Assembly: GCF_000526375.1 (NCBI RefSeq)
Contig: NZ_JAFY01000007.1
Span: forward strand, 496,001-560,000
Source of the DNA: Aminiphilus circumscriptus DSM 16581
GTDB taxonomy: Bacteria > Synergistota > Synergistia > Synergistales > Aminiphilaceae
DNA length: 64,000 bases
Reading direction: 5' to 3'
A model generated the notes under the pieces. That model was not told where the DNA came from. It searched no databases and saw nothing but the letters and a program-made list of their open reading frames with translations. The position numbers were made by a program, and so were the translations under genes. This document shows positions 1 to 64,000 of this stretch, piece by piece (positions within the stretch are counted from its first letter, which is position 1; every line of letters starts with the position of its first letter).

Positions 1-23
1 CTCCTCTATCGGGGAAAATCATA

Positions 24-114
24 GGAAACCCTGATCAAGTAGGAATCGCCCTCTCTCGATTTTCGATCGCATCGCGTTTTCCCGAGGGCGACGTGGTGTT
101 TTTTCAGAGCTTCC
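24..114. repeat. Small inverted-repeat element, copy 1
   Basis: A 91-bp stretch bounded by imperfect inverted termini: GGAAACCCTGA at 24-34 and TTCAGAGCTTCC at 103-114 (reverse complement GGAAGCTCTGAA). Elements with the same kind of ends and nearly the same length occur at 15765-15864 and 22480-22568. No ORF inside. It looks like a non-autonomous MITE-like or other intergenic palindromic element; the internal sequence is only loosely conserved, so this is an inference from the ends and length. Confidence 0.4.
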
Positions 115-340
115 CATATGTATGTATCCTACATCGTTTGCTCCCGCACCTCTAGTGCCGCGGAATTCCTCTCGACATCCGCCAAGCCCGCCGGAAAAAA
201 TCTCGTCCATGCACCCGGAAGGTGCTTGTCCGCTTTTTGTCGCTCGGGCAGGCTCGGAAACAGTCCATCGGCCCATGGTACTCCTGCGGCATTGTAGACT
301 TTCTCCGAGGCGCGCCGAAAAAACCAACGCTTACCGTGTT

Positions 341-369
341 TGCGAAGGATGCAGCAATGCGATATGCTT
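341..369 (+). promoter_or_regulatory. Likely sigma-70 promoter of the HD-GYP gene
   Basis: TTGCGA at 341-346 and TATGCT at 364-369 are separated by exactly 17 bp. The predicted start near 376 gives an 84-nt 5' leader before the GTG at 460. Both boxes are imperfect, so this is a moderate call. Confidence 0.4.
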
Positions 370-459
370 GCGGGCAAAAGACGCGGGGGAGCATTCCTGC
401 GCCTTCCCATCAGGCCGGCTTTCCGTCACCAGGAGCGGGCTTGCGCGGAGGTGAAGGTC

Positions 460-1608
460 GTGAAAGAACGAAATACCTATGCCAAAACGGTTCCTGTAGA
501 GGAGATGTTCCGCTATCCCGAGGCGGTGCTCGTGAACGATATCGTCTCTCCCGAGGACGGCATTCTCATCGTCTCCCGAGGACGCCCCCTGAAGAATTTC
601 GCCAGAAAGGCGGAGATTATCACGGGAGCACTGCGTTCCTGGGGCGTCCGGGAGATCAAGCTCGAATTCGAAGCCCAGGTCACCGTGGAGGAGATGACCA
701 CGCTCCTCGATCACATCGATCCGTCGGTGCGCCAGATCGACCGGGAAGTGAGCGGCAAGGTCTTGGATCGCCTCTCCGGCGTGCATCGGGCGCTCTCGGG
801 AAACGATGCCAAGACCTTTCCCCGGGAGGAGATCGAGGATGCGGGACGCATGCTCAGCGAGGAGATTCACAAATCTTCTCAGGTGCTTCTCTCCCTCGGC
901 GTCGCCCACGACGCGGACGAGTACACCTATGTCCATTCGCTGAACGTGGGGCTTCTCGCGGGCTATCTGGCGAAATGCGTTCAGCGCTCCAGGGGGCTGG
1001 CCTACGACATCACGAAGACCGCTGTCACGACGGGACTTCTCCACGACATCGGAAAGGCGAGGATTCCCCGGGAGATTCTGAACAAGCCGGAGCGCCTCAC
1101 CGACGAAGAGTTCGATCTCGTCAAGACCCACGCGGAGCTGAGCTTCACTCTCGCGAAGGAATCCGGTGTCGAGGATTCCCTTGTGCTCTCGGGCATTCTG
1201 AGTCATCACGAACGCTGGGACGGGTCGGGTTACCCCCAGGGGCTGAAGGGGGAAAAGATCCCCCTTCTCGCACGGCTCGTCGGTGTCGCCGACGTCTTCG
1301 ACGCCCTCACCACGAAGCGGGTCTACAAGGAGCCCGTATCGGCCAAAAAGGCGCTGAGCATCATTCTGGCGAACAGCGGAACCGGATTCGATCCCGGGAT
1401 CTGCAACGTTCTGCTCTCCGGCGTGGGCATCTATCCGCCCAGCACGGTGGTGGAACTCTCCGACGGCACCGTGGGGACCGTGGCGCTCACGGGCGATGGA
1501 AATCTTCTGCAGCCGAAGGTGCTGGTGAAAGAGAGCGGAGGGAATTGCCGCATCGTCGATCTTCAGGCGGCCGGTCTCTACATCGCCAGATGCCTCGACC
1601 TGTCCTGA
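460..1608 (+). CDS. HD-GYP domain cyclic-di-GMP phosphodiesterase
   Basis: A 382-residue protein expected to hydrolyse cyclic-di-GMP. The C-terminal half is a full HD-GYP domain: the HD pair at residues 195-196 inside HDIGK, the HHE metal ligands from residue 249, and GYP at 257-259, followed by the ADVFDALTT stretch typical of the family. The catalytic ligands are present, so activity is likely. The N-terminal 120 residues are not a recognised receiver or PAS domain; they resemble the extra N-terminal module often found on HD-GYP proteins. The GTG at 460 was chosen because GGAGGTGA lies 6 nt upstream; the frame is open further 5' but without a ribosome site. A SUI1 gene follows 35 nt downstream. 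Confidence 0.85.
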   Translation: MKERNTYAKTVPVEEMFRYPEAVLVNDIVSPEDGILIVSRGRPLKNFARKAEIITGALRSWGVREIKLEFEAQVTVEEMTTLLDHIDPSVRQIDREVSGKVLDRLSGVHRALSGNDAKTFPREEIEDAGRMLSEEIHKSSQVLLSLGVAHDADEYTYVHSLNVGLLAGYLAKCVQRSRGLAYDITKTAVTTGLLHDIGKARIPREILNKPERLTDEEFDLVKTHAELSFTLAKESGVEDSLVLSGILSHHERWDGSGYPQGLKGEKIPLLARLVGVADVFDALTTKRVYKEPVSAKKALSIILANSGTGFDPGICNVLLSGVGIYPPSTVVELSDGTVGTVALTGDGNLLQPKVLVKESGGNCRIVDLQAAGLYIARCLDLS

Positions 1609-1643
1609 GCCGGACGCGGAAGCAACGCAGGAGGGAGACAGCC

Positions 1644-2078
1644 ATGTCGAAGAGAACGGACAAATCTTCTGCCGGTCATGACGAACCCCTTCCGAATCCC
1701 TTTGCTCTCGCCTTCGGCGAGCCGGGCGGTTCCCGGACCGACCCTCCGGGGGAGGACGCCTCCTGTACCGCCGATGGCGCGGTTTCTTCGAAAAACGGCG
1801 TGTCCTCCGTCCGCGGTGACGAGGGCGGGTTTTCCGATCTGAGCACCCTCCCCAGAGTTGTCCTTCGCCGGGAGCGGAAGGGGCGGGGAGGTAAGACCGT
1901 GACCGTGGTCGAGGGAGTTCCCGTTCCTCTCGCGGAAGGGCTCGCCTGTGCGCTCCGAAAGGGGTTGGGATGCGGATCCAGGGTCGAGGAGGGAGTGGTC
2001 GTGCTTCAGGGGGATCAGGTGGAGCGGAGTGCCGCGTGGTTTACCGCCCGGGGCGTGAAAAAGGTCATCCGGGGGTGA
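1644..2078 (+). CDS. yciH: SUI1/YciH-type translation factor homologue
   Basis: 144 residues. The last 80 or so form a SUI1 domain, the bacterial counterpart of eIF1: the GKTVTVVEGVP beta-strand, a central GLG..CG turn with CGSRVEEGVVVLQGD, and a C-terminal GVKKVIRG. The first 60 residues are Ser/Asp/Gly-rich and low complexity, probably disordered; this is longer than the usual YciH leader. The bacterial family is linked to stringent selection of start codons, but its role is not settled. The ATG has a GAGGGAG site upstream and the gene may share a transcript with the HD-GYP gene. A bidirectional-looking hairpin follows at 2184-2220. Confidence 0.75.
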   Translation: MSKRTDKSSAGHDEPLPNPFALAFGEPGGSRTDPPGEDASCTADGAVSSKNGVSSVRGDEGGFSDLSTLPRVVLRRERKGRGGKTVTVVEGVPVPLAEGLACALRKGLGCGSRVEEGVVVLQGDQVERSAAWFTARGVKKVIRG

Positions 2079-2183
2079 TACCGCCGACGTGTTCCGGAGG
2101 CTGAAAGGGCGGTTCTTTTCCACGCTGGTCGGACACTCCAGGGGGAGCGCGGAAAGATGCCCCGGGCATGCGCGAAAGACGTC

Positions 2184-2220
2184 TCCGCGCCGGGATCCCG
2201 CCGCGAACTCCCGGCGCGGA
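2184..2220. terminator. Hairpin terminator between convergent genes
   Basis: A perfect 12-bp stem (2184-2195 with 2209-2220, arm TCCGCGCCGGGA) with a 13-nt loop. On the plus strand it is followed by AAACGATTTTT. It lies between the ends of the SUI1 gene and the Ldh2-type gene, so it probably stops both. Confidence 0.6.
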
Positions 2221-2230
2221 AAACGATTTT

Positions 2231-3325
2231 TCAGGAAAGGAAGCGAGGCGGTGTCAGTCCGTAACGCTCCGCGTACGTGCCGAGCAGGGTTTCCGTCGCG
2301 TCGTCCAGCTCGAATCCCTCGGCGAGTGCCTTGGCCCGGCGTTCCGTCTCCTTCTCCCCGTGGATGTAGATCCGATCCTGTCCCTCCACCCGTTTTCCCC
2401 TTCGGATTTCCTCGAGAATGCCTCCCACGTGTTCCGCGATGCTGTCCCCGTTTCCGAAGAGGTCCAGCCGGAAGGCACCGAAGAAATGGGTGATGCAGGC
2501 TCCCTGGTCGTTGAAGGTGTGGGCGCTCCAGGTGCCCATGGAGAGCCCTGAGCAGAGGAGTTCCACCAGAAGCGCCAGCCCGTATCCCTTGTGGCCTCCC
2601 AGTTCCTCCCCCTCGCCGCCGAGCAGCAGATGTCCCCCAAGCATGTCTTCTCCCTCTTGCCGGAAGAGATTCACCACGGCGGTGGCGTCGGTGGTACCCT
2701 TCCCCTCGGCGTCCACGGCCCACCCCAGAGGCATGGGTTTGTTTCTGCGGTGGCAGACCTCGACCTTGCCGTGAGCCACCACGGTGGTGGCCATGTCGAG
2801 CAGGAAGCAGGGCCTTCCCTTTCCGGCGGGGATGGCCACGGCGATGGGGTTCGTCCCGAGGACGTGCTGTTTCCCAAAAGTGGCGATGGCACAGGGTCTC
2901 GTGTTCGTGAAAGCCATGCCCACCATGTTGCGCTCCGCCGCCATTTCCGCCCAGAGCCCGGCCATCCCGTAGTGGTTGGAGTTGCGCACGGCGCAGAAGC
3001 AGGTCCCCGTCGCCTCGGCCTTCCGGAGCACGTGTTGCATGGAAAAGTCCGCCACGTAGGCTCCGATTCCCTGATTTCCGTCCACCACGAGCGAAACCGG
3101 TGTTTCGTGCACGATGACCGGTTCCGCGTCGAGCTTTGCGTGTCCTCCCCGGAGATTGGCCTCGTAGAAGGCGAGCCTCGCCACGCCGTGGGATGCGACG
3201 CCCCGGGCGTCCGCCTCCACCAGGATGCGGGCGGTGAGCTCTGCCCTCTCCTCGGAGTAGCCGAAGGCCCTGAGGACCTCCCGGGTATACTGCAGCAGTT
3301 CTTTGTAGGTGATGCGAACACTCAT
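2231..3325 (-). CDS. Ldh2/malate-type NAD(P)-dependent dehydrogenase
   Basis: 364 residues over the full length of the Ldh_2 (malate/L-lactate/ureidoglycolate dehydrogenase) family, which reduces or oxidises 2-keto/2-hydroxy acids with NAD(P). Diagnostic stretches are ARGVASHGVARL near residues 40-52, the NSNHYGMAG loop near 112, TNTRP, and the FGKQHVLGTNPIAVAIP segment near 150-166. The ATG at 3325 begins the standard family N-terminus. It lies downstream of a sodium:solute symporter and a GlcD flavoprotein on the same strand, suggesting joint use of a small hydroxyacid. The exact substrate cannot be read from the sequence; lactate, malate, sulfolactate and ureidoglycolate are all used by relatives. 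Confidence 0.8.
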   Translation of the reverse strand: MSVRITYKELLQYTREVLRAFGYSEERAELTARILVEADARGVASHGVARLAFYEANLRGGHAKLDAEPVIVHETPVSLVVDGNQGIGAYVADFSMQHVLRKAEATGTCFCAVRNSNHYGMAGLWAEMAAERNMVGMAFTNTRPCAIATFGKQHVLGTNPIAVAIPAGKGRPCFLLDMATTVVAHGKVEVCHRRNKPMPLGWAVDAEGKGTTDATAVVNLFRQEGEDMLGGHLLLGGEGEELGGHKGYGLALLVELLCSGLSMGTWSAHTFNDQGACITHFFGAFRLDLFGNGDSIAEHVGGILEEIRRGKRVEGQDRIYIHGEKETERRAKALAEGFELDDATETLLGTYAERYGLTPPRFLS

Positions 3326-3523
3326 GGACTACATCTCGCTTTCTGTCGTCGATTCGGATCGGGTCCATTCAGGATGGTAGCGTCTTTCCGGGTTTTCCGC
3401 AAAGCCTTCTCCCGGATCCCGGCGGGGGCGTACCGCATGCCGCCCCGGAGGTGTGCGGGCGGTTCCCGCTGGCCCCCCGGGGCGGCGTTCGGAAGAGCGA
3501 CTTCGTTCGGGTCGGTTTCGCCG

Positions 3524-4945
3524 TTAGGCCGTCTCGGATACGAGAAGGCTCTTGGCGGGTTCCTTGCCGAGGACCGCGCAGAGGAGGAACACGGCGAGAC
3601 AGACGGGCCATTCGAGGTAGGCCAGGTGGGGAACCACCCGGATGGCGGGAACGAAGGTCCATGCGAGCCACACGAGAATGGAGGCCGAAATGGTCCAGAA
3701 GCCCGCAATGCGCTTGCAGAGACCAGGCGTGTAGATGCCGGCGAGAATGAGCAGCGTGAAGGAGGCGGTGATGGCCAGCGCGGTGGTGATGGTGACGAGA
3801 ATGCCCCGGACCGTGAGGGCCATGAGGAAGGTGCAGATGCTCACGGCGAGGACGACCATGCGGGAGACGAACACTTCCCGATCGGGGGCGATCGTTCCCG
3901 GGAAGAAGCGTTTCCAGATGTCCTCCACGATCAGCGTGGAGCTTCCGAGAAGGAGTCCCACCGCGGTGGAGATGTCCGCCGCCCAGAGAGAGGCGAGGAA
4001 GAGTCCTCCCACGAGAGGGCTGATGTGTGCCGCGATGGAGGGAAGGGCGAGGGCCGGTTTTTCGAGGCCCGGGAACTGGGACGCGGCGATGATGCCGAAG
4101 AGAGCGCAGAGGAAGCCCGCGGGGAGAATGAGAATGCCGCCGAGAATGAAGCCGTTGCGGGCGGTCTTTTCGTCCTTGGCGGCGAAGGCGATCTGGTTGA
4201 TGGCCTGGACGGAGAAGCCCTGGGTGATCATGACCACCATCCAGGCGGTGACTACCGCGGTGCCGACGCCGGAGGTCCAGTCGAACCAGGGTTTGCCCGC
4301 GGGGAGCGCGGCGATGATGGTGTCCCATCCGCCGAAGGAGGCGCTGCTGCCGTGAAGTGCGGCGAAGATGCCCACGTAGATGACGATGACGTTGACCACG
4401 TTGGTGAGCCCTCCGGCCCAGTAGCCGCCGACCACGGTGATGAAGATGAAGATGAGGGCCGAGGCGAACATACCCGTCTGGAAGGTGAAGATGTCCGGCA
4501 GGAGGGCCGTGAGGATTGCTCCGCCCGCCACGTACTGCAGGGCCGTGATGACCATGAGGATGAGGAGCTGGGCGATCACGCCGACGGTGCGCGCTCCCTG
4601 CCCGAACATGCGCCCCATCATTTCCGGAACGGTTCTGACGTTCATCTTCCGGAAATGTTTTGCCGCGAAGAGCCCCGCGAGGATACCCGCGGCTCCCCAG
4701 GCCGCGTTATACCAGCCGGCGGAAAGGCCGCGCACGTAGGCGTTTTCCGCGACGCCCACGGTGGAGGCACCGCCGATGGCAAGGCCGGTCAGCATGGCCG
4801 CCACGAGAGGAGTGGGGAGGTGTCGTCCCGCCAGGAGATAGTCCAGCGCACCGCCCTTGCCGCTTCGCTGGATCCGCGTGGCGATCCAGGATATGAATGA
4901 AAGAAGAATGACGTAGCCTACGAGAATGGTCAACTGCACGCTCAT
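3524..4945 (-). CDS. Sodium:solute symporter (SSS family)
   Basis: 473 residues with about 13 hydrophobic segments, so a cytoplasmic-membrane transporter that should import an organic solute with sodium. The N-terminus VQLTILVGYVILLSFISW and the later GGASTVG, NAAWG and SQGF-like segments fit the SSS fold. ATG 4945 was chosen over upstream in-frame codons because a GGGAGGT site lies at the usual distance. The gene sits between the GlcD-type oxidase and the Ldh2-type dehydrogenase; in that setting lactate or another carboxylate is the natural guess. A GC-rich inverted repeat (3439-3448 with 3477-3486) lies between this gene and the next and may stabilise or end the message. Confidence 0.85.
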   Translation of the reverse strand: MSVQLTILVGYVILLSFISWIATRIQRSGKGGALDYLLAGRHLPTPLVAAMLTGLAIGGASTVGVAENAYVRGLSAGWYNAAWGAAGILAGLFAAKHFRKMNVRTVPEMMGRMFGQGARTVGVIAQLLILMVITALQYVAGGAILTALLPDIFTFQTGMFASALIFIFITVVGGYWAGGLTNVVNVIVIYVGIFAALHGSSASFGGWDTIIAALPAGKPWFDWTSGVGTAVVTAWMVVMITQGFSVQAINQIAFAAKDEKTARNGFILGGILILPAGFLCALFGIIAASQFPGLEKPALALPSIAAHISPLVGGLFLASLWAADISTAVGLLLGSSTLIVEDIWKRFFPGTIAPDREVFVSRMVVLAVSICTFLMALTVRGILVTITTALAITASFTLLILAGIYTPGLCKRIAGFWTISASILVWLAWTFVPAIRVVPHLAYLEWPVCLAVFLLCAVLGKEPAKSLLVSETA

Positions 4946-5106
4946 CTTGAAACCTCCCGCTCTCTTCTCGAACTTGGAATCCTTTTCACTTCTCTTCCTC
5001 GAAAAAACGACGGTTGTCGCAGCCTCGGAAGAGAACCCCGTTTCCCGCACCGCGGAGGACTTTTGAACGGTGTTGCTCCGCATACTCCGCTCGACTCGCC
5101 TTTTTT

Positions 5107-6552
5107 CTACACGTCGGGCACGATCTTTCCCGGATTGAGGATGTTGTTGGGATCGAACGCCTGTTTCACGCGACGGATCAGTGCGATCTGGGCCGTATCC
5201 ATCACCTCCTCCATGTATTTCCTCCGTTTCAGGCCGATGCCGTGTTCTCCCGACAGGGTCCCTCCAAGGCGGCGCACCGTGCGGTAAAGGTCGCGGAGTG
5301 CCCGGTCCATCACCTCGTGCCAGTCCGAACGGGGTTTTCGGATGACGAAGTTGACGTGCATGTTTCCGTCTCCGATGTGGCCGAAATTGATTCCCTCCAC
5401 GCCGTGCGTCTCCGTGATGCGCGTCGCCTCGCGCATCAGCTCCGGAACCGCGCTCGTGGGAACCACCACATCCTCCAGGGCGCTCTGGACGAATCCCGCC
5501 ACCATGGCCTCGCCGACGGCCTTCCTGGCCTTCCAGAGCTTGTCCCGCACGTTCCGGTTGTCTGCCACGAAGACCTCCATCGCACCGTGGCGGAAGCAGA
5601 GTTCTCCGATGCGCTCGTATTCGTCCGCGAGTGTTTCGGGGTCGTTGCCCTCGAGCTGGATGATGAGATGGGCTCCCGCATTACCGTGGGGAAGACGGGT
5701 ACTGAGATAGTCCTCCACGAGACGGATGGCGCTGCGGTCCAGAAACTCGATGGAGGCGGGGATGACCTTTCCCTCGATCATGATCCGTGGGACGAAAGCG
5801 ACCGCCGTGTCGGTGTCGGGAAAGGGAACGAGAAGATCCACTACTTTCGTCGGCAGGGGAAGGAGGCGGAGGATGATCTTCGTGATGATCCCGAGGGTTC
5901 CCTCGGAACCGGCGAGGAGATGGACGAAGTCGTAGCCTGTCACGTCCTTGCGGCGTTTGCCGCCGAACCAGGTGACGGAACCGTCGGCGAGAACCACTTC
6001 GAGGGCCAGCACCGAGGCTCCCGTGGAGCCGTACTTCACCACCTTGTTGCCTCCGGCGTTCTCCGCCACGTTGCCTCCGATGAAAGAGGCATCACCGCTG
6101 CAGGGATCTCCCGCGTAGAGAAGCCCCGCAGTGCGGGCGGCCTTCGTGATCTCCGCGGTCACCACCCCGGGTTCGACCGTGATGGTGAGGTTGTCCTCGT
6201 CCAGCTCCAGGATGCGATTCATCTTCTCCGTGGAGAGGACGATGCCTCCGTGCAGGGGAATGGCGCCTCCCGAGAGCCCCGTGCCGGCTCCCCGGGGTGT
6301 CACGGGAATGCGCAGGCGATTTGCGAGGGCGAGCAGGGCCGCAATCTGCTCCGTCGTCTCGGGAAAAACCACTACGTCGGAGAGAAATGTGTTCTCCCAA
6401 TGTCCCCTCGGTACCTGGTCGAAGGAGTAGGTTTGCCGTTTCTCCGGATCCAGGGAGACGTTCTTCTCGCCGAGGATTCCCCTGATCTCCTCCAGCACCT
6501 CTTCGGTGAGTTGTCCGTAGGCTCTTTTTTCGGAAATGTGTTCTGTGGACAT
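5107..6552 (-). CDS. glcD: FAD-linked hydroxyacid oxidase/dehydrogenase, GlcD type
   Basis: 481 residues. An FAD-binding PCMH domain covers about residues 40-215, with the PRGAGTGLSGGAIP flavin-contact loop near 80-92 and GGNVAENAGG near 145. The FAD-oxidase C-terminal domain follows, ending with GEHGIGLKRRKYM. The family oxidises glycolate or D-lactate, passing electrons to a GlcF/LldE-type iron-sulfur subunit, an electron-transfer flavoprotein or quinone. No iron-sulfur partner is encoded beside it. ATG 6552 has an AAGGAGA site 8 nt upstream. The gene is preceded by a 250-nt leader carrying a terminator and a competing antiterminator pairing, so expression is probably attenuated. Confidence 0.85.
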   Translation of the reverse strand: MSTEHISEKRAYGQLTEEVLEEIRGILGEKNVSLDPEKRQTYSFDQVPRGHWENTFLSDVVVFPETTEQIAALLALANRLRIPVTPRGAGTGLSGGAIPLHGGIVLSTEKMNRILELDEDNLTITVEPGVVTAEITKAARTAGLLYAGDPCSGDASFIGGNVAENAGGNKVVKYGSTGASVLALEVVLADGSVTWFGGKRRKDVTGYDFVHLLAGSEGTLGIITKIILRLLPLPTKVVDLLVPFPDTDTAVAFVPRIMIEGKVIPASIEFLDRSAIRLVEDYLSTRLPHGNAGAHLIIQLEGNDPETLADEYERIGELCFRHGAMEVFVADNRNVRDKLWKARKAVGEAMVAGFVQSALEDVVVPTSAVPELMREATRITETHGVEGINFGHIGDGNMHVNFVIRKPRSDWHEVMDRALRDLYRTVRRLGGTLSGEHGIGLKRRKYMEEVMDTAQIALIRRVKQAFDPNNILNPGKIVPDV

Positions 6553-6592
6553 CACGTCGTCTCCTTCTTCTTCCGTGTGGTGTGGGGCCGAG

Positions 6593-6688
6593 AAAAAAGG
6601 AAGGCCGGGAGCCCTTTCCTTCGGGCTACCCGGCCTGAGTTTCGTTCGGCACGTCCGCCTTTGCACCGACCGTTTCAGGTGGGAGCCC
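6593..6688 (-). promoter_or_regulatory. Attenuator in the glcD leader RNA
   Basis: Read on the minus strand, GGGCTCCC occurs twice (6688-6681 and 6614-6607), with its near-complement GGGTAGCCC (6631-6623) between the copies. Pairing of the complement with the second copy, extended by AGGCCGGG/CCCGGCCT, gives a terminator stem (6636-6602) followed by six U (6598-6593). Pairing with the first copy would prevent that stem. This terminator/antiterminator layout, 41 bp upstream of the glcD start codon, is typical of a riboswitch or protein-controlled leader. I did not recognise a known aptamer class upstream. Confidence 0.6.
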
Positions 6689-6808
6689 TCAGGTGGCGTA
6701 CCAAAAGTAAAAATAAAAAGACGCGTTTCCTTGTCCTGCGGAAAGACGAAACACGTACACAACCCCTCTCTTGTACGGTGCAGAAATGATCAACATTTAT
6801 GGTGCTGA

Positions 6809-6837
6809 AATTTATCAAAAAATCGCGAGAAAGTCAA
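6809..6837 (-). promoter_or_regulatory. Promoter of glcD
   Basis: On the minus strand TTGACT (6837-6832) and TAAATT (6814-6809) are 17 bp apart. The predicted start near 6802 gives a leader of about 250 nt before the glcD ATG at 6552, which leaves room for a regulatory RNA. Confidence 0.55.
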
Positions 6838-6855
6838 TGCCGGTTTTTTTGCTTG

Positions 6856-7006
6856 TTACGAGACAGTGATAATGTCACCCCTGGAACGGGATAGGGAAAA
6901 TGTCCTCGGTCACGCGCAGCGTGGTTTTTCTCTGGAACAAAGTACAGAGTAGAAGCGGTTGTTGTCTCAATCCGGCAGAGGTGGACAAAACGGCAGTTCC
7001 GGACAG
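6856..7006. repeat. IS-end-like repeat, copy A
   Basis: Two blocks match copy B at 61333-61465 in the same order. The first (6857-6900) shares ACGAGACAG, GTCA, CCCT and AACGGGA in register. The second (6985-7006) is a 22-bp block differing from B at two positions. There is no transposase ORF. The pattern of a terminal motif followed by an internal repeated motif is like the ends of IS21/IS481-type elements; I regard it as a relic or solo end. Confidence 0.45.
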
Positions 7007-7308
7007 CGCTGCGAAAGGAGAGAGAATGGTGGGGGAAGGGCCGGTTCGTCCCTGTGAATGGAAAGGAGCGGCTGCTTCCTGTTTCTGAAGAAGGCGAGCA
7101 CAACCACGGTTCCGGAGGAGATTTTGAGAGGAGATGCAAAGGGGGATGAGGGCTTCGAAAAGAGCGTGTCTCTCGCCATGGCCTTTTTTGCGGAAGTGCT
7201 TGCGGTGCTGCCTCTTTTGAGGCACCATGGAGCGTAAAGAAGAACATATTTCTTCCGAAAATGCCGCACAAGTCTTTCAAAAACAGCGACGGAGAGGGAG
7301 GAAGAACG

Positions 7309-8895
7309 ATGCGCGCTTTACGGATCCGGGGAGGAAGACTATGGACCGGCGAGGCCGGATGCCCCCGGGCGGAGGAGATGCTCGTCCTCGGGGAGAGAAT
7401 TGTTGCGGTGGGTACCACCGATGAGATCGAGCGACATCCCTCCGCGAGGGATGCGCGTTCCCTCGACCTGTCGGGGGAGTCGGTCGTCCCGGGAATAACC
7501 GACGGGCACCTGCACTTGAACATGTACGCCAAACAACGCTTCGCCCTCGATCTCGAGGATGCGGTTTCGTTGAGAGATCTTCTGGAGCGGATCAGGAACG
7601 CCGCCGCCACCTGTCCCCCCGACAGGTGGATCTACGGAGTGAAGTTCAACAACGCCCGGTGGAACGATCCCCGCATGCCGAATCGTTGGGACTTGGACGG
7701 CCTCGGACTTTCCCAGCCCGTGGTGTTGCAGCGGATATGCACCCACGTGAACGTGGCGAACGGCAGGGCTCTTCTGCGGGGCGGGCTCATCGGCTCTCCG
7801 GAGAGCGACCACGATGGCGTCCTGCTCGAGGAAGCGGCCTTTCCCCTCCTGGAGACCATGAAGGCGGAGCTCTTCGGCGGCGGGCGCATGGAGGAACTCC
7901 TGGGCGACGCTTGCAGGGAACTCGCGAGCTATGGCGTCACCTCTATCCATCCCTGCGGCGCGGACTACTACGGCATGGAAGAGGGACTTGACCTCTATCA
8001 GGGACTCTTCCGAAAGAACAAGCTCCCCGTGCGGGTCTTCTCCTATCACGACAAGTTTCCCGTGCCTCCTCTGCGGAGCGGCTTCGGCGACGGATGGGTC
8101 ACCTTTCAGGGGTACAAGCTCTATCTCGACGGTACCATCGGCGCCCGCACGGCGGCGCTCTCCGAGCCTTACGCGGACGATCCGGACAACAGAGGGCTTC
8201 TGAACCACAGCCTGGAACATCTCATCGGGCTGCTTCGGGAGGCTCGGGCTCGGGGATTGCAGACCCTGATCCACACCATTGGGGACGCCGCTCTGGACCA
8301 GGCCCTGGATGCTCTGGCGGCGGTGGAATCCGCTTCGTGGCCCCCTCTACCTTATCCCTACCGCATCAACCATCTTCAGGTGTGTCGTCCGGATCAGGTG
8401 GCGCGCCTCGCCGCGCTGCCCGTCTTCGGGGACGTGCAACCCTCCTTCGTACCGAGTGATCTGGGCATTGCTCCCCTCCGTCTCGGTCTTGTCCGGGTAA
8501 ATTGGAGCTATGCCTGGCGCACGCTCCTGGAGGCGGGAATTCCGCTTTCCGCATCCAGCGACAGCCCGGTGGAATCCCTGAATCCCTGGCGAGGCGTCTG
8601 GGCTGCGGTGAACCGCACCGACGACGCGGGCAATCCCGAGGGTGGTTTCCTGCCGGACCAGAAGCTTGGTCTGGACCAGACGCTCCACATGTTCACCACC
8701 ACCCCTGCCCGGGCGGTCGGTCGCGAAAAGGACCTGGGGCGGCTCGCGCCGGGGTGCCTGGCGGATTTTGCCGTTCTCGAGGACGATCTCTTCGCCATGC
8801 CTCAGGAAGAGCTTCTGCACGTCAAGGTCCGTTTCACCTTTGCGGGAGGAGCGTGTACCTGGGGTGATCTCGATGGTTGGGAACGGATCGGGTGA
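7309..8895 (+). CDS. YtcJ-like metal-dependent amidohydrolase
   Basis: 528 residues of the Amidohydrolase_3 (YtcJ) family, cytoplasmic hydrolases of C-N bonds with unknown natural substrates. The metal-site signature GHLHLNM is near residue 70, a Lys in the FQGYKLYLDG stretch near 270 is the probable metal-bridging residue, HTIGDAALDQ is near 330, and the final Asp is in SASSDSPVE near 425. ATG 7309 was preferred over an in-frame ATG at 7261 because GGAGAGGGAGGAAG immediately precedes it and the protein then starts with the family's MRALRIRGGRLWTG strand. It appears monocistronic; the next gene starts 90 bp downstream. Confidence 0.8.
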   Translation: MRALRIRGGRLWTGEAGCPRAEEMLVLGERIVAVGTTDEIERHPSARDARSLDLSGESVVPGITDGHLHLNMYAKQRFALDLEDAVSLRDLLERIRNAAATCPPDRWIYGVKFNNARWNDPRMPNRWDLDGLGLSQPVVLQRICTHVNVANGRALLRGGLIGSPESDHDGVLLEEAAFPLLETMKAELFGGGRMEELLGDACRELASYGVTSIHPCGADYYGMEEGLDLYQGLFRKNKLPVRVFSYHDKFPVPPLRSGFGDGWVTFQGYKLYLDGTIGARTAALSEPYADDPDNRGLLNHSLEHLIGLLREARARGLQTLIHTIGDAALDQALDALAAVESASWPPLPYPYRINHLQVCRPDQVARLAALPVFGDVQPSFVPSDLGIAPLRLGLVRVNWSYAWRTLLEAGIPLSASSDSPVESLNPWRGVWAAVNRTDDAGNPEGGFLPDQKLGLDQTLHMFTTTPARAVGREKDLGRLAPGCLADFAVLEDDLFAMPQEELLHVKVRFTFAGGACTWGDLDGWERIG

Positions 8896-8985
8896 TTCCT
8901 TCGGAGCGTCGCCGCATTTGATGTGATCCCGTCCGAGGGTGCGGTGAGGAGTGCCCGGAGAGGCTTTCCCGGGGAGGAATGAAGC

Positions 8986-11349
8986 ATGTCCGAAAGAAGA
9001 ACTTCTCCGAGGTGGAGACGGGTATCCCATCTGAGGGAGCGGGTCCGGAGGCTCGAAAAGGAGCGGAAGGCCGTTCTCAACGTTCTCGGAGCGGCCACGA
9101 GGATCACGGACTACTCTATGATCGTGGACAGGGAGGGCGGTGCGGAGGCGGTACTCTCCGAGGCGGTCTCGCGGATCCGAGCGCTTCTGCCTCTTAGGGC
9201 CGTCGCCTTTTTCCTTTTCGCCGAGGGTGGTTCGGAGATCGTTTGTGCCTTTGCGGATCCTCCGGACGCGATGACCTTTCTGGAACGGGAAAAGGAATGT
9301 CTCATCGAGAACCGTACCTTCGCCTGGCTCGTGGACCGGAGGAAGCCGCTCATCGTGGCCGCCGAGGACGGCAAAACTCTCCTGCTCCTTTCCGCCGTCT
9401 CGGCGGCGAACCGTACCATGGGTGTTTTCATGGGCGTTCTGGAAGCGATGCCGGAAGAGGCGCTGGACATGTCCCTCGCGTTTTTTTTAGGAGTGCTCAA
9501 CAGTACGGCAAGCGTACTGCAAAACCTGGAGCTGTACCAAATGGTCCGGAACTTGAACGAGGAACTTCGGAGAAAGATCGACAATCTCGAATGCTCCGAA
9601 GCGGCACTTTCGGAGTATCGGGACCAGCTTGAGATGCGAGTGACGGAGCGGACTGAAGATCTTGCCCGGGCGAACCGAGTGCTTCTCCAGGAAATCGCGG
9701 AGCGTAAGCGCGCGGAGGCGCTGGCGAGACGTCTCGCCTCCGAGGCGGAGGCGGCGAATCGGGCGAAGGACGAATTTCTGGCGAACATGTCCCACGAAAT
9801 CCGCACTCCCATGAACGGTATCATTGGGATGGCGGAACTGGTGCTCATGTCCGAACTCGATGTGGAGCAGCGCGATCAGATCGAGACCATTCGGGAATCC
9901 GCCGCTTCCCTCCAGGAGATTCTGAACGATATTCTCGACCTGTCGAAGATCGAGGCGGGAAAGATGGAACTCCACCGTTTTCCCTTCGATTTTTCCGTCC
10001 TTGTCGAAGGGGTTGGACAGCTCTTCTCCGCGAAAGCGGAGGAGAAGCGCCTCGGCCTCTTCGTCTTCTTCGATCCCGCTGCGCCACGCCGTGTTCAGGG
10101 AGATCCGGGACGTATCCGCCAAGTACTGGTCAATCTGCTCGGAAACGCCATCAAGTTCACTGAAAAAGGGTACGTGTTCCTCCATGTGAGCTGTCCGGAG
10201 CGGAGCGAGGGACACGGCGTGTTCCGTCTCACCGTTTCCGACACGGGCATCGGCATGTCCATGGAGGCGCAGCGTCACGTCTTCGAAAAATTTATTCAGG
10301 GAGACTCCTCTGCCTCGAAAAGCCACTCCGGCACTGGGCTCGGACTGTCGATCAGCCGAAATCTCGTGGAGCAGATGGGAGGAACCATCTTCGTGTCGAG
10401 CCGGGAGAGGGAGGGGAGTGTCTTCACAGTGCTCCTTCCCCTCCCTCTGGATGAAAGGAGCGACGACGCGAAGAAAGAAACGCCGGAACTCCTCGGAAAG
10501 CGGGCGCTCGTGGTGCGCCCCGATTTCCTCGGTGTGTTCGTCCTGGAGGAGTATCTGCGATGGTGGGGAATGTCCTGTGAAAGTGCGTTCTCGGCGGATG
10601 AGGCGAGCGCGGCTCTCCGGGAGGCGGAGAAGAAGGGGCTTCCCGTCGACGTGCTCGTGGTGGACCAGGACATCCCCCCTTCGGGAGGCGACGCGCTGGT
10701 GAGGGCACTTCAGGAGACTGCACTCTCTGCGCCTCCTGCGGTGATCCTGCTCGCCTCCATGGCCTACAAAATCCGGATGACCCGGGAGCAGGAGAACACC
10801 CGGGTCTGTCTCGTCAAACCCGTTCGTTCCTCCCTGCTCCACAGCACTCTGGTACGGCTTTTGCGAAACAGAGCCGATACAGAGAGCGGTGGAAGTGCGG
10901 AACGAAGCGGAGGCCATCGGAGAAGGCGCCGGAGTGCCCTTCCTCCCGTTCCGGAACTCAAGGCCAGGGTGCTTCTCGTGGAGGACAACCGGGTAAACCA
11001 GGCGGTTGCCCAGGGAATGCTCCGGAAAATGGGGTGCGAGGTGACGGTCGCGGCGAATGGGGTCGAAGCGCTGGAGCGGTTCGAGAAGGAGTTCTTCGAC
11101 CTGGTGTTCATGGATTGTTCCATGCCCGTCATGGACGGCTACCAGGCGACCCGGGAGATGCGCCGCCGCCAGGGAGCAGCGATGCACACCCCCATCGTAG
11201 CCGTGACCGCCAACGCCATGGAAGACGACCGTAATCGCTGTCTTGCCGCCGGAATGGACGATTATCTGGCCAAACCGTTCACATTCGCGGCGCTCCGCGA
11301 GCTTCTGGAGCGGACTCTCTTTCGGGTCCGCACGGAGCGGAAGGAGTGA
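8986..11349 (+). CDS. Hybrid sensor histidine kinase with two receiver domains
   Basis: 787 residues with no convincing membrane segment, so probably a soluble sensor. Order: a GAF-like sensor region (about 60-185), a charged coiled coil (about 190-262), HisKA with the phospho-acceptor His270 in [10 protein letters not shown], HATPase_c (about 370-490, with N, G1 and [10 protein letters not shown] boxes), a first receiver (about 505-625) and a second receiver (about 660-780) with Asp710. The first receiver is degenerate: its acidic pocket reads VVRPD instead of the usual DD pair, although the Asp and Lys (LVKP) survive. The layout resembles BarA/RpfC-type kinases without the Hpt. A 66-residue ORF follows 58 bp downstream. 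Confidence 0.85.
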
Positions 11350-11407
11350 CGCCGCTCTCCGAGGAAGTTTCTTTCCCTGCGAGCACCGCCGTGAGGAGGA
11401 ATTTTCG

Positions 11408-11608
11408 ATGAATGCTCTGGAGTTTCTTCCCCTGTTCGCGGAACTCATCGGCAGTATCGCCTCCACGCCCGTTCCCTTGGGAGCCTTCGGGCGCATCGAC
11501 ACCAACGGGGAACGGGCGGGATACGTCATTTCCGTCGTGGTGGACGAAGGGCGTCTCCGGGATATTCACCCCCTCGACACGGGGGAGAGTTTCAACATCT
11601 ACGTTTGA
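11408..11608 (+). CDS. Small conserved-looking protein, function unknown
   Basis: 66 residues beginning MNALEFLPLFAELIGS. It is mildly hydrophobic at the start, then a short beta-rich, acidic tail (GYVISVVVDEGRL). I do not recognise a family. The ORF is supported by a strong GAGGAGG site 8 nt before the ATG and by its position directly after the hybrid kinase on the same strand. Its last 10 bp overlap the end of the convergent hydrolase gene. It could be an accessory to the kinase, but nothing in the sequence shows that. Confidence 0.5.
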   Translation: MNALEFLPLFAELIGSIASTPVPLGAFGRIDTNGERAGYVISVVVDEGRLRDIHPLDTGESFNIYV

Positions 11609-12438
11609 GGCGGAAGGCGCAGTTCCGGAGAGAGCGTGTCCCGAAGCGCCGTGACGACAGCGCACATGTGCCGGATCGGTTCCTGGGACGGGACGCCTCG
11701 GAGCGTGCGGAAGGAGTGGTCGCACCCATCGAGGACTAGAAAGCGTCTGTTCTCGCCCTCGCAGTGCACCAGGTTCGCGAGCCTCCGGCAGGATTCCTCG
11801 GGGAACGTGGCATCCTCGCTGCCGTAGAACACCGTGAGATGCTGCACCCGTGTCCTCCGGGCGGCTTCGTGCAGGTTTTCCTGGGCGAAGAGCGAGTCCA
11901 GAATGGGAAGTTTCCGGCTTTCCTGCGCCTCGGGCCTGAGGGCGTCGCCGCTTCCGGAGACAAAGAGGCATGGAGTGCCGGAGACGTCCGGTTTCGGAAG
12001 CTCCCCGCAGCCGGGGACGTGCGGCGGAGTGCTTCCCAGAAGAAACAGCGATTCGATTCCTCCGAGGGAAAATCCCCAGGGCCAGAGGGGGCGTTCGGGA
12101 AAACACGTCCGCACGTAGCGGAAGGCGGCGAAGATGTCCCACAGGTCCTGGGAGAAGGTTTTGCCCCGAAAAGCCTCTTTGGCCCAACTGTCGCGGTCTT
12201 CCCCGAAGGTATCCCGGTCCCGGCGCAGGCGGCTTGTTTCCACGAGACAGGAGGCGATGCGCTGTTTCAGGAGGAGCCGGGCTATGTCCCCGTACTTGTT
12301 TCCCTCGGTCATGTCGGCGCACCCGTGGACGCCGTGGAACAGAAGGACGAGCGGCCCCGGATAATCCGTCCCGACGAGATGCAGCAGGACCTTTTCGTCT
12401 CCGAAGGAACCTCGGATGGACACTCTTTCCACATTCAT
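11599..12438 (-). CDS. Alpha/beta hydrolase, dienelactone-hydrolase-like
   Basis: 279 residues with the alpha/beta hydrolase landmarks in order: an oxyanion segment LLFHGVHGCADM near residue 30, the nucleophile elbow GFSLGG near 125, an Asp in YGSEDATF near 215, and the catalytic His in GCDHSF near 242. It should cleave an ester or related bond in the cytoplasm; the substrate is unknown. ATG 12438 was chosen as the first codon after a GAGGAGGG site, with family similarity starting directly after it. It converges on the small ORF at 11408-11608, overlapping its end by 10 bp. Confidence 0.7.
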   Translation of the reverse strand: MNVERVSIRGSFGDEKVLLHLVGTDYPGPLVLLFHGVHGCADMTEGNKYGDIARLLLKQRIASCLVETSRLRRDRDTFGEDRDSWAKEAFRGKTFSQDLWDIFAAFRYVRTCFPERPLWPWGFSLGGIESLFLLGSTPPHVPGCGELPKPDVSGTPCLFVSGSGDALRPEAQESRKLPILDSLFAQENLHEAARRTRVQHLTVFYGSEDATFPEESCRRLANLVHCEGENRRFLVLDGCDHSFRTLRGVPSQEPIRHMCAVVTALRDTLSPELRLPPQT

Positions 12439-12720
12439 GAAAGACCCTCCTCGTGATGGGAGAATGGCGGAATCCGTGCGGAAAACCTTCCCGCACAGTC
12501 CGTTGCGTCGAAAGAACTTCCCGCGGGGCATTCTTTTCCGCCCCTTCAGGGCGGGTGCCTTCTTCCCAGTAGTGCTCCGCCGGAACCCCGGAGTTGTGTT
12601 TCGAAGACCACAATACCACTCCGCCTTGCGGAGAGGCAATGCGGCGGAAGGAAGAATGCCTCGCGGCATCCGGCTGAGGCGTGATCCCTGCGGGTGTCGC
12701 GGAGGAGGATGGAGGCGAGA

Positions 12721-12760
12721 CGACGACAAGCCCCGGGCGAATACCCGGGGCTTGTCGTCG
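12721..12760 (-). terminator. Very strong hairpin after the amino-acid binding protein gene
   Basis: A perfect 17-bp stem (12721-12737 with 12744-12760, containing CGACAAGCCCCGGG) and a 6-nt loop. It lies 46 bp past the stop of the binding-protein gene. There is no U-run on either side, so it may act as an RNA-stabilising or Rho-assisted end rather than a classic intrinsic terminator. Confidence 0.55.
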
Positions 12761-12805
12761 GAAGGCCCAAAAGATCCGTCGGAGAACAAGAGCGAAATGT
12801 CGGGG

Positions 12806-13564
12806 TCAGTACTGCATCCACTTGTCCCGAAGTTCCTGGAGCTTGCCCGTGTCGTCCATCTCCTTCAGCGCCTTGTTGAGTCCCTCCAGGAATGCCGTCT
12901 CGTCGAGGCGCGTCGCCAGAGCTTTCCCTGTTCCGGTGATCTCCTGGTCGAAGGCGAGCTGCACTTGTCCCGCGAAATCCTTCTGATCGACGAACTTCAC
13001 CGCCACGGGGCGGTCCATAAGGGTGGCGTCCACGCGACCGAGGGCCACTTCACGGACGCAGTCGTCGAACTTTTGGAAACGCTTCACCTCGACGCCCTCG
13101 ATGGTTCCGGCATAGGTGTCCTGAACTGTCCCCAGCTGTGCGGCGACGGTTTTGCCCTTCAAATCCTCCAGGCTCTTGATGTCCTCCCGTCCGGCCTTGA
13201 CGATGAAGGTGCTCAGGGAGATCTCGTAGGGAGTGGTGAAGGCAACCCGCTTGGCGCGCTCTTCCGTGGCGCTCATGCCTGCGGCGATGAGGTCGATCTT
13301 GCCCGAAAGGAGGGCGGGAATGAGACTGTCGAAGGGCATGTCCACCCACTCCACCTTTTTGCCGAGCTTCTCCGCGAGGGCATGAGTGAGGTCGATGTCG
13401 AATCCCTGGAGATTGTTGTCCTTGTCCCTGAATTCATAGGGTGGATAGGTGCTCTCCGTTCCGACGAGGATCGTCTCCTTCTCGAGGATCGCCGCCGCCG
13501 CCGGGCCGAAAGCGAAGAGGAACACCAATGCCGTGGTCAATACGACTGCGAGACTTTTTTTCAT
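12806..13564 (-). CDS. Amino-acid ABC transporter substrate-binding protein
   Basis: 252 residues with a signal peptide (MKKSLAVVLTTALVFLFAFGPAAAA) and the family-3 solute-binding fold: ILVGTESTYPPYEFRDKDNNLQGFDIDL near residues 32-60, PFDSLIPALLSGKIDLIAAGMSATEER, and the C-terminal DKW motif. It should capture a polar amino acid outside the membrane and deliver it to the ATPase/permease pair encoded divergently at 13746-15175. No lipobox Cys is visible. ATG 13564 has a GAGGAGGG site 10 nt upstream. The gene has its own strong promoter (13700-13728). Confidence 0.85.
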   Translation of the reverse strand: MKKSLAVVLTTALVFLFAFGPAAAAILEKETILVGTESTYPPYEFRDKDNNLQGFDIDLTHALAEKLGKKVEWVDMPFDSLIPALLSGKIDLIAAGMSATEERAKRVAFTTPYEISLSTFIVKAGREDIKSLEDLKGKTVAAQLGTVQDTYAGTIEGVEVKRFQKFDDCVREVALGRVDATLMDRPVAVKFVDQKDFAGQVQLAFDQEITGTGKALATRLDETAFLEGLNKALKEMDDTGKLQELRDKWMQY

Positions 13565-13699
13565 GTTCTTTTCCCTCCTCAATGATATGGTCGTACCTTG
13601 CGGAAATCGAAACGCGAGACGGAAACACGAAGACGCCCTGCTATACAAGAGTTGCGCGAAAAGCAAAAAAATGCACTCTCTGGCATGATTCGGCACATC

Positions 13700-13728
13700 A
13701 TAATAAGATGTGGACGTTGTTCTGTCAA
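13700..13728 (-). promoter_or_regulatory. Strong promoter of the binding-protein gene
   Basis: On the minus strand a perfect TTGACA (13728-13723) and TATTAT (13705-13700) with a 17-bp spacer. The predicted start near 13693 leaves a leader of about 130 nt. The -35 box ends only 18 bp before the start codon of the divergent ATPase gene, so the two transcription units overlap in their control region. Confidence 0.65.
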
Positions 13729-13745
13729 AGGGGAGGAATGGTTTC

Positions 13746-14525
13746 ATGGTGGCCGCCGTCGAGGTGAAGGGACTGCACAAGTCCTTCGGTACCCTGACCG
13801 TGCTTCAGGGAGTCGATCTGCGCATCGAGGAGAAGGAAGTGGTGTCCGTCATCGGGCCCAGCGGCTCGGGAAAGAGTACGCTGGCCCGCTGCATCTGCTG
13901 TCTGGAGGAGATACAGCAGGGGGAGGTCCGCCTCCACGGAGAACGCGTGGATGGAGGGCGTCTCCGGAACAAGGCCATGGCGCATCTCGTGGGGATGATC
14001 TTTCAGCAGTTTAACCTCTGGCCGCATCTCACTGCCCTGGAGAACGTCTGTCTCGCCCCCGTCCGGGTGCTCGGGCTCGCTCCCGAAGCAGCACGGGAAA
14101 GAGGATCGGCGCTCCTGGAACGGGTTGGCCTCGGGGACAAGCTCGGTGCCCGTCCGGCCCAACTCTCGGGAGGGCAGCAGCAGCGGGTGGCCATCGCCAG
14201 GGCCCTCGCGATGGAACCCAGGATCATGCTCTTCGACGAGCCCACGAGTGCCCTTGACCCAGAACTCGTCGGGGAAGTTCTCGAGGTCATGACCGATCTC
14301 GCCGCGTCGGGGATGACCATGCTGATCATCACCCATGAAATGCTCTTCGCCCGGGAGGTCTCCCACCGGGTTATCTTCATGGCCGATGGAAACATCGTCG
14401 AGGAGGGGACTCCGGAAGCGCTCTTCCTGAACCCCCGCATGCCGCGCACGAAGAGCTTTCTTCACCGCATGTCCGCGCATTTCGGCACCGCCCTCGTGGC
14501 GGAGGAAGGAAGAGGGCGGCGATGA
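13746..14525 (+). CDS. Polar amino-acid ABC transporter ATPase (GlnQ/HisP type)
   Basis: 259 residues. Walker [10 protein letters not shown] near residue 38, the Q-loop [16 protein letters not shown] near 85, the signature [15 protein letters not shown] near 140, Walker [15 protein letters not shown] near 162 and the switch His in IITHEM near 198 are all intact. It should power uptake with the permease encoded next (4-bp ATGA overlap) and the divergent binding protein. ATG 13746 follows GGGGAGGAATG. Confidence 0.9.
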
Positions 14526-15175
14526 CTCTCGACTTCTCGGTTCTGGTACCCTACGGGCACATGTTCGTCCAGGGCTTGCTCGTCACCGTGAAAGCCTCAC
14601 TCTTGGGACTCTCCATGGGAGTCGTCATCGGCGTCCTCGTGGGAGCGCTCCGGGTCGTCCCGATCCTCCCCCTGAGAGCTTTGGCGGCGACCTACATCTA
14701 TGTTATACGGGGAACACCCCTGCTGATTCAGCTCTTTCTCATCTATTTCGGCCTGCCCTCCCTCGGCGTCAACCTTCCCGCCTTCGTGGCGGGGATCATC
14801 GGCATCGGCATCAACTCCGGAGGCTACGTGGGAGAGATCGTCCGGGGAGGGATCGAGGGCGTTCCCAAGGGACATTGGGAGGCCGCTCGGGTCCTCGGCC
14901 TTTCCTACGGGCAGACCATGCGGTGCATCATTCTGCCTCAGGCGGTGCGGAACATGCTCCCCGCCTTCGGAAATGAGTTCGTCACTCTCATCAAGGAATC
15001 CTCCCTGCTCTCAACCCTGGCTATTACGGAGCTGACCATGGTGGGACAGCAGGTCCGGAGCGTGACCTACGCCTCCTTCGAAACCTTTCTGCTAGTGGGG
15101 GGCATCTATCTCCTGCTCACGAGCGTCGCCGGAGGAGCGCTGCAGCTCCTGGAAAAGCGATGGCAGGTGCGGTGA
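14522..15175 (+). CDS. Polar amino-acid ABC transporter permease (GlnP/HisM type)
   Basis: 217 residues with about five membrane segments and the EAA loop ([31 protein letters not shown], near residues 120-150) that contacts the ATPase. [17 protein letters not shown] near residue 61 is a family hallmark. Only one permease is present, so it presumably forms a homodimer. It overlaps the ATPase gene by ATGA, so the two are translationally coupled. Confidence 0.9.
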
Positions 15176-15423
15176 ATTGAGTTGGACTGAAAAGGCGCCT
15201 GCCTCCGGGGACGGGTCCTCTTCGGGTTGCCGGAAGGGTGCATGGAAGAGCGGACGGGGAAGCGTTCCGTGAAGAAAGGGCACAATCTGGTTTTTCGAGC
15301 GGACGCCGTCGGCGGAACGGTTCTTCAATGCGGCTTAAAATTCCCGGATCCGCTGGATTTTCTTGAACAGGGGCACATGGATGCGGATTTCGCGAGAAAT
15401 TTTTTCAAACGCTCGCCTCTCGG

Positions 15424-15520
15424 ACGGTTTTGAAACAACATGTGTTCTTCTTTTCCGTCGCTCCCCTGCGGGAGGGAGTGTTTGTGGCTCATCACGGTTT
15501 TGAAACGACACGCGCTCTTC
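15424..15520. repeat. Direct repeat pair, 70-bp period
   Basis: The unit beginning ACGGTTTTGAAAC at 15424-15450 recurs at 15494-15520, differing at five positions out of 27. Each copy is followed by a short CTCCC/GGGAG-type stem, so a roughly 70-bp segment seems duplicated and diverged. Confidence 0.45.
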
Positions 15521-15764
15521 CTCCCTCGTCACACGGGAGGCCTTTTTCCGAATCCTCCTGGGGAGTTGGGCGATTTTCGGCATTCTTGTCCTGGCCGGGA
15601 GAGCGTTTTGGCCTTCGGTGTGCTCCGGGTCGTCGTCGGTCCCGACCGGGGCGTCTTTGAGGAGGCGTCAGGAGGATGGAAAAACGAAACCTCCGTTGCT
15701 TGCATCCTCGGAACCGCTCTGGAAGACTTCTCGTATCGGGCGCGAAGGCGTAATGGAAAGAGAA

Positions 15765-15864
15765 GGAAGCTCTGAATAAAGACCTTTCGCTTTCCCTTGA
15801 CTCGGGTCGCATCAGGCTCCGCGAGGCGCCCTGCGGGGCTGACGCAGCCTTATTTAGAGATTCC
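15765..15864. repeat. Small inverted-repeat element, copy 2
   Basis: A 100-bp element with ends GGAAGCTCTGAATAAAG (15765-15781) and CTTATTTAGAGATTCC (15849-15864), an imperfect terminal inverted repeat. It contains the internal motif ATCAGGCTC, also present in the element at 22480-22568. Noncoding; likely MITE-like. Confidence 0.5.
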
Positions 15865-15924
15865 AGAATACGGCGGAAGAGCCGCATATTTGTCGTCCTG
15901 TGTTTCGAGAAAGGAGGAAGAACC

Positions 15925-17073
15925 ATGCCGGGAAGCTATTATCTTCCTGCGGTGAACCTCATCGATTTCGGTGCCGTCGCCAAGGTGGGGAGCTGGATCC
16001 GTACGCTTGGCGGGAGCAGGGTTCTCATCGCCGCCGCCGCGGCCCATCCCGGGGAGGAGCACGCTGCCCTCGCGGCGGAACACCTAGGCAGGGAGGGAAT
16101 CGCCTCGGTGCCCTTCGTGAAGGTTTTGCCCAATCCGACGGACGTGCTCGTGGAGGAAGGAGCCGCGCTCTACCGAGCCGAGAGGTGCGATGCGCTGGTG
16201 GCCATCGGGGGCGGAAGCGCCATGGATTGCACCAAGGCCATCGGTGCCGTGGTGACCAACGGAGGGGCCATCCGGGACTACGAGGGTACCAATCGGCTTC
16301 GGATCGCCCTGCCTCCCTTTGTGGCCATCAACACCACCGCGGGAACCGGAAGCGAAATCACCCGCTTCGCCGTCATCACCGACACGGAGCGCCACGTGAA
16401 GATGACCCTGGCGGACTGGCGCCTTACCCCGGACGTGTCCATCAACGATCCGGAACTGATGCTCTCCATGCCCCCTGGCTTGACTGCCGCCACGGGTATG
16501 GATGCGCTCTCCCACGCGGTGGAATCCCTCGTGTCCCTCAACGCCTCGCCTCTCACGGAGGCGCTCTCTCTGAAGGCGGCACGGCTCGTCTTCGACTTCC
16601 TCCCTCGGGCGGTGCGGGATGGAGGCGACCGCGAGGCGAGGGAGATGATGACCCACGCGGCCTTTCTCGCCGGAGCGGCGTTCAACAACTCGGGGCTCGG
16701 GCTGGTGCACGCCATGTCTCATCCCCTGGGAGCGAAGTACAATCTTCCTCACGGTGTCCTCAACGCCCTGCTCCTTCCTCACGTGGAACGCTATAATGCC
16801 GTGACCTGCTTCGAGAAGTTTTCCCTTCTGGGAGAACATCTGGGCATCGTGCGCTCCTGGCATTCTCCAGGGGAGAATGCGGAGACGACGCTCCAGGCCA
16901 TGGGGCGGCTCGCGGAGGACGTGGGTATTCCCGCGTCGCTGGCGCGTCTCGGGGTGAAGAGCGAGGATCTCGGGGAACTCGCACGCCAGGCGGAGCAGGA
17001 GGAGATTGGGCGCACCAATCCCAGAAAGGCGAGCGTCGAAACGATTCGGGAACTTTACAGGGCGGCTATGTAG
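15925..17073 (+). CDS. Iron-containing (group III) alcohol dehydrogenase
   Basis: 382 residues across the Fe-ADH family, NAD(P)-dependent enzymes interconverting alcohols and aldehydes. The nucleotide loop GGGSAMDCTKAIG is near residues 93-105, NTTAGTGSE near 135, and the metal site is intact: Asp and His in DALSHAVE near 194-198 and two further His in VHAMSHPLGAKYNLPHG near 263-277. ATG 15925 follows AAAGGAGGAAG. It looks monocistronic and ends at an intrinsic terminator. The substrate is not evident; relatives act on ethanol, butanol, lactaldehyde or 4-hydroxybutyrate. Confidence 0.85.
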   Translation: MPGSYYLPAVNLIDFGAVAKVGSWIRTLGGSRVLIAAAAAHPGEEHAALAAEHLGREGIASVPFVKVLPNPTDVLVEEGAALYRAERCDALVAIGGGSAMDCTKAIGAVVTNGGAIRDYEGTNRLRIALPPFVAINTTAGTGSEITRFAVITDTERHVKMTLADWRLTPDVSINDPELMLSMPPGLTAATGMDALSHAVESLVSLNASPLTEALSLKAARLVFDFLPRAVRDGGDREAREMMTHAAFLAGAAFNNSGLGLVHAMSHPLGAKYNLPHGVLNALLLPHVERYNAVTCFEKFSLLGEHLGIVRSWHSPGENAETTLQAMGRLAEDVGIPASLARLGVKSEDLGELARQAEQEEIGRTNPRKASVETIRELYRAAM

Positions 17074-17124
17074 CGGAGAGTCTTTTCCGTTGCGACCCAT
17101 CGAAAAAAAGACGAAGAACACCAC

Positions 17125-17173
17125 GCCCCCTGTCCCGGCCCTTTTCCCGTCTGTCGGCTACAGGGGGCTTTTT
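17125..17173 (+). terminator. Intrinsic terminator after the alcohol dehydrogenase
   Basis: Stem GCCCCCTGT (17125-17133) with ACAGGGGGC (17160-17168), a 26-nt loop, then TTTTT. It overlaps the last codons of the convergent kinase gene. A run of seven A at 17103-17109 could provide the U-run for the opposite direction. Confidence 0.6.
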
Positions 17174-19722
17174 GTGGAGTTTCCTTTGGAGGTGCGTACG
17201 AAGGTCAGGCGGGCAACGCACCCTTCGGCATTCAGGAAGGTTATCGTTCCGTCGAGCTGCCGGGCAAGGGCATGGACGATACGCAATCCGAGGGATTGCT
17301 CCTTTTCCGTCAGAACGGTCTCCGACAGACCCACTCCGTTGTCGGCGACTTCGAGGACGAGGAAGTTCTCCCGTTCCTCGCGCAGGGTGATCTTCACCTC
17401 GGGTTTTCGCTCGTGTCCCGGAGGAAAGGCGTGGCGGATTGCGTTCGTCAACAATTCGGTGAGGATGAGACCGCAGCAGATCGCCTGGTCCAGATCGACG
17501 AGCAGCGTCTCGGGAATGGCGAGGACGAAGCGGAGTTCGTGTCCGACCTTGCCATAGAGACTTCTGATGTGGAGGACTAGGTCTGCCGTGTACGCGGCCA
17601 TGAGGATCGTCGAGAAAGATTCCTGTTTGTAGAGATGCTCGTGAATGAGGGCCATGGAGCGGATTCTCGTGAGTGTCTCCGTGAGATGTTCCCGGGCGAA
17701 GGGATCACGGACCTCCTGGAGTTGAAGGGACAGGAGGCTGGAGATGATCTGGAGGTTGTTCTTCACCCGGTGATGGACCTCCCGGAGAAGCACCTCCTTT
17801 TCGCGCAGAGAATGTTGCAGCCGCGCCTCCATCTCCTTCCTGTCCGTGATGTCGAGCTGAATGCCCGCCACGCGGCGGGGCATGTTTCCGCCTTTCGTTC
17901 CTCCATTGTCAATTGCCCGTCCCCGGTTGAGCATCCAGCGCCAGGAACCGTCCTTTGCACGGAGGCGCGCTTCCGTCTCGATGCGATTCGTTCCTGCCGC
18001 GAGGAGCATCTCCTGGGCGTGACGGAGGCGGGGGAGGTCCTTCTCGTGAACGAGCGCGAGAAAATCTTCCGTGGTGGATGGTGTCTCGGAGGAAGGATAG
18101 CCGAGCATGGATGTCCATCGGCTGTCCGGATGGAATGTTCCCTGTTCGGGTTCCCATTCCCAGACACCTATCTGGGCTGCGTCGAGGACGAATTCGAGGC
18201 GTTCCATCGCTTCCCGGAGGGCAAGTTCCGCCTGCTTGCGGGGCGTGACATCCACGAGGACGCCCGCAAAACGCAGCGCTCTCCCACGGTCGTTCCGCTC
18301 GACCACCTTACCCTTCCAGAGCATCCACTGCCAGGAACCGCTCCGGGAACGCATACGGCATTCCATGTCGAAGAAGTCCGTGTCGCCTGCCACGCAGCGG
18401 TTCAGGGTGTCGTCGAAGCGAGCCCCGTCCTCGTCGTGGAGGAGTGCGCGCCACGCCGAAAAGGACGAGGAACGATCTTCCGGTGTGTAGTCCAACGTGC
18501 TACATCCCCGGAAGCTTATGTCGATCTTGCCCGATGCGGCATCCCAGTCCCATACTCCCACGTCCGCGCCTTCGAGAGCCATGTGGAGGCGATCTTCCGC
18601 CGTGCGGAGGGCAGCGGTTCGGAGCAGCACCAGGGACTCGGCGTGTTCCTTTCGGGAAAGCGAGAGGAAGAGAACGGAGCCGAAGAGTACGGTGAGAAGC
18701 ATGCCGAGGGGAGGAATCCAGAGATATCCGAGAGGCAGGTTGTCCGCCATGTAGTGCCCCTCGGTGCGGATTTTCACGGCCCATTGGCGGTCGCCGAGGG
18801 GAAACTCCCGGAGTATTTGGAGGTTTTCCGACAGTACGACGGCGTTTCCAGAATCCTCCAGACGCGGTTTCCAAAAGGCGAGCGTCTGTTGTTCCGAGGG
18901 TGCGGAGAGATCAATAACCCAGGTGGAGAGGCCGATGGGTTTCGTCGCGGTGATGACCGTCGCGAGCACGTCGTAGGGCGCGAGAATTCCTCCCACGAAG
19001 CCGAGAAGTTCTCTCGTTTCCGCGTCGTCGTTTCCATGACGACGGTTCCGAAAAACCGGTTCCAGGCCGAAAACCAGGAACTGTTCCGGCGCGTCCCCTT
19101 CGGAGGAAAAACGTCCCGAGACGGCGAGGCGTTCGCCTTCCCAGGCGCGTTCCAGAGCTCCCTGCACGGTGGGAATCGTGAGAAGATCCGTGTTCTGCAG
19201 GCGAGAAAGCTCGGGCTCGGCCTTGAGGTACAAAACGGGGCAGGTGAGCACACGAGAAGAGGCGGAGTCCGGAGCGCCCGCGGCATCCTCACCCCAATCG
19301 CGAATTTTAATGGAATGAACGTCCTGTTCGGGAAGGATGGTGCGTCGTTCCTGCCGGTCCGGCAGTGGAGAAACCACGAGAGGAGCCCAGAAGAACCCCC
19401 GGAGACCGTTGCGGTCGTGCAGCACTGGGGTGGTGAACGTGCTGAATTCCTCGGGGGTGACGACGTCGGATCCTTCGAAGAAGCGCTGCAGCGCGCTGAT
19501 TTCGAGAAGCCGTTCCCGGAGGTTGTCCGCGACGGCGGTGGCACGGAGTGCCGCGTCCCGCTCGAAACGTTCCCGGAAAAGCGCATGAGAGCGTTCTCTC
19601 TGGGAGACGGCGATCCAGCCGGTACACAGGAGCCCCAGGAGGACGCAGAGGAGAACTCCGTATCGGGAGGCCCGAGACGAAGAGAGGCGAGAGAAGACAT
19701 TCGGGATGCGAAGAGCCTTCAT
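17158..19722 (-). CDS. Membrane sensor kinase: CHASE, two PAS, HisKA_2
   Basis: 854 residues. An N-terminal membrane helix (near 15-35) and a second near 335-355 flank a CHASE-like extracytoplasmic domain. Two PAS/PAC units of the [11 protein letters not shown] and [11 protein letters not shown] type follow (about 375-500 and 505-635). The kinase core is HisKA_2: [25 protein letters not shown] with the phospho-His in HHRVKNN, then an HATPase with [12 protein letters not shown] and [14 protein letters not shown]. This class usually signals to response regulators encoded elsewhere; none is adjacent. ATG 19722 follows GGGGGT; a second ATG lies two codons upstream. Confidence 0.85.
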
Positions 19723-20046
19723 GGCCATACCCCCGTTTCTTTGGAGAGCCTTTCCCGGAAATCGGCAAAAATGCCTTCGCACGACGAGGAAATCCCTTTC
19801 ACGTCGGAGTTCTTTCGACGGCGGATGTCGTTTCACCTTCTCCATCGTATCGGTGCTGCAAAATGCCTGAGAAGTGCAGTAAGAGTTTACGTGTTGTCTT
19901 CATCGAAGGCAATGGGCTCTCTCAACACTTCCATGGATGCTGATGCCGTATGTTTTAGAAGCCATTATGGAAAATGCGGTCGCCTTATGATACCGTAGCG
20001 AAACGGAAGCCTTTCCACGGTTTCCCGAGTTCGTGCAGGGACGGTG
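19723..20046. other. Divergent intergenic region
   Basis: 324 bp between the minus-strand kinase and panC. It is more AT-rich than its surroundings and must hold promoters for both directions, but I found no convincing box pair and no ORF worth calling. Confidence 0.35.
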
Positions 20047-20913
20047 ATGCGCATGCGACGTGTAACGGAACGTTCGGTCTTGCGGGAGGAACTCCGCCGC
20101 CTCCGGAGCGGTGGAACGCTGGGACTTGTTCCCACCATGGGATATCTTCACGAGGGGCATCTTTCCCTGGTGCGGCGATGCAGGATAGAGAACACCTTCA
20201 CGGTCGTCTCCATTTTCGTGAATCCCACACAGTTCGGTCCCCAGGAGGATCTCGCCAGGTATCCTCGGAGCCTCGACAGGGATCTCCGTCTTCTGGAGGC
20301 GGAGGGCGCCGATTTGGTCTTTGCTCCGGAGCCGGAGGAGATGTACGCACAGGACGCCTCTACCTGGGTCGAGGAGACGTCTCTGAGTCGGGGTCTCTGC
20401 GGTGCTTCACGCCCCGGGCATTTCCGGGGCGTCTGTACGGTGGTGCTCAAACTTTTCAACCTCGTTCAGCCGGATCGGGCGTACTTCGGCCAGAAGGATT
20501 TTCAGCAGGTTCAGGTGATCCGCCGCATGGTGCGCGACTTGGATGTCCCCGTGGAGATCGTCTCCTGCCCTATTGTCCGCGAGCCCGACGGCCTCGCGAT
20601 GAGCAGCCGCAACGTCTACCTTTCGGAAACGCAGCGCGGTTCCGCCCTTCGTCTGAGCCGGGCTCTCGAAAGGGCGCGGTTTCTCTTCGACCAGGGAGAA
20701 CGGCGGGCGGACAGACTGCTCGGAGACGTGCGAGCCTTTCTGTTGGAGGATCCCGCCGTGGCGGTGGAGTACGCCGAGTTGCGGGACGCGGTGACCCTGG
20801 AACCCGTAGAGGCGGCGGACGCCCCGGTGGTGCTCGCCCTTGCCGCCCGAATTGGAAATACCAGGCTCATCGACAACACGGTGCTCTCCCATGTGCCCGA
20901 ATCAGGATCGTAA
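20047..20913 (+). CDS. panC: Pantothenate synthetase
   Basis: 288 residues. It joins pantoate and beta-alanine using ATP to form pantothenate, the precursor of coenzyme A. Diagnostic motifs are [16 protein letters not shown] near residue 26 (the HIGH-type nucleotide site), [14 protein letters not shown] near 58, [11 protein letters not shown] near 124, YFGQKDFQQ near 147 and MSSRNVYLS near 185, so the active site is complete. Start codons GTG 20044, ATG 20047 and ATG 20053 are all possible; ATG 20047 fits the AGGGA site best. The next gene is panE; panB and panD are not in the window. Confidence 0.9.
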
Positions 20914-20941
20914 TGGGCGGGGAGAGTCCGTTTCCGAAGGT

Positions 20942-21928
20942 GTGCTCTGCCGAGAGGAGGTCGAGGCCTTCGGACCGGTGACCATCGTCGGCTGCGGTGC
21001 CCTGGGCGGGCGTTTCGCTGTCTCGCTGGCCGCTGCAGGGGTGCGGGTTCAGGCCCTCCAGCGGCGGGGAGAGCATTTCGATGTCTGCCGGGAGCGGGGG
21101 CTCCTCTACGTGGACGCCCGGGGGGAGGAGTGCCGGGTGCGCTTCCCCCTGAGCGACGATCCGGGGGAGCTCGCCGAGAGTCCTCTTGCGGTGGTCTTCG
21201 TGAAGAGCGGCCAGACCGGGGAAGTGGCCCCTCTCGTGGCGCGGTGTCTTACCCGGGACGGCATCGTCCTGTCGCTGCAGAACGGCCTCGGCAACGGAGA
21301 GGCCCTTGCGCAGGTCCTCGGTGAGGAGCGGGTTGCCCTCGGCGTCACCACCTGCGGGGCCCGGCGCAGCGCTCCGGGAGTCGTCCACTGGGGCGGGGAT
21401 GGAGTGACCCGCATGGCTCCCCTGAGGCCATCGAGGGATCTTTCCCGGATCGCCGCGCTCTTCCGCGCCGGAGGATTCGTGGTGGAACTCCTCCGTGAAC
21501 CCTGGCGAGCGGTTTGGGAGAAGGTAATCCTCAACGCCGCGGGAAACCCCGTGAGCGCCCTGCTTCGCTGCTCCAACGGAGAGCTGTTCCGAAACGCTTC
21601 CGCCCTCTCTCTGATGCGTCGCCTTCTCGTCGAGGGGGTGGCGGTGGCCCGGGTTGAGGGGATGTTTTTCGACGAGGAGGAGCTATGGTCCTCGCTGCTG
21701 CTGGTGCTGGAGCGCACGGGCACGAACCGGACGTCCATGCTGCAGGATGTGGAGCGGGGAACTCCCACGGAGAACGGGGCAATCAGCGGGGCGATTCTTC
21801 GCAGGGGCATCGCCCGGGGCGTCGCAACTCCCGACACGGCCTGCGTCGTGGCGTTGATGGAAGCGCTGGACGAGGCGATGAAGAAACGAAAACGACAGTC
21901 TTCCGATGGGGGGAAAATGTGCGAATGA
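20942..21928 (+). CDS. panE: 2-dehydropantoate 2-reductase
   Basis: About 328 residues. It reduces ketopantoate to pantoate with NADPH, supplying the PanC substrate. The Rossmann loop VTIVGCGALGGRFAVSLAAAG begins near residue 14. VFVKSGQT, LSLQNGLGN and the catalytic-Lys region AVWEKVILNAAGNPVSALL are recognisable, as is the C-terminal SMLQDVERGTPTENGAISG. The start is uncertain: GTG 20942 gives a normal N-terminus, while an ATG at 20894 would overlap panC. The stop overlaps the next gene by ATGA. Confidence 0.8.
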   Translation: MLCREEVEAFGPVTIVGCGALGGRFAVSLAAAGVRVQALQRRGEHFDVCRERGLLYVDARGEECRVRFPLSDDPGELAESPLAVVFVKSGQTGEVAPLVARCLTRDGIVLSLQNGLGNGEALAQVLGEERVALGVTTCGARRSAPGVVHWGGDGVTRMAPLRPSRDLSRIAALFRAGGFVVELLREPWRAVWEKVILNAAGNPVSALLRCSNGELFRNASALSLMRRLLVEGVAVARVEGMFFDEEELWSSLLLVLERTGTNRTSMLQDVERGTPTENGAISGAILRRGIARGVATPDTACVVALMEALDEAMKKRKRQSSDGGKMCE

Positions 21929-22479
21929 AAAAGATGACGGTTCTTCTCGGAAGTCCGAGACGCGGAGGAAACAGTGAAATGCTGGCGGATTCCCTGGTGC
22001 GGGGATTCGGCGGAACCGGTGGAGAGGCGCTGACGATCCGCCTCGCGGACCTGCGCCTCGGAGGATGCGTGGATTGCCGTAGGTGCTGGAGCAGTGGCCG
22101 TCCCTGCGTGATCGACGACGACATGCAGTCCGTCTATCTCGCCCTCGACGAGGCCGAGATCGTGGTGTTCGTGTCGCCTCTCTATTGGTGGAGCTGGTCC
22201 GCGCAGATCAAGCCCGTGTGGGATCGCCTGATCCCCTATGGGGCCGACGGTGCTCCCCGGAATCTTTCTGGGAAGGGGGCGATCCTTCTGGCCACTGCGG
22301 GAGACGACGACCCCGGCTGCTTCGAAGGACTCCGTTTCTCCTTCGCTAGGGGTACGGAGTATCTGGGCATGATGCACCTGGGGGAGATCTGTGCTTCCGG
22401 AGTGAACGCGAAGGGAGCAATCCAGGGGAGCGAGTGGCTTGAAAAGGCGGAGGCGTTGGGAAGATCCCTTTCTGCGTAG
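21925..22479 (+). CDS. Flavodoxin-fold NAD(P)H/FMN reductase-like protein
   Basis: 184 residues of the NADPH-dependent FMN reductase/iron-sulfur flavoprotein group. The FMN-phosphate loop is GSPRRGGNSEML at residues 9-20. GGCVDCRRCW with a later Cys (near 50-62) resembles the compact cysteine motif of iron-sulfur flavoproteins, although a full 4Fe-4S set is not certain. SPLYWWSWSAQIKPVWDR near 92 binds the isoalloxazine side. It is translationally coupled to panE (ATGA). A role in pantothenate synthesis is not obvious; it may supply reduced flavin or remove quinones or nitro compounds. Confidence 0.7.
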   Translation: MKKMTVLLGSPRRGGNSEMLADSLVRGFGGTGGEALTIRLADLRLGGCVDCRRCWSSGRPCVIDDDMQSVYLALDEAEIVVFVSPLYWWSWSAQIKPVWDRLIPYGADGAPRNLSGKGAILLATAGDDDPGCFEGLRFSFARGTEYLGMMHLGEICASGVNAKGAIQGSEWLEKAEALGRSLSA

Positions 22480-22568
22480 GGAACCTCTGAAGAGCGCTGA
22501 GCCAAGCTCGCAACAACGAGAGACGATCAGGCTCAAGGGCGGGAGAACTCTCTGCCATCAGAGCTTCC
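22480..22568. repeat. Small inverted-repeat element, copy 3
   Basis: An 89-bp element starting directly after the upstream stop codon, with ends GGAACCTCTGA (22480-22490) and TCAGAGCTTCC (22558-22568), matching at 10 of 11 positions. It shares the internal ATCAGGCTC with the element at 15765-15864. Noncoding. Confidence 0.5.
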
Positions 22569-22677
22569 GTGGGAAGAGGGCTTCCGTTCTCGGATGTCCT
22601 CTCTGGCTTCGAGAGGTGCGTCGTTTTCGAGGCAAGACGGGCCGGGCCTTTCTCCCGCGAGGGGAGACGCTTTTCTG

Positions 22678-22686
22678 TGCTACAAT
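22678..22686 (+). promoter_or_regulatory. Extended -10 promoter of thrS
   Basis: TG-C-TACAAT, an extended -10 element with no clear -35 box. The predicted start near 22693 leaves an 87-nt leader before the thrS ATG, too short for a T-box. The rest of 22569-22779 holds no gene. Confidence 0.45.
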
Positions 22687-22779
22687 TCTTCGAGCAGCGG
22701 AAGAGTGATCCGCCGCTGAAATGAAGGGTGCGGTTTCGTCAGGGTAGGGCGGAACGCAGCACCGGAGGAGGAGAGACTC

Positions 22780-24669
22780 ATGTCTGAATGCACCATGCAG
22801 CATCCGTCGGAGGATCTGCCCCAAAGAACGGCCGGTCAGCTTCTGTCGGAACGAGGGCTGCTGAAGGGGGCCGTGGCGGCAAAGGTGGAGGAGCGGCTTG
22901 TCGATCTCTCGAGCGCACTCGCCGAGGGGATGACGGTCGAGCCGGTTCCGGGTGAGAGCGAAGAAGGGCTTGACGTCCTGCGCCATTCCGCCTCGCATCT
23001 CATGGCTCAAGCGGTGTGCCGCCTCTTTCCCGGCACGAAGCTGGGAATCGGTCCAGCCATCAAGGACGGTTTCTATTATGACATGCAGATTGCGGGACAG
23101 CTCACCGAAGAGGATCTGCCCCGCATCGAAAAGGAAATGGCCCGCATCGTGAACGAGGGACTCGCGGTGGAACGTGTCCTTCTTCCCCGGGAGGAGGCGC
23201 TCGCGCTTTTCAAGGAACGGGGAGAGAGTTACAAGGAGGAACTGATCCGGGATCTGCCGGACGAGCAGATCTCCTGCTACCGCCAGGGGGAATTCATCGA
23301 CCTTTGCCGGGGTCCCCACGTGCCGAACACCAAGATGCTCCGACACGTGAAGCTCCTCTCTGTCGCGGGCGCATACTGGAGGGGCGACGAGAAGAATGCC
23401 ATGCTGACCCGGGTGTACGGCACGGCCTTCGCGAGCGCCCAGGCACTGGAGGACTATCTGAAGAGGATTGAGGAGGCGAAACGGCGGGCACACCAGAAGC
23501 TCGGAAAGGAACTTGATCTCTTCAGCATCCAGCCCGAAGGGCCGGGCTTCCCCTTTTTTCACCCCAAGGGCATGGTGATCATCAACACTCTCGTGGACTT
23601 CTGGAGAAAAGAGCACCTGCGCCGGGGCTATTGCGAGATCCGTACCCCTCTCATTCTCGACCGGGACCTGTGGATCCGCTCCGGGCACTGGGACCACTAC
23701 CGGGAGAACATGTACTTCACCAAGATCGACGATCGGGACTTCGCCGTGAAGCCCATGAATTGTCCTGGGGGGATGCTGGTCTACAAGTCCCAGCTCCGGA
23801 GTTACCGGGATCTGCCCCTCCGCATGGCCGAACTCGGAACGGTACACCGCCACGAGCGCTCCGGTGTACTTCATGGGCTCATGCGGGTCCGCTGCTTCAC
23901 CCAGGACGACGCCCATCTCTACGTCACGCCCGAGCAGATCAAGGACGAGATCCTGGGCATCATGGACCTGATGCACTATGTCTATAACGACGTGTTCGGT
24001 TTCAAGTACCGGGTGGAGCTGTCCACGCGCCCCGAGAAGGCTATGGGCGATCCCGTCATGTGGGAAAAGGCGGAGCAGGCTCTCCAGGAGGCGCTGGAAG
24101 AAGGGGGCGTTTCCTTCAAGATCAACCCCGGCGACGGTGCCTTCTACGGTCCGAAGATCGACTTCCACCTGGAGGACTGCATCGGCAGGACCTGGCAGTG
24201 CGGAACGATTCAGCTCGATTTCCAGATGCCCGAGAAATTCGACATCACCTACGTGGGCTCCGACGGGGCACAACACCGTCCCGTCATGCTGCACCGGACG
24301 GTCTTCGGAAGCCTGGAGCGCTTCTTCGGCATTCTCATCGAGCACTTCGCAGGGGCCTTTCCCTATTGGCTCGCTCCGGTGCAGGTGAAGCTGCTTCCGG
24401 TGAAGGACGCCCATCTTCCCTACGCCCGTGAGGTGGAGACCATGCTGCGTGGTTGGAACGTGCGGGTCGAGAAGGACCTCCGGGACGAGAAGCTGGGCAA
24501 GAAGATCCGCGATGCCCAGTTACAGAAGGTCCCCTACATGATTGTTCTCGGGGACCGGGAAGTGGAGACTCGTTCTCTCTCCGTTCGGGAGCGGACAAAG
24601 GGGGACTTGGGGAGCCTCTCCCCGGATTCGTTCCGGGAACTGCTCCGCGAGGAATTCTCTCCGCTGTAG
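22780..24669 (+). CDS. thrS: Threonyl-tRNA synthetase
   Basis: 629 residues; charges tRNA-Thr in the cytoplasm. Order: a short TGS-like N-terminal region (1-60), the editing/TSA domain with HSASH near 69-73 and the CRGPH partner near 183, the class II catalytic core (about 245-530) with the zinc-ligand Cys in MNCPGGM, motif 2 HRHERSGVLHGLMRVRCFTQDDAH, and motif 3 with PVMLHRTVFGSLERF, then the anticodon-binding domain (about 535-629). All catalytic landmarks are intact. ATG 22780 follows GGAGGAGGAGAG. An intrinsic terminator follows at 24683. Confidence 0.95.
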   Translation: MSECTMQHPSEDLPQRTAGQLLSERGLLKGAVAAKVEERLVDLSSALAEGMTVEPVPGESEEGLDVLRHSASHLMAQAVCRLFPGTKLGIGPAIKDGFYYDMQIAGQLTEEDLPRIEKEMARIVNEGLAVERVLLPREEALALFKERGESYKEELIRDLPDEQISCYRQGEFIDLCRGPHVPNTKMLRHVKLLSVAGAYWRGDEKNAMLTRVYGTAFASAQALEDYLKRIEEAKRRAHQKLGKELDLFSIQPEGPGFPFFHPKGMVIINTLVDFWRKEHLRRGYCEIRTPLILDRDLWIRSGHWDHYRENMYFTKIDDRDFAVKPMNCPGGMLVYKSQLRSYRDLPLRMAELGTVHRHERSGVLHGLMRVRCFTQDDAHLYVTPEQIKDEILGIMDLMHYVYNDVFGFKYRVELSTRPEKAMGDPVMWEKAEQALQEALEEGGVSFKINPGDGAFYGPKIDFHLEDCIGRTWQCGTIQLDFQMPEKFDITYVGSDGAQHRPVMLHRTVFGSLERFFGILIEHFAGAFPYWLAPVQVKLLPVKDAHLPYAREVETMLRGWNVRVEKDLRDEKLGKKIRDAQLQKVPYMIVLGDREVETRSLSVRERTKGDLGSLSPDSFRELLREEFSPL

Positions 24670-24682
24670 CCATGTTTGTCTG

Positions 24683-24718
24683 CGGCCTCCGGACATCTCG
24701 TCCGGGGGCCGTTTCTTT
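24683..24718 (+). terminator. Intrinsic terminator of thrS
   Basis: Stem CGGCC-T-CCGGAC (24683-24694) with GTCCGG-G-GGCCG (24700-24711), a 5-nt loop, then TTTCTTT. It starts 13 bp past the thrS stop. Confidence 0.75.
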
Positions 24719-24757
24719 ATTCCCGCACTTCCCTGCGGATTTTCTTCGCTGTCGCAC

Positions 24758-24786
24758 TTCCCAAGGCGGAGGCGAACGTGTATTGT
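24758..24786 (+). promoter_or_regulatory. Possible promoter of the catabolic cluster
   Basis: TTCCCA (24758-24763) and TATTGT (24781-24786) with a 17-bp spacer lie between the thrS terminator and the first PLP enzyme gene. The -35 box is poor; an activator may be needed. The position after a terminator makes some promoter here necessary. Confidence 0.3.
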
Positions 24787-24875
24787 AAAGAGGTGTGATT
24801 TCCTGATATTTCCTGAGGAATAGCAGCATTTCCCCGGGCCGGCCGGGGTACGAAAAGCGAAGGAGACGAGAAGCC

Positions 24876-26120
24876 ATGGCGGAACGATACATGCTTCGGT
24901 GCGTTCTCTGCGGCGCCTCTCCGAAGGTGGAGGCTCGCGTCTATACCTGCCCCCGTTGTGGTCTCGACGGAACGCTGGACGTGTGCTACGACATGTCCGC
25001 ACTTCGGGGACGCGTGACCGGCGAGACCTTCGAGGCGTCGGGACGGCGGGATCTGTGGCGCTACGAGTCCCTTCTTCCCGTGGCGGCGCGGACCTCCATT
25101 CCACCTCTCCAGGTGGGATGGACGCCCCTCTATGCGTCGGCGAAACTGGCGGAAACCTACGGCGTGGCGGAGGTGCACGTGAAGGACGAGGGACGCAACC
25201 CCACGGCGTCCCTGAAAGACCGTGCCAGTGCCGTGGGCGTCGCAAAGGCCCTGGATTTCGAACAGAAGGCCATCGCCTGCGCCTCCACGGGAAACGCAGC
25301 GAGTTCCCTCGCGGGTTTTTCCGCCGTGGCGGATCTTCCCTGTTACATCTTCGTCCCCGAGAGGGCGCCCGCAGCAAAGGTGGCGCAACTCCTCGTCTAT
25401 GGCGCCACGGTGGTCCTGGTCCGGGGAAATTACGCGGTGGCCTTCGACCTGGCCACCTGGGCGATTGAAAGATTCGGCTGGTACAACCGCAACTGTGCCA
25501 TCAATCCCTACCTGGTGGAGGGGAAGAAGACCTGCGGGCTCGAAATCGCCGAGCAACTCGCCTGGCGGATGCCCCACCGGATCTTCATCTCCGTCGGTGA
25601 CGGCTGCTGCATCAGCGGTTTGTACAAGGCCTTCCGGGATCTTGTGGACCTGGGGCTCATCGACACGCTGCCGCGTCTCGTGGGCGTCCAGGCCGAGGGG
25701 TGTGCTCCCGTCGCGGAGGCCTTCGACGCAGGAGCGGAGCGCGTGACCTTCCGTTCCGGAGACACCCTGGCGGATAGCATCGCCGTGGGGGCTCCGCGAA
25801 ACTGGGCGAAGGCGCTGCGTGCGGTCCGGGAGAGCCGGGGCGACATGGTTCGAGTTACTGACGGGGAGATTCTCTCGGCCATGACGGAACTCGCCCGGAC
25901 CGCAGGGGTCTTCGGAGAGCCCGCGGGGGTGACCGCCTTCGCGGGATTCCGCAAGATGGCCCTGGCGGGAAAGATCGGCAGGGACGAACGGGTGGTCATC
26001 GTCGTCACCGGAAACGGCCTGAAGGATGTAGACAGCGCCCGCAAGGCCGTGCCGGAACCCATCCTGGTGGAGCCGGACCCGGAGGATCTGCTGCGGAAAC
26101 TGGGAAACATCGCTCGCTGA
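24876..26120 (+). CDS. Threonine-synthase-like PLP enzyme with zinc-ribbon N-terminus
   Basis: 414 residues. An N-terminal Cys4 module (CVLCGAS and CPRCG, residues 9-30) precedes a fold-type II PLP domain. The PLP Lys is in DEGRNPTASLKDRAS near 118, and the phosphate-binding loop is STGNAASSLAG near 143. This matches the threonine synthase family, but family members often have other substrates and no thrA/thrB neighbours are present. A second PLP enzyme starts 23 bp downstream, and the YgeY/YgeW/Xdh genes follow, so a catabolic beta-elimination (for example on diaminopropionate) is at least as plausible as threonine synthesis. ATG 24876 follows GAAGGAGACGAG. Confidence 0.7.
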   Translation: MAERYMLRCVLCGASPKVEARVYTCPRCGLDGTLDVCYDMSALRGRVTGETFEASGRRDLWRYESLLPVAARTSIPPLQVGWTPLYASAKLAETYGVAEVHVKDEGRNPTASLKDRASAVGVAKALDFEQKAIACASTGNAASSLAGFSAVADLPCYIFVPERAPAAKVAQLLVYGATVVLVRGNYAVAFDLATWAIERFGWYNRNCAINPYLVEGKKTCGLEIAEQLAWRMPHRIFISVGDGCCISGLYKAFRDLVDLGLIDTLPRLVGVQAEGCAPVAEAFDAGAERVTFRSGDTLADSIAVGAPRNWAKALRAVRESRGDMVRVTDGEILSAMTELARTAGVFGEPAGVTAFAGFRKMALAGKIGRDERVVIVVTGNGLKDVDSARKAVPEPILVEPDPEDLLRKLGNIAR

Positions 26121-26143
26121 GGACGGAAGAGGAGGAGAGAAAC

Positions 26144-27535
26144 GTGGCTGCAAACGAACGCGCGCTTGTCTGGGGTCCCACCTTCGAGGAAATGCTCCAT
26201 CCCGAGAAGATGCCCGCCGCAGTCCGGAAGCGGGCTGTCGAGGCGGCGAAAACGGATCCCCTCGATCCGGTGAACCTTTTCAACATCACCTGGAAGGACG
26301 AGAACTGCCGTCCCTATTCCATGGTTCTACCAAAGGAACTCACCGGCATCGACGCTCCCGTGGTGGTGCTCTACAGCAAGGATTTCCCCACGGGATCGCA
26401 CAAGGTGGGGGCCACCTATTCGGTGACCCTGGAACATCAGCTCGAAGGAAAGATCGCGCCCGGTAGGGACACGCTGGTCTATCCCTCCACGGGGAACTAC
26501 GGCATCGGTGGCGCCTGGGTAGGTGCCCGCATGGGCTACGATGCCCTGGTCATCCTCCCGGAACTCATGAGCCAGGAGCGCTTCGACCGGATCGCGAGCT
26601 ATGGGGCCCGGTACATCAAGACGCCGGGATGTGAGTCGAGCGTGAAGGAAATCTTTGACAAGTGTCACGAATTACGGCGAGAGCCGAACACGGTGATTCT
26701 CAACCAGTTCGAGGTCATGGCCAACTACCGCTGGCACTACTTCGTCACGGGAAACACCGCCGCGGAGGTGGTTCGGGATCTGGGCGCGCAGGGTGTCGGA
26801 AATGGGCGCTGCGCCGCCTTCGTCTCCTCCATGGGATCCGCGGGGACCATCGCCGCGGGGGACCGACTAAAGCAGCTTTTCCCCTCCTGCCGGATTGTCG
26901 GGCTCGAGCCCACCCGGTGCCCGACCCTGTATTCCAATGGCTACGGCGACCATGACATCCAGGGAATCGGCGACAAACACGTCACGTGGATCCACAACGT
27001 CCTCAACATGGACCTCCTGGTTTGCGTGGACGACATGGAGTGCAAGAAGGGATTGCAACTCCTGACGGACCCTGTGGGGATGGCTTGGCTCCGCGAGAAT
27101 GGAATCTCCGAGGAGAACATCCGCCTCATGGCCTCCATTTTTGGCATTTCCGGCGTGTGCAATGTCCTGGGTGCTATCAAGGCGGCAAAATTCTACGGTT
27201 TTTCCAAGAATGACATGCTCGTCACGGTCTGCACCGACGCGATTGACCGGTACCATTCGGTGATGCGGCAACTGGACGAGCGCTTCGGCGGAATGACCCG
27301 GGAAGAGGCGAAGCTGCGGCACGAGACACTTTTCCTGGGGCAGCGCACGGACTGGGTGCAGGAAGGAACCCGGTTGAACCGGGAACGCTGGTTCAACCTG
27401 AAGTACTACACCTGGGTGGAACAGCAGGGAAAGACCGTGGCCGAACTGGATGCCCAGAGATCCCCCGCCTGGTGGGAAGCCCACCAGGCGAAGGTCGCCG
27501 ACATAGATGCCAGGCTGCTCACCCTGCGGGGATAG
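26144..27535 (+). CDS. Fold-type II PLP-dependent lyase, cysteine-synthase superfamily
   Basis: 463 residues, longer than cysteine synthases (about 310). The likely PLP Lys is in GSHKVGATYS near 88, and the phosphate loop is PSTGNYGIGGAW near 117. The central domain (VSSMGSAGTIAAGDRLKQ) and the glycine-rich support segments are normal. The extra length is an N-terminal arm and a Trp/Arg-rich C-terminal tail of about 100 residues. I do not recognise a characterised member; YgeX diaminopropionate lyase, usual in this gene neighbourhood, is not closely similar by eye. It is co-transcribed with the preceding PLP gene; the TRAP binding protein starts 13 bp after its stop. Confidence 0.6.
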   Translation: MAANERALVWGPTFEEMLHPEKMPAAVRKRAVEAAKTDPLDPVNLFNITWKDENCRPYSMVLPKELTGIDAPVVVLYSKDFPTGSHKVGATYSVTLEHQLEGKIAPGRDTLVYPSTGNYGIGGAWVGARMGYDALVILPELMSQERFDRIASYGARYIKTPGCESSVKEIFDKCHELRREPNTVILNQFEVMANYRWHYFVTGNTAAEVVRDLGAQGVGNGRCAAFVSSMGSAGTIAAGDRLKQLFPSCRIVGLEPTRCPTLYSNGYGDHDIQGIGDKHVTWIHNVLNMDLLVCVDDMECKKGLQLLTDPVGMAWLRENGISEENIRLMASIFGISGVCNVLGAIKAAKFYGFSKNDMLVTVCTDAIDRYHSVMRQLDERFGGMTREEAKLRHETLFLGQRTDWVQEGTRLNRERWFNLKYYTWVEQQGKTVAELDAQRSPAWWEAHQAKVADIDARLLTLRG

Positions 27536-27548
27536 GATCGTGGTTTTC

Positions 27549-28580
27549 GTGCGCCGCACCACGCTCCGTGTGCTTCTTCTCTGTGTGGTTCTCCTGTGCC
27601 GGGATGCCTCCGCCAGAGAGATCCGGCTTGCCCACCTCAATCCCCAGCGCCCTTTCGAGGTGGCCACTGCCGCGATGGCCCAGGTCTTCAAGAGTATGGT
27701 GGAGGCGGGCAGCGGCGGAAGTCTTCAGGTGGCGCTCCTCCCCGAGGGAGAGCCTGGAAACGAGCGGGAGTGCATGGAACAGGTGCGGGCGGGGGTATTG
27801 CAGAGCTACATCGCCTCCGCCGGAGGAATGGCCCCCTTCTACCCGCTGGTGGGCGTTCTGGACATTCCCTTCGCGATCCGGGATTTTTCCGTGGCGTGGA
27901 GGGTCTACGACGGTCCCTTCGGCGAACTGCTCCGGCAGGACATCCTGGAGAAATCCGGATTTCGCGTGCTCGGCTTCGGAGAGGCCGGCGGATTCTTCCA
28001 GATTTCCAACAACAAGCGCCCAATCCTCTCCCCGGAGGACATGGAGGGGCTCCGTATGCGGGTTATGGCGGTTCCTTCACAGGAAAATTTCATGCGAGCC
28101 TTTGGAGCCGTTCCTGTGGTCATGCCTTGGTCCGAGGTGCGCACTGCTCTTGAGACGGGAGTCGTGGACGGGCAACACAACCCCGTTCCCATCCTGCTCG
28201 CCGGAGGGCTCCAGACGGTACAGCGCTATCTGACGCTCTCGAACCACCTGTACAGCGTCTATTTCTGGGTCATGAACGACGATTTCTACCGGTCTCTCAC
28301 TCCGGAGGAACGGCGTGTGGTGGATGAGGCGGCCCGGGTGGCTATCGTCGCGGGACGAGGGCTCAATCGAATTCTCGAGGCCTCCGGAAAGGAGCGTGCC
28401 CTTCTTGAAGAGGCGGGGATGCGGATTGACGTGCTCTCTCCAGAGGCGACGGAAGCGTTCCGCCGGATCGGCCGTGCCTCCGCCCTGGCGTTTCTCGCCG
28501 AATCGTCCGGCGAGGAGGGACGACGGATGGCAGAACGCTATCTCGACGCAATACGTGCTGCGGAAAAGGAAGTGGAGTGA
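27549..28580 (+). CDS. TRAP transporter substrate-binding protein (DctP family)
   Basis: 343 residues: a signal peptide ([21 protein letters not shown]) and the DctP fold, with [29 protein letters not shown] at the mature N-terminus, the [30 protein letters not shown] region containing the conserved carboxylate-binding Arg (near 165), and [10 protein letters not shown]. It should bind an organic acid outside the membrane. No DctQ/DctM membrane subunits are nearby. GTG 27549 is the preferred start; GTG 27540 is closer to the ribosome site but lengthens the basic region. Confidence 0.75.
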
Positions 28581-28654
28581 ACGCTCCGGCGAAATGGGAA
28601 GGGGCGTGGGGAATTGTTTCCGTTCGGGAACGACGGAAAGGGGAGTCGAGACGG

Positions 28655-29866
28655 ATGCGTGTCGGAGCCGAAGAAGTACGGCGGCTGGCGGAAGCTTGCC
28701 TGCCGGACATAACCCGCTTTCTGCGGGACATGGTGGCGATTCCGAGCGAGAGCGGCAACGAGGAACGGGTGATCCAGAGAATCTGGCAGGAGATGGAGAG
28801 GGTCGGCTTCGACCAGGTGGAAATCGATCCCATGGGGAACATTCTTGGCACGGTGGGAAGCGGAAGACACCTCATCGCCATGGATGCCCACATCGACACG
28901 GTGGGGGTGGGCAACCGGGAACTCTGGACCTTCGATCCCTACGAGGGATACGAGGATGAACAGTGCATCGGCGGACGAGGTGCGTCGGACCAGAAGGGCG
29001 GCATGGCCTCCATGGTCTACGGAGCGAAGATCATCAAGGAACTGGGGCTTGAGGGGGACTATTCACTCCTCGTGACGGGAACGGTGCAGGAGGAGGACTG
29101 CGACGGCCTCTGCTGGCAGTACATCGTCCAGGAGGATGGCATCCGCCCCGAGTTCGTGGTCTCCACGGAGCCCACCTCCTGCAAGATCCACCGCGGCCAG
29201 CGGGGACGGATGGAGATCCGGGTGTCCGTGTCGGGTCTCTCCTGCCACGGTTCCGCGCCGGAGCGCGGAGACAATGCCATCTACAAGATGGCGCCCATCC
29301 TGCTCGAACTCCGGGCGCTTCACGAAAACCTTCGGGATCATGAATTCCTTGGCAAGGGGAGCCTCACCGTCTCGGAGATATTTTTTTCCTCCCCCTCCCG
29401 GTGCGCTGTGGCGGATGGCTGCAGCATCTCCATCGATCGACGCCTTACCGGGGGCGAGACGGCGGAGTCCGCTCTGCGGGAGATCCGGAACCTGCCGGCG
29501 GTGAAAGCCGCGGGTGCCACGGTGAGTATGTACGACTACGCCGCTCCTTCTTACCGCGGGCTCGTCTATCCCTCCGAGGCCTATTTCCCAACCTGGCTCA
29601 TCGACGAGGATCACGCGGTGACCCGGACCCTCGTCGAGGCCTATCGACACCTCACCGGGGAAGAGCCAGTGGTGGACAAGTGGACCTTCTCCACCAACGG
29701 CGTCGCCATCATGGGACGCTTCGGGATTCCCTGCGTTGGCTTCGGTCCCGGACACGAGGACCAAGCCCACGCCCCGAACGAGCGGACCTGGAAGAGCGAA
29801 CTCGTGAAGGCCGCAGCCATGTACGCCCTGATTCCCACCCTGTACGTGGAACGTTGCAGCGGATAA
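28655..29866 (+). CDS. ygeY: YgeY-family M20 hydrolase
   Basis: 403 residues of the M20/ArgE/DapE metallohydrolase superfamily, closest by motif to YgeY, the hydrolase linked to selenium-dependent molybdenum hydroxylase clusters. Metal ligands are visible in order: His in [10 protein letters not shown] near 75, Asp in GASDQKGG near 108, the Glu pair in QEEDCDG near 148, Glu in STEPTS near 178, and the last His in DQAHAPNE near 372. In urate-type catabolism YgeY is thought to act on a ureido or acylated amino-acid intermediate; that assignment is from the literature on relatives, not from this sequence. ATG 28655 follows AAAGGGGAG. Confidence 0.8.
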
Positions 29867-29989
29867 AGATTGGACGACGGTCGAAGGGGGACGGTGTCGA
29901 GCCCGATTCCGGCGAAGAACGCCGTGTTTCGCGCCGATGTGCCGTATGAGGCATGTCTTATCTCCAGCGAAGAAAGGAAGGAAAAGAGC

Positions 29990-30979
29990 ATGCAGACCTT
30001 GTTTCGGGGAAAACATTTCATTACCCTCCGCGAGTGGACCAGGGAGGAGATCGACACGATTCTGGACGTCTCCTGCGAGCTGAAGCGTTCCTTCGCCATG
30101 GGCGTTCCCACGCCGCTCCTTCCCTATCAGACGGTGTTCCTCATGTTCTTCGAACAGTCCACGAGAACCCGCAATTCCATGGAGGCGGGAATCACCCAAC
30201 TGGGCGGGCATGCCCACTATCTCGACACGAGCACCATGCAGATCTCCCACGGGGAGACGCCCAAGGACACGGCGATCATCCTCTCCCGGTTCGGACACGC
30301 CATCGCCTGCCGGAACTGCTTCTGGAAGACAGGCAATGCCTACCTGCGCGAGATGGCCCAGTGGTCCCGGGTGCCCATCATCAACATGCAGGACGACCTG
30401 TATCACCCCCTCCAGGCCATCGCGGACCTCATGACCATGCGGGAAAAGCGGGGAAAGGATCTGCGCCGCCTCAAGGTCTCCATCATCTGGGCCTTCGCGA
30501 CGAGCCACAAGAAGCCGATCTCCGTTCCTCTGAGCCAGGCGCTCCTCTTCCCTCGGTACGGCATGGACGTGACGCTGGCTCATCCCAAGGGGTGGGAGCT
30601 GCCCGACTGGGTCCTCGAGGAGGCCCGTAAGAACGCGGAACAGACCGGCGGCACTTTCCGGGTCATTCACGACCAGGACGAGGCCTATCGCGACGCGGAC
30701 GTGGTGTTTCCCAAGAACTGGGGGAGCTGGGTGACGAACGAGAGCACCGACGTGGTCGATTCCGCCCTGGAGGCGAACCGTGCCTGGAAGTGCACCCGGG
30801 AGAAGATGCACCTCGCCTCTCCGGAGTGCCTCTACATGCACGCTCTGCCGGCGGACCGCGGCAACGAAGTGGAGGACGCGGTCATCGACGGGCCGAACTC
30901 GGTGGTCTTCGACGAGGCGGAGAATCGGCTGCACACAGCGAAGGCCGTCATGGCCCTCACTATGGGCGGGCGGGGTTAG
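29990..30979 (+). CDS. ygeW: YgeW-type knotted carbamoyltransferase
   Basis: 329 residues of the aspartate/ornithine carbamoyltransferase superfamily. The carbamoyl-phosphate motif STRTR sits in FFEQSTRTRNSMEAG near residue 53, HGETPKDTA near 85, and the carbamoyl-P-binding HPLQAIADL near 140. The C-terminal substrate loop MHALPADRGNEV near 286 is the YgeW/knotted type rather than the OTCase HCLP or ATCase HPLP loop. The native substrate of YgeW is not firmly known; phosphorolysis of a ureido compound to carbamoyl phosphate has been proposed in purine catabolism. ATG 29990 follows AAGGAAGG. Confidence 0.85.
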   Translation: MQTLFRGKHFITLREWTREEIDTILDVSCELKRSFAMGVPTPLLPYQTVFLMFFEQSTRTRNSMEAGITQLGGHAHYLDTSTMQISHGETPKDTAIILSRFGHAIACRNCFWKTGNAYLREMAQWSRVPIINMQDDLYHPLQAIADLMTMREKRGKDLRRLKVSIIWAFATSHKKPISVPLSQALLFPRYGMDVTLAHPKGWELPDWVLEEARKNAEQTGGTFRVIHDQDEAYRDADVVFPKNWGSWVTNESTDVVDSALEANRAWKCTREKMHLASPECLYMHALPADRGNEVEDAVIDGPNSVVFDEAENRLHTAKAVMALTMGGRG

Positions 30980-31020
30980 AAGACGGAAGGCGCGGAACAT
31001 CGAAGAAGGGAGGCGACGCC

Positions 31021-31833
31021 GTGGAATGGTTTTTCCCCGAAGACGTTGAAGAAGCGGCACGATGTGTGCAAGAGGAGGGTGTGGTTCCCCACGGTGGAGG
31101 AACCATGCTCTGCCGTGGCGATCTTTCCCGCATCCGCGGGATGGTGGATCTGTCCCGAACCGGTCTCTCGGGCCTGCGCAGGGAGGGAGACACGTTCTTC
31201 CTCGGTGCGACGACGACCTTTTCCGAGGCGGCTCGCGCCTTGAGAGCGTGCGGCGCCGCTCCCGCGCTCAGCCACGCCCTCGGCGTCGCGGCGGCGACGC
31301 CGCTCCGCAACCGGATCACCGTCGGCGGCAGCATCGCCTCCTTTCCCCTCTGGTCCGACCTGATGGGCCCCCTCCTTGCCCTGGGAAGTTCTGTCCATCT
31401 CCGGGGACGGGTGGCAAGGACCGTGCCCTTGGAGGACTACGTGTCCACTCCGGACCTGCACAGGGGAACCCTCGTCACGGGGTGCTCTTTTTCCGACCGG
31501 TTCTGGCGCTTCTGGTACCACCGGGAGGTCCGGGTTCGTTTTGACTATCCCGCCTTCACGCTCACGTTCCTCGCCCTCGTGGAGGAGGAGTGTGTGAAGG
31601 AGCTGCGGGCGGTGCTCGTGGGATGCAGGAATCGGTTTCTCCGGATGACCGAGATCGAGGAGACTTTTCGGGGCTTTCCCCTGGGGACGGAACTTCCCGG
31701 AGGTTTGGGGCGCCGATTCGAGGCGGGCTTTTCCGAGAGACCCCACGGCAGTGCGACCTATCTTCGGGAAATCGCGGGTGTGTGGGTGGAGCGCGGTCTG
31801 AATTCGCTTCTCGGGAACGGCAAAGACCGCTGA
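31021..31833 (+). CDS. Molybdenum hydroxylase FAD subunit (XdhB-like)
   Basis: 270 residues of the FAD_binding_5 family, passing electrons between flavin and the 2Fe-2S subunit. FAD contacts are the VVPHGGGTMLCRGD loop near 25-38 and TPLRNRITVGGSIASFP near 95-111. The protein is short for the family and its C-terminal CO-dehydrogenase flavoprotein region is reduced. GTG 31021 follows GGGAGG at 7 nt. It belongs to a three-gene set with the 2Fe-2S and molybdopterin subunits, downstream of ygeW. Confidence 0.75.
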   Translation: MEWFFPEDVEEAARCVQEEGVVPHGGGTMLCRGDLSRIRGMVDLSRTGLSGLRREGDTFFLGATTTFSEAARALRACGAAPALSHALGVAAATPLRNRITVGGSIASFPLWSDLMGPLLALGSSVHLRGRVARTVPLEDYVSTPDLHRGTLVTGCSFSDRFWRFWYHREVRVRFDYPAFTLTFLALVEEECVKELRAVLVGCRNRFLRMTEIEETFRGFPLGTELPGGLGRRFEAGFSERPHGSATYLREIAGVWVERGLNSLLGNGKDR

Positions 31834-31849
31834 CGGGAGGGGGGAGAAC

Positions 31850-32356
31850 ATGCAAGGGCGTTTTCGTGTGAACGGCAAAGAGGCCTTGTGGACCTTCGAA
31901 GCCGGGGCGACCCTCCTTGACGTTCTTCGGAAGAACGGCGTCACGGAGGTCAAGGAGGGCTGTCGAGAGGGACATTGCGGCTGCTGCGTCGTCCTTCTGG
32001 AAGGTGTGCTCGTGGATTCCTGTCAGGTCTTCGCCGCGACGGCCATGGAGCGGGAGATCACCACATCCCTCGGACTCGGGGATCTGCGCGCTCCCTCGGC
32101 GGTGCAACAGTCCTTCGTGGACGCGGGGGCGGTGCAGTGCGGTTTCTGTACGCCCGGAATGGTCCTGGCGACTCATGCCCTGCTGGAGGAGCATTCGGAA
32201 CCGACGGAGGAGGAGATTGCTGCTGGGCTTGATGGCAACCTGTGCCGGTGCACGGGCTACGTGAAGATCGCCGAGGCGGTGCGTCTCGCGTCGGAGCGGC
32301 GCAGAGCTGGAGATAACTGCAGCGGCGCTTGCGGCGGAGGGAGGTGTGGCGCATGA
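31850..32356 (+). CDS. Molybdenum hydroxylase 2Fe-2S subunit (XdhC-like)
   Basis: 168 residues with both cluster sites: the plant-ferredoxin-type site EGCREGHCGCC plus a later Cys (residues 38-61), and the C-terminal site CGFC...CRC with 33 residues or so between the pairs (about 100-140). It carries electrons from the molybdopterin to the FAD subunit. The last 20 residues are Cys/Gly-rich beyond the normal end. Its stop overlaps the large-subunit start by ATGA. Confidence 0.85.
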   Translation: MQGRFRVNGKEALWTFEAGATLLDVLRKNGVTEVKEGCREGHCGCCVVLLEGVLVDSCQVFAATAMEREITTSLGLGDLRAPSAVQQSFVDAGAVQCGFCTPGMVLATHALLEEHSEPTEEEIAAGLDGNLCRCTGYVKIAEAVRLASERRRAGDNCSGACGGGRCGA

Positions 32357-34740
32357 GCGCGGCGTCGGAGCGCGCCTTCACTGTGGTGGGAAGGAATGTG
32401 GCAAAGATCGACGCCCTGGCGCTCGCTGTCGGAACCGAGCGTTTCACCGGGGATTTCCCCGCCTCCGACGCGCTCTCCGTGGCGGTGCTGCTCTCTCCGC
32501 ATCCCCACGCGGACATCATTCGGATCGACACGAGCGAGGCCGAAAAGGTTCCCGGCGTGGTGGAGATCCTCCATCACGGCAACGTTCCCGGAGTTCTCCA
32601 CACCACGGCGGGGCAGGGCTATCCCGAACCCTCGCCGTACGACACGCTCCTTTTCGACCGCAAGGTCCGTTTCGTTGGCGACCGGGTGGCCCTCGTCGCC
32701 GCGGAGACGAAGGAGGCGGCCCTGGCTGCCCTCGGGAAAATCGTCGTCGATTATGTTCCCCTGGAGCCGCTCTTCGATCCCGAGCGGGCTATGGAGGAAG
32801 ATGCCCCCAGGCTCCACGGCGACGAGGCCTACGCCCCGCTCCCCGTCACCTACGACGCGGCTCGGAATCTGGCGGGGGAGATCTCCTTCACCATTGGGGA
32901 CTTGGAAAAGGGTTTCGCCGAGGCGGATTTCGTGGAGGAACAGGTCTATCACACCCACATCACCGCCCATTGCGCCCTTGAGCCGCACTGTGCCTTGGCC
33001 TATCTGGACGAGCGAGGACGGCTCGTCATCATTTCCTCCACTCAGGTTCCCTTTCACGCCCGGCGAACCACGGCGCGACTCCTTGGCATTCCCACCGGCA
33101 TGGTCCGAGTGGTGAAGCCTCGTCTCGGCGGCGGTTTCGGCAGCAAGCAGGAAGTTCTCGTTGAGCCCCTCGTGGCAATGGTGACCTGGCGGACGGGTCG
33201 GCCCGCCACCTATGTCTGCTCCAGAAAGGAGGTTTTCCTCTCCACCCGAACGCGCCACGCCATGCGGATCCGCCTCAAGACGGGGATAATGCGGGACGGC
33301 ACCATCACGGCCCTTTCCATGGACGCGCTCATGAACGCAGGTGCCTACGGTTCCCACGCCCTCACGGTGGTTTCCGTGGCGGGAGGCAAGAGCCTTCCCT
33401 TGTTCAACAAGATTCCGAACCTGCATTTCCTGGGCCGGTCAGTGTACACCACGCTTCCCGTGGGTGGTGCTTATCGCGGGTACGGGGCGACCCAGGCCTT
33501 TTTCGGACTCAACCAGCACGTGGATATTCTCGCGCGGCGGGTCGGCCAGGATTTCCTAGACTACGTAAAGCGATGGCACATCCAGGAGGGGGAGACCTCC
33601 CCGGTCTTCCGGGCCCTTGGAGAAGGCAAGGAGGGCGTGGACCAGATCATCCACTCCTGCAAGCTCGACGAGTGCATCGATCGGGGCGCTGAGGCCATCG
33701 GATGGAGGGAAAAGCGGGGAAAACGTCTTTCGCCCGCGCCAGGAAGAGTTCGCGGAGTCGGCGCGGCGGTGTCCATGCAGGGATCGGGTATTCCAGGCAT
33801 CGACATGGCGGCGGCGTCCATGAAGATGAACGAGGACGGCTCGTTCAATCTCCTCGTCGGCGCGGCGGACATCGGCACGGGTGCGGACACCATCCTCGCC
33901 CAGATCGCCGCGGAGGTCCTCGGACTTCCCGTGGAGAAGATCCTGGTCCTCTCGGGCGACACGGACGTGACTCCCTTCGATGTGGGGGCCTACGCGTCGT
34001 CCACGACCTACGTCTCCGGAAACGCTGTGGCGAAGTGCGCCGAGAGCTGCGCGGCCCAGATTTTGGCCGTGGCGGCGGACATGCTGGGCGCACAGAAGGA
34101 GGACCTCTGCCTCGAAAACGGCTCTGTCCGTGATCTGCAGACGGACAAACGTGTCGCCTTCGGGGACGTGGCGGTGAAGACCCTCTACGGCCACGACCAG
34201 TTCCAGATCCAGGCTCAGGCCTCCTACGTGGGGAGCGAATCGCCTCCGCCCTTCATGGCCCAGTTCGCGGAGGTGGAGGTGGACCTGGAGACGGGAAAGG
34301 TGGTTGTGCTCGACTTCGTCTCCGCAGTGGACTGCGGGCAGCCCATCCATCCCCGTCTTGTGGAGGGGCAGGTGGAGGGAGCGACTCTCAATGGCATCGC
34401 CTACGCCCTTTGGGAGGAGTATCGCTTCGACGAGACGGGAAGGATGCGGAACCCCTCCTTCTGGGACTACAAGATCCCCACCCTCGGGGATGTGCCGCGC
34501 CTTCGCACCATTGTCGTCTCCTCCCACGAGGAGACGGGGCCCTTCGGTGCCAAGTCCGTCTCGGAGATCGGCATCAACGGTCCCGCTCCGGCCATCGCGA
34601 ACGCCATCTACGATGCAACGGGAGTGCGTCTTTTCGATCTTCCTTTCACGCCGGAAAAAGTGTTGCAGGCCCTTCGGGCGAAGGCTCCAAAGAAGTGTGG
34701 TGGGAAAATGTCTCCCGGGGCGGAGGAAGAGGAAGCATGA
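32353..34740 (+). CDS. Molybdenum hydroxylase molybdopterin subunit (XdhA-like), enzyme 1
   Basis: 795 residues of the xanthine dehydrogenase/aldehyde oxidase large-subunit family. The protein hydroxylates N-heterocycles or aldehydes at a Mo centre. Landmarks: GTERFTGDFP near 27, the cofactor loop PRLGGGFGSKQE near 255, GGAYRGYGATQAFF near 372, and the probable catalytic Glu in GPFGAKSVSEIG near 735, where the usual GAKGVGE is GAKSVSE. No in-frame TGA is present, so any selenium would be a labile ligand, not selenocysteine. Substrate is unknown; the neighbours suggest a purine. ATG 32353 follows GGAGGGAGG. Confidence 0.85.
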   Translation: MSAASERAFTVVGRNVAKIDALALAVGTERFTGDFPASDALSVAVLLSPHPHADIIRIDTSEAEKVPGVVEILHHGNVPGVLHTTAGQGYPEPSPYDTLLFDRKVRFVGDRVALVAAETKEAALAALGKIVVDYVPLEPLFDPERAMEEDAPRLHGDEAYAPLPVTYDAARNLAGEISFTIGDLEKGFAEADFVEEQVYHTHITAHCALEPHCALAYLDERGRLVIISSTQVPFHARRTTARLLGIPTGMVRVVKPRLGGGFGSKQEVLVEPLVAMVTWRTGRPATYVCSRKEVFLSTRTRHAMRIRLKTGIMRDGTITALSMDALMNAGAYGSHALTVVSVAGGKSLPLFNKIPNLHFLGRSVYTTLPVGGAYRGYGATQAFFGLNQHVDILARRVGQDFLDYVKRWHIQEGETSPVFRALGEGKEGVDQIIHSCKLDECIDRGAEAIGWREKRGKRLSPAPGRVRGVGAAVSMQGSGIPGIDMAAASMKMNEDGSFNLLVGAADIGTGADTILAQIAAEVLGLPVEKILVLSGDTDVTPFDVGAYASSTTYVSGNAVAKCAESCAAQILAVAADMLGAQKEDLCLENGSVRDLQTDKRVAFGDVAVKTLYGHDQFQIQAQASYVGSESPPPFMAQFAEVEVDLETGKVVVLDFVSAVDCGQPIHPRLVEGQVEGATLNGIAYALWEEYRFDETGRMRNPSFWDYKIPTLGDVPRLRTIVVSSHEETGPFGAKSVSEIGINGPAPAIANAIYDATGVRLFDLPFTPEKVLQALRAKAPKKCGGKMSPGAEEEEA

Positions 34741-36128
34741 GCACGGCGACGTTTTCCGCCGAAGACGAGAGGTCGGTTGTGTCTGTCCGGGGATTTGCCA
34801 TCGGAAATGGAGTGGTCGCCGATGGATGCGGTCTCTTTCTCGACCGGGGGGCGGTGCTTGTTCGGGATGGAAGGATCGTCGAGGTGGGGGATGTCGCCTC
34901 CATCCGCTCCCGGCTTCTGGAGGGGGAGGAGTTCTGCGACGTGGGAGGGCGGCTTATCCTGCCTGGATTCGTCAATCCTCATCATCACCTCTATTCCTTT
35001 TTCGCCGTGGGATTGGCCCCGCTTGGTGCCACGCCGGATTTTGCCGCTATCCTGGAGCGCCTCTGGTGGCCTCTCGACGATGTCTTGGACGCGCCGACGC
35101 TCCGCCTGTCGGCGCTGCTGGGACTGTGTGATGCCCTTCGTCACGGTGTGACCACCGTCTTCGATCATTCCGCTTCCATGAGCTGTGTCCGGGGAAGCCT
35201 GGACATTCTCGCCGACGCTTTCCGTTCGCTGGGTATGAAAGGGCTCATCTGCTACGAAATGTCCGACCGGGTAAACGCGAGAAAGCCCTACGGAACGGGC
35301 GCGGCGCACGCTGGTGCTCCCGGGACGCGGGAGCACGCGGAGGAGAACCTCGATTTCTGGCGACGGCACCGGGACGATCCCCTAGTTCGGGGAGCCTTCG
35401 GCCTGCACGCCAATTTCACTCTCAGCGAGGAAACCCTCGCCTGGGTCCGGCAGGTCAAGCCGGAGGATATGCCTATTCACATCCATTGCGGCGAGGATGA
35501 GATGGACCTGCGCTTCTGTCGCGACTTGGGGTACGCTGGTCCGGTGGATCGGCTCCATCGTTTTGGCCTTCTGGATGCACGATCGCTGTTGGCTCATTTG
35601 GTGCATGTTTCCGACGTGGATTTGGCCCACCTGGAATGTAACCAGCCCGTGGTGATCTGGAATCCCGAGTCCAACGCGAACAACGGGGTGGGACGCTTCA
35701 ACCGCAAGAAGCTTTCCCGCTATGTTCTTGGTACGGATGGTATGAGCTGTGACATGATTCAGACCCTCCGTTCCGCCTGCCTCCTCGGAGAAGGTTCCCG
35801 GGAGGATTTCCGAGAACTGGGACGGATTTTTTTCGCGGAGAGCCGCGATGTCCTGAGGCGCTTCTTTCCCGATTCGGGGGGGCTCGAACCGGGTAGGCGA
35901 GCGGATCTGACCGTACCTGAGTACCTTCCCCTGACGCCCGTGACGGAAGCGAACCTGCCGGGGCATCTTATCTACGGAGCCAGGAACGGACGGGCCTTTC
36001 TCACCGTCGGAGACGGGCGAATCCTCTTCCGGGACGGACGGGTGACGATTCTGGACGAAGAGGCGCTCCTGCCGGAGGCGATGGCCGCCGCGAGAGCGCT
36101 GGAAGAACGTTTTTCCCGCCACGCCTGA
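34737..36128 (+). CDS. ssnA: SsnA-family metal-dependent aminohydrolase
   Basis: 463 residues of the SsnA subgroup of the amidohydrolase superfamily (relatives include guanine and chlorohydrolase-type deaminases). The first metal motif is PGFVNPHHHLYS near 73-85, then HIHCGEDEMD near 246, HLVHVSDVD near 281 and LGTDGMSCDM near 333 with the final metal Asp. The active site looks complete. SsnA genes are regular partners of YgeW/YgeY/Xdh clusters. Deamination or ring opening of a purine-derived base is the likely reaction but is not proven. Overlaps the Mo subunit by ATGA, so it is co-translated. Confidence 0.85.
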   Translation: MSTATFSAEDERSVVSVRGFAIGNGVVADGCGLFLDRGAVLVRDGRIVEVGDVASIRSRLLEGEEFCDVGGRLILPGFVNPHHHLYSFFAVGLAPLGATPDFAAILERLWWPLDDVLDAPTLRLSALLGLCDALRHGVTTVFDHSASMSCVRGSLDILADAFRSLGMKGLICYEMSDRVNARKPYGTGAAHAGAPGTREHAEENLDFWRRHRDDPLVRGAFGLHANFTLSEETLAWVRQVKPEDMPIHIHCGEDEMDLRFCRDLGYAGPVDRLHRFGLLDARSLLAHLVHVSDVDLAHLECNQPVVIWNPESNANNGVGRFNRKKLSRYVLGTDGMSCDMIQTLRSACLLGEGSREDFRELGRIFFAESRDVLRRFFPDSGGLEPGRRADLTVPEYLPLTPVTEANLPGHLIYGARNGRAFLTVGDGRILFRDGRVTILDEEALLPEAMAAARALEERFSRHA

Positions 36129-36245
36129 GGCAAGGGATTTCCCCGGACGGGGCATGCGTCCGATATGCGGCATTCGCGGCATGAGGAACGTGCTGGAAAA
36201 GAGTCACTCCCCGGGGCAAGGCTATCGTATGAAGGAGGAATGCTC

Positions 36246-37367
36246 ATGGCGAATCTGGCACAGTGCGTGAACGGTCTCCACTTCCGTAATCCCGTGCTTC
36301 CTGCGGCGGGACCCAACGTGCGCACGGGGGAGCAGATGCTCGCCGCTGCGGGAGGCGGTGCGGGGGGCATCGTGGCGAAGACCGTTTCGGTGCGCGCCGC
36401 ATCGGATCCGCGTCCCTCCATCAGACGGAGTGGTCTCGGTTTGCTCAACTGCGAGACCTGGGCGGAGGTGTCTCCCCTGGAGATGCTTCCCGAGCTGAAA
36501 AAGGCGAAGGAGGCGGGGCTTCCTCTCATTGCCTCCGTGGGGTACTCCCCGGAGGAAGTGGCCTTTCTCGGCGAGCTGCTCGAGCGCGAGGTGGCCCCCG
36601 ATGCGGTGGAGTTCTCCATCCACTATGTGGGAAAGGAGCTTGATCCCCTGCTCGACGTCGCAAAGGCGCTTCGACGGAGCACGAAGGTCCCCATTTGGAT
36701 GAAGCTCTCTCCCTCCGTGCCGGACCTGGAGACCCTTGCCAAGGCGGCTTCGCCCGTGGTGGATGCCTTTGTGGCGATCAACTCCTTGGGCCCCGCCCTC
36801 GACATGGATGTGGAGAGTGTCTCACCTCTCCTCGGTTCCTCCTGCGGGCAGGGGTGGCTGTCGGGGCCGCCCATTCTTCCTCTCGCCCTAAATTTCGTTT
36901 ATCGCCTCGCCACCGTGCAGGACAAACCCGTCATCGGCGTGGGAGGGATCGAGCGGGGTGTAGACGCAGTGAAATTTCTCCTTGCCGGAGCTTCGCTGGT
37001 ACAGGTGTGCTCTGCGGCGATCCGACAGGGGCACGGCGTGTACGGAAAAATCGCGATGGAGATCGACACGTGGCTCGACGAGCACGGGTATGCCTCGGTG
37101 GAGGAGATCCGCGGGCTTTACGGGCGCCGCCTGAAGGAGCGGAAACGGATCGAGGGCGTTCCGGTCATGGCGGTGGACCGGGAGCGCTGCGTGGCCTGTC
37201 GGGCCTGCCTTTTCCGGTGCGTGTCGGGAGCGCTTTACTTCGACGGAAGCAAGGCGGCCATCCATGCCGCATCCTGCATCGGCTGCGGTTTCTGTCGGGA
37301 TTTCTGTCCCGCCGGCGCGCTGGCGCTCCGGGACAGGCGCGGGGATGGCTCGGGAGCGGACGGCTAG
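36246..37367 (+). CDS. PreA/dihydroorotate-dehydrogenase-like flavin enzyme with ferredoxin tail
   Basis: 373 residues. Residues 1-300 form a TIM-barrel of the dihydroorotate/dihydropyrimidine dehydrogenase type: NPVLPAAGPN near 15, MKLSPSV near 155, and the FMN phosphate motif GVGGIERGVDAVKFLLAGAS near 240. Residues 312-365 are a two-cluster 4Fe-4S domain (CVACRACLFRC and CIGCGFCRDFCP). PreA-type enzymes reduce or oxidise the C5-C6 bond of pyrimidines. Here the partner PreT-like subunit is absent, and the protein might pass electrons to ferredoxin. ATG 36246 was chosen over ATG 36240 because AAGGAGG is 7 nt upstream. Confidence 0.75.
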   Translation: MANLAQCVNGLHFRNPVLPAAGPNVRTGEQMLAAAGGGAGGIVAKTVSVRAASDPRPSIRRSGLGLLNCETWAEVSPLEMLPELKKAKEAGLPLIASVGYSPEEVAFLGELLEREVAPDAVEFSIHYVGKELDPLLDVAKALRRSTKVPIWMKLSPSVPDLETLAKAASPVVDAFVAINSLGPALDMDVESVSPLLGSSCGQGWLSGPPILPLALNFVYRLATVQDKPVIGVGGIERGVDAVKFLLAGASLVQVCSAAIRQGHGVYGKIAMEIDTWLDEHGYASVEEIRGLYGRRLKERKRIEGVPVMAVDRERCVACRACLFRCVSGALYFDGSKAAIHAASCIGCGFCRDFCPAGALALRDRRGDGSGADG

Positions 37368-37579
37368 AAACTTTCGCCACGGTTCCGGGACTGAACGGAG
37401 AAGGAACAAGGCCACCTGGAGGGCGGCCCGGAACCTGGCCCACGAAGGCAAGATCCGGGCTGCCCGAAGGGACACGACCTATCCAAGACCATCGTGGAAG
37501 GACGCCTGCTCGGGTATCCCCTTTTAGTGGGGTGCTCTCGTAAAGGCGAACGAGACCAAGTGCAGAAGGAGGTCTGCCC
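37368..37579 (+). promoter_or_regulatory. Structured 212-nt leader before molybdoenzyme 2
   Basis: No ORF. The stretch is rich in potential pairing: CCCC(37518-37521)/GGGG(37529-37532) hairpin, then TCTCGT (37536-37541) with ACGAGA (37549-37554), and AGACC (37552-37556) complementary to GGTCT (37570-37574), which covers the end of the ribosome site AGGAGG before GTG 37580. The last two pairings compete for shared bases. This is compatible with translational control by a leader RNA; I could not assign it to a known riboswitch. Confidence 0.4.
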
Positions 37580-39907
37580 GTGGAAGACCGACTGTTTTCG
37601 CCGGTGGGCGTGTCCTGTTCCCGCATCGAGGGATGGGAGAAGGTGTCCGGGACGGCCCGTTTTACCGACGACATTGCTGTTCCCGGAGCATGGTTTGGTG
37701 ATGTGGTGCGCTCTCCCGTTTGCCGGGGGCGTCTCCGGGAAATCCGCTTCGATCCCGCCTTCGACTGGAGCCGTGTCGCCGTCGTGACGGCCCGGACGCT
37801 GCCCGGACCGAACGTGGTGCACATGATCCGGGACGACCATCCCATCGTCGCGGCGGAGGAGATCCGGTTCTTCGGGGAGCCCGTGGCGCTTTTGGCCGCC
37901 CCGGACAGGGCGATTCTCGCGGCGGCGATGGCGGCGGTGCATCTGGACGTGGAGGAACTTCCCGCCCTGCTCTCTCTCGACGAAGCCCAGGAGCGCCTTG
38001 CGCTCTCCCGGGAACACGTGCTCGCCTCCTACGCATTTTCCGGCGGGGACACTGCGTCGGCCTTTGAGGAAGCCGATCTCGTCGTGGAAGGAGTCTACCG
38101 GACGGGGCACCAAGAGCACATGTATCTGGAGCCCCAGGGAATGATCGCCTTTCCCGGAGAGAGTGGGGGCGTGGAGGTGACGGGGTCCTTGCAGTGCCCC
38201 TACTACGTGCACGGGGCACTGACGAAGGCCCTTGCCCTTCCCCCCGAACGGGTGGTGGTCCGTCAGGCCGTTACGGGAGGCGCCTTCGGAGGGAAGGAGG
38301 ACTATCCATCGGTGCTTGCCGTACAGGCGGCGCTTTTGGCACTCGCCTCGGGAAAGCCTGTGCGGATGATTCTCGACCGGCGGACGGACATCGGCGTAAC
38401 CACCAAGCGCCACCCCTCGCTCATCTTTCACCGTACGGGAGTGCGGAAGGACGGAACGCTCCTCGGCGCGGAGATTGACATCTACCTGGACGGCGGAGCC
38501 TATGTCACGCTGAGCCCTGTGGTGCTCTCCCGGTGCATGCTCCATGCCTGCGGTGCCTATCGCGTTCCCGCCGCGACAATTCGGGGATGGGCACTCGGGA
38601 CCAACACTCCCCCCAACGGAGCCTTCCGCGGATTCGGTGCCCCCCAGAGCCTCTTCGCCATGGAACGCCAGATGGACCGCATCGCCGCGGAGCTAGGCAT
38701 TTCGCCTCTTGAAATTCGACGGAAGAACGTCCTCCGGACAAAAGACACGCTTCCCTTTGGTCAGGTTCTCGAGGAGGAGGCAGGAGCGTCCCTGGTTCTT
38801 GAAAAGGCAGTGGCGCTCTCCGATTACGAGGCACTGAAGGCCGCTCCGAAATCCTGCAGGGACGAACGGGGAAGGCGCGTGTGGCGCGGGGTGGGGCTCT
38901 CCCTCTTCCTCCACGGTGGCGGGTTCACAGGAAGCGGAGAAGAACGCATCGCCGGCCGGGTGCGGCTCACCGCGGACGAAGAGGCAAACGTGGAAATCTT
39001 CGTCTCCAGCACGGAGATGGGACAGGGAGCGTCCACCGTGCTCTGCCAGATTGTCGCCCAGGCACTTGCGCTCCCCCTGGGCAAGGTGCGCCACGTCCCT
39101 CCCGAGACGGGGCTGGTTCCGGACAGTGGTCCCACCGTGGCCTCCCGGACGGTGTTCGTGGTGGGACGCGTGCTTCTGGACGCCTGCCGGACCATGCTCC
39201 GGCGTCTCGAAGCGGCGGCGAAGGAGTGGTTCGACACGGCGGGCCGGGAGGTCTACTCCAAGGACGGCTATTTCTTTGCCGGGGAGGAGCGGTTCGGGGA
39301 CATGGCGACCCTCCTCTCCCGCTATGTGCGCGAGAGCGGTGGGCCTCTTGTGTCGGAGGCGACCTACACTCCTCCGGAGGGATTTTCCTGGAATGAAGAG
39401 GCGTTTTCCGGGGATGCCTACAAGGCTTATTCTTGGGGGGCCGATGTCGCTTGCGTGGATGTGGACGCGACGACGCTGGAGATCCGTCCGAGGAAGGTTA
39501 CCACGGTGCTTGAGATCGGCCGGGCGGTGAACCCCGTTCTCGCTGCGGGACAGGCCGAAGGAGGAACGCTCCAGGCTCTGGGCTACGCCTATCTGGAGGA
39601 CATGGGCTACGGCGGAGGCCGGTTCCGGAACGACCGCATGGCCACCTGCCTTATTCCCACCGCAGTGGATGCGCCGGAGTTCTCGGTGCGTTTCGAGGAA
39701 CTGCCCACCCGGCACGGCCCCTTCGGCGCGAAGGGATTGGGGGAACTTCCCATGGACGGAGGCGCTCCGGCGCTTCTGGCTGCTCTGGAGGATGCCCTTG
39801 GCGTCTTCTGCGACGAAATACCTCTTTCACCGGCGAAACTCCTGGAGAGGCTTGCGGCGAGGGAAAAACGGAACTGCGCGAAGGAATCGGAGGGAGACGG
39901 GGCATGA
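37580..39907 (+). CDS. Molybdenum hydroxylase molybdopterin subunit, enzyme 2
   Basis: 775 residues, same family as 32353-34740 but clearly a separate lineage. Landmarks: VSGTARFTDDIAVPG near 20, QAVTGGAFGGKEDYPS near 228-243, NGAFRGFGAPQSLFA near 345, the EMGQGASTVL proton/oxygen site near 483, and the catalytic Glu in GPFGAKGLGELP near 722, which is canonical. GTG 37580 follows AGAAGGAGG. Its partner gene, a fused 2Fe-2S/FAD subunit, overlaps by ATGA. Xanthine or hypoxanthine hydroxylation is the natural guess but cannot be separated from other N-heterocycles by reading. Confidence 0.85.
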   Translation: MEDRLFSPVGVSCSRIEGWEKVSGTARFTDDIAVPGAWFGDVVRSPVCRGRLREIRFDPAFDWSRVAVVTARTLPGPNVVHMIRDDHPIVAAEEIRFFGEPVALLAAPDRAILAAAMAAVHLDVEELPALLSLDEAQERLALSREHVLASYAFSGGDTASAFEEADLVVEGVYRTGHQEHMYLEPQGMIAFPGESGGVEVTGSLQCPYYVHGALTKALALPPERVVVRQAVTGGAFGGKEDYPSVLAVQAALLALASGKPVRMILDRRTDIGVTTKRHPSLIFHRTGVRKDGTLLGAEIDIYLDGGAYVTLSPVVLSRCMLHACGAYRVPAATIRGWALGTNTPPNGAFRGFGAPQSLFAMERQMDRIAAELGISPLEIRRKNVLRTKDTLPFGQVLEEEAGASLVLEKAVALSDYEALKAAPKSCRDERGRRVWRGVGLSLFLHGGGFTGSGEERIAGRVRLTADEEANVEIFVSSTEMGQGASTVLCQIVAQALALPLGKVRHVPPETGLVPDSGPTVASRTVFVVGRVLLDACRTMLRRLEAAAKEWFDTAGREVYSKDGYFFAGEERFGDMATLLSRYVRESGGPLVSEATYTPPEGFSWNEEAFSGDAYKAYSWGADVACVDVDATTLEIRPRKVTTVLEIGRAVNPVLAAGQAEGGTLQALGYAYLEDMGYGGGRFRNDRMATCLIPTAVDAPEFSVRFEELPTRHGPFGAKGLGELPMDGGAPALLAALEDALGVFCDEIPLSPAKLLERLAAREKRNCAKESEGDGA

Positions 39908-41340
39908 GAATTTCCCTGCTGGTGAATGGAACCGAACAGATGCTCCGGGTGCCGCCGCTGCGCTCTCTTCTGAAGATCCTGCGGGAGGACCTGGGACTTA
40001 CGGGTACGAAGGAAGGATGTGGCGAGGGAGAGTGCGGCGCCTGCGCGGTCTTTCTCGACGGAATGCTCGTCAATTCCTGTCTTGTCCCCGCTTTTCAGCT
40101 CCACGGGCGGGAGGTCGTCACCATCGAAGGGCTGGGGTCGAAGGAAAACCCCGATCCACTCCAGAACGCCTTTCTGGAAGAAGGGGCGGTGCAGTGCGGT
40201 TTCTGCACCCCTGGCCTCATTCTGGCGTCCCGGGCGCTGCTGAACGAGAACCCCCACCCGAACCGGGAGGAGATCCGGGCGGGTCTCTCGGGGAGCCTCT
40301 GCCGCTGCACCGGTTACGAACGGGTCGTGGCGGCGGTGGAGAAGTGCGCCGCCGCATCGCCGGAGGAGGCGACGACGCCGGACGGGCAAGGAACACGAGA
40401 GAAACGCGGTTTCCGCTCCGACGGACCGCCGTTTCCCTGCGATGGGGACTCTCCACGGGTCCTGTTTCCCCAAAGCATCGACGAGACCCTCCGGATGCTC
40501 GCCGATGCGGACGCGCCTCCCACGCTCTTCGCCGGGGGGACGGATCTGATGGTCCCTGGGAACGGAGAGGCGGTTCCGGAATGCATTCTGAACATCCTGG
40601 ACATCCCGGATCTCCGGGGCATCTTCGAGCGGGAGGATCTTTTGGAGATCCGGGCGGGGACATCCATGGACGCAGTGGCGAAAAACGCGGTGGTTCGGAA
40701 ATCTTTCCCCGCCCTCGCGGAGGCGGCGCTTTCCTTCGGTGCGCCGGCCATTCGCAACAGGGCCACCATCGGCGGCAACCTTGCCGGAGCCTCCACCGCG
40801 GCGGATTCACCGCCCGCCCTGCTCGTCCTCGGCGCGTCTGTGGTGCTTGAAAGTGTCAGGGGCACGAGGACCATCCCCCTTGAAGAGTTCGTCACTTCCT
40901 ACCGGAAGACCGTTCTTGCCGGGGACGAACTGCTCACGAAGATTCTCGTCCCCTTCCGGATGGGACGGGAGCAGGCGGAACGCTATCGGAATTTCCAGTC
41001 TTTCCGCAAGGTGGGTTCCCGAAGCGCTCTCACCATCTCCAGAGTGACGGTGGCGGCCTCCCTCGACACCGATGCGGAAGGGCGCATCGTCCACGCCCGG
41101 ATTGCCGTGGGAAGCGCCGCGCCGACGGTGCGTCTCCTCGAACGGACCGGACGGTTTCTCCTTGGACGCACTGCCGATGCGGCGACGCGCAGAGAGGCGT
41201 GCCGCCGCGCCGCCGAGGAGGTGGCACCCCGCAGCACCCCTGAGTACAAGCGGTGGGTGGTGGAGCAGCTCCTTGGGGATTTTCTGGAGCACCTTCCGGG
41301 AGGGCCGCGATGCGACGAAGACGGCGCGGAGAAGCGATGA
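39904..41340 (+). CDS. Fused 2Fe-2S and FAD subunit of molybdoenzyme 2
   Basis: 478 residues. Residues 1-150 carry the two 2Fe-2S sites (EGCGEGECGAC with a later Cys; CGFC...CRC). A Pro/Arg-rich linker (about 155-190) follows. Residues 190-460 form an FAD_binding_5 domain with TLFAGGTDLMVPG near 207 and FGAPAIRNRATIGGNLAGAS near 280, plus the CO-dehydrogenase flavoprotein C-terminal module. Enzyme 1 keeps these as two genes, so the two sets are not a simple recent duplication. The operon ends at a strong hairpin at 41384. Confidence 0.85.
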   Translation: MRISLLVNGTEQMLRVPPLRSLLKILREDLGLTGTKEGCGEGECGACAVFLDGMLVNSCLVPAFQLHGREVVTIEGLGSKENPDPLQNAFLEEGAVQCGFCTPGLILASRALLNENPHPNREEIRAGLSGSLCRCTGYERVVAAVEKCAAASPEEATTPDGQGTREKRGFRSDGPPFPCDGDSPRVLFPQSIDETLRMLADADAPPTLFAGGTDLMVPGNGEAVPECILNILDIPDLRGIFEREDLLEIRAGTSMDAVAKNAVVRKSFPALAEAALSFGAPAIRNRATIGGNLAGASTAADSPPALLVLGASVVLESVRGTRTIPLEEFVTSYRKTVLAGDELLTKILVPFRMGREQAERYRNFQSFRKVGSRSALTISRVTVAASLDTDAEGRIVHARIAVGSAAPTVRLLERTGRFLLGRTADAATRREACRRAAEEVAPRSTPEYKRWVVEQLLGDFLEHLPGGPRCDEDGAEKR

Positions 41341-41383
41341 CGACCTGAGGTGCGGCGGTGTCGCTCTCTGCGATGATTATGGA

Positions 41384-41420
41384 CAAAAGGGCGGTCCCGG
41401 GATCCGGGGCCGCCCTTTTG
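41384..41420 (+). terminator. Strong terminator closing the catabolic operon
   Basis: CAAAAGGGCGG (41384-41394) pairs perfectly with CCGCCCTTTTG (41410-41420), extended inward by TCCCGG/CCGGGG to a 3-nt loop. The T tract is part of the 3' arm and the A tract part of the 5' arm, so it could act in both directions. Confidence 0.75.
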
Positions 41421-41442
41421 CGGAATCGTCCGATATCGGTGA

Positions 41443-41471
41443 TTGACAAAGTCACGAAGGACAAGGTATAT
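41443..41471 (+). promoter_or_regulatory. Promoter of the desulfidase/ECF pair
   Basis: A perfect TTGACA (41443-41448), a 17-bp spacer and GTATAT (41466-41471, or TATATG with 18 bp). It sits just after the terminator, so the pair has its own transcript with a leader of about 125 nt. Confidence 0.6.
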
Positions 41472-41603
41472 GGAATAAAGACTATGCCTTTATGTTCTTG
41501 GCGAACATTTCCGCTTTCGGAGGGAAATGCACTTCGCAGAAAAGACACCCCGGAGGATGCATCGTTCTTCGGGATTCGGATGGAGGAAAAGAGGAATGTC
41601 CAA

Positions 41604-42188
41604 ATGCGCCGAAACGGATCCGTCGTCGTTCTTGCCCACTGTCTTTTGAATGCGGATGCCAAGGTGAAGGGTCTCGCCGAGTACCCTGGAGCGCTCCTTT
41701 CTTTCGTCCTTCCCCTCTTTGAGGAAGGAGTCGGCGTGATACAGCTTCCGTGTCCGGAAGCGACCTTCCTGGGCGGAGCACGTTGGGGCATGACCCGCGA
41801 ACAGTATGACACGACCGCCTTTCGGCGCCACTGCCGATGTCTTCTTACCGGTACGATGGACCAGTTGGAGAGCCACCTGCGTTCCGGTCACAGCGTTGAA
41901 GGAGTTGTCGGCGTGGACGGGAGTCCATCCTGCGGCGTCTTCTTCTCCTGTTCGGGATACGAGGGAGGGGAGATCTCCATCGGAGGCTTTGTCGAGCGCT
42001 CCCGAAACGCTCTGCGGCGTTGCCGGGGAGAGGGGATCTTCATGGCGGAATTGCGTGTCCTGCTGTCGGAGAGAGGAATCTTCCTTCCCTTTTCCGCAGT
42101 GGACGAGGAGTCCTCGGAGGGAACGACGTGGCGGGAGGTGAGACGGAAATTCCGTCACGATGCCGACGGAATGTCCAGCGAGGCGTAG
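41604..42188 (+). CDS. TudS-related putative desulfidase (CD3072-like)
   Basis: 194 residues of the DUF523/TudS superfamily, in which TudS removes sulfur from 2-thiouracil with a 4Fe-4S cluster held by three Cys. Candidate ligands here are the Cys in AHCLLNADAK near residue 14, the Cys in QLPCPEATFLGG near 51, and the Cys in DGSPSCGV near 113, which is the expected spacing. The protein is close in outline to the group named after Clostridioides CD3072. ATG 41604 follows AAGAGGA; an ATG at 41580 is an alternative. Paired with the ECF S component 81 bp downstream. Confidence 0.65.
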   Translation: MRRNGSVVVLAHCLLNADAKVKGLAEYPGALLSFVLPLFEEGVGVIQLPCPEATFLGGARWGMTREQYDTTAFRRHCRCLLTGTMDQLESHLRSGHSVEGVVGVDGSPSCGVFFSCSGYEGGEISIGGFVERSRNALRRCRGEGIFMAELRVLLSERGIFLPFSAVDEESSEGTTWREVRRKFRHDADGMSSEA

Positions 42189-42269
42189 GAGGGAAATCGG
42201 TGTCCTGTTCTTCCGGGGCAAGAGACGCCGCGACGCAGCGATACGTTTGCCGAGGAGGAATTTTCTACC

Positions 42270-42860
42270 ATGAGCAAAAGTACGTTTCAAATGATCTTCG
42301 CGTCCCTGTGTGTCGTCATGAACCTCGTTTTCGGAACGCTGGTGCAGTCGCTCCAGATTCCGCTGCTGTTTTTGGATACGATCGGAACCATCTTCGGCGC
42401 TGTGCTGTTTGGACCGTTCTACGGTGTTCTCATCGGGCTGGTGACGAACGTCGTCCAGGGCATTCTCACCAATCCCCGCGACATTCCCTTCGCGCTGGTG
42501 AACATGGCCATCGGACTCTTCGTGGGAGTGGTCTCCCGAAAGATCCGTTTCACTCTTCCCGTCTCCGTCGGTGTGGGGCTGTGTCTTGCCGTCCTTGCCC
42601 CGCTCATCGGAACGCCCATTGCCGTCTGGATCTACGGCGGTCTCACCGGCGGCGGGACGGATTTTTTCTTCCTCTGGCTGTACCAGAGCGGGCACAAGAT
42701 CTTTACCGCAGCCTTTCTTCCCCGCATCACGGGCAATCTCGTGGACAAGGTGGCGAGCGCCGTTCTTGTTGCGTTGCTGATAGCGAAAATGCCACCGCGA
42801 TTCCTGGTCATGGGAAACAATCCGCATCTTTTCGGAGAAGCCGACAAAAAGACATCTTGA
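42270..42860 (+). CDS. ECF transporter S component (CD3073-like)
   Basis: 196 residues with about six membrane segments. FLDTIGTIFGAVLFGPFYGVLIGLVTNVVQGI near 30-65 has the glycine-rich, small-residue pattern of S components, the substrate-binding membrane subunits that share a common ECF ATPase/T module for micronutrient uptake. No EcfA/EcfT genes are nearby, which is normal for group II systems. The protein is similar in outline to the CD3073-named group, whose gene follows the desulfidase in clostridia as well. The ligand is unknown; a thiolated base or cofactor precursor is suggested by its partner. ATG 42270 follows GAGGAGG. Confidence 0.65.
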   Translation: MSKSTFQMIFASLCVVMNLVFGTLVQSLQIPLLFLDTIGTIFGAVLFGPFYGVLIGLVTNVVQGILTNPRDIPFALVNMAIGLFVGVVSRKIRFTLPVSVGVGLCLAVLAPLIGTPIAVWIYGGLTGGGTDFFFLWLYQSGHKIFTAAFLPRITGNLVDKVASAVLVALLIAKMPPRFLVMGNNPHLFGEADKKTS

Positions 42861-42943
42861 GAGAAGAGCGCTTTTCCCGGGAGAGAAGAAAACGTCCCGG
42901 AGCGACGGGGCGTCTCTTCGTCGCCACGTATGGATGACACTGA

Positions 42944-42995
42944 AATGCGGCAGGAGAAAAGGAAGCGTGTTCCCTCCCTTTTCTCTTGCCGCATT
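42944..42995. terminator. Bidirectional terminator between convergent units
   Basis: A 19-bp stem (42944-42962 with 42977-42995) broken only by one G-U pair, loop 14 nt. Each arm carries its own A- or T-rich tract (GAGAAAAGG / CCTTTTCTC). It separates the ECF gene from phosphoglucomutase. A second small hairpin lies at 43070-43100. Confidence 0.75.
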
Positions 42996-43109
42996 GCGCT
43001 TCTTTCGTTCGTTCGGACCCGGACAATGACGCGCCGGAAGTGCCCCGGCAAAGGTCCCGACAAATGGTCACGGAAGGATTTTTTCGGTGCGTCCTTCCGT
43101 ACCGGGGCG

Positions 43110-44744
43110 TCAGGCGCCGGAAAAGGCCCGCGCCACCACCGCCCGGGCTTCCTCGAGAAGGCGTTGCAGGTGTTCTTCGCCGAGGAAGCTCTCCGCGTAG
43201 ATCTTGTAGAGGTCCTCCGTTCCGGAGGGGCGGGCGGCAAACCAGCCGTTTTCGGTTGTCACCTTGATGCCGCCGATGGGTGCGCCGTTTCCCGGCGCTT
43301 TCGACAGGACGGCGGTGATGGGCTCGCCCGCGAGGTATGCCACGTTGATCGCCGAGGGATCGAGCGCGGCGAGACGCTTCTTCTGTTCCGCCGTGGCAGG
43401 GATGTCCTGCCGTTCGTAACGGGACGCGCCGAAGCGCTCTTCCAGCTTGCCGTAGAGTTCGGAGGGGGTTTTTCCGCTCCGGGCGGTAATTTCCGCCGCG
43501 AGAAGGTCCATGATGAACCCGTCCTTGTCGGTGGTCCAGACCGTTCCGTCCCTCCGCAGGAAGGACGCCCCCGCGCTCTCCTCGCCGCCGAAGGCGCAGG
43601 TGCCCTCCAGCAGGCCGTCCACGAACCACTTGAACCCCACGGGAACTTCGAGAACCGTCCTTCCGAGAGCCGCCGCGACGCGGTCGAGCATGGAGCTGGT
43701 CACGAGAGTCTTGCCGATTCGGCACGCGGGGTTCCATTGCTCCCGGTTCCGGAAGAGATACCACACCGCGGAGGCGAGATAGTGGTTGGGGTTCAGCAAC
43801 CCTCCGTCGGGAGTGACGATGCCGTGGCGGTCGTAGTCAGGATCGTTGCCGAAGGCGATGTCGAAGTCGTCCTTCATCTCTACGAGCCGCGCCATGGCCC
43901 AGGGGGAAGAGCAGTCCATGCGGATTTTTCCGTCCCTGTCGAGGGTCATGAAGGAGAAGGTTGGGTCCAGGAAGGGGTTCACCACGTCGAGGTGCAGGCC
44001 GTAGAGATCTGCGATGGGCTCCCAGAAGGCGAGTCCCGAGCCGCCCATGGGGTCCACGCCCAGATGCAGCCCCGAGTGGGCGATTGCGTCGAGATCCACT
44101 ACATTTCTCAGGTCCCTCACGTAGTGGATGATGTAGTCGTGCACGTGCGTGGTATCGGCTTTAAGTGCCCGTTCGATGGGAATGCCCCGGGTCTTTTCCG
44201 AGCCGAGGAGTTCGTTAGCCCTGTCCTGGATGCGTTTCGTGGTCTCTGTGTCCGCGGGGCCGCCCGATGGTGGGTTGTACTTGATTCCTCCGTCTTCGGG
44301 CGGGTTGTGCGAAGGGGTGATGACCACGCCGTCGGCGAACCCGTCCCGCCGTCCCCTGTTGAAGGTGAGGATGGCGTGGGAGATCACCGGCGTGGGTGTG
44401 GCACCGAAGCCGGCCTGGATCATGATGTCCGTCCCTTCCGCGGCGAATACCTCCACGGCGGTGACGAACGCCGCCTCGGAGAGGGCGTGGGTGTCCATTC
44501 CGAGAAAGAGCGGTCCGGTGATGCCGCGATCTCTCCGAAGCTCGCAGATGGCGCGACAGATGGCCGCCACGTGTCCCTCGTTAAAGCTGTTGGTGAACGA
44601 CGATCCCCGGTGACCCGAGGTGCCGAAGACGACCCGGTGCGCGGGGTTGTCCGGATCCGGACGTCTCGTGTAGTAGGCGGCGATGAGACGCGGTATGTTG
44701 ACGAGCGAATCCCGGGAAACCGGCGTGCCTGCTCTTTCTGTCAT
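43110..44744 (-). CDS. pgm: Phosphoglucomutase (alpha-D-glucose type)
   Basis: 544 residues, the normal length for Pgm. It interconverts glucose-1-phosphate and glucose-6-phosphate for glycogen and cell-envelope sugar synthesis. Motifs: FGTSGHRGSSF near 40, the phosphoserine loop TPSHNPPEDGG near 142, the Mg loop GNDPDYDRHG near 295, the sugar loop GGEESAGASF near 375, and the phosphate-binding ENGWFAARPSGTEDLYK near 500. ATG 44744 follows GGAAGGAGGAG; the frame is open upstream without signal. It has its own good promoter. Confidence 0.93.
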   Translation of the reverse strand: MTERAGTPVSRDSLVNIPRLIAAYYTRRPDPDNPAHRVVFGTSGHRGSSFTNSFNEGHVAAICRAICELRRDRGITGPLFLGMDTHALSEAAFVTAVEVFAAEGTDIMIQAGFGATPTPVISHAILTFNRGRRDGFADGVVITPSHNPPEDGGIKYNPPSGGPADTETTKRIQDRANELLGSEKTRGIPIERALKADTTHVHDYIIHYVRDLRNVVDLDAIAHSGLHLGVDPMGGSGLAFWEPIADLYGLHLDVVNPFLDPTFSFMTLDRDGKIRMDCSSPWAMARLVEMKDDFDIAFGNDPDYDRHGIVTPDGGLLNPNHYLASAVWYLFRNREQWNPACRIGKTLVTSSMLDRVAAALGRTVLEVPVGFKWFVDGLLEGTCAFGGEESAGASFLRRDGTVWTTDKDGFIMDLLAAEITARSGKTPSELYGKLEERFGASRYERQDIPATAEQKKRLAALDPSAINVAYLAGEPITAVLSKAPGNGAPIGGIKVTTENGWFAARPSGTEDLYKIYAESFLGEEHLQRLLEEARAVVARAFSGA

Positions 44745-44820
44745 GAGCGCTCCTCCTTCCGGCGTGGTGCGATCTCTCCAAGGGTGCGGAATGTTCCGTC
44801 TGATTTCGCCTCTCAGCGAG

Positions 44821-44849
44821 ACTGTACGAAAGCACTGCCCTTTCGTCAA
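44821..44849 (-). promoter_or_regulatory. Promoter of pgm
   Basis: On the minus strand TTGACG (44849-44844) and TACAGT (44826-44821) are 17 bp apart; predicted start near 44814, leader about 70 nt. Confidence 0.6.
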
Positions 44850-45232
44850 CCCGGTCGAGGGGTGTGGTGCGTGAGGAAAAAAACATCCCGGAGCGTGACG
44901 GCACTCCGGCTCGGCGGCCTGCGCTGTCCCCCGTTTTTCGTGCTCCGCATAAAGGTAAAGGTCCTTGCGCACGTTCCTCCCATGGCGTCGTTCAAACCGC
45001 AACACCCGGTGTCGCTCCGAATCGAAGCGATGCGTCACCCGTCGCCGTCCGTACCGCCGAAATTTCTGCAACGACATGTTCCATCTTTCGCACCTCTTTT
45101 GTACGACTGACGCATGCAACCATGAATGGAGACCACCCGTGGGTGTTCCGGGTGACGTGTTGCATCTCTTGCTCCCGTGAACGTGAAAAGTAACGCTCGC
45201 GTTGTCCGGTTTCGTGGAACGCCTCGTGCGCC

Positions 45233-45262
45233 TTGACGCACGGTTCTTGCGGGGACTACAAT
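45233..45262 (+). promoter_or_regulatory. Promoter upstream of the membrane protein/sfsA unit
   Basis: TTGACG (45233-45238) and TACAAT (45257-45262) with an 18-bp spacer. The predicted start near 45269 gives a 250-nt leader before GTG 45521. Confidence 0.6.
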
Positions 45263-45520
45263 CGTTACGAAAAGAACGGGGTATGATCAACATATGAGCA
45301 GCACTACGCACGTCCTCGGAACGTGTCGGGCGGCGGCAAGGTACAGTGCATCAGGGGGCAATTTCGCCGCCCTGGAAATGTCGCTGGCGCGGACAAAACG
45401 CATCCAGCCGGATCTTTCCGGTTTCGCGGACGAATTGTCTCCGGGGGCCGTAGGTCTACGGCATGGCGGCTTTATCCGGACAGAAATCCCTGTCCGTTCC
45501 GGCGGAAGGAGCGCGACGCA

Positions 45521-45817
45521 GTGGCATCTCTCTCGGAAACTTCCCGATATCTCCGCGGGGTGGGGAACGCCCTGGCGATTTTCCTCATCCTGCTGCTCGC
45601 CCTCGTGGTGAGCATCTTCGGCCTGGTGAACACTCTGGTCATGTACCTGTTCGTTCTCCTCGCCGTGCCGAGTCTCTCTCTGGAGGCCAAGTGCGCCGAC
45701 TGGGCGAAGATCGCTCCGTGGCCGCTGAACGTCCTTTCCCGGGTGCTCTCCAGGGCGCTTCTCTGGTTCATGGGTATTCTCTTCGGCCTGGTCATGCTGC
45801 TCAACCTCATCTTTTGA
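45521..45817 (+). CDS. Small two-helix membrane protein, unknown function
   Basis: 98 residues. A hydrophobic segment near residues 15-45 (ALAIFLILLLALVVSIFGLVNTLVMYLFVLLAV) could be one long or two short helices; another is at 78-98. The middle loop WAKIAPWPLNVL is polar. No family recognised. GTG 45521 is preceded by GGAAGGAG at 9 nt, and the next gene starts 14 bp after the stop, so it is likely translated with sfsA. Confidence 0.6.
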   Translation: MASLSETSRYLRGVGNALAIFLILLLALVVSIFGLVNTLVMYLFVLLAVPSLSLEAKCADWAKIAPWPLNVLSRVLSRALLWFMGILFGLVMLLNLIF

Positions 45818-45831
45818 AGAGGCGCCGGAAC

Positions 45832-47109
45832 ATGCCTGACTTCATGGGGAAGTTTCCCGGGAATGTTCCCTTCCGGGAGGAACGGTTCCGCAGGTTCCGC
45901 GACGACGGCGCGGAACCTTTTCTCCTTGTGTCACAGGGGCACGGTGTGGAGGGAGCTTTTCTCCGGCGGCACAATCGTTTCGAGGTGGAGTGTCTTGTGG
46001 AAGGACTTCCCCTGCGGGCTCACCTGCCGAATCCGGGAAAACTCCGCGAGCTTCTCCTTCCCGGGGCACCGCTTCTCTTGGCTCCGCGCCAGGGGGGTAA
46101 GTTGGCCTGTCGCGTTCTAGCCGTGGCTAGGGGAGAGAGCTGGGTCATGGTGGACACCATCCGCACCAACGCCCTGGCGGCGTATCTTCTGCGGAACAAC
46201 CTCGTTCCCGGCCTGGAAGGGGCGGAGGTGCTCCAGGCGGAGTATTCCCTCGGAAACAGTCGCTTCGATTTTCTTCTGCGCAAGGACGGGGTACCCTTTC
46301 TTCTGGAGGTCAAGTCCTGCACCCTGTTTCACCGGGAACTCGCCATGTTTCCGGACGCGGAGACCGCCCGGGGGCGAAAACATGTGGAGGAACTCACGGA
46401 ACTCACCCGGGAGGGATACCGCTGCGGCGTTCTTTTCGTCGTTCAGTCCGGGGACGTGCGCTTCTTTCTGCCGGACTACCACACGGACTACGCCTTTTCC
46501 AAGGCGCTTCTGGAGGCGCGGCACGCCCTCGACATCACGGCGGTCGGAGTGGACTGGCGGGAGCGCGGGGGCATTCCCGCCCTCGACCGGGATGGTCCCG
46601 TGCGGCAGCTCGCCATTCCCTGGGATGTCGCCGAGGCGGAGTGCCGGGACGGCGGGGCCTACCTCCTGGTGCTGCACCTTCCCGAGGCGCGGGAGATCGA
46701 GACGGGCCGACTCGGCGCGCTGCTCTTCCGGGAAGGATATTACGTGTACGTCGGCTCCGCGGTGCGGCACCTTGCGGCGCGGACGGCGCGGCACCGTCGG
46801 CGCCGCAAGACGCTGCACTGGCACATCGACTGGCTTCGGGAACATGCGGCGTTCGTCGCGGCGCTTCCCGTCCGTACCGGGGAGGACCTGGAGTGCGCTC
46901 TGGCGGAGGCGTTGGCTCCGCTCGCGGCGTGGCGCGTTCCCGGTTTCGGGTCGTCGGACTGCGCTTGCCCGAGCCATCTCTTCGGGTGGACGGAAAATCC
47001 CCTGCTGCAACGAGACTTCGTGGAGACGCTCCTGGACTTCCGCATGGGACGCGTTTCCGCATGGATCGAGGCGTCCGCCGATGCGACGGGCGCGGCGCGC
47101 TTTTTCTAG
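45832..47109 (+). CDS. sfsA: SfsA nuclease fused to a GIY-YIG-like DUF123 domain
   Basis: 425 residues. Residues 1-235 are SfsA: RFEVECLVEGLPLRAHLPNPGKLRELL near 45-72, the YSLGNSRFDFLL and FLLEVKSCTL nuclease-like core near 137-165, and the SGDVRFFLPDYHTDYAFSKAL end. Residues 245-390 are a DUF123 domain (GAYLLVLHLPEAREIETGRLG, YYVYVGSAVRHLAARTARHRR, LHWHIDWLREHA), a GIY-YIG-related fold often tied to endonuclease III. SfsA binds or cuts nucleic acid. The fusion suggests a DNA or RNA processing role; it is seen in some other bacteria and archaea. Confidence 0.8.
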   Translation: MPDFMGKFPGNVPFREERFRRFRDDGAEPFLLVSQGHGVEGAFLRRHNRFEVECLVEGLPLRAHLPNPGKLRELLLPGAPLLLAPRQGGKLACRVLAVARGESWVMVDTIRTNALAAYLLRNNLVPGLEGAEVLQAEYSLGNSRFDFLLRKDGVPFLLEVKSCTLFHRELAMFPDAETARGRKHVEELTELTREGYRCGVLFVVQSGDVRFFLPDYHTDYAFSKALLEARHALDITAVGVDWRERGGIPALDRDGPVRQLAIPWDVAEAECRDGGAYLLVLHLPEAREIETGRLGALLFREGYYVYVGSAVRHLAARTARHRRRRKTLHWHIDWLREHAAFVAALPVRTGEDLECALAEALAPLAAWRVPGFGSSDCACPSHLFGWTENPLLQRDFVETLLDFRMGRVSAWIEASADATGAARFF

Positions 47110-47256
47110 AAGGAGCGAACGGCGCGGCGTTCCCCCGCGGGGGGCAGTGCCTTCGGCGGTGCCGGGTGTTCGGGAATGCATGGGATGCGTTGGGGAAAAG
47201 TTTGCGACAAGCCTGAAAAAATGTGGGATAAAGGACTCCGGGAAGGGGGGTCCGGA

Positions 47257-47952
47257 ATGCACCGCGACGAAGCCGGGTGGCAAAAGGCCGCGGACCTCAT
47301 GGTCCGGAGGCAGATAGAGGCACGGGGTATCGCGGATCCGCGGGTGTGCGCCGCCATGCGTTCCGTGCCGCGGCATGTTTTCGTGCCCGAGGCTGTCGCC
47401 GGAGCCGCCTATGAGGACCGGCCGCTTTCCATCGGGTACGGGCAGACCATCTCCCAGCCCTACATGGTGGCCCGGGTCACGGAACTTCTTTGCCTTCCCG
47501 AGGGAGGCAATGTGCTCGAAGTCGGTGCCGGGTCGGGCTACCAAACGGCGGTGCTCGCCGCCATGGGCATGCGGGTGATCGGTCTTGAACGCATCGAAGC
47601 CCTGGCCCTTGTGGCGCGAAAGCGGCTCGATTCCCTGGGGCTCGCCGGAGAGATCCGCACAGCGGATGGACGCTTCGGATGGGCGCCCGGCGCGCCCTAC
47701 GACGGCATCGTCGTCTCCGCCGCGGCGGAGGAGGTGGAACCTGCCTGGATGGAACAGCTTTCCGGGACAGGGGTTCTCGTCGTCCCCCTCGCCGGGCCGT
47801 TCTTCGGCGAGCGCCTCCTGGTGCGGCGAAAAAGCGGAAATCTCCACGAGGACGAGTGGTACGATTTCTGCCGCTACGTTCCCCTGCTGGAGGGAGTGGA
47901 GCCGGAGGATCCGGAAGCGTCGGCCTCGAAAGCGCCGGAGGATCCGAAATGA
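47257..47952 (+). CDS. pcm: Protein-L-isoaspartate O-methyltransferase
   Basis: 231 residues. It methylates damaged isoaspartyl residues with S-adenosylmethionine so that they can revert. Motifs: MVRRQIEARGI near 17, VPRHVFVPE near 40, the substrate loop YGQTISQPYMVA near 65, the SAM loop VLEVGAGSGYQTAVLA near 89, and VPLAGPFFGERLL near 180. ATG 47257 follows GGAAGGGGGG. It is 22 bp upstream of the HDOD gene and may share its transcript. Confidence 0.9.
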   Translation: MHRDEAGWQKAADLMVRRQIEARGIADPRVCAAMRSVPRHVFVPEAVAGAAYEDRPLSIGYGQTISQPYMVARVTELLCLPEGGNVLEVGAGSGYQTAVLAAMGMRVIGLERIEALALVARKRLDSLGLAGEIRTADGRFGWAPGAPYDGIVVSAAAEEVEPAWMEQLSGTGVLVVPLAGPFFGERLLVRRKSGNLHEDEWYDFCRYVPLLEGVEPEDPEASASKAPEDPK

Positions 47953-47974
47953 AAGCCCCCATGGAAGGGCGGCG

Positions 47975-49249
47975 GTGTCCGTGGCGCTGATCACCGTCAA
48001 CGCCCTTGCGGAGGGCATGGTCCTCGCGAACGATCTCCACGCGCCGAACGGGCGGATGATTCTCGCCAGGGGCGCCGTGGTGAGGAGTGCCCATGTCCGC
48101 ATGCTCAAGGTCTGGGGCGTGTCGGAGGTGGATGTGGAGAAGGGCGGGGAGGAAATCACCCTTCCGGAGGAGTTCGCCCTGAACGAGGAGGAACTGCGCC
48201 GCCGGAGCGACGAGATCGTTGACAGTTACTTTCCCCCCGCGGCCTACGGGGACGACTGCATGCGGGAGCTGCGGCGGCTCTGCGTACTCCGAACGGCCCG
48301 CAAGCTGAAGGAAGGCATCTCCCTCCCGGAGCTTCCGGAGCGGGGTGACCGTCCTCCCCAGATGCCCCTGCGGGATGGGCTTCCCCTGGAGCCCATCTCT
48401 CCCTACACGCTGGTCCGGAACGAGGTCCGGCTCGTCTCCTATCCCGATATCTACTTCAAGATCAAGGAAGTGCTGGAGTCGCCGGTCAGCTCCGCCGCGC
48501 ACATCGGCGAGGTGGTGAGCAAGGACCCCAGCCTTTCCGCCCGGCTTCTCCGCCTGGTGAACAGCTCCTTCTACGGTTTTCCCACACCCATCGAATCCAT
48601 TCCGAGGGCCATCGCCATCATCGGCGTGAACGAACTCACCACCCTCGCCCTGGCGGTGTCCACCATCAACTTCTTCCGCCATGTCCCCGAGAGGTACGTG
48701 GACATGCGCTCCTTCTGGGAGCACTCTCTCGCCTGCGGCGTCTTCTCGCGCATCCTCGCCTACGCCAAACGCAAGCCCTCGGAGGAGCGCTACTTCCTTG
48801 CGGGGCTTCTTCACGACATCGGCAGGCTGGTGCTCTACCGCAAGATGCCAGAGCTCATGACCTTTGCGCTCCGGCTCGCCGTCTACGCCCGCATCCCTCT
48901 CTTCCGCATCGAGAAACGTCTCTTCGGCTTCGACCACGCCCACCTGGGTCAGCTTCTGCTTCGGGAGTGGCGTATTCCCGAGACCATCGGACATCTGGTG
49001 GGCGGCCATCACGATCCCTTCGCCTGCGAGCATCCCGAGGACGCGGCGGTGATTCACGCGGCGGATGTGTTCGCCCTGGCCCTCCGCATGGGGACGAGCG
49101 GCTCCTGGTTCGTTCCCATGCTGGAGAAAGAGGCCTGGAAGACCCTGGAACTCTCCCCGGCGTCCCTCGAATCCCTTCTCGTCCAGGGCGAACGGCAGAT
49201 GCAGGAGACGATGAACATCTTCTTCCCCCAGCGCGAGGCGGGGGCGTAA
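47975..49249 (+). CDS. HDOD domain signalling protein
   Basis: About 424 residues. The C-terminal 250 form an HDOD domain: [61 protein letters not shown], then [15 protein letters not shown] with an HD pair. HDOD proteins are non-enzymatic or poorly understood relatives of HD-GYP that act in signalling and motility. The first 120 residues share the N-terminal module seen in the HD-GYP protein at 460-1608 ([27 protein letters not shown] versus FRYPEAVLVNDIVSPEDGILIVSRGRPL), so the two probably take related inputs. GTG 47975 or 47981 is the start. Confidence 0.75.
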
Positions 49250-49259
49250 GGAGCGGATC

Positions 49260-51596
49260 ATGACGGACGACACGGTTCGGGATTCGCCGGAAGAGACGAT
49301 CCGGGAGCTTCGGGAACAGCTTCGCCGCGTTTCGGAACAGGCGGCGTCCCTGGAGGAGCAGGTGCGCTCCCTCCAACAGGAGCGCCGCACCACCCTGCGT
49401 ATTCTCGACGCGGCCCTTAGCTCCGGCGGCCCGCTGCTGCCGGTGGACAAGGCCCTGGACCCGGCGGCGGTGCTGCACGAGGCGTCCCAGAAAGTGCGCT
49501 CCTTCGTCCGCCTCGACGCGGTCTCTTTTCACCTCGTCAGCAGCGACGGTCTCGACATGACCTGCACCTACTGCGATCCCGGCGATACCTTGCCGTTTCT
49601 CGAAAGGGAACTGCAGCTCCTCATCGACGACGGCACCGTGGCGTGGTCCATCGACCGCAACAAGCCCGTCATCGTCACCTCCTCCGAAGGCGAGCAGCCG
49701 CTTCTGCTCCACACCATGATGACCCCCAACCATCGGACCGTGGGGCTTCTCTTCGGCGTTCTCGGCGAGGACCCCGCGGGCATTCCCGACATCGCCCGGG
49801 CCTTTCTGACGGTGGTGTGCAACGCCACGGCGAGTCAGCTCCAGGACGCGGAACTCTACGGCCTTGCGGAGAGTCTGAACCGTACCAAGGATCTCTTTCT
49901 CGCGAACATGAGCCACGAGATCCGCACGCCGCTGAACGGCATCCTCGGTATGGCGGAGCTGCTGGACGACACGCTCCTCGATACGGAGCAGCGCGCCATG
50001 GTCGAGACCGTCCGCGGTGAGGCCATCTCTCTGTTGGGACTTCTCAACGACCTGCTGGACATCTCCAAGATCGAGGCGGGGCGGATGGAGCTGGAGGAGG
50101 CCCCCTTCGATTTTCGGGGCTTCCTCCGTGAGCTGGTGCGGAGTACCGCCTCCCTGGCGAAGGCCAAGGGGCTCGCGTTTCGCGTCCTCGCCGACCCCTT
50201 CCTTCCCGAGCGTCTTCTGGGAGACCGCCTGCGCCTTGCTCAGGTGCTGCGGAATCTTCTCGGCAACGCCCTCAAGTTCACCGAGCGTGGGGAAATTGCC
50301 CTGGAGGTGTCACTCGAAAGCCCCGCCGCCGTACCGGGAGGAAACGGCCATAGCTCCCGTCTCGATTTCGCGGTGCGGGACACGGGCATCGGCATCTCCG
50401 AGGAAAACCGGAAACATCTTTTCGAGGCCTTCGTTCAGGCGGATGCCTCCACGGCGCGCAGGTACGGCGGTACGGGACTCGGGCTCGCCATCTCCCGGAA
50501 GCTCGTGGAGCTCATGGGAGGCGAGATTCGCGTGGAGAGCCGCGTCGGACAAGGGTCGGTGTTCAGCGTTTCCCTGCCTCTCCGGGTTCCCGGCCCGTCC
50601 TCCGCGCTCCCGCCGGAGCGGAAAGGCGAAACGGCGTCGGAAAGAGAAGAGGCGGAGGCCTGGGCTGCGAGTGTTCCCCCTCTTTTTCACGGGGAAGGGC
50701 GGCTCCTTCTCGTGGTGGACGACAACGCCACCAATCGAGTGGTGCTCCAGGGGCTGCTCCGGAAACTGGGGTGTGGAAGCGTCGCCGCGGAGGACGGGCC
50801 GGGGGCGCTCCGGGCGCTGTCGGAGAAAGCGTTCGACGCGGTGCTCCTGGACATGCGCATGCCCGGCATGGACGGAACAGAGGTGGTGCGCCGCCTGCGC
50901 GATCCCGCCTCGCCGGCTCATCTGCGGCGCCTTCCCGTCATCGCCGTCACGGCCCAGGCCATGAAAGGGGACCGGGAGCGCCATCTGGCGCTGGGCATCG
51001 ACGACTACCTCGTCAAGCCCGTCTCTTCCAGGGAACTGGGGGAGTCGCTCCGCCGGGTGTTCGCCCGGGAGCTCCTTTTTGGAGGTGACGGGACTGTGCC
51101 CCGGAGGAGCACGACGAGCGGAGAAGGGCTTTCGGTGCACTCGGGCGACGCCGGCGTGGATTTGCTGCAGGGCACGGATGCCGTGGAAAATGCCCCGGAC
51201 TCGGAGCGTTTCGATCCGGAGATCCTGCTCGCCCGGGTGGAGGGGGACGGCGTTCTTGCGGAGCAGGTGATCCGGGTGTTTCTCGGGGATGCGGCCCGCT
51301 TCCGGATCGCCCTCGGCGAAGCCGCGGCATCGGGGGAGCCGGCGGTCCTGCATGCCCTCGTCCATGCCATTCGCGGCTCGGCGGCGAACGTCGCCGCCGG
51401 GAGAGTGGAGCGCCTTTCGGCACGGATCGAAGAAACGCATTTTTTGAAGAAACAGGACTTCAGGGAGAGCGCGATACGGCAACTCGGGGAGGAACTCGAC
51501 CGCGCTGCCGAGGCCATGCGGCGGTTTCTGGACAGGATGTCCGACCAGGGGTGGAGACAGGAACAAGAAGAAGGGCACGAAAGGAGGAAGCCGTGA
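49260..51596 (+). CDS. Hybrid sensor kinase with receiver and Hpt domains
   Basis: 778 residues, apparently soluble. A coiled coil (about 10-45) and a GAF-like sensor (about 55-200) resemble those of the kinase at 8986. Then HisKA with His219 in [10 protein letters not shown], HATPase_c (about 325-445, [10 protein letters not shown]), one receiver with Asp531 (LLDMRMPG), and a C-terminal Hpt with His702 in [12 protein letters not shown]. It can therefore run a full internal His-Asp-His relay and hand phosphate to a separate regulator; the PleD-like protein encoded next is the obvious candidate. Ten bp downstream of the HDOD gene; overlaps the next gene by GTGA. Confidence 0.9.
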
Positions 51597-52486
51597 AAAT
51601 TCTGATCGCCGAGGATGACGCTTCCACCCGTACCATGCTGGAATGCCTGACGAAGAAATGGGGGTATGCCGTGGTGAGCACCTCCGACGGAGAGGAAGCA
51701 CTGCGTCTTCTCGAGGCCGCGGATGGTCCGAACCTCGCCCTGATGGATTGGCTCATGCCGGGCCTTGAGGGGCCGGAGATCTGCCGCCGCCTGAGGAGTT
51801 CCCGCTCCGAAAAGGACCCCTATCGCTACGTGATCCTTCTTACCGTGAAGGGGGAACAGGAACATGTGGTGCGGGGGCTTGAGGCCGGTGCGGACGACTA
51901 CGTGGTGAAACCCTTCGACCCCCAGGAGCTGAAAGTCCGCCTCGACGTGGGGCGGCGCATCGTGGAACTTCAGGAGATGCTCCGCTACAACGCCCGCCAC
52001 GATGTCCTCACGGGGCTGCTCAATCGCCGGGCCGGTCTCGAGCGCCTGGAGGAGGAGTGCGCCCGGTCGCGACGGGAGAAGACCCCCCTTTCCGTGGCCG
52101 TTCTCGACCTGGACCGCTTCAAGGAGATCAACGACACCTACGGCCATGGAGGCGGAGACGAAGTGCTCCGCGAAACCGCACAGCGCCTCCGCGGGCTGGT
52201 CCGCTCCTACGACGTGACGGCCCGCCTCGGCGGCGAGGAGTTTCTGCTCCTCTTCCCCGGAACGTCTCGGGAGGCCGCGGAGGAGATCTGCGAACGGATC
52301 CGGGGACAGTTCGAGAGCGAGGCCTTTCTGTCGGAGAAGGTGTTCGTGACGGCGAGCATCGGCGTCGCCGGTTTCGGTGGCGACGAGGACGAACGGGCGC
52401 TGCTCCGGCGAGCCGACGCGGCGCTCTACGAAGCGAAGAACGGCGGGCGCAACCTGGTCCGGAGCGCACGGTGCCGCCCGGAATGA
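51593..52486 (+). CDS. Response regulator diguanylate cyclase (receiver-GGDEF)
   Basis: 297 residues. Receiver (1-120): acidic pair in AEDD, phospho-Asp in ALMDWLMPG near 52, Lys in [14 protein letters not shown] domain (about 135-290): [22 protein letters not shown] and the active site GGEEF, preceded by RSYD, an intact RxxD product-inhibition site. It should make cyclic-di-GMP when phosphorylated. GTG 51593 overlaps the kinase stop and follows AAAGGAGGAAG, so kinase and cyclase are made together. Confidence 0.92.
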
Positions 52487-52574
52487 CGAAACCTCCTCCG
52501 CCCTGTGTGTTCTGCCGCGCCGTTTCCTCCGCCCCGACGGGCTTTTTGCCGCTTTTGCCCGGGACCCTGGGCTC

Positions 52575-52603
52575 TTTCAAGCCAACGAGAGAAAGAGTAG
52601 AAT
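52575..52603 (+). promoter_or_regulatory. Possible promoter of the secreted-protein pair
   Basis: TTTCAA (52575-52580) and TAGAAT (52598-52603) with a 17-bp spacer, start near 52610. The -35 is poor. A short GCCC/GGGC stem followed by five T (52531-52547) just upstream may end the cyclase transcript. Confidence 0.35.
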
Positions 52604-52690
52604 GGAGCCCTTAGATGATTTAGAGCTGTACCGCGGAATGATGTCTCAAGGGAAAACGACGGACAAACAGCGAACATGGAGGTGGCGACT

Positions 52691-53044
52691 GTGAGAAAAT
52701 CATGGGGAACATCGCTCGTATCGGTGTTGTTGCTGCTCTTGCTGGCGGGAGGCGCCTTCGCGCAGGAGGATGCGGGGGGCGGATTCCTCTACGGCGACGT
52801 GACCATCGTGCCCCTGACGGGCAATATCTTCCGCTGCTCCGGAAACATCACCAGCACCACGGGAGAGTATTATCAGCACGCCTGCTTCAATCTCCATCTC
52901 TTCGACGTGAACGGCAAGACCGTGGACACCTTCATGTTCTGTCTGGATAGGTTCGAGGGCAACAGCACCAGGTCGTTCCAGATCGATTTCACGAACGTTC
53001 TCAAGAACTACTCCTATAAAATCGAGTTTCTCACGGCCAACTGA
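52691..53044 (+). CDS. Small secreted protein, FxLYD-like
   Basis: 117 residues: a clear signal peptide ending AGGAFA-QED, then a beta-rich domain with CFNLHLFDVNGKTVDTFMF and RSFQIDFTNVLKNYSYKIEFL. This resembles the FxLYD/immunoglobulin-like exported domains, but the match is by eye only. Three Cys are present in the mature part. GTG 52691 follows GGAGGT at 7 nt; an in-frame ATG at 52676 is less well placed. It precedes another secreted protein by 122 bp. Confidence 0.55.
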   Translation: MRKSWGTSLVSVLLLLLLAGGAFAQEDAGGGFLYGDVTIVPLTGNIFRCSGNITSTTGEYYQHACFNLHLFDVNGKTVDTFMFCLDRFEGNSTRSFQIDFTNVLKNYSYKIEFLTAN

Positions 53045-53166
53045 TCCGTCCCGCCTCCGGCGGAGCCACGGCGGGACCCTGCAGGCAGCGCCTTTCGTCT
53101 CCGGGAGCAAGGTGCCCTGCGGGGAGCGCCGCGACGGACGACACGAGTGAAGGAGGTTCGAAACCA

Positions 53167-53820
53167 ATGAGACGTGGAGTCATGCTCTGTCTTCTCTGCG
53201 CCCTTTTCGTGGGACTGCTGCCCCTCGTTCCCTCCGAGGCGAGACAGGCCCTTGACATCTACTTTCCCCTGGATGACCAGGACGCGGAGGACCACGGTGA
53301 TGCCCTGGTCACATCCGGCTCCGGCAGTATGACCATTCTCGTGAAACGGGCGGACTTCAACTGGTTCGAGTACTTTTCCCTTCCCAAGAACGCCAACTTC
53401 CGGAACAGCTTCACCATTTCCACCGAAGTGACCTCCGTTCAGGAAAGAGGCATCGCGGGAATCGCCCTGGGCAACGGAGAGATCGACCTGCTTTTCGCCA
53501 TTCGTCAGGAAGCCTCCACCGGCAAGGACAACGGGAGCGTGCAGATCGGCATCGCCAACCGGGACGAGGTGGATTATCTGAAGAAAAAGACCATCACCTA
53601 TCCGCAGATTCCCTTCACCCTGCGCATGGACTACAACGTGAACACCGGCGAGGTCGCGGGCTACCTGAACGACACACTCATCCTCCGGGCGGACAAAGGC
53701 GACTCGTCGCGCCTCGTCTCCATCTCCACCGTCAAGACCGCCGCGCTCTACGCGGGATCGCTTCCCCAGTACTCCAAGGCGAGCGTCACCTTCGGGGAGC
53801 TTGCCCTCCAGGCGGAGTAA
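53167..53820 (+). CDS. Secreted protein, possibly concanavalin/LamG-like
   Basis: 217 residues: signal peptide (MRRGVMLCLLCALFVGLLPLVPSEA), then an all-beta domain. FRNSFTISTEVTSVQERGIAGIALGNGEIDLLF and FTLRMDYNVNTGEVAGYLNDTLIL are the pattern of lectin/LamG-type jelly rolls (a buried first strand and a later strand written in terms of the displayed variable). No anchor at the C-terminus. Function unknown; presumably cell-surface or periplasmic. ATG 53167 follows GAAGGAGG. Confidence 0.55.
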   Translation: MRRGVMLCLLCALFVGLLPLVPSEARQALDIYFPLDDQDAEDHGDALVTSGSGSMTILVKRADFNWFEYFSLPKNANFRNSFTISTEVTSVQERGIAGIALGNGEIDLLFAIRQEASTGKDNGSVQIGIANRDEVDYLKKKTITYPQIPFTLRMDYNVNTGEVAGYLNDTLILRADKGDSSRLVSISTVKTAALYAGSLPQYSKASVTFGELALQAE

Positions 53821-53844
53821 AAGGCGACGGAGTACGTCGCTCAT

Positions 53845-53875
53845 CCGGTCCGGGCAGCGAACGTGCCCGGACCGG
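53845..53875 (+). terminator. Perfect hairpin after the secreted-protein genes
   Basis: CCGGTCCGGGCA (53845-53856) pairs perfectly with TGCCCGGACCGG (53864-53875) around a 7-nt loop, 25 bp after the stop. No U-run follows. Confidence 0.5.
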
Positions 53876-54051
53876 GGAGAAGGCTTCTGTACATAAATAC
53901 GAAAAAGAGCCTCGTGTGGGGACGGTCGGCCGGGCATCTGGTGCCGCCGGCGTACGGGACCCCGCAAGCAACGCTCTTCAATACAGCAACCGTAATCGCC
54001 GAGCCAAATCTTGTCAAGATCGACATCGATCTTTATAATTCACTCCAAGGA

Positions 54052-54117
54052 AGCTCTCAACGCTTGGACCCCCGGTGAACTCGATGCCGGCCCGGCCAAG
54101 CGAAGAGAGCTTTTTTT
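54052..54117 (+). terminator. Intrinsic terminator, no obvious gene upstream
   Basis: AGCTCTC-aa-CGCTTGG (54052-54067) pairs with CCAAGCG-aa-GAGAGCT (54096-54111), a 14-bp stem with a symmetrical internal loop, followed by TTTTTTCTT. The nearest plus-strand gene ends 230 bp earlier and already has a hairpin, so this may end an unrecognised small RNA or a lost gene. Confidence 0.6.
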
Positions 54118-54130
54118 CTTTTGTTGACCG

Positions 54131-54219
54131 CCTCCCCACACAAGTTGGAAGTAAACCGCGAGCCGTTGCCTTCTGTACTGGATTGAAAGCTTCTTCCCCA
54201 CGTGAATGGGGGGAAATCG
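54131..54219. CRISPR. Possible CRISPR relic: one clear and one degenerate repeat
   Basis: 54190-54219 has the look of a type I-E repeat: CTTCTTCCCCACGTG then AATGGGGGGAAATCG, with the CCCCAC/GTGGGG-type palindrome. A weaker match (CCTCCCCAC... ending AAACCG, 54131-54158) begins 62 bp upstream, and the intervening 31 bp would be spacer-sized. No further copies and no cas genes in the window. It may be a decayed terminal fragment or chance. Confidence 0.3.
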
Positions 54220-54244
54220 CACGAAACCAACGCGATAGACCCCC

Positions 54245-54312
54245 TGGCGCACACCATGCCCTGCCCTGGTGCACACCATACCCTACCCCTGGTGCACACC
54301 ATGCCCTACCCC
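54245..54312. repeat. Three-copy 22-23 bp tandem repeat
   Basis: Units at 54245-54266, 54267-54289 and 54290-54312 share TGG(C/T)GCACACCAT(G/A)CCCT(G/A)CCC. Noncoding. Short tandem arrays like this expand or shrink by slippage. Confidence 0.75.
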
Positions 54313-54670
54313 ACGGATGGAGAAAAAGAGTTTCAGCACTTGCAAATGCTGTATTTCTCGGGTTGGTTTTTCGCGCCGGGAGGCGTTTCTCTTTTGGGGG
54401 TTCGGTGCATTCGTGCACGCTTCGCCGTGAAATTTCGACAGGATCTGCACGAGAAAACCAAAGGCAGGCCGAAAAGATACGGAGGGGCTGTGGTGTCCCG
54501 CAGGACCGGAGAATGGGACAGGAGGCGAGAATGGAGGAGAGCGCTTCCTCCCCCGAAAACGGGTGTGCGGGCGAGGGGGTGCCCAAGCTCAGGAACGAGG
54601 GTGCAAAGGCGGACCTTCCCATCGGAAATGGGCGAGTGGTCGGGCTGGGAGCCGGACGCCGGGCACCGTG

Positions 54671-56278
54671 TCAGAGCTGGGAGGAGAAAAGGCGTCCCGT
54701 CGATTCGAGGAAGCGCTCGTACAGCGGGCGGTGGCGCCGCCGGTGCAGATCGAGTTCCTTCGACTGCCCCAGATCGTTCAGGAAGTCCTTTTCCAGGCGG
54801 GCCGTGATGGCCCTGTCATAGATGAAGGACTGCACCTCGAAATTGATCTCCAGGCTGCGGATGTCCATGTTGGCCGTGCCCACCGAGGCGACGCCGTCGG
54901 CGAGGACGATCTTGGCGTGGACAAATCCCCCGGTGTAGCAGAACACCCGCACGCCCGAGGCGAGCAGCTCGTCCAGGTTGGAGCGGGTGGCCCAGTAGAC
55001 GATGAAGTGGTCCGGTTTTGACGGCAGCAGCAGGCGCACGTCCACGCCGTTGAGGGCGGCGGTCTTCAGGGCCATGAGAATGCTTCCGTCGGGAACGAAG
55101 TAGGGCGTGGTTATCCACAGACGCTTTCTGGCGGAGGTGATGAGGGAGAAGTAGCCCTGGAAGATGGCGGACCAGTCCGTGTCGGGGCCGCTGGACACGA
55201 TCTGCAGGAACGTCCGCGGAAGGGTGGCCGGAGCGGCGGAGGAGGCGCTCTCGGGGTGGAGTTCCTCCTCGGGGATGGTCTCCTTGCGGCAGAAGAGCCA
55301 GTCCGAGGCGAAGACCGTCTGGAGCTGTGCCACTCCCTCGCCCTCGATGCGCAGATGGGTGTCCCGCCAGAAGCCGAGGCGGCGATTCTTGCCCAGGTAG
55401 GTGTCGCCGATGTTGAGCCCTCCGACGAAGCCCACCCGGCCGTCGAGAACGGCGATCTTCCGGTGGTTTCTGTAGTTGAACCGCCGGCGCAGCACGGGGA
55501 ACGACACGGGAAGGAAGGGAGACACCGCCACGCCCGCATCCCGAAGGTCCTGCACGTACTCGGGGCCGAGCTTCCAGCTTCCGACGGCGTCGTAGAGAAG
55601 CCGCACGGTCACGCCCTCCCGGGCTTTCCTTTCGAGCAGCTCCTTGAGCTTTCTTCCGATGCCGTCGTTGCTGATGGCGAAGTATTCCAGGTGTACCGTC
55701 CGCTTTGCCGAGGCGATGTCCCGGAACAGGGCCTGGAAGGTGGCGTTCCCGTTGGTGAGCACCGTCACGTGGTTGCGGATGGTGACGGGGCTCTTCGAGA
55801 TGTTGAGCAGGAGCGTCATGGTTTTCCACGGAAGCGGTTCGAGCTTTTCCTTCAGCCGGGTCCGGCTCCTCAGGAAGCGGAGCTGCTCCGTCGCCCTTTT
55901 CTCCATGGCCGCTCTTCGCCTACTCGGGTGTCGGTGGGCATATTCCTCGTGGATTTTCCCCTTGCCGATCCTCGGGCCGAGGAACAGGTACAGAAGGAGC
56001 CCGACCACGGGAAGGAGCACCAGCACGAGAATCCACGCGAGAGTCCTGTCGGGATTTCGGTTCTCCAGAAGAACGATGACGCCGATGAGCACGGCGTAGA
56101 GGGTCAGGACATGGGGAAGAAGCCCCTGCCAGCGGAGGAAGAAGGAGTGGAGGGTACGGGCGATGCCCACGAGGTCCACGTGCAGGATGCCCAGAAGAAA
56201 CACCGGGAGCAGAAGGACCAGAAGCAGTATGAGCACCGCCGTGGCGGTGATGGTGACCAGTCTGGGTTTCGCCCGCAC
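54671..56278 (-). CDS. cls: Cardiolipin synthase, phospholipase-D type
   Basis: 535 residues. Two N-terminal membrane segments (about 10-35 and 55-105) are followed by two phospholipase D HKD sites: NYRNHRKIAVLDGRVGFVGGLNIGD near 270 and GFVHAKIVLADGVASVGTANMDIRS near 455, both complete. It condenses two phosphatidylglycerol molecules, or a close variant, at the membrane. The GTG start is preceded by GGGAGGGA. The next gene upstream (export operon) lies beyond the promoter at 56351-56379. Confidence 0.88.
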   Translation of the reverse strand: MRAKPRLVTITATAVLILLLVLLLPVFLLGILHVDLVGIARTLHSFFLRWQGLLPHVLTLYAVLIGVIVLLENRNPDRTLAWILVLVLLPVVGLLLYLFLGPRIGKGKIHEEYAHRHPSRRRAAMEKRATEQLRFLRSRTRLKEKLEPLPWKTMTLLLNISKSPVTIRNHVTVLTNGNATFQALFRDIASAKRTVHLEYFAISNDGIGRKLKELLERKAREGVTVRLLYDAVGSWKLGPEYVQDLRDAGVAVSPFLPVSFPVLRRRFNYRNHRKIAVLDGRVGFVGGLNIGDTYLGKNRRLGFWRDTHLRIEGEGVAQLQTVFASDWLFCRKETIPEEELHPESASSAAPATLPRTFLQIVSSGPDTDWSAIFQGYFSLITSARKRLWITTPYFVPDGSILMALKTAALNGVDVRLLLPSKPDHFIVYWATRSNLDELLASGVRVFCYTGGFVHAKIVLADGVASVGTANMDIRSLEINFEVQSFIYDRAITARLEKDFLNDLGQSKELDLHRRRHRPLYERFLESTGRLFSSQL

Positions 56279-56350
56279 GGATCGCGTCCCTCCCCGGCTG
56301 CGGATTCCTTCGCCCCTTCGCCCGGGCGAATGTCCACAGCATACGAGGGC

Positions 56351-56379
56351 ATTGTACGATCAAACCGGAGGAGGCGAAA
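56351..56379 (-). promoter_or_regulatory. Possible promoter of cardiolipin synthase
   Basis: On the minus strand TACAAT (56356-56351) with TTTCGC (56379-56374) 17 bp upstream. The -10 is good, the -35 poor. A leader of about 66 nt would result. Confidence 0.35.
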
Positions 56380-56469
56380 GAGGGGGGCTCCCGCTCCGGC
56401 ATTTCCGGCGGCGCGACTTCCCTCCCCGGAGAGACGCCCCCGGTGGTCGGACCTTCCCTGCGAAAACCG

Positions 56470-57588
56470 CTACTCCAGCGTTTTTTTGAACTTGAGCAGG
56501 CTTCCGATGGTAAAGAGAGCGATGAGTCCCATCAGGGAGAGTACTTGTCCCCGCAGGTGTTCGATGCCAACTCCCTTCAACAGGATTCCCCGGGCGATCT
56601 GGAGAAAATAGGTAAGGGGGAGGAGACGGCTGATTTGGAAGAAGAAGGCGGGCATGGCCTCCCGGGGAAACATGAACCCCGAGAGAAGGATACTCGGAAG
56701 CATGACGAAAAAGGAAAGCTGCATGGCCTGCATCTGCGTTCTCGACACGGTGGAGATGAAAACGCCCCAGGCCAGGCTCGCCACGATGAAGGGAAGGGAC
56801 AGGAGATAGAGCAACGGCAGGCTCCCCTCCAGAGGAACGGCGAAGACGAGCCTGCCCACGAGCAGCCCCAGGGTGAGTTGTACATAGCCCACGATGACGT
56901 AGGGGAGGATCTTTCCCGCCAAGAGTTCCCACGTTCGCAGTGGGGTGACAAGGAGCTGCTCCAGCGTGCCCTGCTCCCGTTCTCGGACGATGGCGATGGC
57001 GGTGAGCATGATCATGGTCATGGTGAGGATGGTTCCCAGGATACCAGGCACCATGTAGTGGGAGGAAACCAGATCGGGGTTGTACCAGGGGCGGATGCGC
57101 ACGTCGTAGAGGGGTAGAGCGGCCGTGTTCCCTCCCACGCCGAGGGATGTCCGGGTGGAGCGCTGCACCATCCCGAGCATTTGGGCGGCGCTGATCGCCG
57201 AGGCGGAGGACATAGAGTCCGAGGCATCCACGAGCACCTGCACGGGGGCGGGGAGTCCCCTGTTCCGGATGGTCGCGAAATCCGGGGGCACGATGATGCC
57301 CACGGCGACGCGGCCGCTCTGGATGGCGTCCTCCACATCTTCAAAGCTTTGAGCCTCGCTGGTGAGATCGAAGTAACCTGACGCGGTGAAGGCGTCGAGC
57401 AAGTCTCGGCTTTGTTGTGACCGACTCTGGTCGAAGACGACGGTGCGCAAGTGCTTCACCTCGGTATTGATGGCGAAGCCGAAGATCATGAGCTGCACTA
57501 CCGGGATGAGCACCATGATCGCCAGCGTGATGCGGTCCCTTCCCATTTGGATGAATTCCTTGACGAGCAGTGCGGCGAGACGTCTCAT
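56470..57588 (-). CDS. ABC-2 type export permease (YbhR/YbhS type)
   Basis: 372 residues: an N-terminal helix (ITLAIMVLIPVVQLMIFGFAI, near 20-40), a large external domain (40-170) and about five C-terminal helices, including the VREREQGTLEQLLVTPLRTWELLAGKILPY coupling segment. It should form the channel of a drug or lipid exporter with the two ATPases and the HlyD subunit encoded upstream. In YbhFSR-type systems two permease genes are usual; only one is here. Overlaps the preceding ATPase gene by 4 bp. Confidence 0.85.
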   Translation of the reverse strand: MRRLAALLVKEFIQMGRDRITLAIMVLIPVVQLMIFGFAINTEVKHLRTVVFDQSRSQQSRDLLDAFTASGYFDLTSEAQSFEDVEDAIQSGRVAVGIIVPPDFATIRNRGLPAPVQVLVDASDSMSSASAISAAQMLGMVQRSTRTSLGVGGNTAALPLYDVRIRPWYNPDLVSSHYMVPGILGTILTMTMIMLTAIAIVREREQGTLEQLLVTPLRTWELLAGKILPYVIVGYVQLTLGLLVGRLVFAVPLEGSLPLLYLLSLPFIVASLAWGVFISTVSRTQMQAMQLSFFVMLPSILLSGFMFPREAMPAFFFQISRLLPLTYFLQIARGILLKGVGIEHLRGQVLSLMGLIALFTIGSLLKFKKTLE

Positions 57589-58511
57589 TCTCCGGTCGAC
57601 CTCCCTTTTCTCACGAGAAACACGAATACATCTTCCAGCGATGGAGAGATCACTTGGTGTTCCCGGGTGTCGAGCAGTCCGGGAAGGCTGCCCTCCGCCA
57701 GGACGTGCAGGGAGTTGCCGCACACATAGGCGTCGAGCAGGCCCGACGGTGCGGTGCGCTCCAGTTCCTGCAGCAATGCCATGGGCGCCTCCGAGGGGAC
57801 GGCGTAGAGCGTTCCGCCGGGGAGGCGCTTCAGCTCCTCCGGCGTTCCCGACGCAATGAGTCTCCCCTGAAAGATGAACCCCAGACGGTCGCAGTGCTCC
57901 GCCTCGTCCATGAAGTGCGTGGTGACCATCACGGTGGTGCCACCCTCGGCGAGATCGTAGATACGTTCCCAAAAGCGCCGCCGGGACCCCGGGTCCACGC
58001 CGCTCGTGGGTTCGTCGAGAAAGAGAATCTTCGGTTCGTGGAGCATGGCGCACCCAAGGGCGAGGCGCTGCCGGACCCCCGTGGAGAGCGCCGACGTGAG
58101 AACCCTCTCCTGCCCATCCAGATCGGCCATGGCGAGCATGGCCTCCACGCGTTCCTTTCGTTTTGTTCCCGAAAGACTGTACATTCCTGCGTAGAAGTCC
58201 AGGTTCTCCCGGACGGTGAGATCCCCGTACAGGCTGAACTTCTGTGACATGTACCCCATGTGGCGGCGCAAGGACGTCCCGCTCCCGCCGCCGGCTCCTC
58301 CGTTTCCGGCGAGTTCCGTGCCGAGGACCCGTACGGTTCCCGATGTGGGGGAGAGGAGCCCGCAGATCATGCGGATGGTGGTGCTCTTGCCGGATCCGTT
58401 GGGGCCGAGGAAACCGTAGATGCATCCCTCCTCGATGGAGAGCGTGACATCGTCCACGGCGACGAAGTTGCCGAATTGCTTGGTGAGGTGCTCCAGCGCC
58501 ACGGCGATCAC
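57585..58511 (-). CDS. ABC exporter ATPase 1
   Basis: 308 residues. Walker A GPNGSGKST near 41, Q-loop YMSQKFSLYGDLTV near 95, signature LSTGVRQRLALGCAML (with T for the second G of LSGG) near 145, Walker B ILFLDEPTSGVDP near 165, switch His in TTHFMDE near 200, then a C-terminal extension typical of CcmA/YbhF-type exporters. GTG 58511 overlaps the previous stop; GTG 58502 is an alternative. It corresponds to one half of the fused YbhF. Confidence 0.85.
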   Translation of the reverse strand: MIAVALEHLTKQFGNFVAVDDVTLSIEEGCIYGFLGPNGSGKSTTIRMICGLLSPTSGTVRVLGTELAGNGGAGGGSGTSLRRHMGYMSQKFSLYGDLTVRENLDFYAGMYSLSGTKRKERVEAMLAMADLDGQERVLTSALSTGVRQRLALGCAMLHEPKILFLDEPTSGVDPGSRRRFWERIYDLAEGGTTVMVTTHFMDEAEHCDRLGFIFQGRLIASGTPEELKRLPGGTLYAVPSEAPMALLQELERTAPSGLLDAYVCGNSLHVLAEGSLPGLLDTREHQVISPSLEDVFVFLVRKGRSTGE

Positions 58512-59434
58512 GACGGGGCGCCTCCGGCGCGTTCCTCCGTGTTTCCCTCGGTGAGTTCCACGAAGACATCCTCGAGAGTGGGGGAGAGTTCCTCCAGTTC
58601 CAAAGAGGGATCCAGACCGAGATCGGCCAGGGCAGCGGCAATGCGCGACCGTGCCGGGCCGATTGCCTCCACGGCGATGTGATAGGCGTCCCCGAAGGCA
58701 TTCACGTTCCGGACTCCCTCCAGGCTGGAGAGTGCTCGCCCCACCAGCCGGGATCGCGACCGCAGGCGGAGAATCCGCCATGAGGCAGTGCGGCACAGTT
58801 CTCCGGGTGTTCCCAGCGCGACGAGCCGCCCTCGATGGAGAAAGACCACGCGGGTGCAGAGCTGCGCTTCGTCCAGATAGGGCGTAGAGAGCACCAGGGT
58901 TTTTCCTTCCTCGTGCAGGTCGTAGAGAATCCGCCAGATCTCCCGGCGCGAGACCGGGTCCACCCCTGTCCCGGGCTCGTCAAGGAGGAGCAGCTCCGGA
59001 TCGTGCAGCAGCGAGGCCGCGAGGGCGAGTTTCTGTTTCATGCCCCCGGACAGGGCCGCCGCCCGGCGATCCCGGAAGGGAAAGAGGCGGGTTCGCTCCA
59101 GAATCGCCCGGCTCCTTTGCCGGATCTGCTCTTCCGTGGCTCCGTAGAGTTTCCCCAGGAGGCGGAGGTTTTCCTCCACGGTGCATTCCCCGTAGAGGCC
59201 GAAACGCTGGGGCATGTAGCCCCGCATTGGAGTGGTCTTTTCTTCCGAAGTTGCGAGGTGTACCTGCCCCGCGTCGGGGGCGAGGAGTCCCGCCATCAGG
59301 CGCAGCAGGGTGGTCTTGCCCGCGCCGTCGGGGCCGACGATGCCGAGCAGTTCTCCCGACGCCGCGTCGAACGTGACCTCCCGGACTGCCTGGACGGCTC
59401 CGAAGGATTTGCAGAGCCCTTCGACGCGAATCAT
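58508..59434 (-). CDS. ABC exporter ATPase 2
   Basis: 308 residues. Walker A GPDGAGKTT near 34, Q-loop YMPQRFGLYGECTV near 74, signature LSGGMKQKLALAASLL near 129, Walker B LLLLDEPGTGVDP near 147. The switch position reads STPYLDE, with Tyr in place of the usual His, so this site may be catalytically weak. Together with ATPase 1 it matches the two halves of YbhF split into separate genes. The stop overlaps the next gene by GTGA. Confidence 0.82.
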   Translation of the reverse strand: MIRVEGLCKSFGAVQAVREVTFDAASGELLGIVGPDGAGKTTLLRLMAGLLAPDAGQVHLATSEEKTTPMRGYMPQRFGLYGECTVEENLRLLGKLYGATEEQIRQRSRAILERTRLFPFRDRRAAALSGGMKQKLALAASLLHDPELLLLDEPGTGVDPVSRREIWRILYDLHEEGKTLVLSTPYLDEAQLCTRVVFLHRGRLVALGTPGELCRTASWRILRLRSRSRLVGRALSSLEGVRNVNAFGDAYHIAVEAIGPARSRIAAALADLGLDPSLELEELSPTLEDVFVELTEGNTEERAGGAPS

Positions 59435-60441
59435 GGAAAGACCACGTCCGCGGGCATGCCCGACTTGAGTGCGCCGTCTTCGTTTGGGACGGAGACCTTC
59501 ACCCGAAAGACCAGGTTCGCCCGCTCATCCGGATGCAGGCTCATCCGGGGTGTAAACTCCGCCTCCTGGGCGATCTCCGAGACGAAGCCAGGGAAAATTC
59601 GTTCCGGAAAAGAATCAACCCGAACCTCCGCAGTTCCTCCCAAGGAAATTCGTCCCAGTAGGGTAGAAGGTATGTAGAGTCGGATCCAGCAGTCTTCGTA
59701 GCGGCCCACCTCCGCCACCACGCCGCCGGGGAGCACGAATTCCCCTTCCTCGAATCCCTTTGAGAGAACCACGCCTGCCACGGGGGAGACGATGTGAGTG
59801 TCCGCCAGGATTGAACGGGAGGTGGCCAGGGCAGCACTGAGAAGATCCACCTCGTGGCGTGCCGCCTCGATCTGCTTTGTCCGTGGGCCCGCTACGGTCA
59901 AGGCGTAGCGTTCGCGGGCGGCGGCGAGGTCGCTTTGTGCCACGCGCAGGGTGTTCTGGTATTCGTCGAACTGCTTGTCCGCGATAACCTGCTCCTTGTG
60001 GAGTCGCTCGAAGCGAGCATAGTCGCTCTTCGCTTTGTCGAAGCGTGACTGGGCAGCATCCACACTCGCCTTGGCCTGGGCAATTTCCTCCGGGCGCGTT
60101 CCTTGGAGGAGATCCTCCAGCAGTGCTCTGGCTTTTGCCAGGGCTGCCTTGTCTCGCTGTACTTGGGCCGCCAAATCTGGTCGGGAGAGGCGTGCTACAG
60201 GATCCCCTGGGGAAAGGTGCATTCCCTCTGAGACGAAGAGTTTTTCGATGGTCCCGCTTAATTTTGAGGCAATGTGCACGGTCTGCATCTCCACGATGCC
60301 CGTTGCTCGAAGGGGCTTGCTGTTGTCCTTCTCGACGCGCAGGAAAAGTGTTTCCATAGCGTGGCGAAGCTCCTCGCCTGCGGTGAGGAAGACCGCTGCA
60401 ACAAGCGGGATCGCCAGCAGAGCCATGCTCGATTTTTTCAT
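59431..60441 (-). CDS. HlyD-family membrane fusion protein (YbhG-like)
   Basis: 336 residues: one N-terminal membrane segment, a lipoyl-like half (VEMQTVHIASKLSGTIEKLFVSEGMHLSPGDPVARL near 50-85), a long alpha-hairpin coiled coil (about 88-205) rich in Ala/Gln/Lys, and the second lipoyl half DTHIVSPVAGVVLSKGFEEGEFV near 213. It bridges the inner-membrane exporter to the periplasm or outer membrane. Its presence fits a diderm cell. Starts at ATG 60441, overlapping the TetR stop by ATGA. Confidence 0.85.
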   Translation of the reverse strand: MKKSSMALLAIPLVAAVFLTAGEELRHAMETLFLRVEKDNSKPLRATGIVEMQTVHIASKLSGTIEKLFVSEGMHLSPGDPVARLSRPDLAAQVQRDKAALAKARALLEDLLQGTRPEEIAQAKASVDAAQSRFDKAKSDYARFERLHKEQVIADKQFDEYQNTLRVAQSDLAAARERYALTVAGPRTKQIEAARHEVDLLSAALATSRSILADTHIVSPVAGVVLSKGFEEGEFVLPGGVVAEVGRYEDCWIRLYIPSTLLGRISLGGTAEVRVDSFPERIFPGFVSEIAQEAEFTPRMSLHPDERANLVFRVKVSVPNEDGALKSGMPADVVFP

Positions 60442-61235
60442 CGTTTTCTCATCCCTTCCAGAAAGAGTCGCAGTGTCTCTTCCTCCAGGTGTTCCTCCAG
60501 GTGCTCCAGGGAGGGAAAAATTCGTGAGATGAAAGAGCGGAAGAGAAAATAGTAGTTCGTCATGGCCACGAGGAAATACGCCCCCTCCGCAGGGAGAATG
60601 TCCCTCCGATACGTTCCCCGTTCCTGTTCCGTCGCAACGGCCTTGGTGAGGATTTTTGAAAGCTCAGTGATGAAGGGGAGCACCACTTCTTCGAAGACCG
60701 GCGAAGGGTGGAGCAATTCATGGTGCATCAGCCCCGCAAGGGTTGGGGTCCGCCGGTGGAGGCCCACAAGGCCGTTCACGTAGCGCCGGAGGCATTCCTC
60801 CGGAAGAAGCGTTTTTTCGCCGAGCCCGTGTAGGGCGGTGCGCACCGTTCGGATCTGTTCCTGGATGATCTCCCGGTAGAGCCCCTCTTTGCCGCCAAAA
60901 TAGTAGGAAATCATGGCGTTGTTTACGCCCGCCTCGCGAGTGATGTCCCGAATGGACACGTCTGCATGTCCCCGAGAGGCGAAAAGTGCCGCCGCCGTGG
61001 CGAGAATGCGCTCTCGGGCATTCGCGCCCGTGTCCTGCGGCGTGGTGCCTTCTGAAAGCACAGTGGCTTGGCTCCGCCCTTTCTTCGCTGTGAGTGCCCT
61101 GGTTCTGCTGCCGGACTCGTTTCTGACCCCGTTTCCGCCGGTATCGTTGTCCAATCCGTTCCTGTTTCCGCCTTCACGATTCTTTTCTTCTTCTTCTTTG
61201 TTGCCATTTTTTGGGGTTCTTCCTGTTCGTCTCAT
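60438..61235 (-). CDS. TetR-family repressor of the export operon
   Basis: 265 residues. The helix-turn-helix is at about 74-120 (ARERILATAAALFASRG, VSIRDITREAGVNNAMISYYFGGKEGLYREII); the ligand-binding half resembles the YbiH/CerR group that controls YbhFSR-like exporters. Unusual: a 72-residue Lys/Arg/Asn/Glu-rich tail precedes the DNA-binding domain. ATG 61235 is supported by a GAGGAGA site, so the tail appears real. First gene of the operon; a perfect operator-like palindrome lies 27 bp upstream. Confidence 0.85.
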   Translation of the reverse strand: MRRTGRTPKNGNKEEEEKNREGGNRNGLDNDTGGNGVRNESGSRTRALTAKKGRSQATVLSEGTTPQDTGANARERILATAAALFASRGHADVSIRDITREAGVNNAMISYYFGGKEGLYREIIQEQIRTVRTALHGLGEKTLLPEECLRRYVNGLVGLHRRTPTLAGLMHHELLHPSPVFEEVVLPFITELSKILTKAVATEQERGTYRRDILPAEGAYFLVAMTNYYFLFRSFISRIFPSLEHLEEHLEEETLRLFLEGMRKR

Positions 61236-61261
61236 GGCGTCTCCTCGGTCTGACGAAATTG

Positions 61262-61275
61262 AACAAACGTTTGTT
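61262..61275. promoter_or_regulatory. TetR operator palindrome
   Basis: AACAAACGTTTGTT, a perfect 14-bp palindrome. It lies at about +4 to +17 relative to the start predicted from the promoter at 61286-61314, and 27 bp before the repressor ATG, an ideal place for autoregulation. Confidence 0.65.
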
Positions 61276-61285
61276 TTGCGAAGAG

Positions 61286-61314
61286 ATCCTACACCCCATC
61301 CTCTCCGTCGTCAA
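61286..61314 (-). promoter_or_regulatory. Promoter of the TetR/export operon
   Basis: On the minus strand TTGACG (61314-61309) and TAGGAT (61291-61286) are 17 bp apart; the transcript start falls next to the palindrome. Confidence 0.6.
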
Positions 61315-61332
61315 GGCAGAGCCGTTGTTTTT

Positions 61333-61465
61333 TACGACGAGACAGGAAGAACGTCATCCCTAAAACGGGACAGAGAAAAAACGCCATTTGTCATTCTCTG
61401 CGGATGATGAGGAACGCGTGTTTCTTGAGCTTGAAGGACACGAACAAAGCGGCGGTTCCGGACAG
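61333..61465. repeat. IS-end-like repeat, copy B
   Basis: Matches copy A (6856-7006) in two blocks: 61333-61378 (ACGAGACAG, GTCA, TCCCT, AACGGGA) and 61444-61465 (20 of 22 identical to 6985-7006). No transposase. It abuts the surface-protein remnant, so it probably marks the edge of a former insertion. Confidence 0.5.
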
Positions 61466-61588
61466 GGGTGGACACGCAGAGGTGGTGGATGCGACATCGG
61501 AGCGGGGGGCGGAAACAGCGCCTTCGGCGGCGCGCTTCCCGTACTGTTCCTTCTGGCCGTTCCGACGGCCCTGCTGCTGAGGCGCTAG
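61388..61588 (+). pseudogene. 3' remnant of a Synergist-CTERM surface protein
   Basis: The open frame ends with GGGCDIGAGG...AFGGALPVLFLLAVPTALLLRR: a Gly-Gly-Gly-Cys-Asp motif, a hydrophobic helix and two terminal Arg. This is the layout of the Synergist-CTERM sorting signal, used to anchor or process exported proteins. Upstream codons overlap IS-end-like copy B and have no signal peptide or domain, and the only start is a weak TTG. An intact terminator 69 bp downstream supports this being the tail of a once-expressed gene. Confidence 0.55.
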
Positions 61589-61656
61589 AGAAGAAGGAGA
61601 AAAAAAGACACAAAGGAAAAGAGGAAAGGAAAACGAACAACGAACAAAAGACAAGC

Positions 61657-61688
61657 GCGCCGGGACAGCCGTCCCGGCGCTGTTTTTT
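61657..61688 (+). terminator. Intrinsic terminator of the lost surface-protein gene
   Basis: GCGCCGGGAC (61657-61666) pairs perfectly with GTCCCGGCGC (61671-61680) around a 4-nt loop, followed by TGTTTTTT. Confidence 0.75.
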
Positions 61689-61842
61689 CATCTTCGATGG
61701 AGCGGTGTCTCCGTCACCTCGTTGTTTCCGCTTTTTTCGTCTCCATGAATACGTCGTCTCTGTTCGTTATGGGCGACATATTCATCGTCCCGCTCAGGGG
61801 TGATCAGAGCACTGTCCGGCCACGCAACGAGGAGTTGCATGA

Positions 61843-61871
61843 TTGCATCGGTTGAAACACAATGCTATGAT
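61843..61871 (+). promoter_or_regulatory. Promoter of the ProRS-like gene
   Basis: TTGCAT (61843-61848), a 17-bp spacer, then TG-C-TATGAT (61866-61871), an extended -10. Start near 61878, leader about 114 nt. Confidence 0.55.
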
Positions 61872-61991
61872 GGCGCTCTTCCGACGGTCGGAGTTGTTCC
61901 GCGAAAAAAATCATGAACATTCGCGAAGATGCCCGCTCCGAAAGTTAAGGAAGGAAAGACGTACCAAGGCCATCTTCGGGAGGGATTGCGC

Positions 61992-63455
61992 ATGAAACTG
62001 TCGCAGTTGTTGATTCCCCTGTCCGACAAGCAGCCCGGAAAGATCAGGGACGCGGGGCTGATCCGGCTTGTGCAGGGTGGTTTCGCCGTGTACAACGCCA
62101 AGAGTGACGAAATTCTTCTTCTGCCCTTCGGCACGCTTGCGCTGCGCCGCAGCCTGGGAAAACTTCTCGCGCTCTTTGCAAAGACGGGAGTGCAGCCCAC
62201 AGCGTGTTTCGGGGCCGGCCCCTTCTCCATCGCGGACCGTTTCGTCAGGGTTTTCGGCGAAGTCGCCCGGGCCTTTCTTGAAGAGCGGGAGGGAAATCTG
62301 GTCTTCACGGGATACGGCGAGACCTTCGCCGAGGCCCAGACCTTTGTCCGTGCGCTGGGAGAGGCGGTGCGGGAGGAGCCGGTCTTCGCCGACCTCGGGT
62401 GCCGCGTTCTGGAGGAGCGGAGGGACGATGCCTGGAGGCTCTCCATCGCGGTTCCGGCGCAAAAGGAGGCGCGGGAGTCCGCGCCGGGGATTTGCTGCTC
62501 CGCCTGCGGCTGGGGCGGCCTGCCCGAGTCCATCGCTCCGGAGGAGGAGGCCTTTTCGGCAAAGAGTGCGCCCGGACACGGGGAGTTGCCCCTGAAAGAG
62601 GCGCACACCCCCGGAGCGAACACTATTGCGGAACTGTGCCGTCAACTCGACGTGCCTCCCTCGCGGACGCTCAAGACCATGTGTTATTCCACGGGAATGG
62701 GGGAGAACCTTCGGGTCGCCGCGGCTCTCGTTCGGGGGGACATGGCGATCAGCCTGGAAAAGCTCCGGCGAGCCCTCAATGCGTCGGAGATCCGTCGCAG
62801 TACCCCGGAGGATCTTGCCCGATGCATCACCGGCGTGGCGGGGTACCTCGGCCCCATCGGACTGGGTGAGGCGGTCACGCTTGTGGCGGATTCCCGCGTG
62901 GTGGGGGCCTGTGATCTCGTGGTGGGAGCGAACAAGCCGGACTTCCATCTCACCGGTGCCTGTTGGGGACGGGATTTTTCGGCTCCCTTTGTGGCGGACC
63001 TGGTGCGCTTCGAGAAGGATTCCCCCTGTCCTCTGTGCGGAGAGCCGCTCTCCGAGGCGAACTGGCGCGTTCTGGGGCATTTCGACGTCCCTGTCTCCCC
63101 CTCGGAAACGGCGCTGACCTGTCGGGACCAGGCGGGAACGCATAGCTTTCCTTTTGCGTGGACGGGGTGCGTCTTCGGCATCTCTCTTCTGTCGGCCCTT
63201 GCCGAGCAGGGGGGAGAAAAGTGGCCCGAGGGATACGCGCCCTTCGATGCATGGATCGTGCCCGTGCTCCCCGAGGACCATGAGACCGCCGAGCGCCTTC
63301 TGCAGGAGCTGTCCCAGCAGGGGCTGGCTCCGTTGCTCGACGACAGGGAGTGCGACGCGGAAAAAAAGATGGCCGACGCCCGCCTGGCGGGCGTGCCTGC
63401 CTTGTATCTGGTGGACACCACCACGTCGGGAAAGCACCTGTTGACCGACGCCTGA
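61992..63455 (+). CDS. Prolyl-tRNA synthetase-derived protein lacking the aminoacylation core
   Basis: 487 residues. Residues 1-65 match the ProRS N-terminus (SQLLIPL..., GFAVYNAKSDEILLLPFGTLALRRSLGKLL). Residues 166-335 match its zinc-like CxxC and INS/YbaK editing domain (HTPGANTIAELCRQLDVPPSRTLKTMCYS; Lys228 at the catalytic editing Lys position). Residues 385-487 match the motif 3/anticodon region (WPEGYAPFDAWIVPVLP, LDDRECDAEKKMADARLAGVPALYLVD). Motif 2, the FRDE/REF-type ATP and proline site, is missing and motif 3 reads GCVFGISLL instead of GCYGIGVTR. The C-terminus is truncated. It is unlikely to charge tRNA; editing or regulation is possible. ATG 61992 follows GGGAGGGA. Confidence 0.6.
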   Translation: MKLSQLLIPLSDKQPGKIRDAGLIRLVQGGFAVYNAKSDEILLLPFGTLALRRSLGKLLALFAKTGVQPTACFGAGPFSIADRFVRVFGEVARAFLEEREGNLVFTGYGETFAEAQTFVRALGEAVREEPVFADLGCRVLEERRDDAWRLSIAVPAQKEARESAPGICCSACGWGGLPESIAPEEEAFSAKSAPGHGELPLKEAHTPGANTIAELCRQLDVPPSRTLKTMCYSTGMGENLRVAAALVRGDMAISLEKLRRALNASEIRRSTPEDLARCITGVAGYLGPIGLGEAVTLVADSRVVGACDLVVGANKPDFHLTGACWGRDFSAPFVADLVRFEKDSPCPLCGEPLSEANWRVLGHFDVPVSPSETALTCRDQAGTHSFPFAWTGCVFGISLLSALAEQGGEKWPEGYAPFDAWIVPVLPEDHETAERLLQELSQQGLAPLLDDRECDAEKKMADARLAGVPALYLVDTTTSGKHLLTDA

Positions 63456-63543
63456 GTGGAGGAACGTGTTCCCTCCGGGGTTCGGTGCCGCGAATGCGGC
63501 TCGAAACGCCCCGAGGGACTGTGAATTGTGAGGTTGATACGCT

Positions 63544-64000
63544 ATGGATCGCTCGATACGCATGGGAGAAGAGCCCATTCCGCGGCTTCTCCTGCATTTT
63601 TCGCTGCCGGCGGTGGCGGGCCTGCTCGCCAACGCTCTGTACAATCTTGTGGACCGCATCTTCGTGGGGCAGACCGTCGGGGCCCTGGGCATCGCGGGCA
63701 TCGCCGTGGCCTTTCCCTACGTCATTGCAGGCATCGCCTTCTCACTGCTCATCGGCGTGGGCAGTTCCGCCCTGATCTCCATCAGCCTGGGCGAGGGCAA
63801 GCCGGACATAGCCTCCCGGGTCCTGGGCAACGGCATGTTCCTCGTTCTCATCCTTGGACTGCCTCTGGTCGTGGCGGGACGGTTTCTCGCGGAGCCCGTG
63901 CTCACGCTCTCGGGGGCCACGGAGAACATCATCGGTCCGGGACTGGAATACCTGCGCATCGTCAGTCTCGGTGTGCCGGCGACACTCGCCACGATCGTCC
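63544..64000 (+). CDS. MATE-family efflux transporter, 5' part
   Basis: The first 152 codons are in the window; the gene continues beyond the edge. The N-terminus PIPRLLLHFSLPAVAGLLANALYNLVDRIFVGQTVGALGIAGIAVAFPYV is typical of MATE (MatE/NorM-like) sodium- or proton-driven multidrug exporters, with the first four membrane helices visible. ATG 63544 has a GAGGTTGAT site. It starts 88 bp after the ProRS-like gene on the same strand. Confidence 0.85.
   Translation, partial: MDRSIRMGEEPIPRLLLHFSLPAVAGLLANALYNLVDRIFVGQTVGALGIAGIAVAFPYVIAGIAFSLLIGVGSSALISISLGEGKPDIASRVLGNGMFLVLILGLPLVVAGRFLAEPVLTLSGATENIIGPGLEYLRIVSLGVPATLATIV

Follow-up and report, generated by a model that had tools for sequence, protein, structure and literature searches.

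The window is a 64,000-nt stretch of the genome of Aminiphilus circumscriptus DSM 16581 (phylum Synergistota). On its minus strand lies a leader followed by genes for a GlcD-like oxidase, a sodium symporter and a dehydrogenase of the Ldh_2 family. The features, in the direction of transcription, are the following:

6809..6837, minus strand: sigma-70-like promoter, TTGACT-17-TAAATT with an extended TG, a consensus match only
6762..6771, minus strand: Shine-Dalgarno-like AGAGAGGGGT before the leader ORF, recognised from the sequence and its alignment with relatives
6689..6760, minus strand: leader peptide ORF, VYVFRLSAGQGNASFYFYFWYAT and stop, from a GTG start to a TGA stop, based on sequence, shuffles and identity in the genome G001
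6698..6718, minus strand: putative control codons Phe-Tyr-Phe-Tyr-Phe-Trp-Tyr (FYFYFWY), with equivalent runs in 11 genera
6675..6688, minus strand: antiterminator 5' strand GGGCUCCCACCUGA (region 2), starting 9 nt past the last aromatic codon
6623..6638, minus strand: antiterminator 3' strand UCAGGCCGGGUAGCCC (region 3), of which 6636-6623 doubles as the terminator 5' arm
6593..6636, minus strand: intrinsic terminator, AGGCCGGGUAGCCC-GAAGGAAA-GGGCUCCCGGCCU-UCC-U6, a hairpin of about -28 kcal/mol with compensating changes across lineages
5107..6552, minus strand: gene for a GlcD-like FAD-linked oxidase (PF01565 and PF02913; under the GlcD equivalog cut-off)
3524..4945, minus strand: gene for an SSS-family sodium:solute symporter (PF00474), the gene most often found after this leader type
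2231..3325, minus strand: Ldh_2 (malate/L-lactate dehydrogenase family) gene (PF02615; synteny)

The promoter at 6837-6809 agrees with the consensus at 9 of 12 positions, for which 0.3-0.7 matches are expected by chance, and it is the sole sigma-70-like match within positions 2000-7000 of the window. TTGACA/TATAAA-like sites stand at the equivalent place in relatives, as read by eye from their sequences. A good promoter and a leader of about 250 nt with a strong terminator before glcD (ATG 6552) had been put forward in the original prediction, and both are confirmed here. When folded, the whole leader is more stable than its shuffles (z -3.3).

Within the leader we identified a short ORF, missed in the original prediction, in which a ribosome-binding site is followed by clustered codons for related amino acids, the run FYFYFWY. 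Its GTG start at 6760 is preceded by AGAGAGGGG, and AGAGAGGGGT aligns with AAAGAGAGGTG ahead of the leader ORFs of two relatives (G019 and G085). An alternative in-frame start is present at GTG 6754, and ATG 6796 is also in frame. Seven of eight consecutive codons are aromatic, a density that 1000 dinucleotide shuffles never reached. The ORF encodes Phe four times, always with TTT, while TTC is used for 104 of the 128 Phe residues (81%) of the window genes (chance 0.0012). The ORF is identical in G001, a genome of the same genus. The stop codon of the window ORF seems to be shifted upstream, as in-frame read-through would give ...PPETVGA, comparable to the PEVVGA ends in G019. A stable hairpin (6725-6757, minus strand, about ACGUGUUUC...GGAAACGCGU) lies within the first half of the ORF. 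It could possibly be a pause hairpin giving the ribosome time to catch up; no such hairpin was recognised in the other leaders.

Past the run, three elements are located on the minus strand, GGGCTCCC at 6688-6681, GGGTAGCCC at 6631-6623 and GGGCTCCC again at 6614-6607, with U6 at 6598-6593. RNA 6696-6623, without the terminator 3' arm, folds alone into the GGGCUCCCACCUGA...UCAGGCCGGGUAGCCC antiterminator (-30.8 kcal/mol), whose pairing is GGGCUCCC-A-CCUGA...UCAGG-CC-GGGUAGCCC. The terminator becomes the minimum-energy structure once the 3' arm is added, or once 6688-6675 is deleted. An intrinsic terminator (6636-6593) is found before the first structural gene, together with an antiterminator that is exclusive with it and whose 5' strand lies just past the control codons. 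The earlier claim of mutually exclusive stems holds, with the elements present, both folds computed and both recurring in relatives. As the two pairings recur with differing sequences, they are more than chance.

A DNA similarity search of the leader against 41 relatives returned the same genus and one weak match in another family (G019, E 6e-4). The latter contains a short ORF ending YYFYFWF, which pointed to the equivalent ORF in the window. Across the order, a search for the exact motif ACCTGAGG...ACTCAGG gave three real leaders among the matches examined, and a search for the pattern of an aromatic run with Trp gave more. Because this pattern presupposes the answer, we also searched with the symporter protein. 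An ortholog (58-99% identity) is present, one each, in 39 of the 183 genomes of the order, representing 15 genera. A sequence-independent scan upstream of these orthologs detected an aromatic-run ORF followed by a U-tailed terminator in 11 of the 15 Synergistales genera, a count that includes the window genus via its leader before glcD. The runs are exemplified by SFYFYFWF (G085), VYFYFYFWF (G159), SFYFYYYF (G117), RLFWYGYYF (G023), SFWYGFYF (G056), RFYFYY (G017), FRYYWYW (G003) and SFYWYVAY (G171). Four symporter-bearing genera lack the leader (g4, g11, g26 and g30), which we counted against an attenuator. On the opposite strand of the same upstream regions, aromatic codons never exceed four of eight.

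The usual gene order in the relatives is leader, symporter and often Ldh_2, the last following the symporter in about half of the genomes. A LarA-family gene comes after symporter and Ldh_2 in G023, G043 and G120 (Pfam-confirmed for G023 and G120). Solely in the window's genus does glcD stand between leader and symporter. Elsewhere in the order, 28 further loci with a glcD homolog carry no aromatic leader upstream, so glcD is not the ancestral partner. Most symporter orthologs do have such a leader, which belongs to the symporter rather than to glcD. A weak hairpin with a T-tract is located between glcD and the symporter (5007-5020, minus strand); such matches are no commoner than in shuffles. 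In G001, the leader and the glcD start lie at a contig end (L149 and L058 loci), and the glcD on the symporter contig is just 78% identical overall and nearly identical at its 3' end. This discrepancy presumably reflects an assembly chimera or recombination between glcD paralogs.

In two genomes of one genus (G080 and G112), a leader (MGKALLNKNFYFYWFFTFPRS..., run NFYFYWFFTF) and a terminator are found directly before the shikimate dehydrogenase gene aroE, which provides an independent link of the leader type to aromatic amino acids. The locus is at about 8410-9709 of L091 (G080) and at the matching place in L092 (G112). After aroE, G080 has a TctC-type solute receptor and G112 has TRAP-like transporter genes. 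Type-A aromatic leaders with no symporter after them are present at L053 4174-4700 (G019) and L096 8511-9050 (G010), in one family. Downstream of them lie a conserved ORF (about 55 aa; MDE..FW...GFRYSPF....KPGPF....VKS...P.WW.Y) and, next, one of 35 aa that ends in LPCLR; Pfam has no match for either.

An automatic search detected a U-tailed terminator in 22 of 23 leaders, and in all 22 of these the strand after the run can pair with the terminator 5' arm. The duplex strands differ between lineages: G085, for instance, has GGGGACUCACCUGAG:CUCAGGCCGGGUGCCC, G157 has GCGGGGAUCCCAGUC:GACUGAGGGCUUCCCCGC, and in G023 GUGGGACCUCUCGGGAG is matched by a GGGACCGGUCCCA arm. When strands were exchanged among 12 lineages, native strands paired better than swapped ones in both the antiterminator (native mean -20.8 versus swapped -16.5 kcal/mol) and the terminator (-24.3 versus -12.2 kcal/mol), and for each helix none of 20,000 permutations was as good. 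Neither G080 nor G120 stands out in the antiterminator swap matrix, and the individual duplex p-values are weak for G019 (0.18), G080 (0.10) and G120 (0.07). Inside one close group (alignment n=9), pairing is preserved in 92-94% of cells for both helices; the terminator shows two double-sided changes and the antiterminator shows none, and covariation therefore rests on the between-lineage comparison. The architecture is thus conserved with compensating sequence change over the 12 lineages, and weakly so inside the close group. Covariation upstream of glcD in Synergistota had been suggested as a check: it exists between lineages for both helices, but outside the genus the partner is the symporter.

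Among the symporter leaders, the distance from the last aromatic codon to the antiterminator 5' strand is nearly always about 5-9 nt (9 nt in the window). The stop codon, in contrast, varies in position by more than 50 nt, from 3 nt before this strand in the window to about 50 nt past the strand's start in G117. Given the constant spacing and the variable stop, stalling on the aromatic codons is the likely signal. Phe and Tyr interchange freely among the leaders, and this and the spacing fit a response to tRNA charging better than arrest caused by a particular peptide sequence.

We interpret the leader, from the computed ORF, run, exclusive folds and recurrence in relatives, as a ribosome-mediated transcription attenuator of the trp/phe leader type that reads the supply of charged aromatic tRNAs (probability roughly 0.88). 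Its translation, the stalling and the direction of the response we infer as follows. RNA polymerase would start near 6802 and a ribosome would translate the 23-codon leader peptide. When Phe-, Tyr- or Trp-tRNA is scarce, the ribosome would stall on FYFYFWY (6718-6698), so that region 2 (6688-6675) would remain available for pairing with region 3 (6638-6623); this antiterminator would block the terminator, and transcription would continue into glcD, the symporter gene and Ldh_2. When the aromatic tRNAs are charged, the ribosome would reach the UGA at 6691-6689 and cover region 2, upon which region 3 would pair with 6614-6602 and transcription would stop at about 6593. In relatives, a ribosome paused on the run would likewise free the strand, and one reaching the stop would cover the strand or have passed it. 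The signal is most likely the charging of tRNA-Phe, tRNA-Tyr and tRNA-Trp, and the leader probably senses a shortage of aromatic amino acids rather than a hydroxyacid.

The TnaC leader of the tna operon depends on Rho and on arrest of its nascent peptide at the stop codon. TnaC is also a small aromatic-containing peptide and controls genes of aromatic compound use; unlike it, the window leader has an intrinsic terminator and a codon-to-strand spacing, which point to tRNA charging. If a similar arrest operated here, a free aromatic compound would stall the ribosome and the operon would be induced by excess, not shortage. The downstream genes do look catabolic, and several leaders share, near the C-terminus, a short Val-Gly-Ala/Val motif (GGTCGGYGC). 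However, Phe and Tyr are freely exchanged, no residue pattern is common to all lineages, and the constant feature is the distance from the aromatic codons to the antiterminator strand. The stop codon and the C-terminal part vary, the window stop even preceding the VGA-coding stretch, so that neither conserved arrest residues nor a fixed stop position is found among the leaders. We consider such an arrest very unlikely.

In the original prediction, 6690-6800 was a ligand-binding sensor for hydroxyacid metabolism. A riboswitch with a new aptamer there, sensing lactate, glycolate or another 2-hydroxyacid, would agree with a structured leader, with the exclusive terminator and antiterminator and with the hydroxyacid enzymes downstream. 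Yet the putative sensor proved to be a short ORF conserved in interchangeable Phe/Tyr/Trp codons, and the lineages share no aptamer core. Rfam gave no match for the window leader (at gathering threshold, or at E up to 10) and a tRNA alone for the loci of 13 relatives; its amino-acid leader families and the T-box were likewise below the gathering threshold in the window, the leader and the loci of these relatives. This agrees with the earlier remark that the leader fits no known riboswitch family, and we regard such a riboswitch as highly improbable. What stands of the original prediction is an attenuator-type leader with covariation before glcD, symporter and Ldh_2; the new hydroxyacid sensor does not.

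One might suspect a constitutive terminator or boundary of the ordinary kind, without regulation and with an aromatic ORF arisen by chance, given that T-rich stretches yield Phe codons easily, but this is rendered extremely unlikely by the shuffle tests on the run, by the native-versus-swapped test and by the recurrence of the order ORF, run, strand and terminator in 11 genera. Translation of the leader as an N-terminal extension of glcD, for which an open frame exists from TTG 6762 (551-aa ORF, 5107-6762), can practically be dismissed, as this frame differs from the aromatic one and contains the terminator, indels immediately upstream of glcD disrupt it in G001, and the alignment of glcD homologs starts only at about residue 10.

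The trp, phe, pheST, his and leu leader-peptide attenuators are of the Yanofsky type. A his leader of this type is described in PMC9413887. Like the trp, phe and his leaders, the window leader has a promoter, a short ORF with clustered control codons and a gene start shortly after, and its antiterminator and terminator share one arm, with a U-tract. Unlike in those leaders, the control codons mix Phe, Tyr and Trp, the targets are a sodium symporter and 2-hydroxyacid enzymes, the phylum is Synergistota and no Rfam leader matches. The window leader has every defining feature of a ribosome-mediated attenuator that is testable on sequence, and the mechanism is classical. The nearest published candidate that we found is the uORFC-13-1 motif upstream of aroF in Acholeplasma, a putative attenuator based on a uORF (PMC8632094). 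It shares with the window leader the Phe codons ahead of a terminator, and has an aromatic pathway gene downstream, but it is restricted to Acholeplasma and aroF, requires at least one Phe codon only and is unrelated in sequence (PMC8632094). Neither attenuation of these genes nor an aromatic leader peptide from Synergistota was found reported in the open-access literature, the coverage of which is incomplete and makes this weak evidence of novelty. The leaders would constitute a candidate leader-peptide attenuator family with mixed aromatic control codons, none having been found described for aromatics in Synergistota.

Some LarA homologs racemise phenyllactate and hydroxyphenyllactate (PMC11770544). 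The LarA superfamily includes hydrophobic 2-hydroxyacid racemases, and Synergistota carry about two or more members per genome (PMC7583248, PMC11770544); the substrates of the homologs that follow symporter and Ldh_2 in three leader-bearing genomes are putative. The aroE target in G080 and G112 fits regulated genes that serve the sensed amino acids, the roles of symporter, Ldh_2 and LarA being putative. These last targets (LarA only in some genomes) suggest, without proving, aryl-lactate uptake and oxidation that rebuilds aromatic amino acids. On a looser reading, the symporter and the dehydrogenases may import aromatic 2-hydroxyacids (aryl-lactates) and oxidise them to aryl-pyruvates, which could be transaminated to Phe, Tyr and Trp. 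Such a route fits a gene set that comprises a 2-hydroxyacid dehydrogenase and a GlcD-like oxidase along with a symporter and a LarA homolog; direct uptake of aromatic amino acids would also fit the symporter. A prephenate dehydratase gene is present in the window genome and in most, not all, symporter genomes. The window organism is therefore probably no Phe auxotroph and its need for salvage is not obvious; Phe auxotrophy as the reason for the leader was rejected on this basis. That one mixed Phe/Tyr/Trp leader, spread through Synergistota, is a general aromatic-starvation switch for aryl-lactate import and oxidation as a source of these amino acids is a tentative proposal, somewhat doubtful in our judgement.

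The attenuator replaces a puzzling 'unknown riboswitch' with a readily testable mechanism. It would tie an orphan SSS symporter and Ldh_2, with LarA in some genomes, to aromatic metabolism, and would narrow the search for their substrates to aromatic 2-hydroxyacids, aromatic amino acids or close precursors. If the proposed switch is real, these bacteria would salvage amino acids from fermentation products, namely the phenyl-, hydroxyphenyl- and indolelactate of other microbes.
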